IMG/VR virus record: IMGVR_UViG_3300021519_000035
Location: 1-33,685 of that record
Origin: a virus
Length of the DNA stretch: 33,685 bases
Direction: 5' to 3' (one strand)
Under the pieces are notes generated by a model, which was given only the letters and a program-made list of their open reading frames with translations, searched no databases and had not been told where the DNA came from. The stretch's first letter is position 1, and each line of letters starts with the position of its first letter. Position numbers and translations under genes: made by a program. This document shows, one piece after another, positions 1 through 33,685 of the stretch.

Positions 1-1
1 A

Positions 2-73
2 GTTGACGCCAACTGGCTTCTGGTGAAGCGCATCCTGATGGAAGCGCAAGCCGCGTGGAGGAGGAAGCGATGA
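2..73 (+). CDS. C-terminal end of an early phage gene (cut by window edge)
   Basis: An open frame enters from the left edge and ends with TGA at 71-73; the visible tail is VDANWLLVKRILMEAQAAWR followed by RKR. The stop overlaps the ATG of the next gene as ATGA (70-73), the same coupling used throughout this genome, which is the main reason to treat it as real. Only 23 residues are visible, ending in a basic tail. No function can be assigned. Confidence 0.5.
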   Translation, partial: VDANWLLVKRILMEAQAAWRRKR

Positions 74-372
74 AATCCATTGGCCGGATTATAGACGCAC
101 TTTACCGCGACCCCGACGAAACCGTCGTGACGGCGCGTGTTGATATTGCCTACACCGAATCCGAGACGACAATCGAAGTCGGACCTCATCCGGGGTTTTC
201 CGCTGGGTCCATGGTCGTGGTGTGCAGCCAGGGAGCGGGCGAAAATTTGCACCTGTACGAATTGGAGTTCTGCCGAACCGACGTGCGAGAGGCGCGGGCG
301 CTGGCGGCGGCGCTTAATGCGTGGGCCGACTGGGCCGCAGAGGCGGAGAAGCAGGAAGGGACGACACCATGA
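70..372 (+). CDS. small early phage protein, unknown function
   Basis: Encodes about 100 residues beginning MKSIGRIIDALYRDPDE. I chose ATG at 70 over the in-frame GTG at 55 because a very strong ribosome site (GGAGGAGG, about 56-63) lies just upstream and the ATG overlaps the preceding stop. The protein is acidic, with no membrane segment. The middle looks like a small beta-rich domain and the end is an alanine-rich helix (roughly residues 75-100). Its stop overlaps the next ATG as ATGA (369-372), so it is probably co-translated in the rightward early operon that ends at the excisionase. I do not recognise the family. Confidence 0.7.
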   Translation: MKSIGRIIDALYRDPDETVVTARVDIAYTESETTIEVGPHPGFSAGSMVVVCSQGAGENLHLYELEFCRTDVREARALAAALNAWADWAAEAEKQEGTTP

Positions 373-632
373 GCGATCTGGTCGAGAGGCTGAGGATTGC
401 CGAGTTCTACAACCCCACCGAGGCGCGCAACTTGATGGTCGAAACCGCCGACGAGATCGCCCGCCTCCGCGCCCTCACGGAATGGCGGGATATGGAGAAC
501 GCGCCGAGGGGGCCGAAACTCCTGCTCGGATACACGAATCGGCTAGGCAAGGAAACCGTCGAGGAGATTTTGCGAACCGACGAGCCGCCCACCCACTGGC
601 TCCCTCTTCCCCCGCCCCCGGTGAAGAAGTGA
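369..632 (+). CDS. DUF551-type small phage protein
   Basis: Encodes 87 residues. The first 35 form a charged helix (MSDLVERLRIAEFYNP, then NLMVETADEIARLRAL). The second half has the W-x-x-M-x-x-A-P-x-G-P opening and the closing T-H-W-L-P-L-P-P-P-P, which is the hallmark ending of the DUF551 family found in many phage early regions. The role of DUF551 proteins is not known. The start is fixed by the ATGA overlap with the upstream gene and by an AGGAAGGG ribosome site. A proline run and a lysine pair end the protein. About 60 bases without a gene follow, including a short TTCGC-rich stretch. Confidence 0.75.
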   Translation: MSDLVERLRIAEFYNPTEARNLMVETADEIARLRALTEWRDMENAPRGPKLLLGYTNRLGKETVEEILRTDEPPTHWLPLPPPPVKK

Positions 633-691
633 GTTCGCTTCGCGCTTCGCGCTCGCCTGTGTAATTCCGGCTTTTGGATTTGGAGGACCCT

Positions 692-895
692 TTGACTGAA
701 CCGCAGCACCTGATGGAGCGCTTCGGGCTCATCACCGAGGACGATCTGGCGTCCCTGCTAGGCGTCACCGTCAAGACCCTGAAGAACCGGCCGCGCCGCG
801 ATCTGCCGGCGTTCGTGAAGGCGGGACGCAAAAGGCTGTTCAAGGCCGCCGCCGTAGAGGACTACCTGAAGGCCCGCACCGTCACAGCCGCTTGA
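692..895 (+). CDS. excisionase-like / MerR-AlpA-type HTH protein
   Basis: Encodes 67 residues containing a helix-turn-helix of the excisionase/MerR type: ITEDDLASLLGVTVKTLKN, then a basic wing and FVKAGRKRLFKAAAVEDYL. This pattern (ED-LA-LLGVS--TL-N----LP-----G-RR-F----V--YL) is typical of phage Xis and AlpA-like factors that bend attachment-site DNA and direct integrase toward excision. I prefer TTG at 692, which has a GGAGG ribosome site (682-686) at normal spacing; ATG at 713 is the alternative. The gene converges on the integrase and their last 14 bases overlap (882-895). That places it as the last gene of the rightward early operon, so excisionase would be made only when that operon is on. 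It could instead be a general transcription regulator. Confidence 0.75.
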   Translation: MTEPQHLMERFGLITEDDLASLLGVTVKTLKNRPRRDLPAFVKAGRKRLFKAAAVEDYLKARTVTAA

Positions 896-1910
896 GCGCG
901 TCATGCACGGACAGGGGGTCTATTCTAGCATAGTTCCGCGCAAGGATTCGCCAGTTCTTGTGCCCGCTTATCAGCGCCACCAGCGGGATTTGCAGGCCGC
1001 CCTCAAGCAACCGGGAAATCGCGTGCGCCCGCAGGTCGTGGATATGCAGGTCGTGGATCTGGCACTTGATCGTCGCCGCCTGGAATGCAGCCGAGACGGA
1101 CGTGCGCTTGTAGGGGAATGGACTATCGAAGTACCGGGGCCGACCCGCAATCAAGTCATAAGTGTCCACGCCCCCGAAGGCGATCAACGGCACCTCCTGG
1201 TCGTTCTTCTCCCTCACCCGGATATCGGGATGCTTGCGCGAGCGGATGACGGCAGAGCGCCGAGCCTCGTCTATGTCGCCCCACTGGATGCCGAGCAGCT
1301 CGCCCAGCCGGAGCGGGAGGACGGACAGAACCCGCACCAGCGCGCCAAGGTCGATCAGGGACCGCGTCTGCGCCTCGCTGTAGGCGATCACCGCATCAAT
1401 TTCCGCCTGCGTCGGGCGCCTGGTCCGCGCCTGCGACTTGCCCGCAATCTTCATCCGCTTCGCCGCCGATATGGCCGCCTCGACCTCCCCCAACGGGACG
1501 GACAGGCCCCACAGGTCGCGGGCAGTTTTAAGCACCTCCTTGAGATAGCTCAGACGGGTGGAAATTCCCCCGCCAGTAATGTTCAGGCCGCGCGCGTAGG
1601 CAAGTACCGTCGCCTGCGTGAAATCGCTCAGGAGACGCCCGCCAAGGTCACGGCGAAGCACCGTCAGTTCGTTAGCTTTGGAGGCTCCCCACCGCTTCGA
1701 CGGCCACACCTCGCGCTCGTAGCGATCGATCACCGGGGCGAGCGTGCCAGACATCGTGCCCGGCAAGGTGCCCGCCATGTCGGCGTCCCGTTCCCGCGCC
1801 CGCGCCCAGGCCACGGCATCGATCTTTCGGTCGAAGGTCTTGGTTGCCTTCAAGTCGGTACGGCGGATAATCGCCTGCCATCTTCCCCCGCGCTGACGGA
1901 ACGTCGCCAT
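882..1910 (-). CDS. int: tyrosine-recombinase integrase
   Basis: A 342-residue tyrosine recombinase catalysing site-specific integration and excision between attP and attB. It begins with a short arm-binding domain (MATFRQRGGRWQAIIRR, residues 1-17), followed by a core-binding domain (about 60-155) and a catalytic domain (about 165-342). The catalytic residues are visible: Arg201 in LPLRLGELLG, a beta-hairpin lysine near 226 (SRKHPD), His291 and Arg294 in HDLRAHAISR, His317 in SGHKN and the nucleophile Tyr327 in ARNYARI. The ATG at 1910 has a GGGGAAGG ribosome site. The gene is transcribed away from the non-coding 1911-2277 region, the expected place for attP. Its 3' end overlaps the convergent xis-like gene, so heavy rightward early transcription would run antisense into int. 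Confidence 0.95.
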   Translation of the reverse strand: MATFRQRGGRWQAIIRRTDLKATKTFDRKIDAVAWARARERDADMAGTLPGTMSGTLAPVIDRYEREVWPSKRWGASKANELTVLRRDLGGRLLSDFTQATVLAYARGLNITGGGISTRLSYLKEVLKTARDLWGLSVPLGEVEAAISAAKRMKIAGKSQARTRRPTQAEIDAVIAYSEAQTRSLIDLGALVRVLSVLPLRLGELLGIQWGDIDEARRSAVIRSRKHPDIRVREKNDQEVPLIAFGGVDTYDLIAGRPRYFDSPFPYKRTSVSAAFQAATIKCQIHDLHIHDLRAHAISRLLEGGLQIPLVALISGHKNWRILARNYARIDPLSVHDALKRL

Positions 1911-2150
1911 GCCTTCCCCACTGTGTACCTGTCACACTCACCTTTCTTGGCACGCACACGTCACAGTGCGGGCGGGTGTTCTCGGGACGTTGCGGGATAT
2001 ACCGTAGATTGGCAAACGACGAACGGGCCTGAAATGCTAGGTTTGTGGATCAACGGGAACCGGCGTGGCACGCTTCAATCCGGTAGCCGTCGGGATCGAG
2101 TTGCCATGTTTTGCTGTACTTTACCGGGATCGGGCACACCCATGGCACAG

Positions 2151-2180
2151 TTGGCCGCGCCTGCCGAGCCTGCATATACT
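2151..2180 (+). promoter_or_regulatory. sigma70-like promoter upstream of a start-stop unit
   Basis: TTGGCC (2151-2156) and TATACT (2175-2180) are separated by 18 bases. The -10 matches the consensus at five of six positions and the -35 at four of six. Transcription would start near 2187, just before an AGGAG site and ATG-TAG, and would stop at the hairpin at 2242-2267. The call rests on sequence shape only. Confidence 0.4.
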
Positions 2181-2193
2181 CCCCATCACACCC

Positions 2194-2209
2194 AGGAGCA
2201 GACATGTAG
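2194..2209 (+). other. start-stop element: Shine-Dalgarno, ATG, TAG
   Basis: AGGAG (2194-2198) is followed at ideal spacing by ATG (2204-2206) and immediately by TAG (2207-2209). A ribosome could initiate but would release only formyl-methionine. Minimal ORFs of this kind are known as ribosome- or tRNA-sequestering minigenes in other phages (for example the lambda bar loci, one of them near attP). They also occur by chance. The flanking promoter and terminator make it worth noting. Confidence 0.3.
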
Positions 2210-2241
2210 CCGGAACCAAGCGTAGATCAGAACAGAATAGA

Positions 2242-2267
2242 GGCCGTCCCTTTTGGGCGGCCTTTTT
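2242..2267 (+). terminator. rho-independent terminator, plus strand
   Basis: GGCCGTCC (2242-2249) pairs with GGGCGGCC (2255-2262) with one G-U pair and a five-base loop, followed by TTTTT (2263-2267). The T run is on the plus strand, so it ends plus-strand transcripts. It does not end the leftward late operon, whose last gene stops at 2278. The only plus-strand source nearby is the short unit starting at about 2187. Confidence 0.8.
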
Positions 2268-2277
2268 CGTTGCGCCC

Positions 2278-2487
2278 TCACTTCACCACCCTAGGCTGGT
2301 CACTGTCGCTTGGATGGGCGACACGCGCCGGCTTCCGTATCCGCCTTGCCAAGGCGTCCATGCCGTCCTGCATGAAGGTAGCTAGGGCCTCCACGGACAC
2401 GTCGAACTTGTGGTCAACGCCGTCCTTGAAGAACCGAACGGATAGCTCGCCGTTTACGTCGTGGAGGCGGGGAAGGCAGCCGGTCAT
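2278..2487 (-). CDS. small hypothetical phage protein, last gene of late operon
   Basis: Encodes 69 residues (MTGCLPRLHDVNGELSVRFF...). The start ATG at 2487 is preceded by a near-perfect ribosome site (AAGGAGGTCC) and overlaps the upstream stop as ATGA (2484-2487). The first half resembles a small beta-rich fold and the second half is a helix (VSVEALATFMQDGMDALARRI) with a basic C-terminus. No motif is recognised. As the last gene after the lysis cassette it is probably an accessory late product. Confidence 0.7.
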   Translation of the reverse strand: MTGCLPRLHDVNGELSVRFFKDGVDHKFDVSVEALATFMQDGMDALARRIRKPARVAHPSDSDQPRVVK

Positions 2488-2711
2488 TGGACCTCCTTGA
2501 TCTCGACCATGCTTTGAATCATCGCGCGGGGAACCTGTATGGCGGCGGTGAACTCGTCCGATGAAATGGTGGTGGCGAGCGTTACGTGGTCGTTGGATTC
2601 GCTCACCAGAAAGCCGACGCTTTCGCAGTGCTGCGGCTCCGTCACCGTGCCGAGCTTGGTCCATTCGGCTATGGCTAGGGCGTCCAACCACACGACCCTG
2701 ACTAGCTTCAT
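2484..2711 (-). CDS. small hypothetical phage protein
   Basis: Encodes 75 residues starting MKLVRVVWLDALAIAEWTKL. Both ends use four-base overlaps (2708-2711 with the metallophosphoesterase stop, 2484-2487 with the next start). The beginning, a strand followed by V-W-x-D-A, and the phrase VGFLVSESNDHVTLA suggest a compact beta-barrel such as an Sm/Hfq-like or small nucleic-acid-binding fold, but this is only a visual impression. No catalytic residues or membrane segment are visible. Proteins with this opening are common hypothetical products in alphaproteobacterial phages. Confidence 0.7.
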   Translation of the reverse strand: MKLVRVVWLDALAIAEWTKLGTVTEPQHCESVGFLVSESNDHVTLATTISSDEFTAAIQVPRAMIQSMVEIKEVQ

Positions 2712-3958
2712 GCGGCGACCTCGAACATGGACGGGTTAACCGTATGGCGCTCGACCTCGCCATGCTCACGGTGAAAGACGATGGCCTTCATCGACTGTTC
2801 GCTGCGGTAGCCCGCATGGGCGGAATAGGCGTCGGCCGGGGCCAGTACGCCGAACGTCTCGACCTTGCAGCCGGCGTATTCCTTCCGGCTTTCGTGGTGG
2901 ACATGGCCTGTCATCCAGAGGCGATGGGAGGTCCGACCCCAGGCTTCCGGCATGTCGTGCGCCATGATGCCCGGCAGCATGGCGGGTTTGGCCTTGTCGC
3001 CGTGGTGAGTGCCCAGCAGAACCTTGCCGAACTCGTAATAGTGATAGTGGCGCGGGGCCTTATCCACGGTCACGCGGGGCTCGTTCTCGTACAGGCAGGC
3101 CAACAGGATGGTCATGAAGGCCGCGCTGGACGGGTCGTGATTGCCCGGCTCAAAGATCAGGGTGACGTGCTTGTGCCGCTCCAGAGCCGCCGCGACGGTG
3201 TGGCGGATCATCCGCACGCCCACCTCGATCATCTTGGGATAGCGGCCGTCCGCATCCAGCAGGTTCTTGTGGGCGGGCGTCACCGTGTCGTATGAATCGT
3301 AATGGAGAAAATCGCCCAGGAACGCGATCAAGGCTTGGTCGCACGGCGGGCAGACGCCTATCAGGCGAAGGGCCGCGTCCCGCAGGATCTGCTCGGCAAT
3401 CTTGAGGTCGTAAGCCTCGCCTCCGGTTTCGGCGGGCCACGCCATCATCCCGGTGTGGTGATCGCCCACCGGATAGACGGCCAGCAGGTCCGCATGGGAT
3501 TTGCCCTTGGGCGCTTTGACCGGGGCGGCGCGCTTCACGTCGGCGGCGATCTTGGCCGCGCATTCCAGCCACAGGGCCTCGCGTAGGGCATCCTCCGGCT
3601 TCTCAGACACCCACTGTTGCGTGACCTTGCCGGACTGGTCATAAAGCGTTGATAGCTTGACGATCTTCTTGGGGTCGGGAAGCTGGGCAACGTCGGCCGC
3701 CTCCCTGCCCTCCAACCCGGTCTTGTCCCACCGCGCGACTTCCTCGCCTGCCTCGTTACGCAGGATCGATTGGCCCCGGACTACAAGGCGCGGCGGGATG
3801 GTAGACTTGAAGCCCCGGCGCCTCGCCTCGTGGACCCGGCTGCCGAAGGTGGACCGAGAAATGCCCAGTGCGTGGGCGGCGTTCGTAATGGAATTGTGCG
3901 TCGCCAGGAGGTCCACCGCCTCTTGGCACGCGGCGTCGGTAAGGGCGGCGTTGGACAC
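2708..3958 (-). CDS. metallophosphoesterase with N-terminal HTH
   Basis: Encodes 416 residues from GTG 3958, which overlaps the Rz1 stop as TAGTG; an earlier in-frame GTG at 3976 is possible. Residues about 10-50 form a helix-turn-helix (AAHALGISRSTFGSRVHEARRRG). The rest is a calcineurin-like phosphoesterase with the complete metal-binding set: D166-H-H168 (VGDHHTG), G-D216 (FLGDFLHY), GNHD (272-275), the HH pair near 318 and GHVHH (351-355). The family uses two metal ions (often Mn2+) to cleave phosphomonoesters or phosphodiesters, in phages mostly nucleic acid ends or nucleotides. The HTH suggests a DNA or DNA-end substrate. Its place after the lysis genes is unusual for an enzyme of DNA metabolism; the substrate cannot be told from sequence. 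Confidence 0.88.
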   Translation of the reverse strand: MSNAALTDAACQEAVDLLATHNSITNAAHALGISRSTFGSRVHEARRRGFKSTIPPRLVVRGQSILRNEAGEEVARWDKTGLEGREAADVAQLPDPKKIVKLSTLYDQSGKVTQQWVSEKPEDALREALWLECAAKIAADVKRAAPVKAPKGKSHADLLAVYPVGDHHTGMMAWPAETGGEAYDLKIAEQILRDAALRLIGVCPPCDQALIAFLGDFLHYDSYDTVTPAHKNLLDADGRYPKMIEVGVRMIRHTVAAALERHKHVTLIFEPGNHDPSSAAFMTILLACLYENEPRVTVDKAPRHYHYYEFGKVLLGTHHGDKAKPAMLPGIMAHDMPEAWGRTSHRLWMTGHVHHESRKEYAGCKVETFGVLAPADAYSAHAGYRSEQSMKAIVFHREHGEVERHTVNPSMFEVAA

Positions 3959-4227
3959 TACTTGCCCGCCTTCCACTCAATCCAGCCGTCCACTTTGTCG
4001 GCGCAGTCCTGCCCGCGCTGCCAGGTATCAGCCACCCACGAAGCAAACACGCGGTCGCTGGTCGTGTCGGGCTTATCGTCCGGCCGGATGCAGGGGCTTA
4101 GGAGCCGCTGCGGCGGGGGCTTGTCCACCGTCTTTATCACCGGGGTTGGGGCGCCGCAGGCCGTCAAGAGCCCGGATAGGCTCAGACTTAGCGCAAGCGC
4201 CTGTATCGCTCGACGTGTTGATTGCAC
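3958..4227 (-). CDS. Rz1-like outer-membrane spanin lipoprotein
   Basis: Encodes 89 residues with a lipoprotein signal: basic start MQSTRR, hydrophobic LALSLSLSGLL and lipobox LTAC with Cys24 as the lipidated residue. The mature part is short and proline-rich near the front (PTPVIKTVDKPPPQ), as expected for Rz1. It begins inside the Rz gene in another frame (155 bases shared), the typical nested Rz/Rz1 arrangement. With Rz it would bridge the periplasm and fuse the two membranes in the last step of lysis. Rz1 of lambda is smaller; this one carries extra C-terminal residues with two further cysteines. The length is normal for overlapped rather than fully embedded versions. Confidence 0.85.
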   Translation of the reverse strand: MQSTRRAIQALALSLSLSGLLTACGAPTPVIKTVDKPPPQRLLSPCIRPDDKPDTTSDRVFASWVADTWQRGQDCADKVDGWIEWKAGK

Positions 4228-4456
4228 GCATCACCTCGCGGGTTGTGGCGGCAGTTTTTTGAAGGGCGGCCTCGATGTGCTTGTCGATCTCGACGTTGCG
4301 GGCTTCGTTGGCTTGCAAGGTCTTGATGGTTTCGGCGTTCACGGCGGCGGCCAGTTCCGCTTTGCCGAGGTCTTCGTGAGCCTTGAGCAGCAGCCACCCC
4401 AGCAGCCCGGCGATGGCGGCTAGGACGGCGGCTCCGATGACAAGAACGCGGGTCAC
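4073..4456 (-). CDS. Rz-like inner-membrane spanin
   Basis: Encodes 127 residues: one N-terminal membrane segment (VLVIGAAVLAAIAGLLGWLLL, about 4-24), then a helical, coiled-coil-type periplasmic stretch (AHEDLGKAELAAAVNAETIK through about residue 75) and a proline/alanine-rich end. This is the layout of the inner-membrane spanin subunit. The start overlaps the lysozyme stop as ATGA (4453-4456), and the 3' part contains the Rz1 start. No enzymatic motif is expected. The low-complexity C-terminal third is probably constrained mainly by the overlapping Rz1 frame. Confidence 0.85.
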   Translation of the reverse strand: MTRVLVIGAAVLAAIAGLLGWLLLKAHEDLGKAELAAAVNAETIKTLQANEARNVEIDKHIEAALQKTAATTREVMRAINTSSDTGACAKSEPIRALDGLRRPNPGDKDGGQAPAAAAPKPLHPAGR

Positions 4457-4893
4457 GGATACTGCGCGACGAAGTGGCGGCCGGCGAACTGCTCACGCTC
4501 CCCGTTCCGGCGCCGGGTGATTTCCGGGGGGATGTGCCACTGATCGAACTCAGTCGCGGCCATCTCGTATTTCTGCTCATTGCAGAGACGGATCAGCTTT
4601 GCGGGTTTTCCCGCCCAACCGGCGCCGACGTTGAATAACCACGACACAAGCGCGTCGAATTGGTAATATTCCAGCCCTACGTGAAGCGCCTTGTTAAGCG
4701 CGTCCTCAAATCGCGCAATGTCCGCACGCAATGCGGATTCAATCTCCGCATCCGTCCAGACCAGCCCTTCGTGGACCTCCGGCCCCGTATGGCCGACACC
4801 GATGGTCCAGACGCCGACGCTATCGAGATACGCTTTATTCCGCTTACCCTCGCGTTCAATCAAAAGCTCAAGCCCTTGGTCGCTGATCTTCAT
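4453..4893 (-). CDS. phage endolysin, GH24 lysozyme
   Basis: Encodes 146 residues from ATG 4893, which overlaps the preceding 30-residue ORF as ATGA and has an AGGAA site. It is a GH24 muramidase that cuts the glycan strands of peptidoglycan. The catalytic triad is visible in REGKRNKAYLDSVGVWTIGVGH: Glu15, Asp24 and Thr30. The core (FNVGAGWAGKPAKLIRLCNE) and C-terminal WHIPPEITRRRNGEREQF match the family through the substrate-cleft region. There is no secretion signal or N-terminal anchor (SAR) segment, so it should stay cytoplasmic until the holin opens the membrane. It belongs to a compact cassette of holin, small membrane peptide, endolysin, Rz and Rz1. Confidence 0.95.
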   Translation of the reverse strand: MKISDQGLELLIEREGKRNKAYLDSVGVWTIGVGHTGPEVHEGLVWTDAEIESALRADIARFEDALNKALHVGLEYYQFDALVSWLFNVGAGWAGKPAKLIRLCNEQKYEMAATEFDQWHIPPEITRRRNGEREQFAGRHFVAQYP

Positions 4894-4982
4894 CGCCATT
4901 TCCTGTGCAGCCATTCACGAATGATGAGGTAGACGCCGAGCGCCGCGCAGATCAGGAGGAACTGGCCGAGGTGCAAGCTCAT
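4890..4982 (-). CDS. 30-residue single-span membrane peptide in the lysis cassette
   Basis: An ORF of 30 codons translates to MSLHLGQFLLICAALGVYLI followed by IREWLHRKWR. It has one hydrophobic span (about residues 6-21) and a strongly basic, Trp-rich C-terminus, giving an N-out/C-in style topology. Its ATG overlaps the holin stop (4979-4982) and its TGA overlaps the endolysin ATG (4890-4893), both as ATGA, so it is precisely fitted between them. It may be a second holin, an antiholin or a pinholin-type regulator. It is too short for most gene finders. The coupling supports translation; function is inference. Confidence 0.65.
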   Translation of the reverse strand: MSLHLGQFLLICAALGVYLIIREWLHRKWR

Positions 4983-5323
4983 TTGCCTCGTCCAAGCCAC
5001 ATATCGACCCAGCCCTTGATGGTGCCCATCGGGTCGCTCTTGAGTTGCGCGACTGTCGCAATCAGCGCGCCGACGATATCCATACCGACGATTGCGACCA
5101 GAATGCCCGCAGCTACAGTGGCTTTCGGCCCAAGGTTGACGGCTTCAGCCAGCGCCGGAGTCATGTAAACGGACAGGAAAAACGCCGTGAGAAAGCCGGC
5201 TCCCCGCTGCTTCAGCGTCTGGTCCTTGGCATAGCGCATACCGATCAGAGCCCCAAAGGCAGGCGGCGCCAGCAGCCCGATCCATTCCAGGATCGAGGAC
5301 CAGGATGTAACCCTATCGGGCAT
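4979..5323 (-). CDS. putative holin (three membrane segments)
   Basis: Encodes 114 residues with three hydrophobic stretches: IGLLAPPAFGALIGMRY (about 15-31), GFLTAFFLSVYMTPALAEAV (about 42-62) and ATVAAGILVAIVGMDIVGAL (about 69-88), then a charged tail ending in WLGRGK. Size, topology and position directly before the endolysin fit a class I holin that times lysis. A GAAGAAAG ribosome site precedes ATG 5323. Family-level naming is not possible by eye, and an unrelated small membrane protein cannot be excluded. Confidence 0.75.
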   Translation of the reverse strand: MPDRVTSWSSILEWIGLLAPPAFGALIGMRYAKDQTLKQRGAGFLTAFFLSVYMTPALAEAVNLGPKATVAAGILVAIVGMDIVGALIATVAQLKSDPMGTIKGWVDMWLGRGK

Positions 5324-5422
5324 GGGGTAGTCTTTCTTCAGTCATCGCCGGGCTCCTTGAGCTCGGTGGTGATTAGGCTCCCGGCCGGATGGCCGTCTGG
5401 TCGGGGGCCGCCTCGTTATTCT
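5324..5422. other. 99-base gap between tail and lysis genes
   Basis: There is no gene here beyond a 10-codon minus-strand frame starting at 5345. The stretch is GC-rich, with CCGG-containing short inverted repeats (around 5383-5395) but no T-run, so I see no clear terminator. It may hold the control of lysis-gene translation. Confidence 0.4.
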
Positions 5423-5605
5423 TTAAGCGGGGGGTTGCGGCTTGCCGTTGTTCCACATCCAGCCGGGCGACACATCGCCAGTCGGGAACAGGTGAGCCGA
5501 CATGCCCGCGGGCGGTGCCCAGCCGGGCTGGCCGTCCCACATGATGACATTCACGACGATGCCGGTCGTATCATCGACAACGACGTAGCGGATCACATCA
5601 GACAT
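5423..5605 (-). CDS. small tail-fibre-associated type protein
   Basis: Encodes 60 residues (MSDVIRYVVVDDTTGIVVNV...) rich in Trp, Pro and Gly. The pattern of an N-terminal strand-turn-strand, then WDGQPGWAPPAG and GDVSPGWMWNNGK, is common in small proteins next to phage tail fibres and in the C-terminal parts of fibre or chaperone proteins. Its ATG overlaps the adhesin-like gene as TAATG (5603-5607). It is probably a fibre chaperone or cap, but this is inferred mainly from position. Confidence 0.65.
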   Translation of the reverse strand: MSDVIRYVVVDDTTGIVVNVIMWDGQPGWAPPAGMSAHLFPTGDVSPGWMWNNGKPQPPA

Positions 5606-6363
5606 TAGTAAAGCTCCATGATGACCACTTGGCCTGCGGAACCGTTGCCGCCCGCCGCGTTCTGCCCGCCGCCGCCGCCGCCCGTGCCGATATTCGCAGC
5701 GGCAGCGGACCCGGCCACCGTTGCGTTGCCGCCGGCCGCGCCCATGCCAAAGATCGTGGCACCGCCGCCGCCGCCGCCGATGCCGGTGCCGCCGACGCTT
5801 GGGTTTGAACTGGTGTATCCGCGACCAACGCCGCCCGCGCCCGCGCCAGTGCCCGCGCCCGCGCCGCCGCCGGTGCCAGCGATCAACAGGCCAATGCCCG
5901 TTGGAATACCGTTACTCGCGCCGCCAGCCGCGCCGCCCGTGGCACCAGCGCCTGTGATGGGAAAGTAACCGACTGCGTTGCCGGACATACCTCCGTTGCC
6001 GCCGTTGACAGCCGCGCCCGCGCCACCCGAACCACCACCGTTGCCAATCGGACATGCCGTCAGCCCGCCCGTGATAGACGTATCACCGCCGGTTGTGCCG
6101 TTAGACCCAATGGCACCGCCGGTACCAAGCGCGCCAATCGTAATTGTGAGCGGAGAACCGGCTGTGACGCCAAGCTGATAATTCATCAATCCGGTGCCAC
6201 CCGCGCCACCGCCGCCCGCGCCACCCGTCGCATGTCCACCGCCGCCACCCGCGCCGCCGCCGACAAGCGTGACCAGCACCACGCCGGTTTTAGGCGTATA
6301 ACTGCCGCTGCCGGTAATAACCGTAGTGCGCCACTGCGCGGGATTGCTGAAACCCGTAATCAT
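5605..6363 (-). CDS. glycine-rich tail adhesin-like protein
   Basis: Encodes 252 residues with a conventional opening domain (MITGFSNPAQWRTTVITGSG, then VVLVTLVGGGAGGGGGH), followed by about 200 residues dominated by Gly, Ala, Thr and Asn in repeated G-G-x-G runs, ending SAGQVVIMELY. The opening and closing beta strands flanking Gly-rich blocks are typical of the glycine-rich domains of phage receptor-binding proteins. In some phages (for example S16 gp38) such runs form polyglycine-II helix bundles that display recognition loops. The repeats make the gene a likely hot spot for slippage and host-range change. It is located downstream of the main fibre. Confidence 0.75.
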   Translation of the reverse strand: MITGFSNPAQWRTTVITGSGSYTPKTGVVLVTLVGGGAGGGGGHATGGAGGGGAGGTGLMNYQLGVTAGSPLTITIGALGTGGAIGSNGTTGGDTSITGGLTACPIGNGGGSGGAGAAVNGGNGGMSGNAVGYFPITGAGATGGAAGGASNGIPTGIGLLIAGTGGGAGAGTGAGAGGVGRGYTSSNPSVGGTGIGGGGGGATIFGMGAAGGNATVAGSAAAANIGTGGGGGGQNAAGGNGSAGQVVIMELY

Positions 6364-6366
6364 CGC

Positions 6367-6741
6367 TTAGGTCCCCTGCTGATAAACGAGGTTCTGCGCG
6401 GCAGTACCGATGAAGGTGATTGCGCCCACTGGACAATCCGCACCTGTCAGGAAAAGGCTGGCGCCGCCCATGAGTGGAAGCCCCGAAGCCAGCGCCGCCA
6501 CGCCCCCCGAAATATCGACGCTCATTTGCGCGTTTCCGACAGGGTTCCAGATCGTGATGGCTTTGCGGGAAGCGTTTGCCGCGATCAAAGTTGTTGAGGT
6601 TGGCCCCGCCGTAACAGCAACCGCAGTTGGTGCGCCCCAAGTGACGCCGCCGCCTACCGGCTCATAAATTGCAACCGGAAGCGGCGCCGTCGCGCTAACT
6701 TCTACGTTATTCGCAACAAGGGTAACTGGACTCAATGCCAT
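6367..6741 (-). CDS. small virion/fibre-associated beta protein
   Basis: Encodes 124 residues predicted by eye to be almost all beta strand. It contains the phrase ANASRKAITIWNPVGNAQMS, which recurs in small phage structural proteins encoded near tail fibres. It has no signal, membrane segment or catalytic motif. It sits between the main fibre and the glycine-rich adhesin, so a fibre collar, linker or decoration role is plausible but unproven. Confidence 0.7.
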   Translation of the reverse strand: MALSPVTLVANNVEVSATAPLPVAIYEPVGGGVTWGAPTAVAVTAGPTSTTLIAANASRKAITIWNPVGNAQMSVDISGGVAALASGLPLMGGASLFLTGADCPVGAITFIGTAAQNLVYQQGT

Positions 6742-6756
6742 GTGGTTCTCCTGTTC

Positions 6757-8256
6757 CTAGAATCGGCCGCTGTAGGACATGCCGGTCTGCAACAGCAGCG
6801 GAACGCCGTTGTCGCCCTCAAAGGTGCCGTTGCTGCCGTCGCCGCATTCCAGCGCCTGCATGTAGTGAAAGCCCAGCGACGTGGTGCGGTGATCGCCGGA
6901 GCCAACCTGCGCCGTGACCTGCGCGGCCTGCACGATTGAGCGACGGCCCGCAAATACCGTTGTGCTGTCCAAGCCGACGCCGGCATAGGCGAAGGTGCCT
7001 GCGACCGGGCCCGCCCAAACGAAGTCATAGCGAGCCTCGAAAGGATCTTCCGCGAGGCCGCACACCCACGAAGCGCGCATGGTGTTGGAGTTGTTCGCCG
7101 GACGGATCGTCGTCGTGGCACACGTCCACGTATCGGTGGAATCGCCCACCAGTCCTCCGACCTGCACGCGGTTGTAGTAGTTCCACACGCCCAGGATGGC
7201 CTCGGTGCCGTTTGCGGCAATCGCGCCCGCCTGCCAGTTGATCTGGCTGGAGCCGTCAGAGCGCACCGTGCCGACGTAGGTTCCACGATTGGCGACGGGG
7301 CCATTGGTAATGGCGACCTTGTTCAGCCATACGCCATTCACGCGCTGCAATTCAGTGGTGCCCGCTCCGGTGCCGCGTGCCGTGTCGGAGGTCCACGCCG
7401 GGCCACGCCCCAACCGGATCGTGCCGCTATCGTTCCACACGAACAGGTCATAATTGCTGTTGGTGGTGACGGCGGCAGGGTTCTTGGTGTTGTCCGTCGT
7501 CGTGTTGGTCAGTTCGGCAAAGGTCGTCGGGACAAGGTTCGTCCCGTCGTAAAGCGGCACAAGATTGCCGTTGTACGGGCTGTAGTAGATCGAGGTCGCG
7601 GCAGTGGCGTTCGCCGTCATGACCGGAGATCCGCTGGTGAGCGTAAGGCGGCCCTGCGGCGTGAAAAACGGCATGACGGAAAGCGTCGAGCCCGCCAGCT
7701 TGGTCGTATTGACCGAGTAGGGCACCGTCTGAAGGTGCCAGACCGGCGTGGTGGCCGAACACTTGACGACGATCTGCGCGCCGTTCGGGATATCGCCCGC
7801 CACCAAGGCGGAACCGTCAGGCCATACGATGGTGCCCGCCCCTACGCCGTTGACGTTGAGGGTCGGCGTCGTAGTCGTGTTGGCGGCAGATGCCTTGAAG
7901 CTGAACATCTGCCCGACAACATAGGCCGTGACCGCAGGAGCCAGCGTCAGCGTGATAACGTCCGACGTGCCACCCGCCGCCACATACGTCAGGGTGCTGT
8001 CCTGCACCTGCCCGGCCGCCGCGTAGTCGTCGCGCGCCACGGCATTGCCGACGCCAGTATGCCGAAACGTCGCCATCGGCAGATTGGCCGTGACCGTCGT
8101 TTGCCCGTCCTTGCAGATCACCGTGGTGAGCGCGGTCTGGATGTCTGCAAGCAGCGTATTCCAGTCGGTCGGGGAGGCAGACGAGCCGGATTGCGCCGGG
8201 TTCCACGAGCCGGGGAGAGATGGAGCCGAATAGGCGCCTGAGCCGTTAAAAGCCAT
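6757..8256 (-). CDS. tail fibre / receptor-binding protein
   Basis: Encodes 499 residues. The N-terminal part (about 1-85) has SPTDWNTLLADIQTALTTVI and then LPMATFRHTGVGNAVARDDY, a pattern seen at the virion-attachment end of fibres in podoviruses and prophages. The middle is Thr/Ala/Asn-rich beta structure. The C-terminal third includes FVWAGPVAGTFAYAGVGLDS and ends SYSGRF, likely the receptor-binding or trimerisation head. No hydrolase motif was recognised, so a binding fibre is more likely than a depolymerising spike. It follows the ejection-protein genes, as expected for the end of the tail module. Confidence 0.8.
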   Translation of the reverse strand: MAFNGSGAYSAPSLPGSWNPAQSGSSASPTDWNTLLADIQTALTTVICKDGQTTVTANLPMATFRHTGVGNAVARDDYAAAGQVQDSTLTYVAAGGTSDVITLTLAPAVTAYVVGQMFSFKASAANTTTTPTLNVNGVGAGTIVWPDGSALVAGDIPNGAQIVVKCSATTPVWHLQTVPYSVNTTKLAGSTLSVMPFFTPQGRLTLTSGSPVMTANATAATSIYYSPYNGNLVPLYDGTNLVPTTFAELTNTTTDNTKNPAAVTTNSNYDLFVWNDSGTIRLGRGPAWTSDTARGTGAGTTELQRVNGVWLNKVAITNGPVANRGTYVGTVRSDGSSQINWQAGAIAANGTEAILGVWNYYNRVQVGGLVGDSTDTWTCATTTIRPANNSNTMRASWVCGLAEDPFEARYDFVWAGPVAGTFAYAGVGLDSTTVFAGRRSIVQAAQVTAQVGSGDHRTTSLGFHYMQALECGDGSNGTFEGDNGVPLLLQTGMSYSGRF

Positions 8257-8258
8257 GG

Positions 8259-10346
8259 TTATTGTCCCGCCAAAGCATCAGCCAAGCCCGCCGCCGCACC
8301 AGCGCGGCTAGAGGAGCCTTGAGCCCGGTTTCGTAGAAGTTCCTGCACCAGCGCCAGCGCGCGGCGGTTGGCGGCCTCGTCGGTGTTGAGGGTCATCTGT
8401 CCGATCTTGTTTCTGACGGCCTCGTTGGGCTTCATCAGCATTTCGGGAATGTCCATCAGCCGCTCGAAAAAGCGCGGCGTGACGCCACCGGGCGAGACGC
8501 GGAAGCCCGCGTTGCCGGTATCCAGGGCCTCCGCGAGCTTGTCGGCGGTCTTGGAGCCCCGCAGCAGCTCGTTGCTGGTGTTGGCGAAGGTGCCCTCCGT
8601 CTCGGCACGGCGCAGGATCGCGCGGGCCTGTTCGGGGCCGTAGATTTCCGCAAGCCGCGCCTGGATTTCCGTTCCGCCTGAGATATCGCGCGAGAGCGAA
8701 CGCGCCTGGTTGATGGCGTTGCGCCCGCTGGTGAGATCGCGCACGGTGTTGGTCGAGCCCGCGCGTACCGCCGCCTGCTGCTGCGTGTTGGCACCGGCAA
8801 GAAGATCGGCCAGCGCCGGCGCGGACGAGTTCATGCCCTTTTCGGTCGTGCCGCTGGCGAGGAACGCACGGCCGGCGTCGAAATGTTCCGGCAGGGACGC
8901 AGCCTGCGAATAGAGCGCATCCGCCTCGGCCAGCTTGGGGTTGGCGGCCTTCAGCCGGTTCATGTACTGCGTGCCGAGGTCGCGATACCAAGAGGCCATC
9001 GGCCCTGGTCGCGCGGTCTCCTTGTCAAAGCCCAGGTCCCAAATGGCCTGTTTGACTTTGTGCATGATTTCGATGGGAGAGGCCGGAGCGCGGTCGGTGC
9101 CGATGCGGGTAGCCTTCTCAGCCGTCATCACGCGGTCGATGGCTTGAGCAACGGCCGGGTTCTCGTAAATCGCCATCAACTCCGGCGACTGCCGCAACCC
9201 AGCGTCCGTCATCTCGCCATAAACCTTCTGGCCCACGGCGCGGAGGTTCTGGTCGAATGCCTGCCCTTCGCCGCGCAGCGCAAACGTGGACGGCGGCGAC
9301 TCGCCCCCCTCGAAAGCCGCCTGAACCCGGCCGGGCGCGGCACGGTCGCGGGTTTCTAGGATCGTCTTGGCATAGCTCGACGTTTCGCCCGGCAGCGTGT
9401 TGGCGCGGCGAGCTTCACGCAGGAACTGCTGTTCGGTATCGGCAAGGGTTGCGCCCTCGCCCAGCCTCCCCAGCCGTGCCTCGATCTGCGCCGGCTCCAT
9501 GCCGCTGCGCTGCAAGGCCGTGGCGAGACGCTCAATAGCGCCCCGCTCCGCGACATTGCCCGTCTTGGCGACCACGCTGTCAGCCAATGCGCTGATGAAA
9601 TTGCCGGTTCCTGCCGTGCCATCGGGTGCAGCGGCGGACAGGGACTGCGCGGGGATGCCGCCCTTGAACAGGCCGCCGATATGGCGGGCAGCGGGCGCGA
9701 TGACCTGTTCGGACACGTAGCGGCCCGGTGCGGTTTCCATTGCCTTGCTGGCAGCGGCCCCCACGAACGGCAGCGCCGCACCGGCAGCGGCCCCAAATCC
9801 GCCCTGCACGACGGCATTCCCGGCGCGCTCACCGAAGCCGCCCTCTCCCTCGCCAAAACCCTGTGCGGCACCCAATCCGCCGCCCACGGCCGCCATCTTC
9901 GCGGCGTTACCGAGGAGGCTGGGGCCTACTGCCGTAGCAGCGGCAGGAAGGGCAGCGACAGAGGTTGCGATATTGCCCGCGATGTTGGCCGTACCGGCTG
10001 CGATTGGGTTCTGCTCGGCAAAGGCTTTGTCCTGGCCGCGCGTGGCGGCGAGGTTCTGGCTGTAGCGGTCGCTGAAGTTCTCACCCGGTGCACCACGGCC
10101 AAAGAGGCCATGCGTGGCAGCATCGAGCGCCGACGTGATCTCGTCGCCATAGCCGAAGGTGATGCCGTTCGCCGCCTGACGGGCGAGGTTATCGACGTAG
10201 CCCAGCCCGCTGGCTTCCTTGCCGGTTTTCTCGCCCTTTTCGCGGGCAACGATGTTCCGTGCGCCCTGTGCGGCTTCCTCGGGGGAGCCCGCCTGGATGC
10301 CCACCACCCGGCCATCGGGAAGCTGGATCTGGAAAACCTCGCTCAT
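8259..10346 (-). CDS. large internal virion (DNA-ejection) protein
   Basis: Encodes 695 residues. After a short opening domain (VFQIQLPDGRVVGIQAGSPE, a motif common at the start of phage internal proteins) comes a Gly/Ala-rich hydrophobic block at about 115-200 (AGNIATSVAALPAAATAVGP, LGNAAKMAAVGGGLGAAQGF) that could insert in membranes. The rest is long, charged and helical, without catalytic motifs. Podoviral ejection proteins enter the cell first and form a channel for DNA; size, composition and position next to the lysozyme-bearing partner fit. The start overlaps the upstream stop as ATGA (10343-10346). Confidence 0.78.
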   Translation of the reverse strand: MSEVFQIQLPDGRVVGIQAGSPEEAAQGARNIVAREKGEKTGKEASGLGYVDNLARQAANGITFGYGDEITSALDAATHGLFGRGAPGENFSDRYSQNLAATRGQDKAFAEQNPIAAGTANIAGNIATSVAALPAAATAVGPSLLGNAAKMAAVGGGLGAAQGFGEGEGGFGERAGNAVVQGGFGAAAGAALPFVGAAASKAMETAPGRYVSEQVIAPAARHIGGLFKGGIPAQSLSAAAPDGTAGTGNFISALADSVVAKTGNVAERGAIERLATALQRSGMEPAQIEARLGRLGEGATLADTEQQFLREARRANTLPGETSSYAKTILETRDRAAPGRVQAAFEGGESPPSTFALRGEGQAFDQNLRAVGQKVYGEMTDAGLRQSPELMAIYENPAVAQAIDRVMTAEKATRIGTDRAPASPIEIMHKVKQAIWDLGFDKETARPGPMASWYRDLGTQYMNRLKAANPKLAEADALYSQAASLPEHFDAGRAFLASGTTEKGMNSSAPALADLLAGANTQQQAAVRAGSTNTVRDLTSGRNAINQARSLSRDISGGTEIQARLAEIYGPEQARAILRRAETEGTFANTSNELLRGSKTADKLAEALDTGNAGFRVSPGGVTPRFFERLMDIPEMLMKPNEAVRNKIGQMTLNTDEAANRRALALVQELLRNRAQGSSSRAGAAAGLADALAGQ

Positions 10347-12169
10347 TTGATGCGCTTCCCGCTCAAGTCGTAGACGGGAACGGCGGCGGGGGCGGAACCT
10401 TGCGCGGGAGCCTGCCCACCGGGGGCCATCAGAATGTTGTCGGGGTTCAAACCGTATTGCTTGGCGCGCTGGGTGAACTGCGAAGCGAGCGCGTCATATT
10501 GCTCTTTGTGCGTTGCCAGACGGCCTTCAGCTTCAGCAATGATCCGCTGGCGCATTTCCGGCGTAAAGCCGCTACCGCCCTGCATGCTGCTGACGTAGCC
10601 CTTGAGCCAGTCGGGGATGCTCTGCGAGCGATAGATTTGGTCCGCGTCTCCGGTTCGGACAACGCCGGTCGGATCGTACAATTTGGCAAGGCCATAAACC
10701 ATGTTGAGGTCGGCCACCTTGTTGTTGCGGGTCGCTGCATCCTTGATGGCGGCCACCATCGGCAGCACTTCGCGGTAGTCCCCGACCGACTTGATCCGGT
10801 TGAAGTCGTCGGCCAATTTGCCTTCCATCTGAAAGCGCGATGACGGCGTGTCCTCAAAGCGTGGCTGACCCGACGAGACAGGCTGGCCGCCGTTGACCAT
10901 CGGCTTCGGATAAACCGACATATCCGGGTAAAGAAGCTGACCGCCTTGGCTCATGGTCGGCTTTGATGCGCGGGCGTGCGCTGCCGCATACTCCGGCGTG
11001 CCGGAGAAACTGGGATCGGAGAAAACACGACTCAGCAGATGCACGTCGCCCGCGTCGGTGCCGGGATCAGGGCCGCGCTGCTGCTTCACACCCTCGGAAA
11101 CCACTTTCATCAGCGCTTCCTGACGCTTGACCTTGTCGGGGATCATCAGGGCGGCGGTGACTTCCGCACGCGGCAGCTTGAGGCCCTGGTAGTCGATGGT
11201 ATCGCCCTGCGGCGCGGGTACGTTCAGCGCCTGCGGGGGCTGCGTCTGGCCGTCCGCGCTGCCCTGCGCCGGGAGGTTGCCCGAGAACTGCTGCGCGTAC
11301 TGCACGCGATTGGCGAAGCCGTGGCCGCCCTGCGGGTTCTGTGGCGTGTATCCGGCCGGTCGGAAGTACGCCATCATCGCCGCCTGACGCGCCTCGGGCG
11401 TCTGCGCCTGCAATGCTTGCTGATACTCCGGTCGCGTTTTGAACTCGTTGGCGTAGAAGTCTAGCTGCGTCGTGGGATTTGATGGATCTTCCCCACGAGC
11501 CTGCGCCTCTTGCAGCAACGCTGCGCGACGCTCATTCCGCCAGCCGCCCATCCCGTATCCGGTACCGCCGTCATGGACTGCATTCGGGTTGAAGCCGCTT
11601 TCCTGATAAAGGTTTCCAACCATCGTCGCGGCAAGATCAGACGGGATGCCGTGGGAGTTCACGAGGTATTGAATCTTCTTTTGTGCTTCGGCCTTGGCCT
11701 GCGCGGGCGGCACACCTCCTGCAACCTGTGTATTCCCGCCACCGGCCGGCATTCCACCCGGAGGCGTGATGCCGAAAGCCGCCATGGCGCGGGTTTGATC
11801 TTCTTGGTCCTTCTTGTCCTTGTAGTCGATCAGCCCCTTGGCGCGCTGGTCCGCGACATCGGATATCATCATCGCGTTTGCCGTGTCGGACAGGTTCGGC
11901 CGGGAGGCCACAATGTTGCGGGCTTCGGTCGGGTTGGTCGCGTAAAGCTGCATCGCTTTGGCAAGTGCCGTCTGGTCGGCGGTCTGCTCGCCCTTGGCTT
12001 CCGCCAGCGCATAGCCCTGCGTAAGGCCGCCCAAGCCACCCTGTAGAGCGCGGGCGAGTCCCTCCATGGGGGACCGTACAGGAGCCGTGGACGTGCCCTG
12101 CTGCGAGATCGCCGCGCCGGTTGCGTAAAGCGGGTTTTGGAGCAGGTAGTCGGCTAGTTTGGACGCCAT
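10343..12169 (-). CDS. internal virion protein with phage tail lysozyme domain
   Basis: Encodes 608 residues. Residues about 168-270 match the phage tail lysozyme (Phage_lysozyme2) domain: YLVNSHGIPSDLAATMVGNL, then YQESGFNPNAVHDGGTGYGM and a QLDFYANEF segment; the Glu in YQESGFNP is the likely catalytic acid. This activity would open a local hole in peptidoglycan during DNA entry. The N-terminal 130 residues are helical (MASKLADYLLQNPLYATGAA) and the C-terminal half is Gln/Pro-rich and charged, as in other ejectosome proteins. ATG 12169 overlaps the preceding reductase stop as TGATG. Confidence 0.88.
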   Translation of the reverse strand: MASKLADYLLQNPLYATGAAISQQGTSTAPVRSPMEGLARALQGGLGGLTQGYALAEAKGEQTADQTALAKAMQLYATNPTEARNIVASRPNLSDTANAMMISDVADQRAKGLIDYKDKKDQEDQTRAMAAFGITPPGGMPAGGGNTQVAGGVPPAQAKAEAQKKIQYLVNSHGIPSDLAATMVGNLYQESGFNPNAVHDGGTGYGMGGWRNERRAALLQEAQARGEDPSNPTTQLDFYANEFKTRPEYQQALQAQTPEARQAAMMAYFRPAGYTPQNPQGGHGFANRVQYAQQFSGNLPAQGSADGQTQPPQALNVPAPQGDTIDYQGLKLPRAEVTAALMIPDKVKRQEALMKVVSEGVKQQRGPDPGTDAGDVHLLSRVFSDPSFSGTPEYAAAHARASKPTMSQGGQLLYPDMSVYPKPMVNGGQPVSSGQPRFEDTPSSRFQMEGKLADDFNRIKSVGDYREVLPMVAAIKDAATRNNKVADLNMVYGLAKLYDPTGVVRTGDADQIYRSQSIPDWLKGYVSSMQGGSGFTPEMRQRIIAEAEGRLATHKEQYDALASQFTQRAKQYGLNPDNILMAPGGQAPAQGSAPAAVPVYDLSGKRIK

Positions 12170-12909
12170 CAGACGGCCCTCAATTCAGCGTTGAGAGAGG
12201 CCATCAGCGGGAACACCTCGCGCGCCACCACGCCCAGCTTGGCCTGATAGGCGGCGCTCAATTCCGGGTGATATTTGGCGAGATAGCCCGCTCGGCCCTC
12301 GCTCCACCATGCCGAGCAAGTCGCGCATTCCGGCGCATTGACGTTGTTCTCGTAGACCCGACAGATGGGCGCACCCACCTCACGGAGATAGGCAAACACG
12401 TCAGCGTGCGACCATTCCTGAAGCGGGAGCCACAACTCGTAGCCCAGCGTCTGATCCCCGCTCACAGCCGGAAGTTTCGCCATGTCGCAGGTTTTGGTGC
12501 CCCGGATGGCGAGCGTGACGCCATCGGCCACCATGCGGGCGTGCATCGGTATCCAGAGGTTATGCCCGCAGCACTCGTAGCGCGCGGAAATGCGGGTCTT
12601 GCCGCCCATCAGCACGCCGGGAAGCGTCCCGGTGCAGGGGACCAGATCGCTTGGAAGGCCGTTAGCCGACGCCCATGCCTGCGAGTCGGAATCAATCCGC
12701 ACGAAGCGCGGCACCATCGCCGCGACGCTATCGACTATTTCCCGAACTTCCGGCAGGAGGTCGCCCGCGTCCACATGGTACAGCGTGATGCGGTCCCAAT
12801 ACGGGCGCAGAAGGTATGCAACCGCCAGACTGTCCTTGCCGCCGCTGAATTGCAGCGCGATATTCCCATACTCGGGAAAAGGAGAAATCATGCGACTATT
12901 GATCGTCAT
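12169..12909 (-). CDS. APS/PAPS-reductase-family (PP-loop) enzyme
   Basis: Encodes 246 residues from ATG 12909, which has an AGGA site eight bases upstream; ATG 12891 is an alternative without one. It has a PP-loop, FSGGKDS (21-27), that binds the nucleotide. It also has paired cysteines Cys113-Cys114 (YECCGHN) and C-x-x-C Cys195/Cys198 (PECATCSAWW), the pattern that holds a [4Fe-4S] cluster in plant-type APS reductases. The usual C-terminal ECGLH reducing motif is absent. Phage members are common but their substrate is unsettled: sulfate assimilation, nucleic-acid sulfuration and repurposed uses have all been considered. It lies between ejection-protein genes, head to head with the plus-strand lipoprotein gene. 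Confidence 0.85.
   Translation of the reverse strand: MTINSRMISPFPEYGNIALQFSGGKDSLAVAYLLRPYWDRITLYHVDAGDLLPEVREIVDSVAAMVPRFVRIDSDSQAWASANGLPSDLVPCTGTLPGVLMGGKTRISARYECCGHNLWIPMHARMVADGVTLAIRGTKTCDMAKLPAVSGDQTLGYELWLPLQEWSHADVFAYLREVGAPICRVYENNVNAPECATCSAWWSEGRAGYLAKYHPELSAAYQAKLGVVAREVFPLMASLNAELRAV
12836..12864 (+). promoter_or_regulatory. candidate promoter of the antisense lipoprotein gene
   Basis: TTGCCG (12836-12841), a 17-base spacer and GATATT (12859-12864) lie inside the reductase reading frame. The spacer contains a CGCTG-AATTG-CAGCG palindrome (12843-12857). A start near 12871 would leave a leader of about 19 bases carrying AAAGGAG before ATG 12890. Each hexamer matches the consensus at four of six positions. 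Confidence 0.4.
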
Positions 12910-13114
12910 GGCTGCAATCCTGCTGGCAGGTTGCGGCGCATCTGTTGACGGAACCGAACTGGGCGGCGTGGCGACATGGACGGGAAGTCCGACGCCGGGC
13001 GCGGCCATTCAGTCCGCGAATGCTCATTGCCAGCGCTATGGGCGCGTTGCGCGCGCAACCCAAGTATCAGCGGTTGGCTATTTGACGTTTTCGTGCGAGC
13101 GGCCGGGCTCATAG
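12890..13114 (+). CDS. plus-strand lipoprotein, probable moron / lysogenic conversion gene
   Basis: Encodes 74 residues: MRLLIVMAAILLAGCGASVD at the start gives a type II signal peptide with lipobox LAGC and lipidated Cys15. The mature domain is about 60 residues, with two more cysteines (AHCQRYGRV and LTFSCERP) able to form a disulfide. A strong ribosome site (AAAGGAG, 12878-12884) precedes the ATG. It is the only plus-strand gene inside the leftward virion operon. It overlaps the reductase start at one end and the last six bases of the ejection-protein gene at the other. A separate promoter is likely. Small surface lipoproteins in this setting often block superinfection or alter the envelope, but this is inference. 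Confidence 0.75.
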   Translation: MRLLIVMAAILLAGCGASVDGTELGGVATWTGSPTPGAAIQSANAHCQRYGRVARATQVSAVGYLTFSCERPGS

Positions 13115-13990
13115 AAACGCCATTCCGCCGACAGTTCCGGCAGCGCTCAAAGCCGAGCCGCCGAGCCCGAACAGGCCGCCCATGGCCGCGTTACTAGACT
13201 GCATGTTCTGGTTGTAGGCGTTCATCTGCCCCTGGTAGGCCGCGATCTGCGGGCTCACCACGTCGGTATTGGCAATCTGCGCCTGCGTCGGCGTGGCATA
13301 CGTCGGCTGCTGCACGCCGCCGCCAAAGCCCAGCAACGCCGTAAGGTCTTGAATGGGCTGGTTGCGGGTCGTCTGCGCTTCGTTGATGTATTGATTTCGC
13401 AGGGTCTGCGCCTGCGACAGGTTCTGGCTTGCGATGTTGCCCGAATTGATGGTCGCCTGATTGGACGCATCCACCCGCGCCCGCTCCAGCGGAATCATGG
13501 CGTTGTTGTAGGCCTCGCCGCCCACCGCCAAGCCTTGATTGGCGAGCATGCTTTTTTGCAGTTCGGTCTGGTGGTCTAGATCCTGATTCGACCGGGCCGT
13601 TAGGGCCTTGTATGCCTCGTCTTTAAGCTGGGTCTGGTCGGTCGGCAGCTTGGGCGCGTTGTTGAAATTGAGCGGCGTGCCAACCGCGTTGTTGACCTGT
13701 TGCAGCGCGGTCGCGCCCGTATCGAGCGCCCCGGACTGTAGCCCGGTGGTCTTGTTGTAAATCTGCTGCTGTTCGGGGCTGAGAGTCTGCGTAGCCGTAT
13801 AGGACGGCACCCAATTGCCGCCAACGTCCTTACCGCCCGTTTCGGCGTACGTCAGGTTTCCATAGGGCGTGACCTGATTGGTATTTCCAAGGGTCGCGTT
13901 CGCAATGCCGGTCTGTACGTTAGACTTCGACTGGTCGCTCGCCGCCTGTTGGGCGTTGAAGGTTGGGGCGGAGCCTGCACCGCTCTGCAT
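13109..13990 (-). CDS. internal virion / ejection protein
   Basis: Encodes 293 residues, Gln/Asn/Ala/Thr-rich and mostly helical, with few charged residues. The front contains NQVTPYGNLTYAETGG, a phrase typical of the first ejection protein of podovirus clusters. The end is a Gly/Ala hydrophobic tail (GGLFGLGGSALSAAGTVGG) that could insert in a membrane. Together with the 608- and 695-residue proteins it makes the usual set of three internal proteins. It begins with ATG 13990 two bases after the GNAT gene stop. The exact counterpart (P22 gp7, gp16 or gp20 type) cannot be assigned. Confidence 0.75.
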   Translation of the reverse strand: MQSGAGSAPTFNAQQAASDQSKSNVQTGIANATLGNTNQVTPYGNLTYAETGGKDVGGNWVPSYTATQTLSPEQQQIYNKTTGLQSGALDTGATALQQVNNAVGTPLNFNNAPKLPTDQTQLKDEAYKALTARSNQDLDHQTELQKSMLANQGLAVGGEAYNNAMIPLERARVDASNQATINSGNIASQNLSQAQTLRNQYINEAQTTRNQPIQDLTALLGFGGGVQQPTYATPTQAQIANTDVVSPQIAAYQGQMNAYNQNMQSSNAAMGGLFGLGGSALSAAGTVGGMAFL

Positions 13991-13992
13991 GT

Positions 13993-14454
13993 CTAAGCAG
14001 CCTTCCGCACCTCATCAGTGCGGACTTTCCGACGTTCCCATTCCGACCGTAGAAGGCGCGCCACGACTGCGTGCGATTTGGGTCCGTAATGGCAGGCATT
14101 CACCCCCTCCTCGGTAAACCCGAGGCCCTTCAACATGGCGCGGGCGCGCTTGTTGACGGTGGAAGTTCTAGCCCAAACTCGATTTGCGGAGAGCTGTCGG
14201 AAAGCGTACTCGCCCAAGGCAGAGACGATGCCGATGCTAAACGAAAAATAGCTTACACTAGCCGCGCTCAATTCTAAAGTGCCAAATTGCGGGCGGTAGT
14301 TGGAAAAGACGACACCCGCTATCAACGCGCCGTCCTCCCGCAGCACCCCAAATGCCGCCGCAACGTCCGTCCAGACGGGCTGTTCGATGGGCGACAGTTT
14401 TGCCACAAACCGCGCCACCGTCTCGTCGTGCCCTGTAAGCAGGGTCCGCTTCAC
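13993..14454 (-). CDS. GNAT-family acetyltransferase
   Basis: Encodes 153 residues from GTG 14454, overlapping the hub gene stop as GTGA (14451-14454). The GNAT pattern is recognisable: an N-terminal helix, beta strands with GVLREDGALIAGVVFSNY, an acetyl-CoA-binding region and the classical end VWARTSTVNKRARAMLKGLG followed by FTEEG. These enzymes move acetyl from acetyl-CoA to amines. Versions in this position, between hub and ejection-protein genes, occur in many podovirus-like genomes; the substrate (a virion protein, host factor or small molecule) is not known. The acetyl-CoA loop (Q/R-x-x-G-x-G/A) is not obvious, so activity is not certain. Confidence 0.75.
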   Translation of the reverse strand: MKRTLLTGHDETVARFVAKLSPIEQPVWTDVAAAFGVLREDGALIAGVVFSNYRPQFGTLELSAASVSYFSFSIGIVSALGEYAFRQLSANRVWARTSTVNKRARAMLKGLGFTEEGVNACHYGPKSHAVVARLLRSEWERRKVRTDEVRKAA

Positions 14455-15998
14455 AGAACGCCCCCGAGCTCTGCCAACAGGTCGAAGCTGTTGATCTGGC
14501 AGGCACCGCCCTTGGTCGCCCCTATGATATGGACGCTCGCCCATGTGCCGATGGCGCCCACGGACTGCCAGCGATTGTCGATCACGTTCGCGCCGCCCCA
14601 GGTGCCGGGATGCGTCCACGACCACGACATGCCGGAAACGCTCACCACGGCTCCCATGCCGGTGGGCGGGTTGCTGGTGTCAAAATCCGTGTCCACTTCG
14701 ATGGCGAAGGCCACGCCGCCGCCTGTCAGCATGACCGGCCGCACCATCTTGAACATCTTGTTGCGTGCCCCGCCCGGCATCTGCCACGCGGTCTGGATCT
14801 CCCAATTGATCTGCCCGCCGTTGTCCTGATAGCCCGCGTCCGCCGTGTAGACCACGCCATCTGTCCCGGCGAAGTAAAGCGCGTCATTGGCCGCGCCCCA
14901 GCAATTCGTGTTGAGGTTGGAGAAGGAACACCACGCCCCGGTGATTGTGTTCATCACCAACTGGATCGAGGTCGCGTTCGTCACCTGCGGGACGTTCACG
15001 ATCAGATACCGGGCCTTCGGATAGGTCATCGCCTGCCAGCCAAATACCGAGCCGTAGCTGCTGGAATACTGGCTAAACAGGGTCTGGATGCGCCCGGTGA
15101 TCGCCGCCTTCTGGTCAGACTCGCGGCCGAACTCAAGCAGGGCGTTCATGCTCATGACGCCATTTGCCGTGACGATGGACAGGTCGCCATTCAGGCGCGT
15201 CATGCAGCGCCGCCCCAGGGGCTTGGCCGTGTTGAAGATCCCGGCGAGGGCGAAGGTATTGGCCGAAGTCGGGTCGGTGCCCTGGTAGACCGCAATTTCG
15301 CCATTGGACGTGATGATGGCGAGGTAATCGTCGGCGCCGTCGCCCGAATCGCGCGAGAACGACCCGGCCGACACGATGTAGCCGCCCTTGCGGAACACGG
15401 AGCCTAGCTGGAATTCCGTCGCCGCGCCTGCAATGGCCTGCGTGCCGAGATACCAAAGTGACAGGCTGTTGTTCTGCACGAACCACAGGCGCTGCTTGAA
15501 CTGGAACACGTTGATGAGCGTGGACGACGTGACCACGGTAATGGCGGGCGTGGCCCATGTCGTGCCGTTGAAACTCCGCACGGAGTCCGACCCGTTGGCG
15601 CAGATCAGGTACGCCCCTCCCGGCGTCTTGATGTTGGTCCACTGCCAATCGGCGCTCGTCAGGCCAGTGACGGAAGAAGTCGCCGCGCCCGAGGCCGTCG
15701 CGTCCCAAATCTTCGTGCTTTCGCAGGCAAAGAGCTTGTCCGCGCCCGTCAGCCCGTAATAGGTCATCAGGGTGCGGATGGGGTTGGTCATCCCCGTCGC
15801 CCATGACGTGTAGCCCTTTCGCACGGCCACATAGCTGGCCTCGGGGAACACGTTGGTCAGCGTTACCGCGTCCTCCGGCTTCATGTCGGAATAGCCGTCC
15901 TTGGCGTTCAGGCCATTGACGGGCGCGGGCAGGTTGTAGGCGTTCGACGTGGATGCCCTGCGAGCAAAACGGCGATCGGATACGGCGGGGCTGAACAT
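14451..15998 (-). CDS. gp10/gp12-like tail hub or nozzle protein
   Basis: Encodes 515 residues, beta-rich throughout, with strands spaced as in a beta-propeller. It opens with LPAPVNGLNAKDGYSDMKPE and FPEASYVAVRKGYTSW, motifs shared by the packaged-DNA-stabilising hub proteins of P22 type (gp10) and the T7 nozzle (gp12). Later landmarks are SFNGTTWATPAITVV and LIVNVPQVTNATSIQLVMNT. It would plug the tail below the adaptor and close the DNA channel. Its ATG overlaps the upstream stop as TGATG at 15998. There is no enzymatic motif. Confidence 0.85.
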   Translation of the reverse strand: MFSPAVSDRRFARRASTSNAYNLPAPVNGLNAKDGYSDMKPEDAVTLTNVFPEASYVAVRKGYTSWATGMTNPIRTLMTYYGLTGADKLFACESTKIWDATASGAATSSVTGLTSADWQWTNIKTPGGAYLICANGSDSVRSFNGTTWATPAITVVTSSTLINVFQFKQRLWFVQNNSLSLWYLGTQAIAGAATEFQLGSVFRKGGYIVSAGSFSRDSGDGADDYLAIITSNGEIAVYQGTDPTSANTFALAGIFNTAKPLGRRCMTRLNGDLSIVTANGVMSMNALLEFGRESDQKAAITGRIQTLFSQYSSSYGSVFGWQAMTYPKARYLIVNVPQVTNATSIQLVMNTITGAWCSFSNLNTNCWGAANDALYFAGTDGVVYTADAGYQDNGGQINWEIQTAWQMPGGARNKMFKMVRPVMLTGGGVAFAIEVDTDFDTSNPPTGMGAVVSVSGMSWSWTHPGTWGGANVIDNRWQSVGAIGTWASVHIIGATKGGACQINSFDLLAELGGVL

Positions 15999-16336
15999 CA
16001 GGGCACCATCACGTAGGCCGTGAGCGTGCCGCTCGCGAGGTTGATGGCACCGCCCGTCAGGTTCAGGAAGTTGACCGAGACGGTATTGGCCGCGCTCACC
16101 CAGGCGTTCAGGTGCAGGCCCTGCTGGTCAAGCGAGAACGTGCCCCACACCGGATATCCCACTACCGCGCCCGTCACCGTTACCGTGGTGATGGCCGTCG
16201 CCGCCCCGCTGGCGACGTTCGGCGGGTCATAGGTGGCCGATCCGGTCAGCACCTGGGTCATGATGCCGGCGAAGCGATCCGACACCAGCGACTTAAATAT
16301 CCATTCCGGCGAGTAAATCGGGAGGCCGGCCGCCAT
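15998..16336 (-). CDS. small structural protein, unknown
   Basis: Encodes 112 residues. The first 30 are helical (MAAGLPIYSPEWIFKSLVSD); the rest is a beta-sandwich-like, Thr/Ala/Val-rich domain. It lies between the adaptor and hub genes, with a TGATG overlap to the hub, so it is most likely part of the head-tail junction or a neck decoration. No homology can be claimed by eye. Confidence 0.7.
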   Translation of the reverse strand: MAAGLPIYSPEWIFKSLVSDRFAGIMTQVLTGSATYDPPNVASGAATAITTVTVTGAVVGYPVWGTFSLDQQGLHLNAWVSAANTVSVNFLNLTGGAINLASGTLTAYVMVP

Positions 16337-16338
16337 GT

Positions 16339-17052
16339 CTAAGCGCCAAATCCAGAATCAGGGATGAACGGGCTAAGGCGCGTCCACGGATAGTTGCGGG
16401 AGGCCGACAGCTTGGGCATTCCGCCGTCGCGCGAGGCAAGCCGCTGCAATAGCTCAATCCACGACTGATATTCCTGGCTGTAGTCGAGCCCCTTGGCCCG
16501 CAGGAACCGCCAGCGCACACCGCGCGCGAGCAGCGTCTCGTCAAAGACCGACGTGTCCGAATCGGCTGTAAAGCTGCTCTTGGTCGGCGTCGTGTCGCCG
16601 GAGGCATAGACGTGATAGTTCGACACGTACTCATAGGCGATGGTGTCGCCTGCGGTCGGCGTCGGCGTCATCAGGAAGTCATTCCCCCGCAGCCGGAAGC
16701 CGTAATACATGCTGGTGAAGGTTGGGCCCGCCTTCTCTTGCTGCCACTGCTGCGGGCTCATCGGCCCCCACAGCGGGCGATCCACGGTGCGATCCCATGC
16801 AGAGTTGTCGCAAAACCGGGCGAAGTCCGAAGGCACCGCGCCGGTCTGGATGCTCGCCGCGACCGTGGTGAAGGTCTTTTCCTTGGTCAGCTTCGTCCAC
16901 GCATGGTCGGGCCACGACGCAAGCTCCAGGCCCTCGTCATTCAACAGGGAGCGAAGCTGGATGGTCTGTGCGTCGGTGGCGCTGAAGGCCGCCGTAGGCT
17001 GGGGGATTGCCACCCATGCCGCAGCCGTCTGGATGATGCTAAGTGCGGTCAT
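16339..17052 (-). CDS. head-tail adaptor (P22 gp4-type) protein
   Basis: Encodes 237 residues from ATG 17052, which overlaps the upstream stop as ATGA. It starts MTALSIIQTAAAWVAIPQP and includes LRSLLNDEGLELASWPDHAW, GDTIAYEYVSNYHVY and DETLLARGVRWRFLRAKGLD, a pattern familiar from the connector proteins that follow portal, scaffold and coat in podoviruses. P22 gp4 has a similar role and size class, binding below the portal. Lysozyme-like motifs reported for P22 gp4 are not evident here. It lies directly upstream of the hub gene set. Confidence 0.75.
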   Translation of the reverse strand: MTALSIIQTAAAWVAIPQPTAAFSATDAQTIQLRSLLNDEGLELASWPDHAWTKLTKEKTFTTVAASIQTGAVPSDFARFCDNSAWDRTVDRPLWGPMSPQQWQQEKAGPTFTSMYYGFRLRGNDFLMTPTPTAGDTIAYEYVSNYHVYASGDTTPTKSSFTADSDTSVFDETLLARGVRWRFLRAKGLDYSQEYQSWIELLQRLASRDGGMPKLSASRNYPWTRLSPFIPDSGFGA

Positions 17053-17618
17053 CCCTGCTGGTCCGCCAAGGTGCCCTGATTGACCGCCCAAGGCGGTACC
17101 ATCGCGGCACGCTTCTTGGCCTCAATGGCCGCCAAGATATCGCCGCGCACGGAGCCATCAGAGGCACCGATCTGGACGGGATCAGGCATTGGCGGAACCT
17201 GCGGCTGGCCGGGAACCTGCGGCGGTGCGGCCGGTGCTGGCGTCGTGTTCCTGACCACCTCAGCTGAAGCCTGCGGCAGATAGCCCGGCATGTAGTTCTG
17301 AGACATGGCCCCCGGCTGCTCAAACGGCGGCAGCGCGGGCGGCGTAGCGCCCACGGACACCGGAGGAGCGGCCGGCGTGTTGTAGCCCCCAGCGGGCGAA
17401 TTTGCCGTCATAGGCGTCGTCATGGGGGCGCCCGGCGCCATTCCGTCAGGGGCAGAACCCGTAGACCCGGAGGCCGCCTGCGCCGCCGCCTGCTGCATCA
17501 TGTAGCCCTTGAGCTTGGCAAGCATCGCCATCAGCGGGTCGGTTTGCCCGGTCGGCGTCTCGGCGGGACGCTGAAAGATGGAGGCGCGCTTGTAGCGCTC
17601 GCTGACCGGGTCCGCCAT
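17049..17618 (-). CDS. proline-rich virion-assembly protein with scaffold-like C-terminal motif
   Basis: Encodes 189 residues. The first 45 are helical (AMLAKLKGYMMQQAAAQAAS), the next 100 are disordered and Pro/Ala/Gly/Met-rich, and near the end is ASDGSVRGDILAAIEAKKRA. That last motif is shared with the very C-terminus of the scaffold protein. The protein has no membrane segment or catalytic residues. Its position between the coat and adaptor genes suggests a role in assembly or the neck. It is a good candidate for a scaffold helper or a protein packaged by the same docking signal. Confidence 0.7.
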   Translation of the reverse strand: MADPVSERYKRASIFQRPAETPTGQTDPLMAMLAKLKGYMMQQAAAQAASGSTGSAPDGMAPGAPMTTPMTANSPAGGYNTPAAPPVSVGATPPALPPFEQPGAMSQNYMPGYLPQASAEVVRNTTPAPAAPPQVPGQPQVPPMPDPVQIGASDGSVRGDILAAIEAKKRAAMVPPWAVNQGTLADQQG

Positions 17619-17626
17619 TGTCTCTC

Positions 17627-18223
17627 CTACGCCGCCTTGCGCTTCGGCTTTTCCAGTTCCTTCAAGCGCTCGTCGAGCGCCGCAACGGTCGCTTCAAGCT
17701 GCCTGTTCTTCTCGCGCTCGATCTCCAGTTCGGAGGTGAGCTTTGCCATCGGCTGCTGGCCGTCGCGCTGGGCAATGAACGCCTGCGCCGCCTGCTTGAA
17801 CTTGTGGAAGCCCATCACGCGCTCGGCAGCGACATCGGCCAGACTCGCGAGGGCTTCGACCGAATGCACGCCCATCGCCTTGAAGGTCGCGCGGATGCCG
17901 GAATCGAGCATCGCCAGTTCGGACAACGGCGTGCCGGTCATGCCGCCCGCGTCGTTCTCCTTGAAGGCCTTGATCATCGGCCCATAGATGCGGTGGTTCT
18001 CGATCACCTTGCCGTCAGGCTTCTTGCGTTCGACCACTAACACCGCCTCGGAGCGCATCAGGCCCGGTCCCTGCACATGGGCAAGAAGCACGGTATCGAA
18101 CACAGGCACGCCGTTGGCGTTCGTCTCCTCGTCGTTCTTCTCCGATCCCCACTCAAACCAGACGATATTCTGTTCCTTGGGGTTTTCGGGATTCGGTACG
18201 AGAAACGGTGTCGGGTCGCTCAC
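17627..18223 (-). CDS. virion-module protein with helix-hairpin-helix and coiled coil
   Basis: Encodes 198 residues. An N-terminal beta domain (NIVWFEWGSEKNDEETNANG) is followed by a helix-hairpin-helix-like segment (FKAMGVHSVEALASLADVAA, about 113-132) and a C-terminal coiled coil (LEIEREKNRQLEATVAALDE, about 163-182) ending in KPKRKAA. The protein may bind DNA through the HhH segment and oligomerise through the coil. It lies just downstream of the terminator that follows the decoration-like gene. Function unknown. Confidence 0.72.
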   Translation of the reverse strand: MSDPTPFLVPNPENPKEQNIVWFEWGSEKNDEETNANGVPVFDTVLLAHVQGPGLMRSEAVLVVERKKPDGKVIENHRIYGPMIKAFKENDAGGMTGTPLSELAMLDSGIRATFKAMGVHSVEALASLADVAAERVMGFHKFKQAAQAFIAQRDGQQPMAKLTSELEIEREKNRQLEATVAALDERLKELEKPKRKAA

Positions 18224-18264
18224 TTGGCCTCCATGCCGGTCTAAGCCGGGTCCGGTTGAACAAA

Positions 18265-18292
18265 GGAAAAGACGGGGGCCGAAGCCCCCGCC
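18265..18292 (-). terminator. terminator with UUCG loop inside the virion operon
   Basis: On the minus strand CGGGGGC-TTCG-GCCCCCG (18273-18290, seven perfect base pairs plus flanking GC) is followed by TTTTCC (18270-18265). The stable tetraloop and T-run make a clear intrinsic terminator. It sits after the coat and decoration-like genes, so it would let those be transcribed more than the downstream tail genes. Confidence 0.85.
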
Positions 18293-18305
18293 CTGTCGTC
18301 AGTCG

Positions 18306-18869
18306 TTAGACCACCTGGCCCTGCGCGTGCGGCCGGTCGATGGTGTAGATCGCCTTGTTGGCGCTCGGCACGCCGTTGGCCGAGAAGGCCACCGCGCCGA
18401 GAACCTGCTTGCCGTTGACCTGGGTGGTCGAGACGGTGGCAGTGGCCTGCCAGAACGCCTTGTCACCAGCCGCCACGGTGCCGTTGGTGTTCACGACGGC
18501 GGCGCCGCCGATCTGATACCAGCTGAACGTGGTGGCCGAGGTATTGGCGGTCATGGCGATAGCGAGCGCCTTGCCCGAACCGGCAGTGCCGGCCCAGCGA
18601 ACCACCGTGGCATCGGTCGCCGCAGCGACACCCGCCGAGAGGTTGTATTCGACGACATCGCCCACCGCGAGAGAAGCCACGCCCGGCAGGTAAATGAACT
18701 CGCCCACGCCGTACTTGCCGGAGAGGTCGATGAAGCGTCGAACAGTGCCCACAGGGATCTGCGGGCCGTAGCTGGTGCCGCCCGGCGTCGTGTAGACGGC
18801 GTCGGCAGCGTCACCGGGGCAGGACGATCCGCCCAGCTGGTCGAGAGCAGCCCAAGAAGCAGTAGTCAT
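18306..18869 (-). CDS. capsid decoration-like protein
   Basis: Encodes 187 residues, nearly all beta strand, rich in Ala, Gly, Thr and Val. Landmarks are QIPVGTVRRFIDLSGKYGVG, PGVASLAVGDVVEYNLSAGV and TTFSWYQIGGAAVVNTNGTV. Location right after the major capsid gene, composition and size fit a capsid-decorating or head-fibre protein that stabilises the shell. It is the last gene before the strong terminator, consistent with high expression. Assignment is by context. Confidence 0.7.
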   Translation of the reverse strand: MTTASWAALDQLGGSSCPGDAADAVYTTPGGTSYGPQIPVGTVRRFIDLSGKYGVGEFIYLPGVASLAVGDVVEYNLSAGVAAATDATVVRWAGTAGSGKALAIAMTANTSATTFSWYQIGGAAVVNTNGTVAAGDKAFWQATATVSTTQVNGKQVLGAVAFSANGVPSANKAIYTIDRPHAQGQVV

Positions 18870-18891
18870 GATGGTTCTCCTATTCCTGGGT

Positions 18892-19842
18892 CTACTTGCA
18901 GACGGCCTGGAGCGAAGCGTTGCTCAGGGTCATGTTGCCGGCGAACCCGATGAGCTTGATCATCGCGTCCTGATTGGTGCTGAAGCGGTCGGGGTCGAGC
19001 GGGACCATGTTCCGGTCCTTGTGGGGACGGAAATAGATGTAGTCCGTGTTGAACCCGTAGACGTGGCTGGACGGGGCGCCGCCACCGAAGCCGCCGTCGA
19101 GCATGAAGTCGCCGCCCATGAACTTCAGCGTCTGGAAGCCCGCGCTGGCTTCGCTGGAGACGGTGATGCGCTGGATGGCCTGAAGCGAGGCCAGATAGGC
19201 CAGCCACGCCGTGTTGTCGGCCACCCACAGGTCAATCGCGTCCTTGCCGCGAACGGTCTGAGCGTAGGCCGAATTGAGGCCGGTCTGAATGGCCGCCGCC
19301 GTGAAGGTCGTGCTGACCGCGATGTTGCGCCAGAAGGTCCACGTCGCGCGGTTGATGCCGCCGACAGTGCCCGAGGTCGGGGTATCGGCAACCAGCAACT
19401 GCGCGCCGCCGATCTGCTTGGAGCCCGAAGCCGTGCCGTCCGAATAGCAATCGACCGCGATGTTGTTCATCATGGTCTTTTCGGCGTTCTTGATGCGGCT
19501 TTCGAGGAGGTCGATTACGGCGTCGGGGCCGCTGTTCATCAACTGCTCAAGGCCGGAGATCGAGACGGCCACAGCCGCCTGCTTCCAGTCGAACTCGGCA
19601 GCGGTGAACGTGTCGGACGGCGCGATGCTGACGGCGTCGTAACCGCTGTAGCGCGAGAACGTGCCGTTCTCCTGGTATTCAAGCTCCTGCACGATGGAAC
19701 GGCCACCGGGCACGGTCTTGACGTTGCCCTTGCTCGACAGGCGATTCAGCAGAGCGTTGTTCTTGGTGACGTTGTCGGCCAGCTTCTTGGAACGATGCTG
19801 GAGAGTGGTAGTCGTGATTTCCGAAAGATTGGGCGAGGCCAT
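18892..19842 (-). CDS. major capsid protein
   Basis: Encodes 316 residues. It begins with a helical arm (SEITTTTLQHRSKKLADNVT) and continues with a beta/helix pattern expected for the HK97 fold: VPGGRSIVQELEYQENGTFS as E-loop-like strands, a long spine helix (AVIDLLESRIKNAEKTMMNN) and DAIDLWVADNTAWLAYLASL. It follows the scaffold and portal genes and precedes the decoration-like gene. It lies in a two-gene unit ended by a strong terminator. No N-terminal protease-cut region is needed, because the scaffold is a separate gene. This is the expected coat gene by order and size. Confidence 0.85.
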   Translation of the reverse strand: MASPNLSEITTTTLQHRSKKLADNVTKNNALLNRLSSKGNVKTVPGGRSIVQELEYQENGTFSRYSGYDAVSIAPSDTFTAAEFDWKQAAVAVSISGLEQLMNSGPDAVIDLLESRIKNAEKTMMNNIAVDCYSDGTASGSKQIGGAQLLVADTPTSGTVGGINRATWTFWRNIAVSTTFTAAAIQTGLNSAYAQTVRGKDAIDLWVADNTAWLAYLASLQAIQRITVSSEASAGFQTLKFMGGDFMLDGGFGGGAPSSHVYGFNTDYIYFRPHKDRNMVPLDPDRFSTNQDAMIKLIGFAGNMTLSNASLQAVCK

Positions 19843-19857
19843 CGCCGTTCTCCTAAA

Positions 19858-20922
19858 TTAAACGGCCCCCATTTGCGCCTGCATGGCCCTCATGAGATCG
19901 CCGCGAATGCTGCCATCTGACTCGCCGTTGACGGAGACATGCCCCGGTGTCGGCGCGCCGGTGAGAGAGGCCCTGGAAGCGGCTTGCGCCTTCTGGACCT
20001 CTGCGGCTCTGGCTTTCGCGGCGTCCTCGGCTTGTGCAGATAGAAGCTGCTGCCGGATAACTGGATGCGCCCAAGTCGCTTGTTCGTAGGCGTCCTTCAG
20101 ATCCTTGGCCTGCCCGGACCTGATGAAGTTCGCCATCTGTGCGCGAACGTCGTTGAAGTACGGATGGGCCGGATCAGAGGCGAACGCCTCGATAGATTGG
20201 ATATGCTGTTGTGTTTCCCGCTGCTCAAATTGCGCCAGTAGGGGCTGCAATCTCTGCTGCACGGTCTGAGCGACAAGGTCTGCGATTTGCGGCGGCTGCG
20301 CGGGGATACCCTGGGGCTGTCCACCAAACGCAGTCGCGGCGTCGATTCCGCGCGCTCGGAGGATATGCTGCGCCAAAGCGACTGGATTGTCAACGCTCAT
20401 GCGCGCGAACTGCACCATCTGCCGGAACGCTTCGCCAATCGAGCCAGCCTCGTTGACAAGGAATTCCCGGTTGGTGTCGATCAGTTCCTTGAGCGGCGCG
20501 ACCTCTGCCCGTTCCGTGGCGAGGGCGGCGTACTTCTCCGCGATCTCGGCCTTCACAGGCGGCGGCAGGCGGTTCCAGTCCACCTTGGCCGCGCCCTTCC
20601 ATTCCATCGGCGGGGGAATGTCGCCGGGCTTGGGCGCGGCGGCCACAGGCTCGGCGGCGACAGGCGCGGCGGCCTGTACCGGCTCCTTGGGCTTGATTGT
20701 CAGCGTCTCGCGCGCCTTGACCTCGCGGGCGGCTTCCTCGCGGGCAAATCTACCCTTCTCATCGCGGGCACGCTCTGCGGCGGTCTGTTCCTTGGGCGCT
20801 GCGTCGGCTGGCGGCGTGGCCTCGCCTAGGTCAGCGGGAGGCGCGGGATCGGCCTGGATATCGCCCGCAAATGCCTTGGCGAGGTCGCCGCGCAGATCGT
20901 CAACTTCAACGTCGTCAGCCAT
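19858..20922 (-). CDS. scaffold protein
   Basis: Encodes 354 residues: acidic N-terminus, Ala/Pro-rich disordered segment (about 20-100) and long charged helices (PPPVKAEIAEKYAALATERA, QTVQQRLQPLLAQFEQRETQ). This is the normal composition of a phage scaffold, which guides coat assembly and then leaves. It precedes the coat gene. The motif R-G-D-L-x-x-A occurs twice, near the N-terminus (DDLRGDLAKAF) and at the C-terminal end (SDGSIRGDLMRAMQAQM). The second is also found in the proline-rich protein at 17049-17618. These may be coat-docking helices. Confidence 0.8.
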   Translation of the reverse strand: MADDVEVDDLRGDLAKAFAGDIQADPAPPADLGEATPPADAAPKEQTAAERARDEKGRFAREEAAREVKARETLTIKPKEPVQAAAPVAAEPVAAAPKPGDIPPPMEWKGAAKVDWNRLPPPVKAEIAEKYAALATERAEVAPLKELIDTNREFLVNEAGSIGEAFRQMVQFARMSVDNPVALAQHILRARGIDAATAFGGQPQGIPAQPPQIADLVAQTVQQRLQPLLAQFEQRETQQHIQSIEAFASDPAHPYFNDVRAQMANFIRSGQAKDLKDAYEQATWAHPVIRQQLLSAQAEDAAKARAAEVQKAQAASRASLTGAPTPGHVSVNGESDGSIRGDLMRAMQAQMGAV

Positions 20923-21272
20923 CAGCCAAGCTCCTTCGCACGCTGGATTGCACCGGAGCCGAACTGCCGATGCTCCTCAAACGCTCGTTTGATCGTCTCG
21001 CCAATCTCGCGCCGGCCAACCAGTTCAGGCGGGCGCACATGCTTGCCCATGTCCTCGTTGCCCACCGTCTCGCAGCCATGGGCGCGGGTGGCGGCCTCGA
21101 AAGCCCGCTTGCTGTCGTAGGTCTTGCGGTCGGCGTGGTTCAGCAGGCCGTGGATGCCGTTGAGGCCGTCACTGATGACGGACGGGCCGGGCTTGGTTTC
21201 CTCGAAATAGTTGCCGCTGACCTCGTAAACCATGTCGGCGTCGGCGTCGTAACGGAAGGTTTTGCGGGTCAT
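20922..21272 (-). CDS. small conserved-type virion-module protein
   Basis: Encodes 116 residues from ATG 21272, which overlaps the upstream stop as ATGA. Text features: MTRKTFRYDADADMVYEVSG, SVISDGLNGIHGLLNHADRK and AATRAHGCETVGNED. The middle part (G-x-x-x-L-N-H-A-D-x-x-x-Y-D-S-K-x-x-F) looks conserved, as if it recognised a partner. Small genes between portal and scaffold are usual in such phages. Function unknown. Confidence 0.7.
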   Translation of the reverse strand: MTRKTFRYDADADMVYEVSGNYFEETKPGPSVISDGLNGIHGLLNHADRKTYDSKRAFEAATRAHGCETVGNEDMGKHVRPPELVGRREIGETIKRAFEEHRQFGSGAIQRAKELG

Positions 21273-21634
21273 GAGTTGTCCCATAGGCGTGAGCCGTCGA
21301 GGGGGTTGTCGCTGCTGTAGAAGTGCGGCTTGGACGCCAATGCGATGGCCTCTCGACGGCGAACCTCGGCCATGATGCGAGCCACACCTTCCCGCCATTC
21401 TTTGCGCTTTGCTTTGGTGGCGCGCCCCTTCTCGACCGCCGCGAGGGCACGACTGCGCCTCGCGCGGTATTCTAGAAACTCACGCCGCCGTCGGACGAGA
21501 TCATCTGGAGGCACATAAGCCTCTGTGCGCGCCCAAGACGCTTTTGCCCTTGCTTCCTTGATCGTCAGTTCACCACGTGCATGGCTTTCCCAAATGGCCG
21601 CGAGTGCTGCTTCTAGGGTATCGGGCGCGCTCAT
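21269..21634 (-). CDS. small basic hypothetical protein between portal and scaffold
   Basis: Encodes 121 residues from ATG 21634 (TGATG overlap with the portal stop); GTG 21637 is possible. Almost entirely helical and basic, with DLVRRRREFLEYRARRSRAL and KAKRKEWREGVARIMAEVRR. Likely coiled-coil or nucleic-acid-binding. It ends SSDNPLDGSRLWDNS. No recognisable family. Confidence 0.68.
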   Translation of the reverse strand: MSAPDTLEAALAAIWESHARGELTIKEARAKASWARTEAYVPPDDLVRRRREFLEYRARRSRALAAVEKGRATKAKRKEWREGVARIMAEVRRREAIALASKPHFYSSDNPLDGSRLWDNS

Positions 21635-23775
21635 CACGGCATCACCGGCTGCTGGGCCTGCTGCATGGCCTGTTCGTGCTGCTGTTGAGCAAGGGCCGCC
21701 GCCTGCTGCTGGGCAGCGCCCTCCATCTGGAGCGCCTGCATGTTCATCCCATGCTCGGCCTGCGCGTGCTGATGCTCCAAGGCCTTGGCTTGCAGGTCGA
21801 TCTGGCTCATCTGGACCTCGGCGCCGGCCTTCTGCTTCTCAGCGTCGGCCTTGACCTTCGCCACCTCCAGCGTGGGATCTGGCGGCTTGGGCGCCTGGGC
21901 CTGCTGCGCCATCTGGTTGGCGAAGTTCTCGATAGCCGTTTCCAGCGTCTCCCCGATCTTGAAGCGCCGCGCGCCAAACATGAGCATTTCGCCCAGCATG
22001 GGAGCCGACGACGGGGCCATCTGCACCATGGGCGCCGCCTCTTTGAGGAAGGTCGCCATTGCGCCGATGAACTCGACCGCCTTCTGTTGCTCGGCCTTCT
22101 GGTCGGGCTCAATCGTGCTGTCCGTCTCCACGTCGATATGGAAGCCGCGCAGCTTGTCGTCGCGGAGGAGCTGCATGACCTCGTCCCACGTCGGTTCCTT
22201 CATCGCCGCGAGCATTTCCGGCGACGGTTCGGGAATACCGGGCGGCGGCGGCACAGGCTGGCCCATCTGCTGCGCCTGCTGGGCCTGCTGCTGATACTGC
22301 TGCATGTATTGCTGCTGCATCTGCAACATCTGCTTCTGTTGGGCCGTCAGCAGTTTAACGCCGCTCATCTGCGCCATCGTTTCCTGACTGAAATGCTCGG
22401 CTATTACCTCGGCAATCAGGCGGATGGCATCGCGGGCAAAGCGCTGGATATCGCGCTGCCGGTCACGGATGCGGAGCGAACCCCATTGGCTCTTGAGTTG
22501 CTGGGCCGTCGCCGTCTCGCTGGCGTCCGATGCGCCGCGCACGATGTCGCCAATGCCCGTCACCTCGTACAGGGCGGCCTTGGCCTTCTCGCGGGCCTCG
22601 TAGCAGGCCACCAGGGCCGCCGCCACGTCCTTAAGCGGGAACCACACCACCAGCCCATCGGCGCCGCCGCGCTCGGCCAGCATGGCCCAATTCTCGACCG
22701 GGATAAGCTCGGTATCCGATGCGTCCGAAAGCAGGCGCTTCACGCTGTCCATGTCGGCCGGATAGAGGCCGCGCAGGCGCAGGGATTCGCTCAGTTTGTA
22801 GATTTTGTTGGTCAACAGGTCGATCTCGTCGGCCTGATCCTGATACATCGCGAAGTCGGGCACCGGCACAATGGAGTCGCTGCCCACCGTCGCCGTCACA
22901 GGGCGCGGAATCGGCCAGAAGTTATCGAATCGGCACGGCGGCTCCATGTCCGACAACAGATCGTCGGGATAGCCCGGCGCGACCTGATAGACCTTGTTGT
23001 GGCGCTTGCACCAGATGGTCCACACCGTGGCTTGGTGGTTGTCCTCCTGCGTGCCGGTCTGCTTGCCGCCCTCGTCCGGCTTGTGGTCAAGCTGGATCTT
23101 GGCCGCCACGTCCTTGCCGAACTTGTCGGCAATCTCCTCGCGGGTCAGGAACGACCGATAGCCGAACCACCACACCTCTGACCACATGCGGGCCGGGTTG
23201 GTGAGCGTGTCCTTCCAATGGACATAGCGGAGAATCGCCTGCTGGCGCGTGACCTTCTGGCCTGCCTGCGGCGTCGGGTCGTCGGGGTCGTCCCCGCCCG
23301 GCTCCGTCGCGGCGTCCGGGTCGTCACCGATCTCGGCTTGGTACTCGACCACGGCCATGCCACGGCCCGGCAAGAGCAAGTCCTGCACCACGGAGCGCAT
23401 GGTGTGTTCGATGTCCTGCGTATCCAGGCAGACCTCGATGCAGCGCTCCAGGATGATCGAGCCCCAACGGCCCACCGGGTCGGCGTCCTTGTTGCGGCGC
23501 GATACGTTCGGTACAGGCGTTTGGTTGAACAGCGCCGGGCCGATGGTCTGCACGTTGGACCAGAGCATCGCCATCTTGCGGCCACGGCCACCCGCGCCCT
23601 GCATCATCTCGCGGGCGTTGCCCTCGTCCTTGTAGCGGCGAATGACTTTGTCGCCTCGACTGTGCCAAGGAGCGTGCGCGCGCTTTGCCGTGGCAATCTC
23701 GCCCAGCCAATAGCGGGCAGAGCCTACAGGCTTGTCCTCCTGCACAATGGCGGCGGTTTCAGAGAGTTCGCTCAT
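21634..23775 (-). CDS. portal protein (P22 gp1-like)
   Basis: Encodes 713 residues from ATG 23775 (ATGA overlap with terminase), close to the P22 portal length of 725. It forms the ring through which DNA is packaged. Landmarks: WHSRGDKVIRRYKDEGNARE and MLWSNVQTIGPALFNQTPVP near the front, DTLTNPARMWSEVWWFGYRS, MYQDQADEIDLLTNKIYKLS and RGLYPADMDSVKRLL in the middle, and the long Gln/Met/Ala-rich C-terminal region (about 490-530 and 620-713) that would form the barrel helices. The Q-rich repeats (MLQMQQQYMQQYQQQ) are low-complexity and prone to length change. Confidence 0.9.
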   Translation of the reverse strand: MSELSETAAIVQEDKPVGSARYWLGEIATAKRAHAPWHSRGDKVIRRYKDEGNAREMMQGAGGRGRKMAMLWSNVQTIGPALFNQTPVPNVSRRNKDADPVGRWGSIILERCIEVCLDTQDIEHTMRSVVQDLLLPGRGMAVVEYQAEIGDDPDAATEPGGDDPDDPTPQAGQKVTRQQAILRYVHWKDTLTNPARMWSEVWWFGYRSFLTREEIADKFGKDVAAKIQLDHKPDEGGKQTGTQEDNHQATVWTIWCKRHNKVYQVAPGYPDDLLSDMEPPCRFDNFWPIPRPVTATVGSDSIVPVPDFAMYQDQADEIDLLTNKIYKLSESLRLRGLYPADMDSVKRLLSDASDTELIPVENWAMLAERGGADGLVVWFPLKDVAAALVACYEAREKAKAALYEVTGIGDIVRGASDASETATAQQLKSQWGSLRIRDRQRDIQRFARDAIRLIAEVIAEHFSQETMAQMSGVKLLTAQQKQMLQMQQQYMQQYQQQAQQAQQMGQPVPPPPGIPEPSPEMLAAMKEPTWDEVMQLLRDDKLRGFHIDVETDSTIEPDQKAEQQKAVEFIGAMATFLKEAAPMVQMAPSSAPMLGEMLMFGARRFKIGETLETAIENFANQMAQQAQAPKPPDPTLEVAKVKADAEKQKAGAEVQMSQIDLQAKALEHQHAQAEHGMNMQALQMEGAAQQQAAALAQQQHEQAMQQAQQPVMP

Positions 23776-25100
23776 ATCCTGCCTCGTCCGCCTTTGTGCT
23801 GGCCGTGTTCGCGCCACAGGTCGTTCATGGTGTAGTTCTCGATGCCGTACTTGGGCGCCGGCTTGTCCGCATCTGGCTTTTTGGCCTCGCGCCAGGACAG
23901 CGACAGGTAGCGCCACGCATCCGCACCGTTGCTGGCCCAATCGTGCAAGGGCGTCGGCTTCAACACCTTGCGCTCCTCGTCGTATTCGGCCCGGTACTGC
24001 TTCAGCGCCTCGATGCCCACGGCGCACTTGGTGCGGTCAAAGCGGGCCTGCGGGATGGTCACGCGCCCAGCTTCGATGCCGTCCATGATGCTGTTGTGGG
24101 GCACCGGATGCGGCTTGATGCCGTGGCTGATGATCTGCTCAACGCGGGTCTTGCCCGATCCCCACTCCCGCGCCATGCCGTCGTGCGGCACATAGGCCCA
24201 GCCGTAGGTGTACGGCTTGCGCTTCAGCACTTCGGCGTAGTGGTCCACGCCCACGCCGGTCTGCTCGTAGTAGTCGATGACGTTGATGCCGCCGAAATAG
24301 GTCTGGAAGAACCAGATAGCCGTGGCATCGCGCACGCCAATATCCCACGCCGTGTAGACGGGCTGGGACGGGTCATAGGGCACGTCGCAGATCCGGCCCT
24401 CCCGGTCGGCCTGTGCCATCTCCTTGCCCCAGTAGGCTCCGGTAATGGCCGCCTCAAACGAGCATTCAAACTCCTGTTCGTACTGCTCGGGGCTCATCAG
24501 CTTGCGGGCGCTGTCTAGTTCCTCCTGGGCCACAAGCCCCGTCTCAGAGGCCCGCAGCATCACGCCGTACCAGTCGTTGTCGTTCTGGGCCTGCTGCCAC
24601 GCTTTGTAGAAATCGTTGTGCCCGCGAGGCGTGCCAATCAGCGTCAGGGAGCCGCGCCTGTCTGACAGGGCTGGCCGGATGATCTCGGGCAGCACGCGAG
24701 GGCGCATGTCCGCGAACTCGTCCAGCACGCAGTCGTCAAGGTAGATGCCTCTCATGCCGTCCGGGTTATCCGCCCCGTACAGACGCACTCTGCCGCCGTT
24801 GGGGAAGTCCACCCGCAACTCGGACTCGTTGGGCTCCATGCCCGGAATTACCGCGCTAAATCGCTTTAGATAGGACCACGCCACGTCCTTGGCCTGCTTG
24901 TAGAGCGGGGCGATGTAAGCCGCACGCGGGTCAGGCTGCGGGCATGTGAGCGCCGACCGGATTAACTGATTGATCGTCGCCACCGTCTTGCCGGCGCGGC
25001 GATGGGCCACGATCACACGCCAGCGCTTGGAGCTTTCATGGTAGCCCATGAAGGCGCGGCGGGGCGCGTAGGGGATGGTTACGCGCTGGGCTGTAGCCAT
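23772..25100 (-). CDS. terL: terminase large subunit
   Basis: Encodes 442 residues. The ATPase half has a Walker A-like AHRRAGKT (about 32-39) and Walker B VLDEFAD (about 125-131), then the coupling motif TLIGTPRG (153-160). The nuclease half has the RNase H-like acids: Asp253 in AWDIGVRDAT with Asp258 close by, and Asp394 in NGADAWRY. It packages DNA into the prohead and cuts concatemers. The ATG at 25100 lies 22 bases inside the end of the small-subunit-like gene. Length and motif order are normal. Confidence 0.95.
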   Translation of the reverse strand: MATAQRVTIPYAPRRAFMGYHESSKRWRVIVAHRRAGKTVATINQLIRSALTCPQPDPRAAYIAPLYKQAKDVAWSYLKRFSAVIPGMEPNESELRVDFPNGGRVRLYGADNPDGMRGIYLDDCVLDEFADMRPRVLPEIIRPALSDRRGSLTLIGTPRGHNDFYKAWQQAQNDNDWYGVMLRASETGLVAQEELDSARKLMSPEQYEQEFECSFEAAITGAYWGKEMAQADREGRICDVPYDPSQPVYTAWDIGVRDATAIWFFQTYFGGINVIDYYEQTGVGVDHYAEVLKRKPYTYGWAYVPHDGMAREWGSGKTRVEQIISHGIKPHPVPHNSIMDGIEAGRVTIPQARFDRTKCAVGIEALKQYRAEYDEERKVLKPTPLHDWASNGADAWRYLSLSWREAKKPDADKPAPKYGIENYTMNDLWREHGQHKGGRGRI

Positions 25101-25333
25101 GAGATCGCCAATGCGACAGGGCCGCTACCGCCCTCGCCCGTCTGCGGCTGGGGGGACTTGCCATAGCCACGGTCCAGCAGTTCTTTGGCGGCCGACACGC
25201 GGGCAGCGTCGCTCTCGCTGAACTTCATCACGCTGACAAGCGTATGCAGCGCCTCCGGCGTATGCTTTTGCGCCAGCGCTTTGATATCTTTGGTGGATTT
25301 GTTGAGCGCGCCCCTGGGTCTACCGCGAGGCAC
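25079..25333 (-). CDS. probable terminase small subunit
   Basis: Encodes 84 residues starting with GTG 25333: basic MPRGRPRGALNKSTKDIKAL, then a helical core (HTPEALHTLVSVMKF and ARVSAAKELLDRGYGK) and a Gly/Pro tail. The G-R-P-x-G-x-x-N-K-x-T opening is a known start of phage terminase small subunits and related DNA-recognition proteins. Its place directly before terL with an overlap of 22 bases supports this. The ribosome site is poor, so a different start or weak translation is possible. Confidence 0.65.
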   Translation of the reverse strand: MPRGRPRGALNKSTKDIKALAQKHTPEALHTLVSVMKFSESDAARVSAAKELLDRGYGKSPQPQTGEGGSGPVALAISWLQPSA

Positions 25334-25429
25334 GATTTAATCCGATTATTTTAGTCGGCACGCTGATGCTCTCTCTTGGAGGCTGTCAGCCGTGTAATTG
25401 CTCCAATTCCGACTTAGGAAGTCAAGTGT
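25334..25429. promoter_or_regulatory. late-operon promoter region (tentative)
   Basis: This 96-base gap before the packaging genes is the only break between the early and late leftward operons. On the minus strand, TTGACT (25425-25420) overlaps a small palindrome GACTT-AGG-AAGTC (25411-25423). The best -10 candidate, CAATTA (25400-25395), is at 19-base spacing, so an activator may be needed. A second palindrome, CCGA-N9-TCGG, lies around 25340-25356, just before the small terminase start. Confidence 0.4.
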
Positions 25430-25783
25430 CTACTTTTGTGGCGGGTCGAGAACGTCAGCCCACTTGCGGAAGATTGCCGCTACAGCCTTCTTGTCATCGT
25501 CCTCTAAGTATTGGGGGTCGGCAATATCGGCGGCCAATTCCTCGAAATCGACAGTGGCCCAAATCCAATCACTGCCGGTAACAAATGGCAGGCCCACCGA
25601 AAGATTTAGTTTCCCATTGTCAGAGTCATTCCACGTCAGCAGTACAGGGAAATCTTCCCGTAATGTTTCAAAAACTGCGGTTTCGATATCAGGAACAAGG
25701 CTCTTTGCCTCATCAATTAGGTTCCCCCAATGTTATTCGCTGAAATCAAACACGGCACCTACGGGCATCTTCAGGTCGCTCAT
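25430..25783 (-). pseudogene. small phage gene interrupted by an in-frame TAA
   Basis: Starting at ATG 25783 (AGGA site; ATGA overlap with upstream stop) the frame reads 16 residues, MSDLKMPVGAVFDFSE, then TAA (25735-25733), then continues open for 100 residues to TAG at 25430. The downstream text (HWGNLIDEAKSLVPDIETAV, DSDNGKLNLSVGLPFVTGSD, KAVAAIFRKWADVLDPPQK) looks like a normal acidic protein with coding character and no usable restart near its beginning. One base change (CAA to TAA) would explain it. Function unknown. Alternatives are a sequencing error, host suppression, or a real 16-residue peptide. Confidence 0.75.
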
Positions 25784-26010
25784 GCCGCTATCCTAGCAGC
25801 CCGGCGAATAGCAGCCAAGGATGCGGCCGGCAGTTCCAGAAACGTCGAGTAGCGGACACGCACGTAAGGGTCCAATCCCAAGGCTGTTCTCCTGCGTTGA
25901 ACGGTGTCGGCATGGTGGCCCGTCCTTCGGGCGATTTCATGGTCTGCGTGCGTCTTGTGGAGCGCGTGCAGGGTGGCGGTGTCGTAGGGGGTCCATTCTT
26001 TGCCGTTCAT
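25780..26010 (-). CDS. small SANT/Myb-like HTH protein
   Basis: Encodes 76 residues. MNGKEWTPYDTATLHALHKT, then HADHEIARRTGHHADTVQRR and RTALGLDP is the spacing of a SANT/Myb-like or GcrA-like helix-turn-helix: W at the front, three helices, and an R-R-x-x-L-G-L end. It probably binds DNA. Overlaps of four bases at both ends (26007-26010 and 25780-25783) tie it to its neighbours. As one of the last genes of the early leftward operon, next to the late promoter region, it is a candidate late-gene activator. Confidence 0.7.
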   Translation of the reverse strand: MNGKEWTPYDTATLHALHKTHADHEIARRTGHHADTVQRRRTALGLDPYVRVRYSTFLELPAASLAAIRRAARIAA

Positions 26011-26168
26011 CCTGCCTCCGGTATCTGTGCGAGATAGCCCGCGATTTTGTCTGCGATCCGCTGATATTCGCGATGGTCGGATACAGCTAGGCGGTTGAGA
26101 TCGAGGACGTTAACCTTCCACCAGATTTCAAAAGCGGCGCGCGTCGGCCAGGGGGTGGGGTTGGTCAT
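26007..26168 (-). CDS. 53-residue hypothetical protein
   Basis: Encodes 53 residues: MTNPTPWPTRAAFEIWWKVN and then a helix with HREYQRIADKIAGYLAQI. It was called because both ends interlock with real genes (TGATG at 26168-26170, ATGA at 26007-26010) and because its composition is that of a folded small protein rich in Trp. Many small phage proteins have this size. No function is suggested. Confidence 0.6.
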   Translation of the reverse strand: MTNPTPWPTRAAFEIWWKVNVLDLNRLAVSDHREYQRIADKIAGYLAQIPEAG

Positions 26169-26452
26169 CACCACAGATCCTCCAAGTAAAGCTCAGGGCC
26201 GGTATAGGCTCCGGGTGTCGTCTTGCGGCGCAGTTGACCGCTTGCCTTCGCAACGTGCAGGGCTTGGCACCGGTTCAGGAATCGGCCCTGATTGTCCGTA
26301 AATCCCTGCTCGCTTTCGGCAATTTCATCCAAAGGCCATCCGTATCTGGCGGCCTCGCGGATCGCGTGATGATGGCGCCCCGGCGCCGGCACGGTCCAAA
26401 GACGACCATCCGGATGGCGTATGGCTACGCGCTCAATCCGATGCTCGCTCAT
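26168..26452 (-). CDS. small phage early protein with LYLEDLW ending
   Basis: Encodes 94 residues from ATG 26452 (ATGA overlap with the replication gene stop). It reads MSEHRIERVAIRHPDGRLWT, then PGRHHHAIREAARYGWPLDE, QGFTDNQGRFLNRCQALHVA and ends GPELYLEDLW. The combination of HH-x-x-I, QGF...GRFL-x-R-x-x-A-x-x-x-A-x-x-x-G-Q and L-Y-x-E-D-L-W marks a widespread family of small phage proteins of unknown role that often sit beside replication genes. No catalytic residues can be named. Confidence 0.75.
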   Translation of the reverse strand: MSEHRIERVAIRHPDGRLWTVPAPGRHHHAIREAARYGWPLDEIAESEQGFTDNQGRFLNRCQALHVAKASGQLRRKTTPGAYTGPELYLEDLW

Positions 26453-27297
26453 GCCGCCGCCCTTTCCTGTTTCTTGGCCGCCCATTCTGAGTAGATGGCG
26501 GGGGGAACGCGGCAGCCGGGCTCTCCAGGCTCAGGGCCCCAATCGCCACGCAGCCACATCTTGCCGGGACGCCAGCCGCTGATGCGGGCTCGCCATTGGG
26601 CATCGTCGTCACGGTTGACAGTGGTCGCTGCCACGGCGGCATCGCGAGCGGCGAAAGTCTGCGGGGCTACGCGCTTGGCGGCGATTCTCTCGGCCTCGCG
26701 GCGGCACCAGTTGCGCCACGTTCCCGGCCAGTCTGCCTTGCGCCCCTTGGCCCCCGGTATCCCGCGCCAATAGTCCCGGAACGATGCGGCTACGGTCGTT
26801 GCGTTGAGCCCAAGCTGCTCGGCAAAAGCCCGCTCGTCTGCGCTCGGCTCCCAATCGTCCGGCAGGCGCGTCCCGGAACGGGAAGCCCCAGATACGCTAG
26901 TATCTGTATTCCTTCCCTTTCCTTCCCCTTCCTTTCCTTCCCTTCCTACCTGCGCGTCACTGTCGCGTGGCGACGCGTGCGTATCGGGTGCCGGGAGGAC
27001 GGACGCTGCCTCGCGCGGATTGACGTGCTGATGCTCTAGGAAGGTCGGAATATGGGCTAGGCCGTCGCCGTACAGCCGCACCAGATCACGGTCTAGAAGT
27101 TCCTGGCAGATGTCCGCGATGTCGCCGTCATCCTCCGGCAGATACCGCCGCCGAAAGGTGCGCGGCGCCCACACAAGGCGGCCCTCCCTGTCGGCCTCAC
27201 ACCACAAGCCGATGTAAAGCAGGCGAGCGAGCGGGCTCAGAGCGCATATGTCGTCGCTTGTGAAAAAGTCTGGCTTCACTGTGCGGATGCGGGCCAT
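26449..27297 (-). CDS. phage replication initiator-like protein
   Basis: Encodes 282 residues. The first 95 match the winged-helix N-terminal domain of many phage replication proteins: MARIRTVKPDFFTSDDICAL, SPLARLLYIGLWCEADREGR, then the wing and HIPTFLEHQHVN. A disordered linker (about 100-145) is followed by a C-terminal module (ADERAFAEQLGLNATTVAAS and WRGIPGAKGRKADWPGTWRN) typical of primosome-organiser proteins. It probably binds the phage origin and recruits host helicase. The linker DNA carries a hairpin and a 39-base homopyrimidine run. As in lambda O, the origin may lie inside this gene. It is the longest gene of the early operon. Confidence 0.78.
   Translation of the reverse strand: MARIRTVKPDFFTSDDICALSPLARLLYIGLWCEADREGRLVWAPRTFRRRYLPEDDGDIADICQELLDRDLVRLYGDGLAHIPTFLEHQHVNPREAASVLPAPDTHASPRDSDAQVGREGKEGEGKGRNTDTSVSGASRSGTRLPDDWEPSADERAFAEQLGLNATTVAASFRDYWRGIPGAKGRKADWPGTWRNWCRREAERIAAKRVAPQTFAARDAAVAATTVNRDDDAQWRARISGWRPGKMWLRGDWGPEPGEPGCRVPPAIYSEWAAKKQERAAA
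26889..26906. repeat. perfect inverted repeat in the replication gene
   Basis: CAGATAC (26889-26895), loop GCTA, GTATCTG (26900-26906). Seven perfect base pairs in otherwise GC-rich coding DNA, two bases from the homopyrimidine tract. Possible binding site for the product of the same gene. Confidence 0.6.
26909..26947. repeat. homopyrimidine tract with perfect mirror repeat; possible origin element
   Basis: Thirty-nine unbroken pyrimidines on the plus strand (purines on the coding strand, giving a Gly/Lys/Glu linker). Positions 26916-26937 are an exact mirror repeat, 11 bases each side of the C-C centre at 26926/26927. Such tracts can form triplex (H-DNA) and melt easily. With the adjacent hairpin and the initiator-type gene they mark a candidate replication origin. 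They could also simply encode a flexible linker. Confidence 0.5.
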
Positions 27298-27299
27298 GG

Positions 27300-27749
27300 C
27301 TATGCCTCACTCCGCTTCTCTGAGGCCGCACCAAACTGCTCGGGCGCTTTTCCGCCATGGAACTTGTAGCTCCGGCGCACGTAATTCAGGTGCTGGCACT
27401 CTCCGCACTTGTCGCCGGTCTGCGGGGCGCGTCGGATCGTCTTGGCGTGCCGATGCTCGTATCTGCCGCATGAACATTTCACGACCCAGCGCGATTTTTT
27501 GTTCGGCGCTTGCGTTGCGGCGTACCCGATCACCTTCCAGCGCCCGAACGTGTTACCCACCAGTTCGCGGAAGATGGCGGTCGCACTGATCTTGGGCGAG
27601 TTGTTGACCGGAAGCGGATCAGCGCTGGCCCGTATTAGGGCGTTTGCTGGCTTTCTGTCGGGCGTCCAGTGAACGCCCTTACTCGTCACCAGCCCCGCCG
27701 TCTTATTCAGCGGGATACTTGTTGCAATTCTCTCCAGATCGCGTGCCAT
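27300..27749 (-). CDS. zinc-finger-like early phage protein
   Basis: Encodes 149 residues. The C-terminal half has C-x-C (VVKCSCGRYEHRH) and C-x-x-C (GDKCGECQHLNYVRR), a spacing able to bind one zinc ion. It is preceded by a strand pair with VGNTFGRWKVIGYAATQ. Similar G-x-x-F-G-x-W-x-V-I-G....C-x-C-G....C-x-x-C proteins are frequent in phage early regions and are thought to bind DNA or be HNH relatives that lack the nuclease histidines. The start ATG overlaps the preceding stop as TAATG (27749). Confidence 0.72.
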   Translation of the reverse strand: MARDLERIATSIPLNKTAGLVTSKGVHWTPDRKPANALIRASADPLPVNNSPKISATAIFRELVGNTFGRWKVIGYAATQAPNKKSRWVVKCSCGRYEHRHAKTIRRAPQTGDKCGECQHLNYVRRSYKFHGGKAPEQFGAASEKRSEA

Positions 27750-27919
27750 TATCTGGCACCGTGACGGGCAGACTCGTCTCTGATATAAACTTGAAAAGCC
27801 ATTGCCGCGCTCCTCAGAAGCCGGTGAAGGTTAGAGGCGGGATGAGCGTTGGTAGCGCCGCCCGCCTCGTCTATTTGTATAGCACACATACGCGCGGAAG
27901 TGGTGGGGAAATGCGTCAT
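27749..27919 (-). CDS. 56-residue hypothetical protein
   Basis: Encodes 56 residues: [20 protein letters not shown], a middle with HPASNLHRLLRSAAMAFQVY and a basic end. It is held between two coupled overlaps (ATGA at 27916-27919, TAATG at 27749). No motif is recognised. The amount of Ala and Arg might reflect only local base composition. Confidence 0.5.
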   Translation of the reverse strand: MTHFPTTSARMCAIQIDEAGGATNAHPASNLHRLLRSAAMAFQVYIRDESARHGAR

Positions 27920-28248
27920 GTCACCCGCCAATCTATTTCGGGGAACAGGGCTTTCGCGAGCTTGAACTTGATGCGGAAGGCGGGAGTGACAACGCCTTTT
28001 TTGTCCTCGCAAATGGTCTTGGTCGGGCCGCCCGGCGTGGGCTTCTCGACGTACTCCCAATCCGCGACGTAGGTGCAGACCTTCGCGCCATTCACGATCA
28101 GCGGGTAACGCGGCTGACGACGCAGGGCGAATATCTCCCCCGCTCTGGCGAGCAACTGAAGCTCCGCATCGCGTCGTGCTTCCGCCTGTGAGGCAAAGCG
28201 GATGCCGTCAACCACGGTGGGCTTGTTGCCATATTTTGATCTAGCCAC
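27916..28248 (-). CDS. DUF1064 (putative nuclease) protein
   Basis: Encodes 110 residues from GTG 28248, chosen for its AGGAG site six bases upstream; an ATG at 28281 is further inside the previous gene. The text [58 protein letters not shown] and [18 protein letters not shown] is a full match to the DUF1064 pattern. This family has a restriction-endonuclease-like arrangement (Glu in S-x-x-E-A, then D-x-K-G) and has been suggested to act on branched DNA in phage recombination or replication. Catalytic candidates are the Glu in QAEARR, the Asp in YVADWEY and EDKKG. Confidence 0.85.
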
Positions 28249-28642
28249 GAATCGCTCCTGGGCGAAGGTCCGGCCGACCACGCGGTCTATTCTTCGCTTT
28301 CATGTCCGCTGAATTATCTGCGTGTGTTCCAAGGAACAAATGATCGGGATTGATGCACGCCCTAACATCACATTTGTGGCAGACAAGCCACGGCCCTGGA
28401 CTGCTAGTGTGTCGCTCCATCCACGACGCTCTGTGGGCTTTGGTCAGGCGCCCATTAATGCGAAGCACGCCGTATCCATAATAGTCCGTTGCTCCCACCC
28501 AAAGAAAACAGCCGCTATTGGGCTCTGGAATACTGTAATGATCTAATCTTTCGGCCGTGCTTTGCCCGCTTGCAACGCTCATCACGCGGCCTTTATTCCA
28601 GCCACCCTTTAAAAGTCCTCTAGTTTTGGAGGGGCGCTTCAC
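28241..28642 (-). CDS. HNH endonuclease
   Basis: Encodes 133 residues from GTG 28642, which overlaps the upstream stop as GTGA; an ATG at 28582 is possible. The HNH core is clear: [20 protein letters not shown], then [40 protein letters not shown], with conserved His in AHRASW, Cys-His and N-P-D-H-L. These enzymes nick or cut DNA with a metal-activated histidine and are often mobile (homing). The usual C-terminal DNA-binding module is absent, but the adjacent upstream gene encodes exactly such a module. The protein ends in a basic tail ([12 protein letters not shown]). Confidence 0.88.
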
Positions 28643-28836
28643 GTGACGTGCTTCCACAAATTGCCGTTGCGGATTTCGTTGATGGTCGAGTGGTGCATTT
28701 TCAACTCGCGCGCCAATGACCGAGCCGAACGCGGATCGCGACGTATCCAGCGCACGTCCTCCTCCGTAAGGCGAGCGGTGGGGTTATTCTCGCCCCGTTT
28801 CGTTGGATCGGCGTATATTCCCTTGGACCGCTTCAA
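28639..28836 (-). CDS. stand-alone HTH module of the HNH-endonuclease type
   Basis: Encodes 65 residues. After a basic lead ([20 protein letters not shown]) comes [40 protein letters not shown] and WKHVT. The pattern G-E-N-x-x-A-x-L-T-x-x-D-V-x-x-I-R ... I-N-x-I-x-x-G-x-x-W-K-H-V is the DNA-binding tail normally fused to the end of HNH homing endonucleases. Here it is a separate gene placed before the HNH gene, with a GTGA overlap. The two may work as a split endonuclease, or this one may act alone as a regulator. Confidence 0.75.
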
Positions 28837-29018
28837 GCGCTCACTCCCCGCCGCTGCGTCAGCGACAACGCGGCGGTAACGGCGTCACGCAGGCGGATCA
28901 GCGCGAGGTTCTTGTCTCCGGGTCGCGCACGCTTGGCGCGCTTGCGAGCTCGCACGACTTCCCGCTCTGCTCGGCGCAGGGCGAGGATGGTGGCTGCTCC
29001 TTGGCGGGAGGGCTTCAT
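28833..29018 (-). CDS. 61-residue basic helical protein
   Basis: Encodes 61 residues from ATG 29018 (ATGA overlap with the methyltransferase stop). Highly basic and helical: ALRRAEREVVRARKRAKRAR, then DKNLALIRLRDAVTAALSLT. Probably nucleic-acid-associated. No family is recognised. The other stop overlap, ATGA at 28833-28836, ties it to the HTH module gene. Confidence 0.6.
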   Translation of the reverse strand: MKPSRQGAATILALRRAEREVVRARKRAKRARPGDKNLALIRLRDAVTAALSLTQRRGVSA

Positions 29019-29698
29019 AGCATGGCCTCCTGTTTTGGCTTGGGAGAAGGCTCGGCAAACAAGCGCGGCTGGCGGTAGGCTTCCTCTATGCGGCGGCAAG
29101 CGATGTCGAAATACTTGCGCTCGATCTCTATGCCGATGAAATCACGCCCCAACCCGGCGCAAGCAATTCCGGTTGTGCCGCTGCCCATGTACGGGTCAAG
29201 AATGACGCCGGGGCCTACCTGCTCAAGGCACCACGTCATAAGCGCGATTGGCTTCTGCGTTGGGTGCCAGCGTTCTTTGCCTTGCCCCTTCTCGCTCGCC
29301 TTGCAAATGCCCTTCCAAAGGTGAGAAAAGACGCGATCTTTGCCGCGCCCCTTGCGCCACGCAAACTCGACGTCGGAGAATGAGTCGAACTCCGGCATTC
29401 CCGCCAGCTTGTCCCACGCTAGCCATCGCCCGTGCGGCAAGCGCGCGGCATAGTGATTGCCGCCCCAAAGGATGACTTCCGGAAAGCCTAGAAACGGCTC
29501 AGGATCAAAAGGCGTGGTGTCCCCGGCAATCGCCTCGATGTTGCGGACGGAATGCTTCCCACGGCCTCCGGTGCCCTTCTGATAGGCTATCCCGTAAGGC
29601 GGGTCGCTCAGGACCACATCGACCTTGCCGAGCGTCGGCAGCACTTCCAGACAATCGCCTAATATCAAGCGGCAATCCCCGATAATCTCCTCTCTCAC
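29015..29698 (-). CDS. DNA methyltransferase (N6-adenine/N4-cytosine type)
   Basis: Encodes 227 residues from GTG 29698 (GTGA overlap). Motif IV VLSDPPYGIAYQ lies near the front (about 28-39) and the SAM-binding motif I, LDPYMGSGTTGIACAGLGRD, near the end (about 167-186), with HPTQKP just before. This order is the beta class of amino-methyltransferases, which use S-adenosylmethionine to methylate adenine (or cytosine N4). No restriction enzyme gene is next to it, so it is an orphan, likely protecting phage DNA or marking it for replication or regulation. The target-recognition region between motifs is short, suggesting a short target site. Confidence 0.92.
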   Translation of the reverse strand: MREEIIGDCRLILGDCLEVLPTLGKVDVVLSDPPYGIAYQKGTGGRGKHSVRNIEAIAGDTTPFDPEPFLGFPEVILWGGNHYAARLPHGRWLAWDKLAGMPEFDSFSDVEFAWRKGRGKDRVFSHLWKGICKASEKGQGKERWHPTQKPIALMTWCLEQVGPGVILDPYMGSGTTGIACAGLGRDFIGIEIERKYFDIACRRIEEAYRQPRLFAEPSPKPKQEAML

Positions 29699-29886
29699 AG
29701 GAACCTCTCAACCGCGTCGATGGACTGCTGCGCCGTCTGGCCGGACCAGCGGATGGGCCAGCCCTGCATTTCAGCAACCTCGATGATGTAGGACACCGGC
29801 TCGCCCATGCGCTCGGCAACGGTGATCGGGTTTACGCCGTCCTCTAGGTCCTCGCGGGCTTCCGCCCAGCCGTATTCTCGCGCCAT
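29695..29886 (-). CDS. small HTH-like early protein
   Basis: Encodes 63 residues. I chose ATG 29886, since an excellent AGGAGG site lies six bases upstream and overlaps the possible GTG at 29892. It contains a helical region GVNPITVAERMGEPVSYIIE and a W-P-I-R-W-S patch that together look like a short helix-turn-helix. It overlaps the methyltransferase start. Probably a regulator or accessory factor of unknown target. Confidence 0.65.
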   Translation of the reverse strand: MAREYGWAEAREDLEDGVNPITVAERMGEPVSYIIEVAEMQGWPIRWSGQTAQQSIDAVERFL

Positions 29887-29895
29887 GGTCACCTC

Positions 29896-30210
29896 CTAAA
29901 AAGGTATGTCCGCTCCGTCATCCAAATCGCGGCGCGGCGGATCACGGCGCGTCGGCGCTCCGGTCGGGCGCGAGGACTGCCCGTCGCCACGAAACGGCGG
30001 CTGGATGCTGAGGCTGAGATACGGCCCCTTTTGCCCAACCTTCTTCCAGCCGGCGATCTTCACCTTGCAGTCGGGCTGGTCGCCCAGCGCATCCACAAGC
30101 GCCGCCAGGAATTCCTGCGTCAGCTTGAAGTCGCCGTTGTAGTCCGGCCTGTTGGCGTTGCCCTGCTTGTCCGTGATGAACAAAGCGCCGGTTGTCTTGA
30201 TGTCGGTCAT
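29896..30210 (-). CDS. ssDNA-binding-like protein with SSB-type acidic tip
   Basis: Encodes 104 residues with an AAGGAGG site before ATG 30210 and a TAATG overlap with the gene above. The core (GALFITDKQGNANRPDYNGD, then a strand-helix segment to GPYLSLSIQPPF) is followed by an unstructured Arg/Pro stretch and the C-terminal tip DLDDGADIPF. The last residues copy the tip of bacterial SSB (acidic run plus I-P-F), which docks many replication and repair proteins. The core does not look like a standard OB-fold SSB, so it may be a distinct ssDNA binder or an SSB mimic. Confidence 0.72.
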   Translation of the reverse strand: MTDIKTTGALFITDKQGNANRPDYNGDFKLTQEFLAALVDALGDQPDCKVKIAGWKKVGQKGPYLSLSIQPPFRGDGQSSRPTGAPTRRDPPRRDLDDGADIPF

Positions 30211-30743
30211 TAGACCCTCCTTGGATTGTCGTCGGCCGCAGCCAGAAGCTCGGCAATGGCATGGTGGCGGCAGTAGTCGCGCAGCGGGGCCTCATCGCGT
30301 ACTGACGGGAACCGCCGAAGCCCATGCAGAACCGATGTGTGATCTTTGCCGCCCATGATGTCGCCCAAGACAGGCAAAGACAGGTCGCGGCGCAGGGCGG
30401 CGGTGACGTACCAGAACAGCCAGCGGGCGCGGCCCACGATGTTGATACGTGACTTCCCCATCAGTTCCGCGACGGGGATGCCGGATGCCTCAGCCACGGC
30501 TTCGAATACGCGCGCCACTTCAGGGCCGCAGGGGGCCACGAGCTTGTCGATCTCCTCCCGGCGCCGGTCCAGGGCGCGCTGGATGGCTTCCGCGATGGCT
30601 TCGTCCACCGCCTTGCGGGCCGCCTCCTCAATCGCAGAGCGCGGAATGTCGTCGGCCTTTACCAGCCGAAGCGGCGGCAGATACCGCAACCCCTTGGATT
30701 GAAGCTCGTCGTAGATGCCCAGCTTTTCCGTTGCGATTCCCAT
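30210..30743 (-). CDS. DnaA domain IV-like origin-binding protein
   Basis: Encodes 177 residues from ATG 30743, one base after the upstream stop. The N-terminal part has LGIYDELQSKGLRYLPPLRL and a helical/coiled segment (AIEEAARKAVDEAIAEAIQR). Residues about 92-160 match DnaA domain IV: EASGIPVAELMGKSRINIVG, ARWLFWYVTAALRRDLSLPV and the signature LGDIMGGKDHTSVLHGLRRF (compare GGRDHTTVLHA in DnaA). DnaA's ATPase domain is missing. It could bind DnaA boxes at a phage or host origin, compete with host DnaA or recruit it. Confidence 0.82.
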   Translation of the reverse strand: MGIATEKLGIYDELQSKGLRYLPPLRLVKADDIPRSAIEEAARKAVDEAIAEAIQRALDRRREEIDKLVAPCGPEVARVFEAVAEASGIPVAELMGKSRINIVGRARWLFWYVTAALRRDLSLPVLGDIMGGKDHTSVLHGLRRFPSVRDEAPLRDYCRHHAIAELLAAADDNPRRV

Positions 30744-30744
30744 G

Positions 30745-30993
30745 TTAACGCCCACCACCGCTAGGAGCAGGACCGGCGAAAAATGGCGGATCAACCCGAC
30801 CAGGAAGTCGGCCACCCACGAGGCTCGACACAACCACCGGAATGGTCATGCGAACCTCTTCTTTGGTGCGCTTACAAACGAAGCAGAAATACCGCTCCTC
30901 AACCCACGCGACGCGCTCGCCCCAGACGCGATTGATAGTCGCGGCGATTCGCTCGTTCTCGTCCTGCCGCGTTTTGTTAGGTTTCGACATCAT
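30745..30993 (-). CDS. small CxxC-containing early protein
   Basis: Encodes 82 residues from ATG 30993 (ATGA overlap; ATG 30990 is an alternative). The N-terminal part is a charged helix (MMSKPNKTRQDENERIAATI) followed by a strand and F-C-F-V-C-K, then IPVVVSSLVGGRLPG, an ending seen in several small early phage proteins. The final 15 residues are Pro/Gly-rich and may be only read-through of GC-rich DNA. Its stop is one base from the next start. Function unknown. Confidence 0.55.
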   Translation of the reverse strand: MMSKPNKTRQDENERIAATINRVWGERVAWVEERYFCFVCKRTKEEVRMTIPVVVSSLVGGRLPGRVDPPFFAGPAPSGGGR

Positions 30994-31157
30994 CTTCCTC
31001 CCCAGTCGCTTGGATTGTCTTGGTCGAACAGGTCGCCAGCGGGCCTAACGCTTCGCCCGAAATCCTTCTTGGCTTGGTTCATCGCCCGCCACGCCCAGCG
31101 GTCCAGCACGATTGAAATCCTGAGCAGTAGCTGCCCGCGCCATAGTCTGAAGTTCAT
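30990..31157 (-). CDS. possible 55-residue basic/Trp-rich protein overlapping its neighbour
   Basis: Encodes 55 residues from ATG 31157 (GAGAGG site): MNFRLWRGQLLLRISIVLDR, then WAWRAMNQAKKDFGRSVRPA and a DLFDQDNPSDWGGR end. It shares 113 bases with the end of the gene at 31045-31434 in another frame. The C-terminal stretch after that gene stops is the most protein-like part. A shorter start at 31082 is possible. I consider it uncertain. Confidence 0.4.
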   Translation of the reverse strand: MNFRLWRGQLLLRISIVLDRWAWRAMNQAKKDFGRSVRPAGDLFDQDNPSDWGGR

Positions 31158-31434
31158 TGATAGCCTCTCCCCGTCTCTCCGCTGCACTCGTCAGGTCGGC
31201 TAGTTTTTCGTTCAGCGCAGTCCACTCTTCGGCCCGAATCACGCGGGCCTCTTCGTTCCAGATTGCCCGCACGCGGCGCGGGTTCCAGCCAAGCTGATGC
31301 GCTGCGTACAGCGTCCACGATTTGACGTTGTCGCCCATTCGCCGGGGCACGGCGGCCCACAACAAAGCCTTGGTTTCAGCCTGCACGGACACGCAGGCCT
31401 CCTGCTTGGGTGAACGTCCCAACCTCTTGGTCAT
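31045..31434 (-). CDS. helical early phage protein, unknown
   Basis: Encodes 129 residues from ATG 31434, which has a GGAGG site at ideal spacing. The core RRMGDNVKSWTLYAAHQLGW, NPRRVRAIWNEEARVIRAEE and NEKLADLTSAAERRGEAINE is a helical bundle with a possible helix-turn-helix (V-K-x-W-x-x-x-A-A-x-x-L-G-W-x-x-x-R-V-x-x-I-W) and a coiled coil. It probably binds DNA. Similar small proteins occur in early operons of other alphaproteobacterial phages. The open frame continues upstream without a good start. Confidence 0.65.
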   Translation of the reverse strand: MTKRLGRSPKQEACVSVQAETKALLWAAVPRRMGDNVKSWTLYAAHQLGWNPRRVRAIWNEEARVIRAEEWTALNEKLADLTSAAERRGEAINELQTMARAATAQDFNRAGPLGVAGDEPSQEGFRAKR

Positions 31435-31436
31435 CA

Positions 31437-31773
31437 GATCCTCCAACATGCGTTGCATGAGGAAGCCGACGAACCCATCGAACTGGATAGCTGTAGGCAC
31501 TCTCGCGAGTGGTCTGGCCGCCAAGCTCAGGGCCACCCGCGTAGAATTGGAGAAAGTCTCCGCCAGTGCGCCCGAGGGCAGCACCAGCGGCGCAGTTGAG
31601 CCTGGGGGAGGAGAAGTCCAGGCTGTGAAAAGCGCCCTGACCGGGACCGGGGAGGAACGCACGGTCAGGGCCTGCCAGCGCGACAAAAGAGGGACGGCGC
31701 GGCAGATCGTGGGCACAGAGGCTCGCCACGATTCGAATGTCGTTGATATGTGGGCCTGGGCGCGGGCGCGGCG
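31437..31773. other. 337-base stretch without a confident gene
   Basis: All three minus frames stay open for long distances and so does one plus frame, but none has a good start, protein-like composition or a neighbour overlap. The frame continuing from the 20-residue peptide (31774-31836) beyond its TGA has the most GC-ending codons. The stretch contains a perfect 10-bp inverted repeat (31634-31671). It may be a leader, an attenuator or an unrecognised gene. Confidence 0.4.
31634..31671. repeat. 10-bp perfect inverted repeat, possible attenuator
   Basis: GCCCTGACCG (31634-31643) pairs exactly with CGGTCAGGGC (31662-31671), with an 18-base loop. On the minus strand it is followed by GCTTTTC, so the folded RNA could act as a weak terminator or attenuator between the GapR-like gene and the rest of the leftward operon. 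A protein-binding site is the alternative. Confidence 0.5.
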
Positions 31774-31836
31774 TCACTCGCACGCCTCCACGATCAGCAG
31801 GACGCAGGCCACGGCCAGAGCGCAGAGGCCGATCAT
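31774..31836 (-). CDS. possible 20-residue membrane peptide
   Basis: ATG 31836 overlaps the GapR-like stop as ATGA (31833-31836). The frame reads MIGLCALAVACVLLIVEACE and ends with TGA: one complete hydrophobic span with two cysteines in the middle and one near the end. The next GTG (31777) overlaps this stop as GTGA. It could be a real membrane micro-protein, the signal segment of a longer protein cut by TGA, or coincidence. Confidence 0.35.
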   Translation of the reverse strand: MIGLCALAVACVLLIVEACE

Positions 31837-32357
31837 GCCACGCGCCTTAGAAAGTCTGGAATAGGCGGCATGTCGTCGGAAGGATCGGCAGCGACGGGGG
31901 CTGAAGCAGTCGTTACATCTGCCGTGCCTCCGTCGCCGCCCGCCGGGGTGTCTACTTCCGGCGTTTCTGATAGCTCGCCCGTCTCGGGATCGTGGGACGG
32001 GGCTGGGACAGTTAAAGCCCGATGAATGCTGGATTTGCTGGCACCCGTCTCGCGCTCCGCTTGTCTCAGGGACACGCCAGACTTGACCAGCGCAACCGCC
32101 GTATTCAGGGCGGCGCGGTAAAGCTCCATTTCGGCTTGTTCGGCCGCCATATCGGCTGCGTCGCGTTTCCGCTCGGCAATGATCTTGCGGATGATCTTGG
32201 TGTTATAGCCGACGCCCTTCGCTTCCTTGTAAAGGTCGCGCACGCCGCCAAGGATGTCGTCCTTCTCCTTCTCAAGGCTTTCGGCGCGGCGGACGATGGA
32301 CTGCAAGTGCGCGGCCTGGATCACGCCGCCGGTTTTGATCTTGGGGGCGCGCTTCAT
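31833..32357 (-). CDS. GapR/DUF2312-family protein fused to an HTH
   Basis: Encodes 174 residues, about twice the length of stand-alone GapR. Residues about 12-85 match DUF2312/GapR: AHLQSIVRRAESLEKEKDDI, LGGVRDLYKEAKGVGYNTKI and IRKIIAERKRDAADMAAEQA. GapR is a nucleoid protein of alphaproteobacteria that clamps overtwisted DNA ahead of polymerases and helps topoisomerases. Residues about 88-115 add a helix-turn-helix (VKSGVSLRQAERETGASKSS), then a Pro/Asp-rich tail ending PPIPDFLRRVA. It is the second gene of the leftward early operon, so it is made at once after induction, where it may help replication or act as a transcription regulator. Confidence 0.88.
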   Translation of the reverse strand: MKRAPKIKTGGVIQAAHLQSIVRRAESLEKEKDDILGGVRDLYKEAKGVGYNTKIIRKIIAERKRDAADMAAEQAEMELYRAALNTAVALVKSGVSLRQAERETGASKSSIHRALTVPAPSHDPETGELSETPEVDTPAGGDGGTADVTTASAPVAADPSDDMPPIPDFLRRVA

Positions 32358-32359
32358 GG

Positions 32360-32572
32360 CTATGCCCTCGCCCGCTTTGAGGAGCGGCGCAGTTTCCTCA
32401 CAGCCGCCTCAAATTGGTCGAGCCGCCACTTGTGCGCCATTCCTCGGCCGGGGATTCTGTCCTGCGTCATCCACCGGAATACGGTCGAAGTCGGCATTCC
32501 CATGGCCTTTGCGACCTTGGTCGGCGTGAGTTCTTTTATGGTCTGCTGGATCATGTTGCTGGAGGTTGCCAT
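32360..32572 (-). CDS. Cro-like HTH regulator
   Basis: Encodes 70 residues from ATG 32572 (a later ATG at 32554 is possible). The helix-turn-helix TPTKVAKAMGMPTSTVFRWM is followed by a basic end (RKLRRSSKRARA). It is the first gene of the leftward early operon and is divergent from the S24 repressor gene, the classical Cro position. The ATG lies inside a palindromic operator (32565-32581), so the bound repressor would also cover the start codon, and Cro could act on its own operator. Confidence 0.82.
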   Translation of the reverse strand: MATSSNMIQQTIKELTPTKVAKAMGMPTSTVFRWMTQDRIPGRGMAHKWRLDQFEAAVRKLRRSSKRARA

Positions 32573-32581
32573 ACTGGCAAC
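32565..32581. promoter_or_regulatory. operator palindrome at the cro start
   Basis: GTTGCCA-TAC-TGGCAAC: seven-base arms, perfect symmetry. It covers the Cro-like ATG (32570-32572). The same core (TTGCC-N5-GGCAA) recurs at 33326-33340 and 33350-33364. The most symmetrical copy in the window and a likely high-affinity repressor or Cro site. Confidence 0.8.
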
Positions 32582-32586
32582 TTCTA

Positions 32587-32649
32587 GGCAACTACAATAT
32601 TCCATATCGGCAATTTTATCGTCGTGACGATAAAGGCAACATGGAATAT
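32587..32649. promoter_or_regulatory. immunity switch region with half-sites and nested palindrome
   Basis: Between the divergent Cro-like and repressor genes are three more GGCAA half-sites (32587-32591, 32609-32613, 32635-32639). A nested inverted repeat lies across the centre: TTTATCGTC (32615-32623), GT, GACGATAAA (32626-32634), flanked by ATATTCCAT (32597-32605) and ATGGAATAT (32641-32649). The outer right arm overlaps the repressor ATG (32648). The divergent promoters must lie here, but AT-rich -10 candidates such as TATTGT (minus strand) are not decisive. Confidence 0.7.
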
Positions 32650-33283
32650 GGACCCGAAATGGATCGCTCAAAAGCTAATCGAGCGCGGAAAAACACAAGC
32701 TGAGCTTGCCGCTCATCTTAAACTGGCCCCGCCTCAGTTGAGCAAAATCATGCATAAGAAGAGAGGTATCAGCGACGCCGAGGGAGTCGCGATCCGTCAG
32801 TTTCTTGGAGTCAATACCCCGGTTGAGGAAGTGCGTCCGTTTGACACTTCTGCCAAGTTTCCCGCACGCTCAGACATGGCCCGCGACGTTCCCGTTCTTG
32901 GGACTGCCTGGGGTGGCGATTCGGGGGACTTCACAATGAACGGCGAGACTGGGGAGTATATGCGGCGTCCGCCGCGTTTCAATGGTCGTGCTGATTTGTT
33001 TGCGTTGTATGTGCAAGGTAATTCTATGGAGCCCCGGTATCTGTCGGGGGAACTGATCTACGTCGAGAAGACCCGGCCGCCGCAGAACGGCGACCATGTA
33101 GTCGTCGAACTACTGCCAGACGAAAACGGCACCAGGGAAGCCTATCTCAAGCTCTTAATGGGCATCACGCCTACCAAGGTACGGCTTCAGCAGTACAATC
33201 CCACCAAGGCTATCGAGATCGATCGGCGTCGCGTCGGGCAGGTCCTCCGCGTGCTGACAACCATGGATCTTCTAGGCATCTAA
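32648..33283 (+). CDS. S24/LexA-type phage repressor (CI-like)
   Basis: Encodes 211 residues from ATG 32648; GTG 32624 is an in-frame alternative. The N-terminal HTH (KLIERGKTQAELAAHLKLAP, LSKIMHKKRGIS) binds operators. The C-terminal S24 peptidase/dimerisation domain has the catalytic Ser126 (VQGNSMEPRYLSGELIYVEK) and Lys168 (REAYLKLLMG). The hinge VPVLGTAWGGDSGDF (81-95) is where RecA-stimulated self-cleavage would occur. The usual Ala-Gly pair reads A-W-G-G here, so cleavage may be slow or at a shifted bond. It keeps the prophage silent by binding the TTGCC-N5-GGCAA sites on both early promoters. Confidence 0.93.
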   Translation: MDPKWIAQKLIERGKTQAELAAHLKLAPPQLSKIMHKKRGISDAEGVAIRQFLGVNTPVEEVRPFDTSAKFPARSDMARDVPVLGTAWGGDSGDFTMNGETGEYMRRPPRFNGRADLFALYVQGNSMEPRYLSGELIYVEKTRPPQNGDHVVVELLPDENGTREAYLKLLMGITPTKVRLQQYNPTKAIEIDRRRVGQVLRVLTTMDLLGI

Positions 33284-33325
33284 TTCTCGGCGGCGGCAGG
33301 TCGGTGGATTATTTTGTCTGCGGAG

Positions 33326-33364
33326 TTGCCATTTTGGCATTGACGTATGTTGCCGTTTTGGCAA
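33326..33364. promoter_or_regulatory. paired operators on the rightward early promoter
   Basis: TTGCC-ATTTT-GGCAT (33326-33340) and TTGCC-GTTTT-GGCAA (33350-33364), centres 24 bases apart. The first ends where the -35 begins and the second fills the spacer and touches the -10. Repressor bound to either would block RNA polymerase. Confidence 0.8.
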
Positions 33365-33368
33365 TACT
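33340..33368 (+). promoter_or_regulatory. rightward early promoter
   Basis: TTGACG (33340-33345), 17-base spacer, AATACT (33363-33368). The -35 matches five of six consensus bases and the -10 four of six. It lies 27 bases upstream of ATG 33395, with AAGGGAG as ribosome site, and it carries two repressor-type operators. It would control the rightward operon that includes the excisionase-like gene if the genome is circular. Confidence 0.75.
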
Positions 33369-33394
33369 CCTCCCCATCATCAAGGGAGACGAAA

Positions 33395-33562
33395 ATGCAG
33401 ACGACCGACGCCAAGACACTCAAAGCCGACCACCTCGCGCAGAAGTGGCTTGCAGACTTCAACGAGGCGGACGAGCGCGGCGACACCAAGCGGGCGGCCC
33501 GCTGCTACGCCAAGGCTCAGTATTGGCTTGACCGGCTCAACAGCCTCCTTGGCAACCGCTGA
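33395..33562 (+). CDS. first gene of rightward early operon, small conserved-type protein
   Basis: Encodes 55 residues from ATG 33395 (AAGGGAGACGAAA before it). All-helical: MQTTDAKTLKADHLAQKWLA, DFNEADERGDTKRAARCYAK and AQYWLDRLNSLLGNR. The pattern of Trp/Leu, then A-x-x-C-Y-x-K-x-Q-Y-W-x-D-x-x-N is familiar from small proteins of alphaproteobacterial phages and plasmids; it looks like a single TPR-like helical hairpin. It is driven by the operator-controlled promoter, so it is an immediate-early gene. Function unknown. Confidence 0.75.
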   Translation: MQTTDAKTLKADHLAQKWLADFNEADERGDTKRAARCYAKAQYWLDRLNSLLGNR

Positions 33563-33570
33563 CCCTCTGA

Positions 33571-33593
33571 GAGGGGATGCGCCGCGTCCCCTC
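33571..33593 (+). other. hairpin between early genes
   Basis: GAGGGGA (33571-33577) and TCCCCTC (33587-33593) form seven perfect pairs with a nine-base loop right after the stop of the preceding gene. No T-run follows, so it is more likely an RNA processing, stability or anti-termination signal than a terminator. Confidence 0.45.
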
Positions 33594-33629
33594 AACTGAG
33601 TGCCAGTCCACACAACAGAGGAGACAGAC

Positions 33630-33685
33630 ATGCAGACGGCCGCCGCGCTCCAACGCTTTACGATCCCGCGCACGTTCTGGATCGA
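33630..33685 (+). CDS. early phage gene, cut by window edge
   Basis: ATG 33630 follows a GAGGAG site and opens MQTAAALQRFTIPRTFWI before the window ends. The first residues resemble the start of small conserved alphaproteobacterial early proteins with a T-I-P-R-x-F-W/Y opening. Only 18 codons are visible, so no function can be given. Confidence 0.6.
   Translation, partial: MQTAAALQRFTIPRTFWI

What the first reader, a model, noticed from the sequence alone, without database searches (positions are those of the whole stretch)
12836..13114. Plus-strand lipoprotein gene planted inside the leftward virion operon with its own promoter
A strong ribosome site, signal peptide with LAGC lipobox and two extra cysteines define a 74-residue lipoprotein on the strand opposite to all other genes for over 30 kb. 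A promoter-like pair lies in the reductase gene. The gene overlaps both neighbours. This is the architecture of a moron expressed in the lysogen, and small surface lipoproteins of phages often exclude superinfecting phage or change the cell surface.
Basis: partly seen in the sequence, partly recalled or inferred. Interest (0 to 1): 0.75.

Follow-up and report, generated by a model that had tools for sequence, protein, structure and literature searches.

The report
Antisense prophage lipoprotein in exchangeable slot
A temperate phage carries, facing backwards inside its block of particle-building genes, a small real gene for a membrane-anchored lipoprotein that close relatives have lost or swapped for an unrelated lipoprotein, so it is most likely cargo that alters the surface of the bacterium the phage lives in; the arrangement is known from phage lambda's bor gene.

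Summary
The ORF is real: window 12890-13114 (+), 74 aa, AAAAGGAG ribosome site, LAGC lipobox, two further Cys. It is the only evident + strand gene between the integrase (882) and the CI/S24 repressor (32624-33283, also +), so the phage looks temperate.

Homologues (48-68% identity, purifying selection) sit in the same slot and the same antisense orientation in 14 other contigs, one from a Hyphomonadaceae genome bin. Four close relatives carry an unrelated CC0125-family lipoprotein there, also antisense. One carries a methyltransferase-like gene. Six are empty; L029 is a clean empty site in a phage 98.7% identical, over 1.86 kb upstream, to one that has the gene. This strongly supports an accessory 'moron' in an exchangeable lipoprotein slot.

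The phage has its own Rz/Rz1-like spanins, so this is not the o-spanin. The proposed promoter is weak (8/12) and not conserved. The mature domain belongs to an unnamed HCxxYG(R/K) family also seen in alphaproteobacterial chromosomes; its predicted fold is ββαββ.

Lysogen expression and superinfection exclusion are inferred, not shown. One test counts against simple homotypic receptor blocking: window and L010 share a candidate tail fibre (93%) but carry different lipoproteins. The kind is known (lambda bor, mEpimmI Lpp); the family and swappable slot are new.

The parts
12890..13114 (+). Lipoprotein gene, 74 aa (stop included)
   Evidence: ORF and ribosome site; conserved protein in the same slot of 14 other contigs; purifying selection
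12877..12884 (+). Shine-Dalgarno site AAAAGGAG, inside the 5' codons of the divergent PP-loop gene
   Evidence: Sequence; purine-rich ribosome sites at the equivalent place in the relatives
12890..12931 (+). Signal peptide MRLLIVMAAILLAG ending in lipobox LAG|C; residue +2 after Cys is Gly
   Evidence: Sequence; +2 is G/A/S, never D, in all homologues, which predicts outer-membrane sorting by the E. coli Lol rule (general knowledge)
12932..13111 (+). Mature domain with HCxxYxR and FSC motifs; predicted ββαββ
   Evidence: Invariant residues; AlphaFold2 model mean pLDDT 85.5
12889..13151 (.). Exchangeable slot: homology to L010 stops at 12888 and resumes at 13152
   Evidence: blastn: 93% identity to the left, 86% to the right, unrelated gene between
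12836..12864 (+).
   Evidence: not above background, not conserved
12169..12909 (-). PAPS-reductase-like PP-loop gene, divergent from the lipoprotein gene (start 12909 or 12891)
   Evidence: PF01507 41 bits; phrog_424; start alternatives
13109..13990 (-). Virion structural protein, convergent with the lipoprotein gene (6-nt overlap)
   Evidence: phrog_6121 E 2.7e-48
32624..33283 (+). CI-like S24 repressor, same strand as the lipoprotein gene
   Evidence: PF00717 48.6 bits, phrog_4
882..1910 (-). Tyrosine integrase
   Evidence: PF00589 45.8 bits, phrog_1
4073..4456 (-). Rz-like i-spanin
   Evidence: phrog_214 E 0.0015 (weak); N-terminal membrane helix
3958..4227 (-). Rz1-like o-spanin (lipobox LTAC, Pro-rich) overlapping the Rz-like gene in another frame
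   Evidence: Sequence
6757..8256 (-). Candidate tail fibre / receptor-binding protein (conserved N-terminus, variable C-terminus)
   Evidence: 93% over its full length with L010; only about residues 1-190 shared with most other relatives

Best explanation
The ORF is an accessory (moron) gene of a temperate alphaproteobacterial phage. It encodes a small lipoprotein, probably anchored in the outer membrane. Because it faces against the late operon it is outside late-gene control and is most likely transcribed on its own from the prophage, so the lysogen displays it. The slot between the virion gene and the PP-loop gene tolerates presence, absence or replacement of the lipoprotein. Most likely function: the lysogen's envelope is changed so that other phages adsorb or inject less well (superinfection exclusion), by the lipoprotein binding an outer-membrane or periplasmic partner. 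Shown: real conserved gene, lipoprotein features, temperate phage, antisense slot, gain/loss/swap. Inferred: expression in lysogens, outer-membrane location, disulfide between C47 and C69, exclusion. Separate estimates: accessory lipoprotein moron 0.9; expressed in lysogens 0.75; exclusion as the main function 0.4.
For: Conserved frame, lipobox and purifying selection. Same slot and antisense orientation in all 15 contigs with this family, window included, and in all 4 with the CC0125-family lipoprotein, NF047637 87 bits against a cut-off of 40. Six relatives have the virion and PP-loop genes directly adjacent, without the insert. L029 is 83% identical to L032 across a clean empty site with an 8-nt microhomology, and 98.7% identical over 1.86 kb to L004, which has the gene. 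Window and L010 are 86-93% identical on both sides of unrelated slot genes. Integrase and CI-like S24 repressor; integrase or S24 also in relatives with the gene. Relatives of the mature domain lie among chromosomal genes. Precedents: lambda bor lies opposite to the late genes and is expressed in lysogens (PMC7067206); an independently transcribed gene antisense to lytic genes is described there as typical of morons; mEpimmI exclusion lipoproteins lie within the structural cluster, come in several types and exclude phages when expressed (PMC11893012).
Against: No transcript data. No consensus promoter or terminator found; the promoter-like pair is weak and not conserved. Window and L010 share a candidate tail fibre at 93% over its full length but carry different lipoproteins. 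L011 has a different lipoprotein although its ejection-type proteins are 75-88% identical to the window's. Neither supports a lipoprotein tailored to block the phage's own receptor or own ejection proteins. Neither lipoprotein matches a PADLOC model.
Confidence: 0.6

Rival explanations
1. Lysogen-expressed moron that helps the host cell rather than excluding phage (Bor-like conversion: envelope stress, surface properties, motility or predation resistance).
For: The mature domain belongs to a family also present as chromosomal lipoproteins (for example L122, next to a ZnuB-like permease), and the alternative occupant is a bacterial lipoprotein family, CC0125/CC1285. No co-variation with tail fibre. 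Best fold match is YecR, a lipoprotein found on the outside of the flagellar L-ring, though at Z 6.1 this is only a lead.
Against: No chromosomal relative has a known function, and no phenotype is known. Exchange of types within a phage species fits an arms race at least as well.
Confidence: 0.3
2. Lytic-phase surface protein, in the manner of T5 Llp: made during infection from an early or constitutive promoter to stop receptor binding by released progeny or competitors.
For: Not every relative contig shows an integrase or S24 repressor, and lipoproteins of that type exist in virulent phages (general knowledge).
Against: The window has an integrase and a CI-like repressor. The contigs without them are fragments. 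The gene faces against the late operon.
Confidence: 0.1
3. The plus-strand transcript itself matters: an antisense RNA over the virion or PP-loop gene that silences an incoming phage, as STnc6030 does in BTP1, with or without the protein.
For: STnc6030 is antisense to tail and injection genes and gives exclusion (PMC7067206). The arrangement here would give read-through antisense RNA over 13109-13990.
Against: The reading frame is under purifying selection with lipobox, ribosome site and Cys kept. The slot sequence itself is replaced wholesale while the lipoprotein character is kept.
Confidence: 0.07
4. Lysis protein (o-spanin or u-spanin).
For: Small outer-membrane-type lipoprotein in a phage.
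Against: An Rz-like gene with an overlapping Rz1-like lipoprotein lies next to holin and endolysin. The gene is antisense to the late operon, dispensable, and shares fold-type Cys motifs with chromosomal lipoproteins.
Confidence: 0.02
5. Chance ORF opposite coding sequence.
For: The genome is GC-rich and full of long antisense frames.
Against: The slot is not opposite another gene except at its ends; conserved protein, selection, swaps and empty sites.
Confidence: 0.01

Closest known systems
Phage lambda Bor (PF06291)
   Same: Small lipoprotein with two further Cys, encoded on the strand opposite to the late operon of a temperate phage; expressed in lysogens (PMC7067206).
   Different: No sequence match beyond the signal peptide; lies after Rz/Rz1, not between virion genes; this one has no known phenotype.
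Lpp superinfection-exclusion lipoproteins of mEpimmI coliphages (PMC11893012)
   Same: Lipobox-defined small lipoproteins within the structural gene cluster, several types exchanged among related temperate phages.
   Different: Exclusion shown there by expression; not tested here. No sequence comparison was made; the strand of those genes was not read from the paper.
CC0125/CC1285 family lipoprotein (NF047637)
   Same: Occupies the same slot and strand in L010-L012 and L025, behind a near-identical ribosome site and signal peptide.
   Different: About 166 aa with an unrelated mature part; the window protein does not match NF047637.
YecR lipoprotein of the flagellar LP ring (PF13992; 7bgl chain 1)
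   Same: Lipoprotein; best structural match of the mature-domain model, Z 6.1, rmsd 2.3 over 56 residues.
   Different: Z below 8, so possibly only a common arrangement; hhalign aligns only the signal peptide; no Pfam match.

Membership tests
Prophage moron (accessory gene) | Present, absent or replaced at one site in otherwise closely related phages | tested here: met
Prophage moron (accessory gene) | Own transcription unit, expressed in the lysogen | tested here: inconclusive
   Antisense to late genes; no promoter or terminator above background; no RNA data
Prophage moron (accessory gene) | Carried by a temperate phage | tested here: met
   Integrase and CI-like S24 repressor
Bacterial lipoprotein | Basic N-terminus, hydrophobic stretch and lipobox with conserved Cys | tested here: met
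   MRLLIVMAAILLAGC; Cys invariant in the phage set
Lambda Bor (PF06291) | Match to the Bor profile | tested here: not met
   No Pfam match; hhalign aligns signal peptide only
YecR (PF13992) | Match to the YecR profile | tested here: not met
   No Pfam match; hhalign aligns signal peptide only
YecR (PF13992) | Same fold | tested here: inconclusive
   Z 6.1, rmsd 2.3, 56 aligned
Superinfection-exclusion lipoprotein | Expression lowers plating or adsorption of phage | not testable with these tools
   Needs an infection assay
Superinfection-exclusion lipoprotein | Lipoprotein type follows receptor-binding or ejection proteins (expected only for homotypic blocking) | tested here: not met
   few genomes and the tail fibre is itself an inference
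o-spanin | Paired with an i-spanin in the lysis cassette, late-sense strand | tested here: not met
   A separate Rz/Rz1-like pair is present; this gene is antisense and about 8.5 kb away

The most novel reading that the evidence does not exclude
A dedicated lipoprotein-exchange slot: a fixed antisense site in the late operon of an alphaproteobacterial temperate phage lineage where a shared ribosome site and signal peptide serve as a landing platform for unrelated host-derived lipoprotein domains, giving lysogens a switchable outer-membrane coat that filters competing phages.
Probability: 0.25. Interest if true: 0.65.

Novelty: new member of a known kind. Interest (0 to 1): 0.42.

Why it matters
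It gives a defined, testable set of natural alleles (two lipoprotein families and empty sites in near-identical phages) for asking what prophage lipoproteins do to the envelope of alphaproteobacteria, where such systems are little studied. It also names an uncatalogued HCxxYG(R/K) small-lipoprotein family shared by phages and bacterial chromosomes.

Tried and rejected
Pfam, NCBIfam, PHROGs and PADLOC gave no family for the protein. tblastn against 50,697 phage records found nothing. A genome-contig scan with the single sequence found no relative; the PP-loop alignment was then used to reach genome bins. Foldseek against PDB and BFVD gave no significant match; the VIA second look gave YecR at Z 6.1 only. 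No sequence relation to YecR or Bor beyond the signal peptide. The CC0125-type model had pLDDT 31 and was not used. Synonymous-site conservation in the PP-loop gene showed no clear promoter signal specific to phages with the gene: the codon 11-20 stretch is conserved also where the slot is empty. The spanin and chance-ORF readings were rejected as stated.

Full report
What is there. The ORF at 12890-13114 (+) is as described: AAAAGGAG, five bases, ATG, then MRLLIVMAAILLAG|C and a 60-residue mature part with Cys at 47 and 69. A filter for ribosome site, signal peptide and lipobox finds only this ORF in the window and none in 30 dinucleotide shuffles. The window is an IMG/VR virus record of 33,685 bases. 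From 0.9 to 32.4 kb the recognisable genes are on the - strand; the CI-like S24 repressor at 32624-33283 is on the + strand, like the lipoprotein gene, and a tyrosine integrase lies at 882-1910. The phage therefore looks temperate.

Neighbours. To the left is a PAPS-reductase-like PP-loop gene on the - strand, to the right a virion structural protein gene on the - strand. The two 5' ends overlap: the lipoprotein ribosome site lies inside the PP-loop gene, whose start is either 12891 (no ribosome site) or 12909 (AGGA upstream). The second is more likely because several relatives have no start codon at the first position but one a few codons upstream. The 3' end overlaps the virion gene by 6 nt.

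Conservation and selection. Homologues (48-68% identity to the window) were found in 13 other viral contigs and one contig of a Hyphomonadaceae genome bin, L108; L004-L007 are near-identical to each other, as are L008 and L009. Eighteen positions are invariant across nine representatives, including the lipid Cys, TExGG, HC, Y, R, and FSC. Most pairs are saturated at synonymous sites; the unsaturated trio L032, L034, L035 gives dN/dS 0.14-0.21. So the protein is what is selected.

The slot. In every one of these contigs the gene lies between the same two genes and faces against them. In L010, L011, L012 and L025 the same place, on the same strand, holds a 164-167 aa lipoprotein of the CC0125/CC1285 family (NF047637, 87 bits; cut-off 40) behind a closely similar ribosome site and signal peptide. 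In L015 it holds what looks by eye like a methyltransferase gene on the late-sense strand. In L028, L029, L036, L104, L105 and L106 nothing lies between the virion gene and the PP-loop gene.

Boundaries. Window against L010: 93% identity up to 12888, resuming at 13152 with 86%, so the swapped segment starts at the start codon and ends just inside the virion gene. Against L012 the match reaches 12915, into the signal-peptide codons. L029 aligns to L032 at 83% on both sides of the slot, with about 206 bases missing and 8 nt of shared sequence at the junction. L029 is also 98.7% identical over 1.86 kb upstream to L004, which has the gene. Gain or loss is thus recent and clean. I cannot tell insertion from deletion in each case; the wider group (PP-loop gene under 50% identity) showed no lipoprotein by the same filter at this site, which favours gain within this lineage.

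What the protein is. No Pfam, NCBIfam, PHROG or PADLOC family matches. A profile search of 385 genomes of the class of L108 found matches in 12 at E up to 0.01, the L108 genome included; the stronger ones carry the same A..HC..YGK...FxC pattern behind lipoprotein-like or secretory signal peptides, and the contexts viewed (for example next to a ZnuB-like permease) are chromosomal rather than phage. The mature domain is predicted as ββαββ with mean pLDDT 85.5. The best solved relative in fold is YecR, the lipoprotein on the outside of the flagellar L-ring, at Z 6.1; that is below the level I would trust, and sequence profiles align only the signal peptides. Residue +2 after the lipid Cys is G, A or S throughout, never Asp, which by the E. 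coli Lol rule predicts the outer membrane (inference).

How it most likely works. Placement against the late operon means it is not made as part of that operon. The usual reason for this arrangement in prophages is independent transcription in the lysogen: lambda bor lies opposite to the lysis genes and is expressed in lysogens, and an independently transcribed gene antisense to lytic genes has been described as typical of morons (PMC7067206). mEpimmI coliphages carry exchangeable lipoproteins in their structural cluster that exclude phages when expressed (PMC11893012). By analogy the present protein most likely sits in the lysogen's outer membrane and hinders other phages, but a host-benefit role is nearly as likely.

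Tests that went against parts of the idea. If the lipoprotein blocked the phage's own receptor, types should follow the receptor-binding protein; window and L010 have a candidate tail fibre 93% identical over its full length but different lipoproteins. Nor do types follow the two large ejection-type proteins (L010 35% and 42%, L011 75% and 88%, both with the CC0125 type). This argues against strictly homotypic blocking, not against exclusion of other phages.

Not a spanin. An Rz-like gene (4073-4456) with an overlapping Rz1-like lipoprotein frame (3958-4227, LTAC lipobox, Pro-rich) lies beside the endolysin and holin, although the Rz match is weak (E 0.0015).

Verdict. Observation confirmed; moron interpretation supported by comparative data; exclusion plausible but untested. 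A new protein family in a known kind of place.

Noticed in passing
L015:2560-3360: The slot holds a methyltransferase-like gene (by eye, HVLDAGCGVG motif) on the late-sense strand instead of an antisense lipoprotein.
   Followed up: partly
[quoted passage not shown]
   Followed up: no
window 12169-12909 (-): PP-loop gene related to PAPS reductases, conserved in late operons of many phages of Alphaproteobacteria and Burkholderiales; weak PADLOC match to SspD (E 2e-4).
   Followed up: no
window 10343-12169 (-) against L010: L010 is 93-99% identical to the window over much of the late region but its 608-aa and 695-aa ejection-type proteins are only 35% and 42% identical, a second recombination module next to the lipoprotein slot.
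   Followed up: no
L122, L123, L125, L133: Small chromosomal lipoprotein or secreted proteins with the A..HC..YGK...FxC pattern, without a Pfam family.
   Followed up: partly
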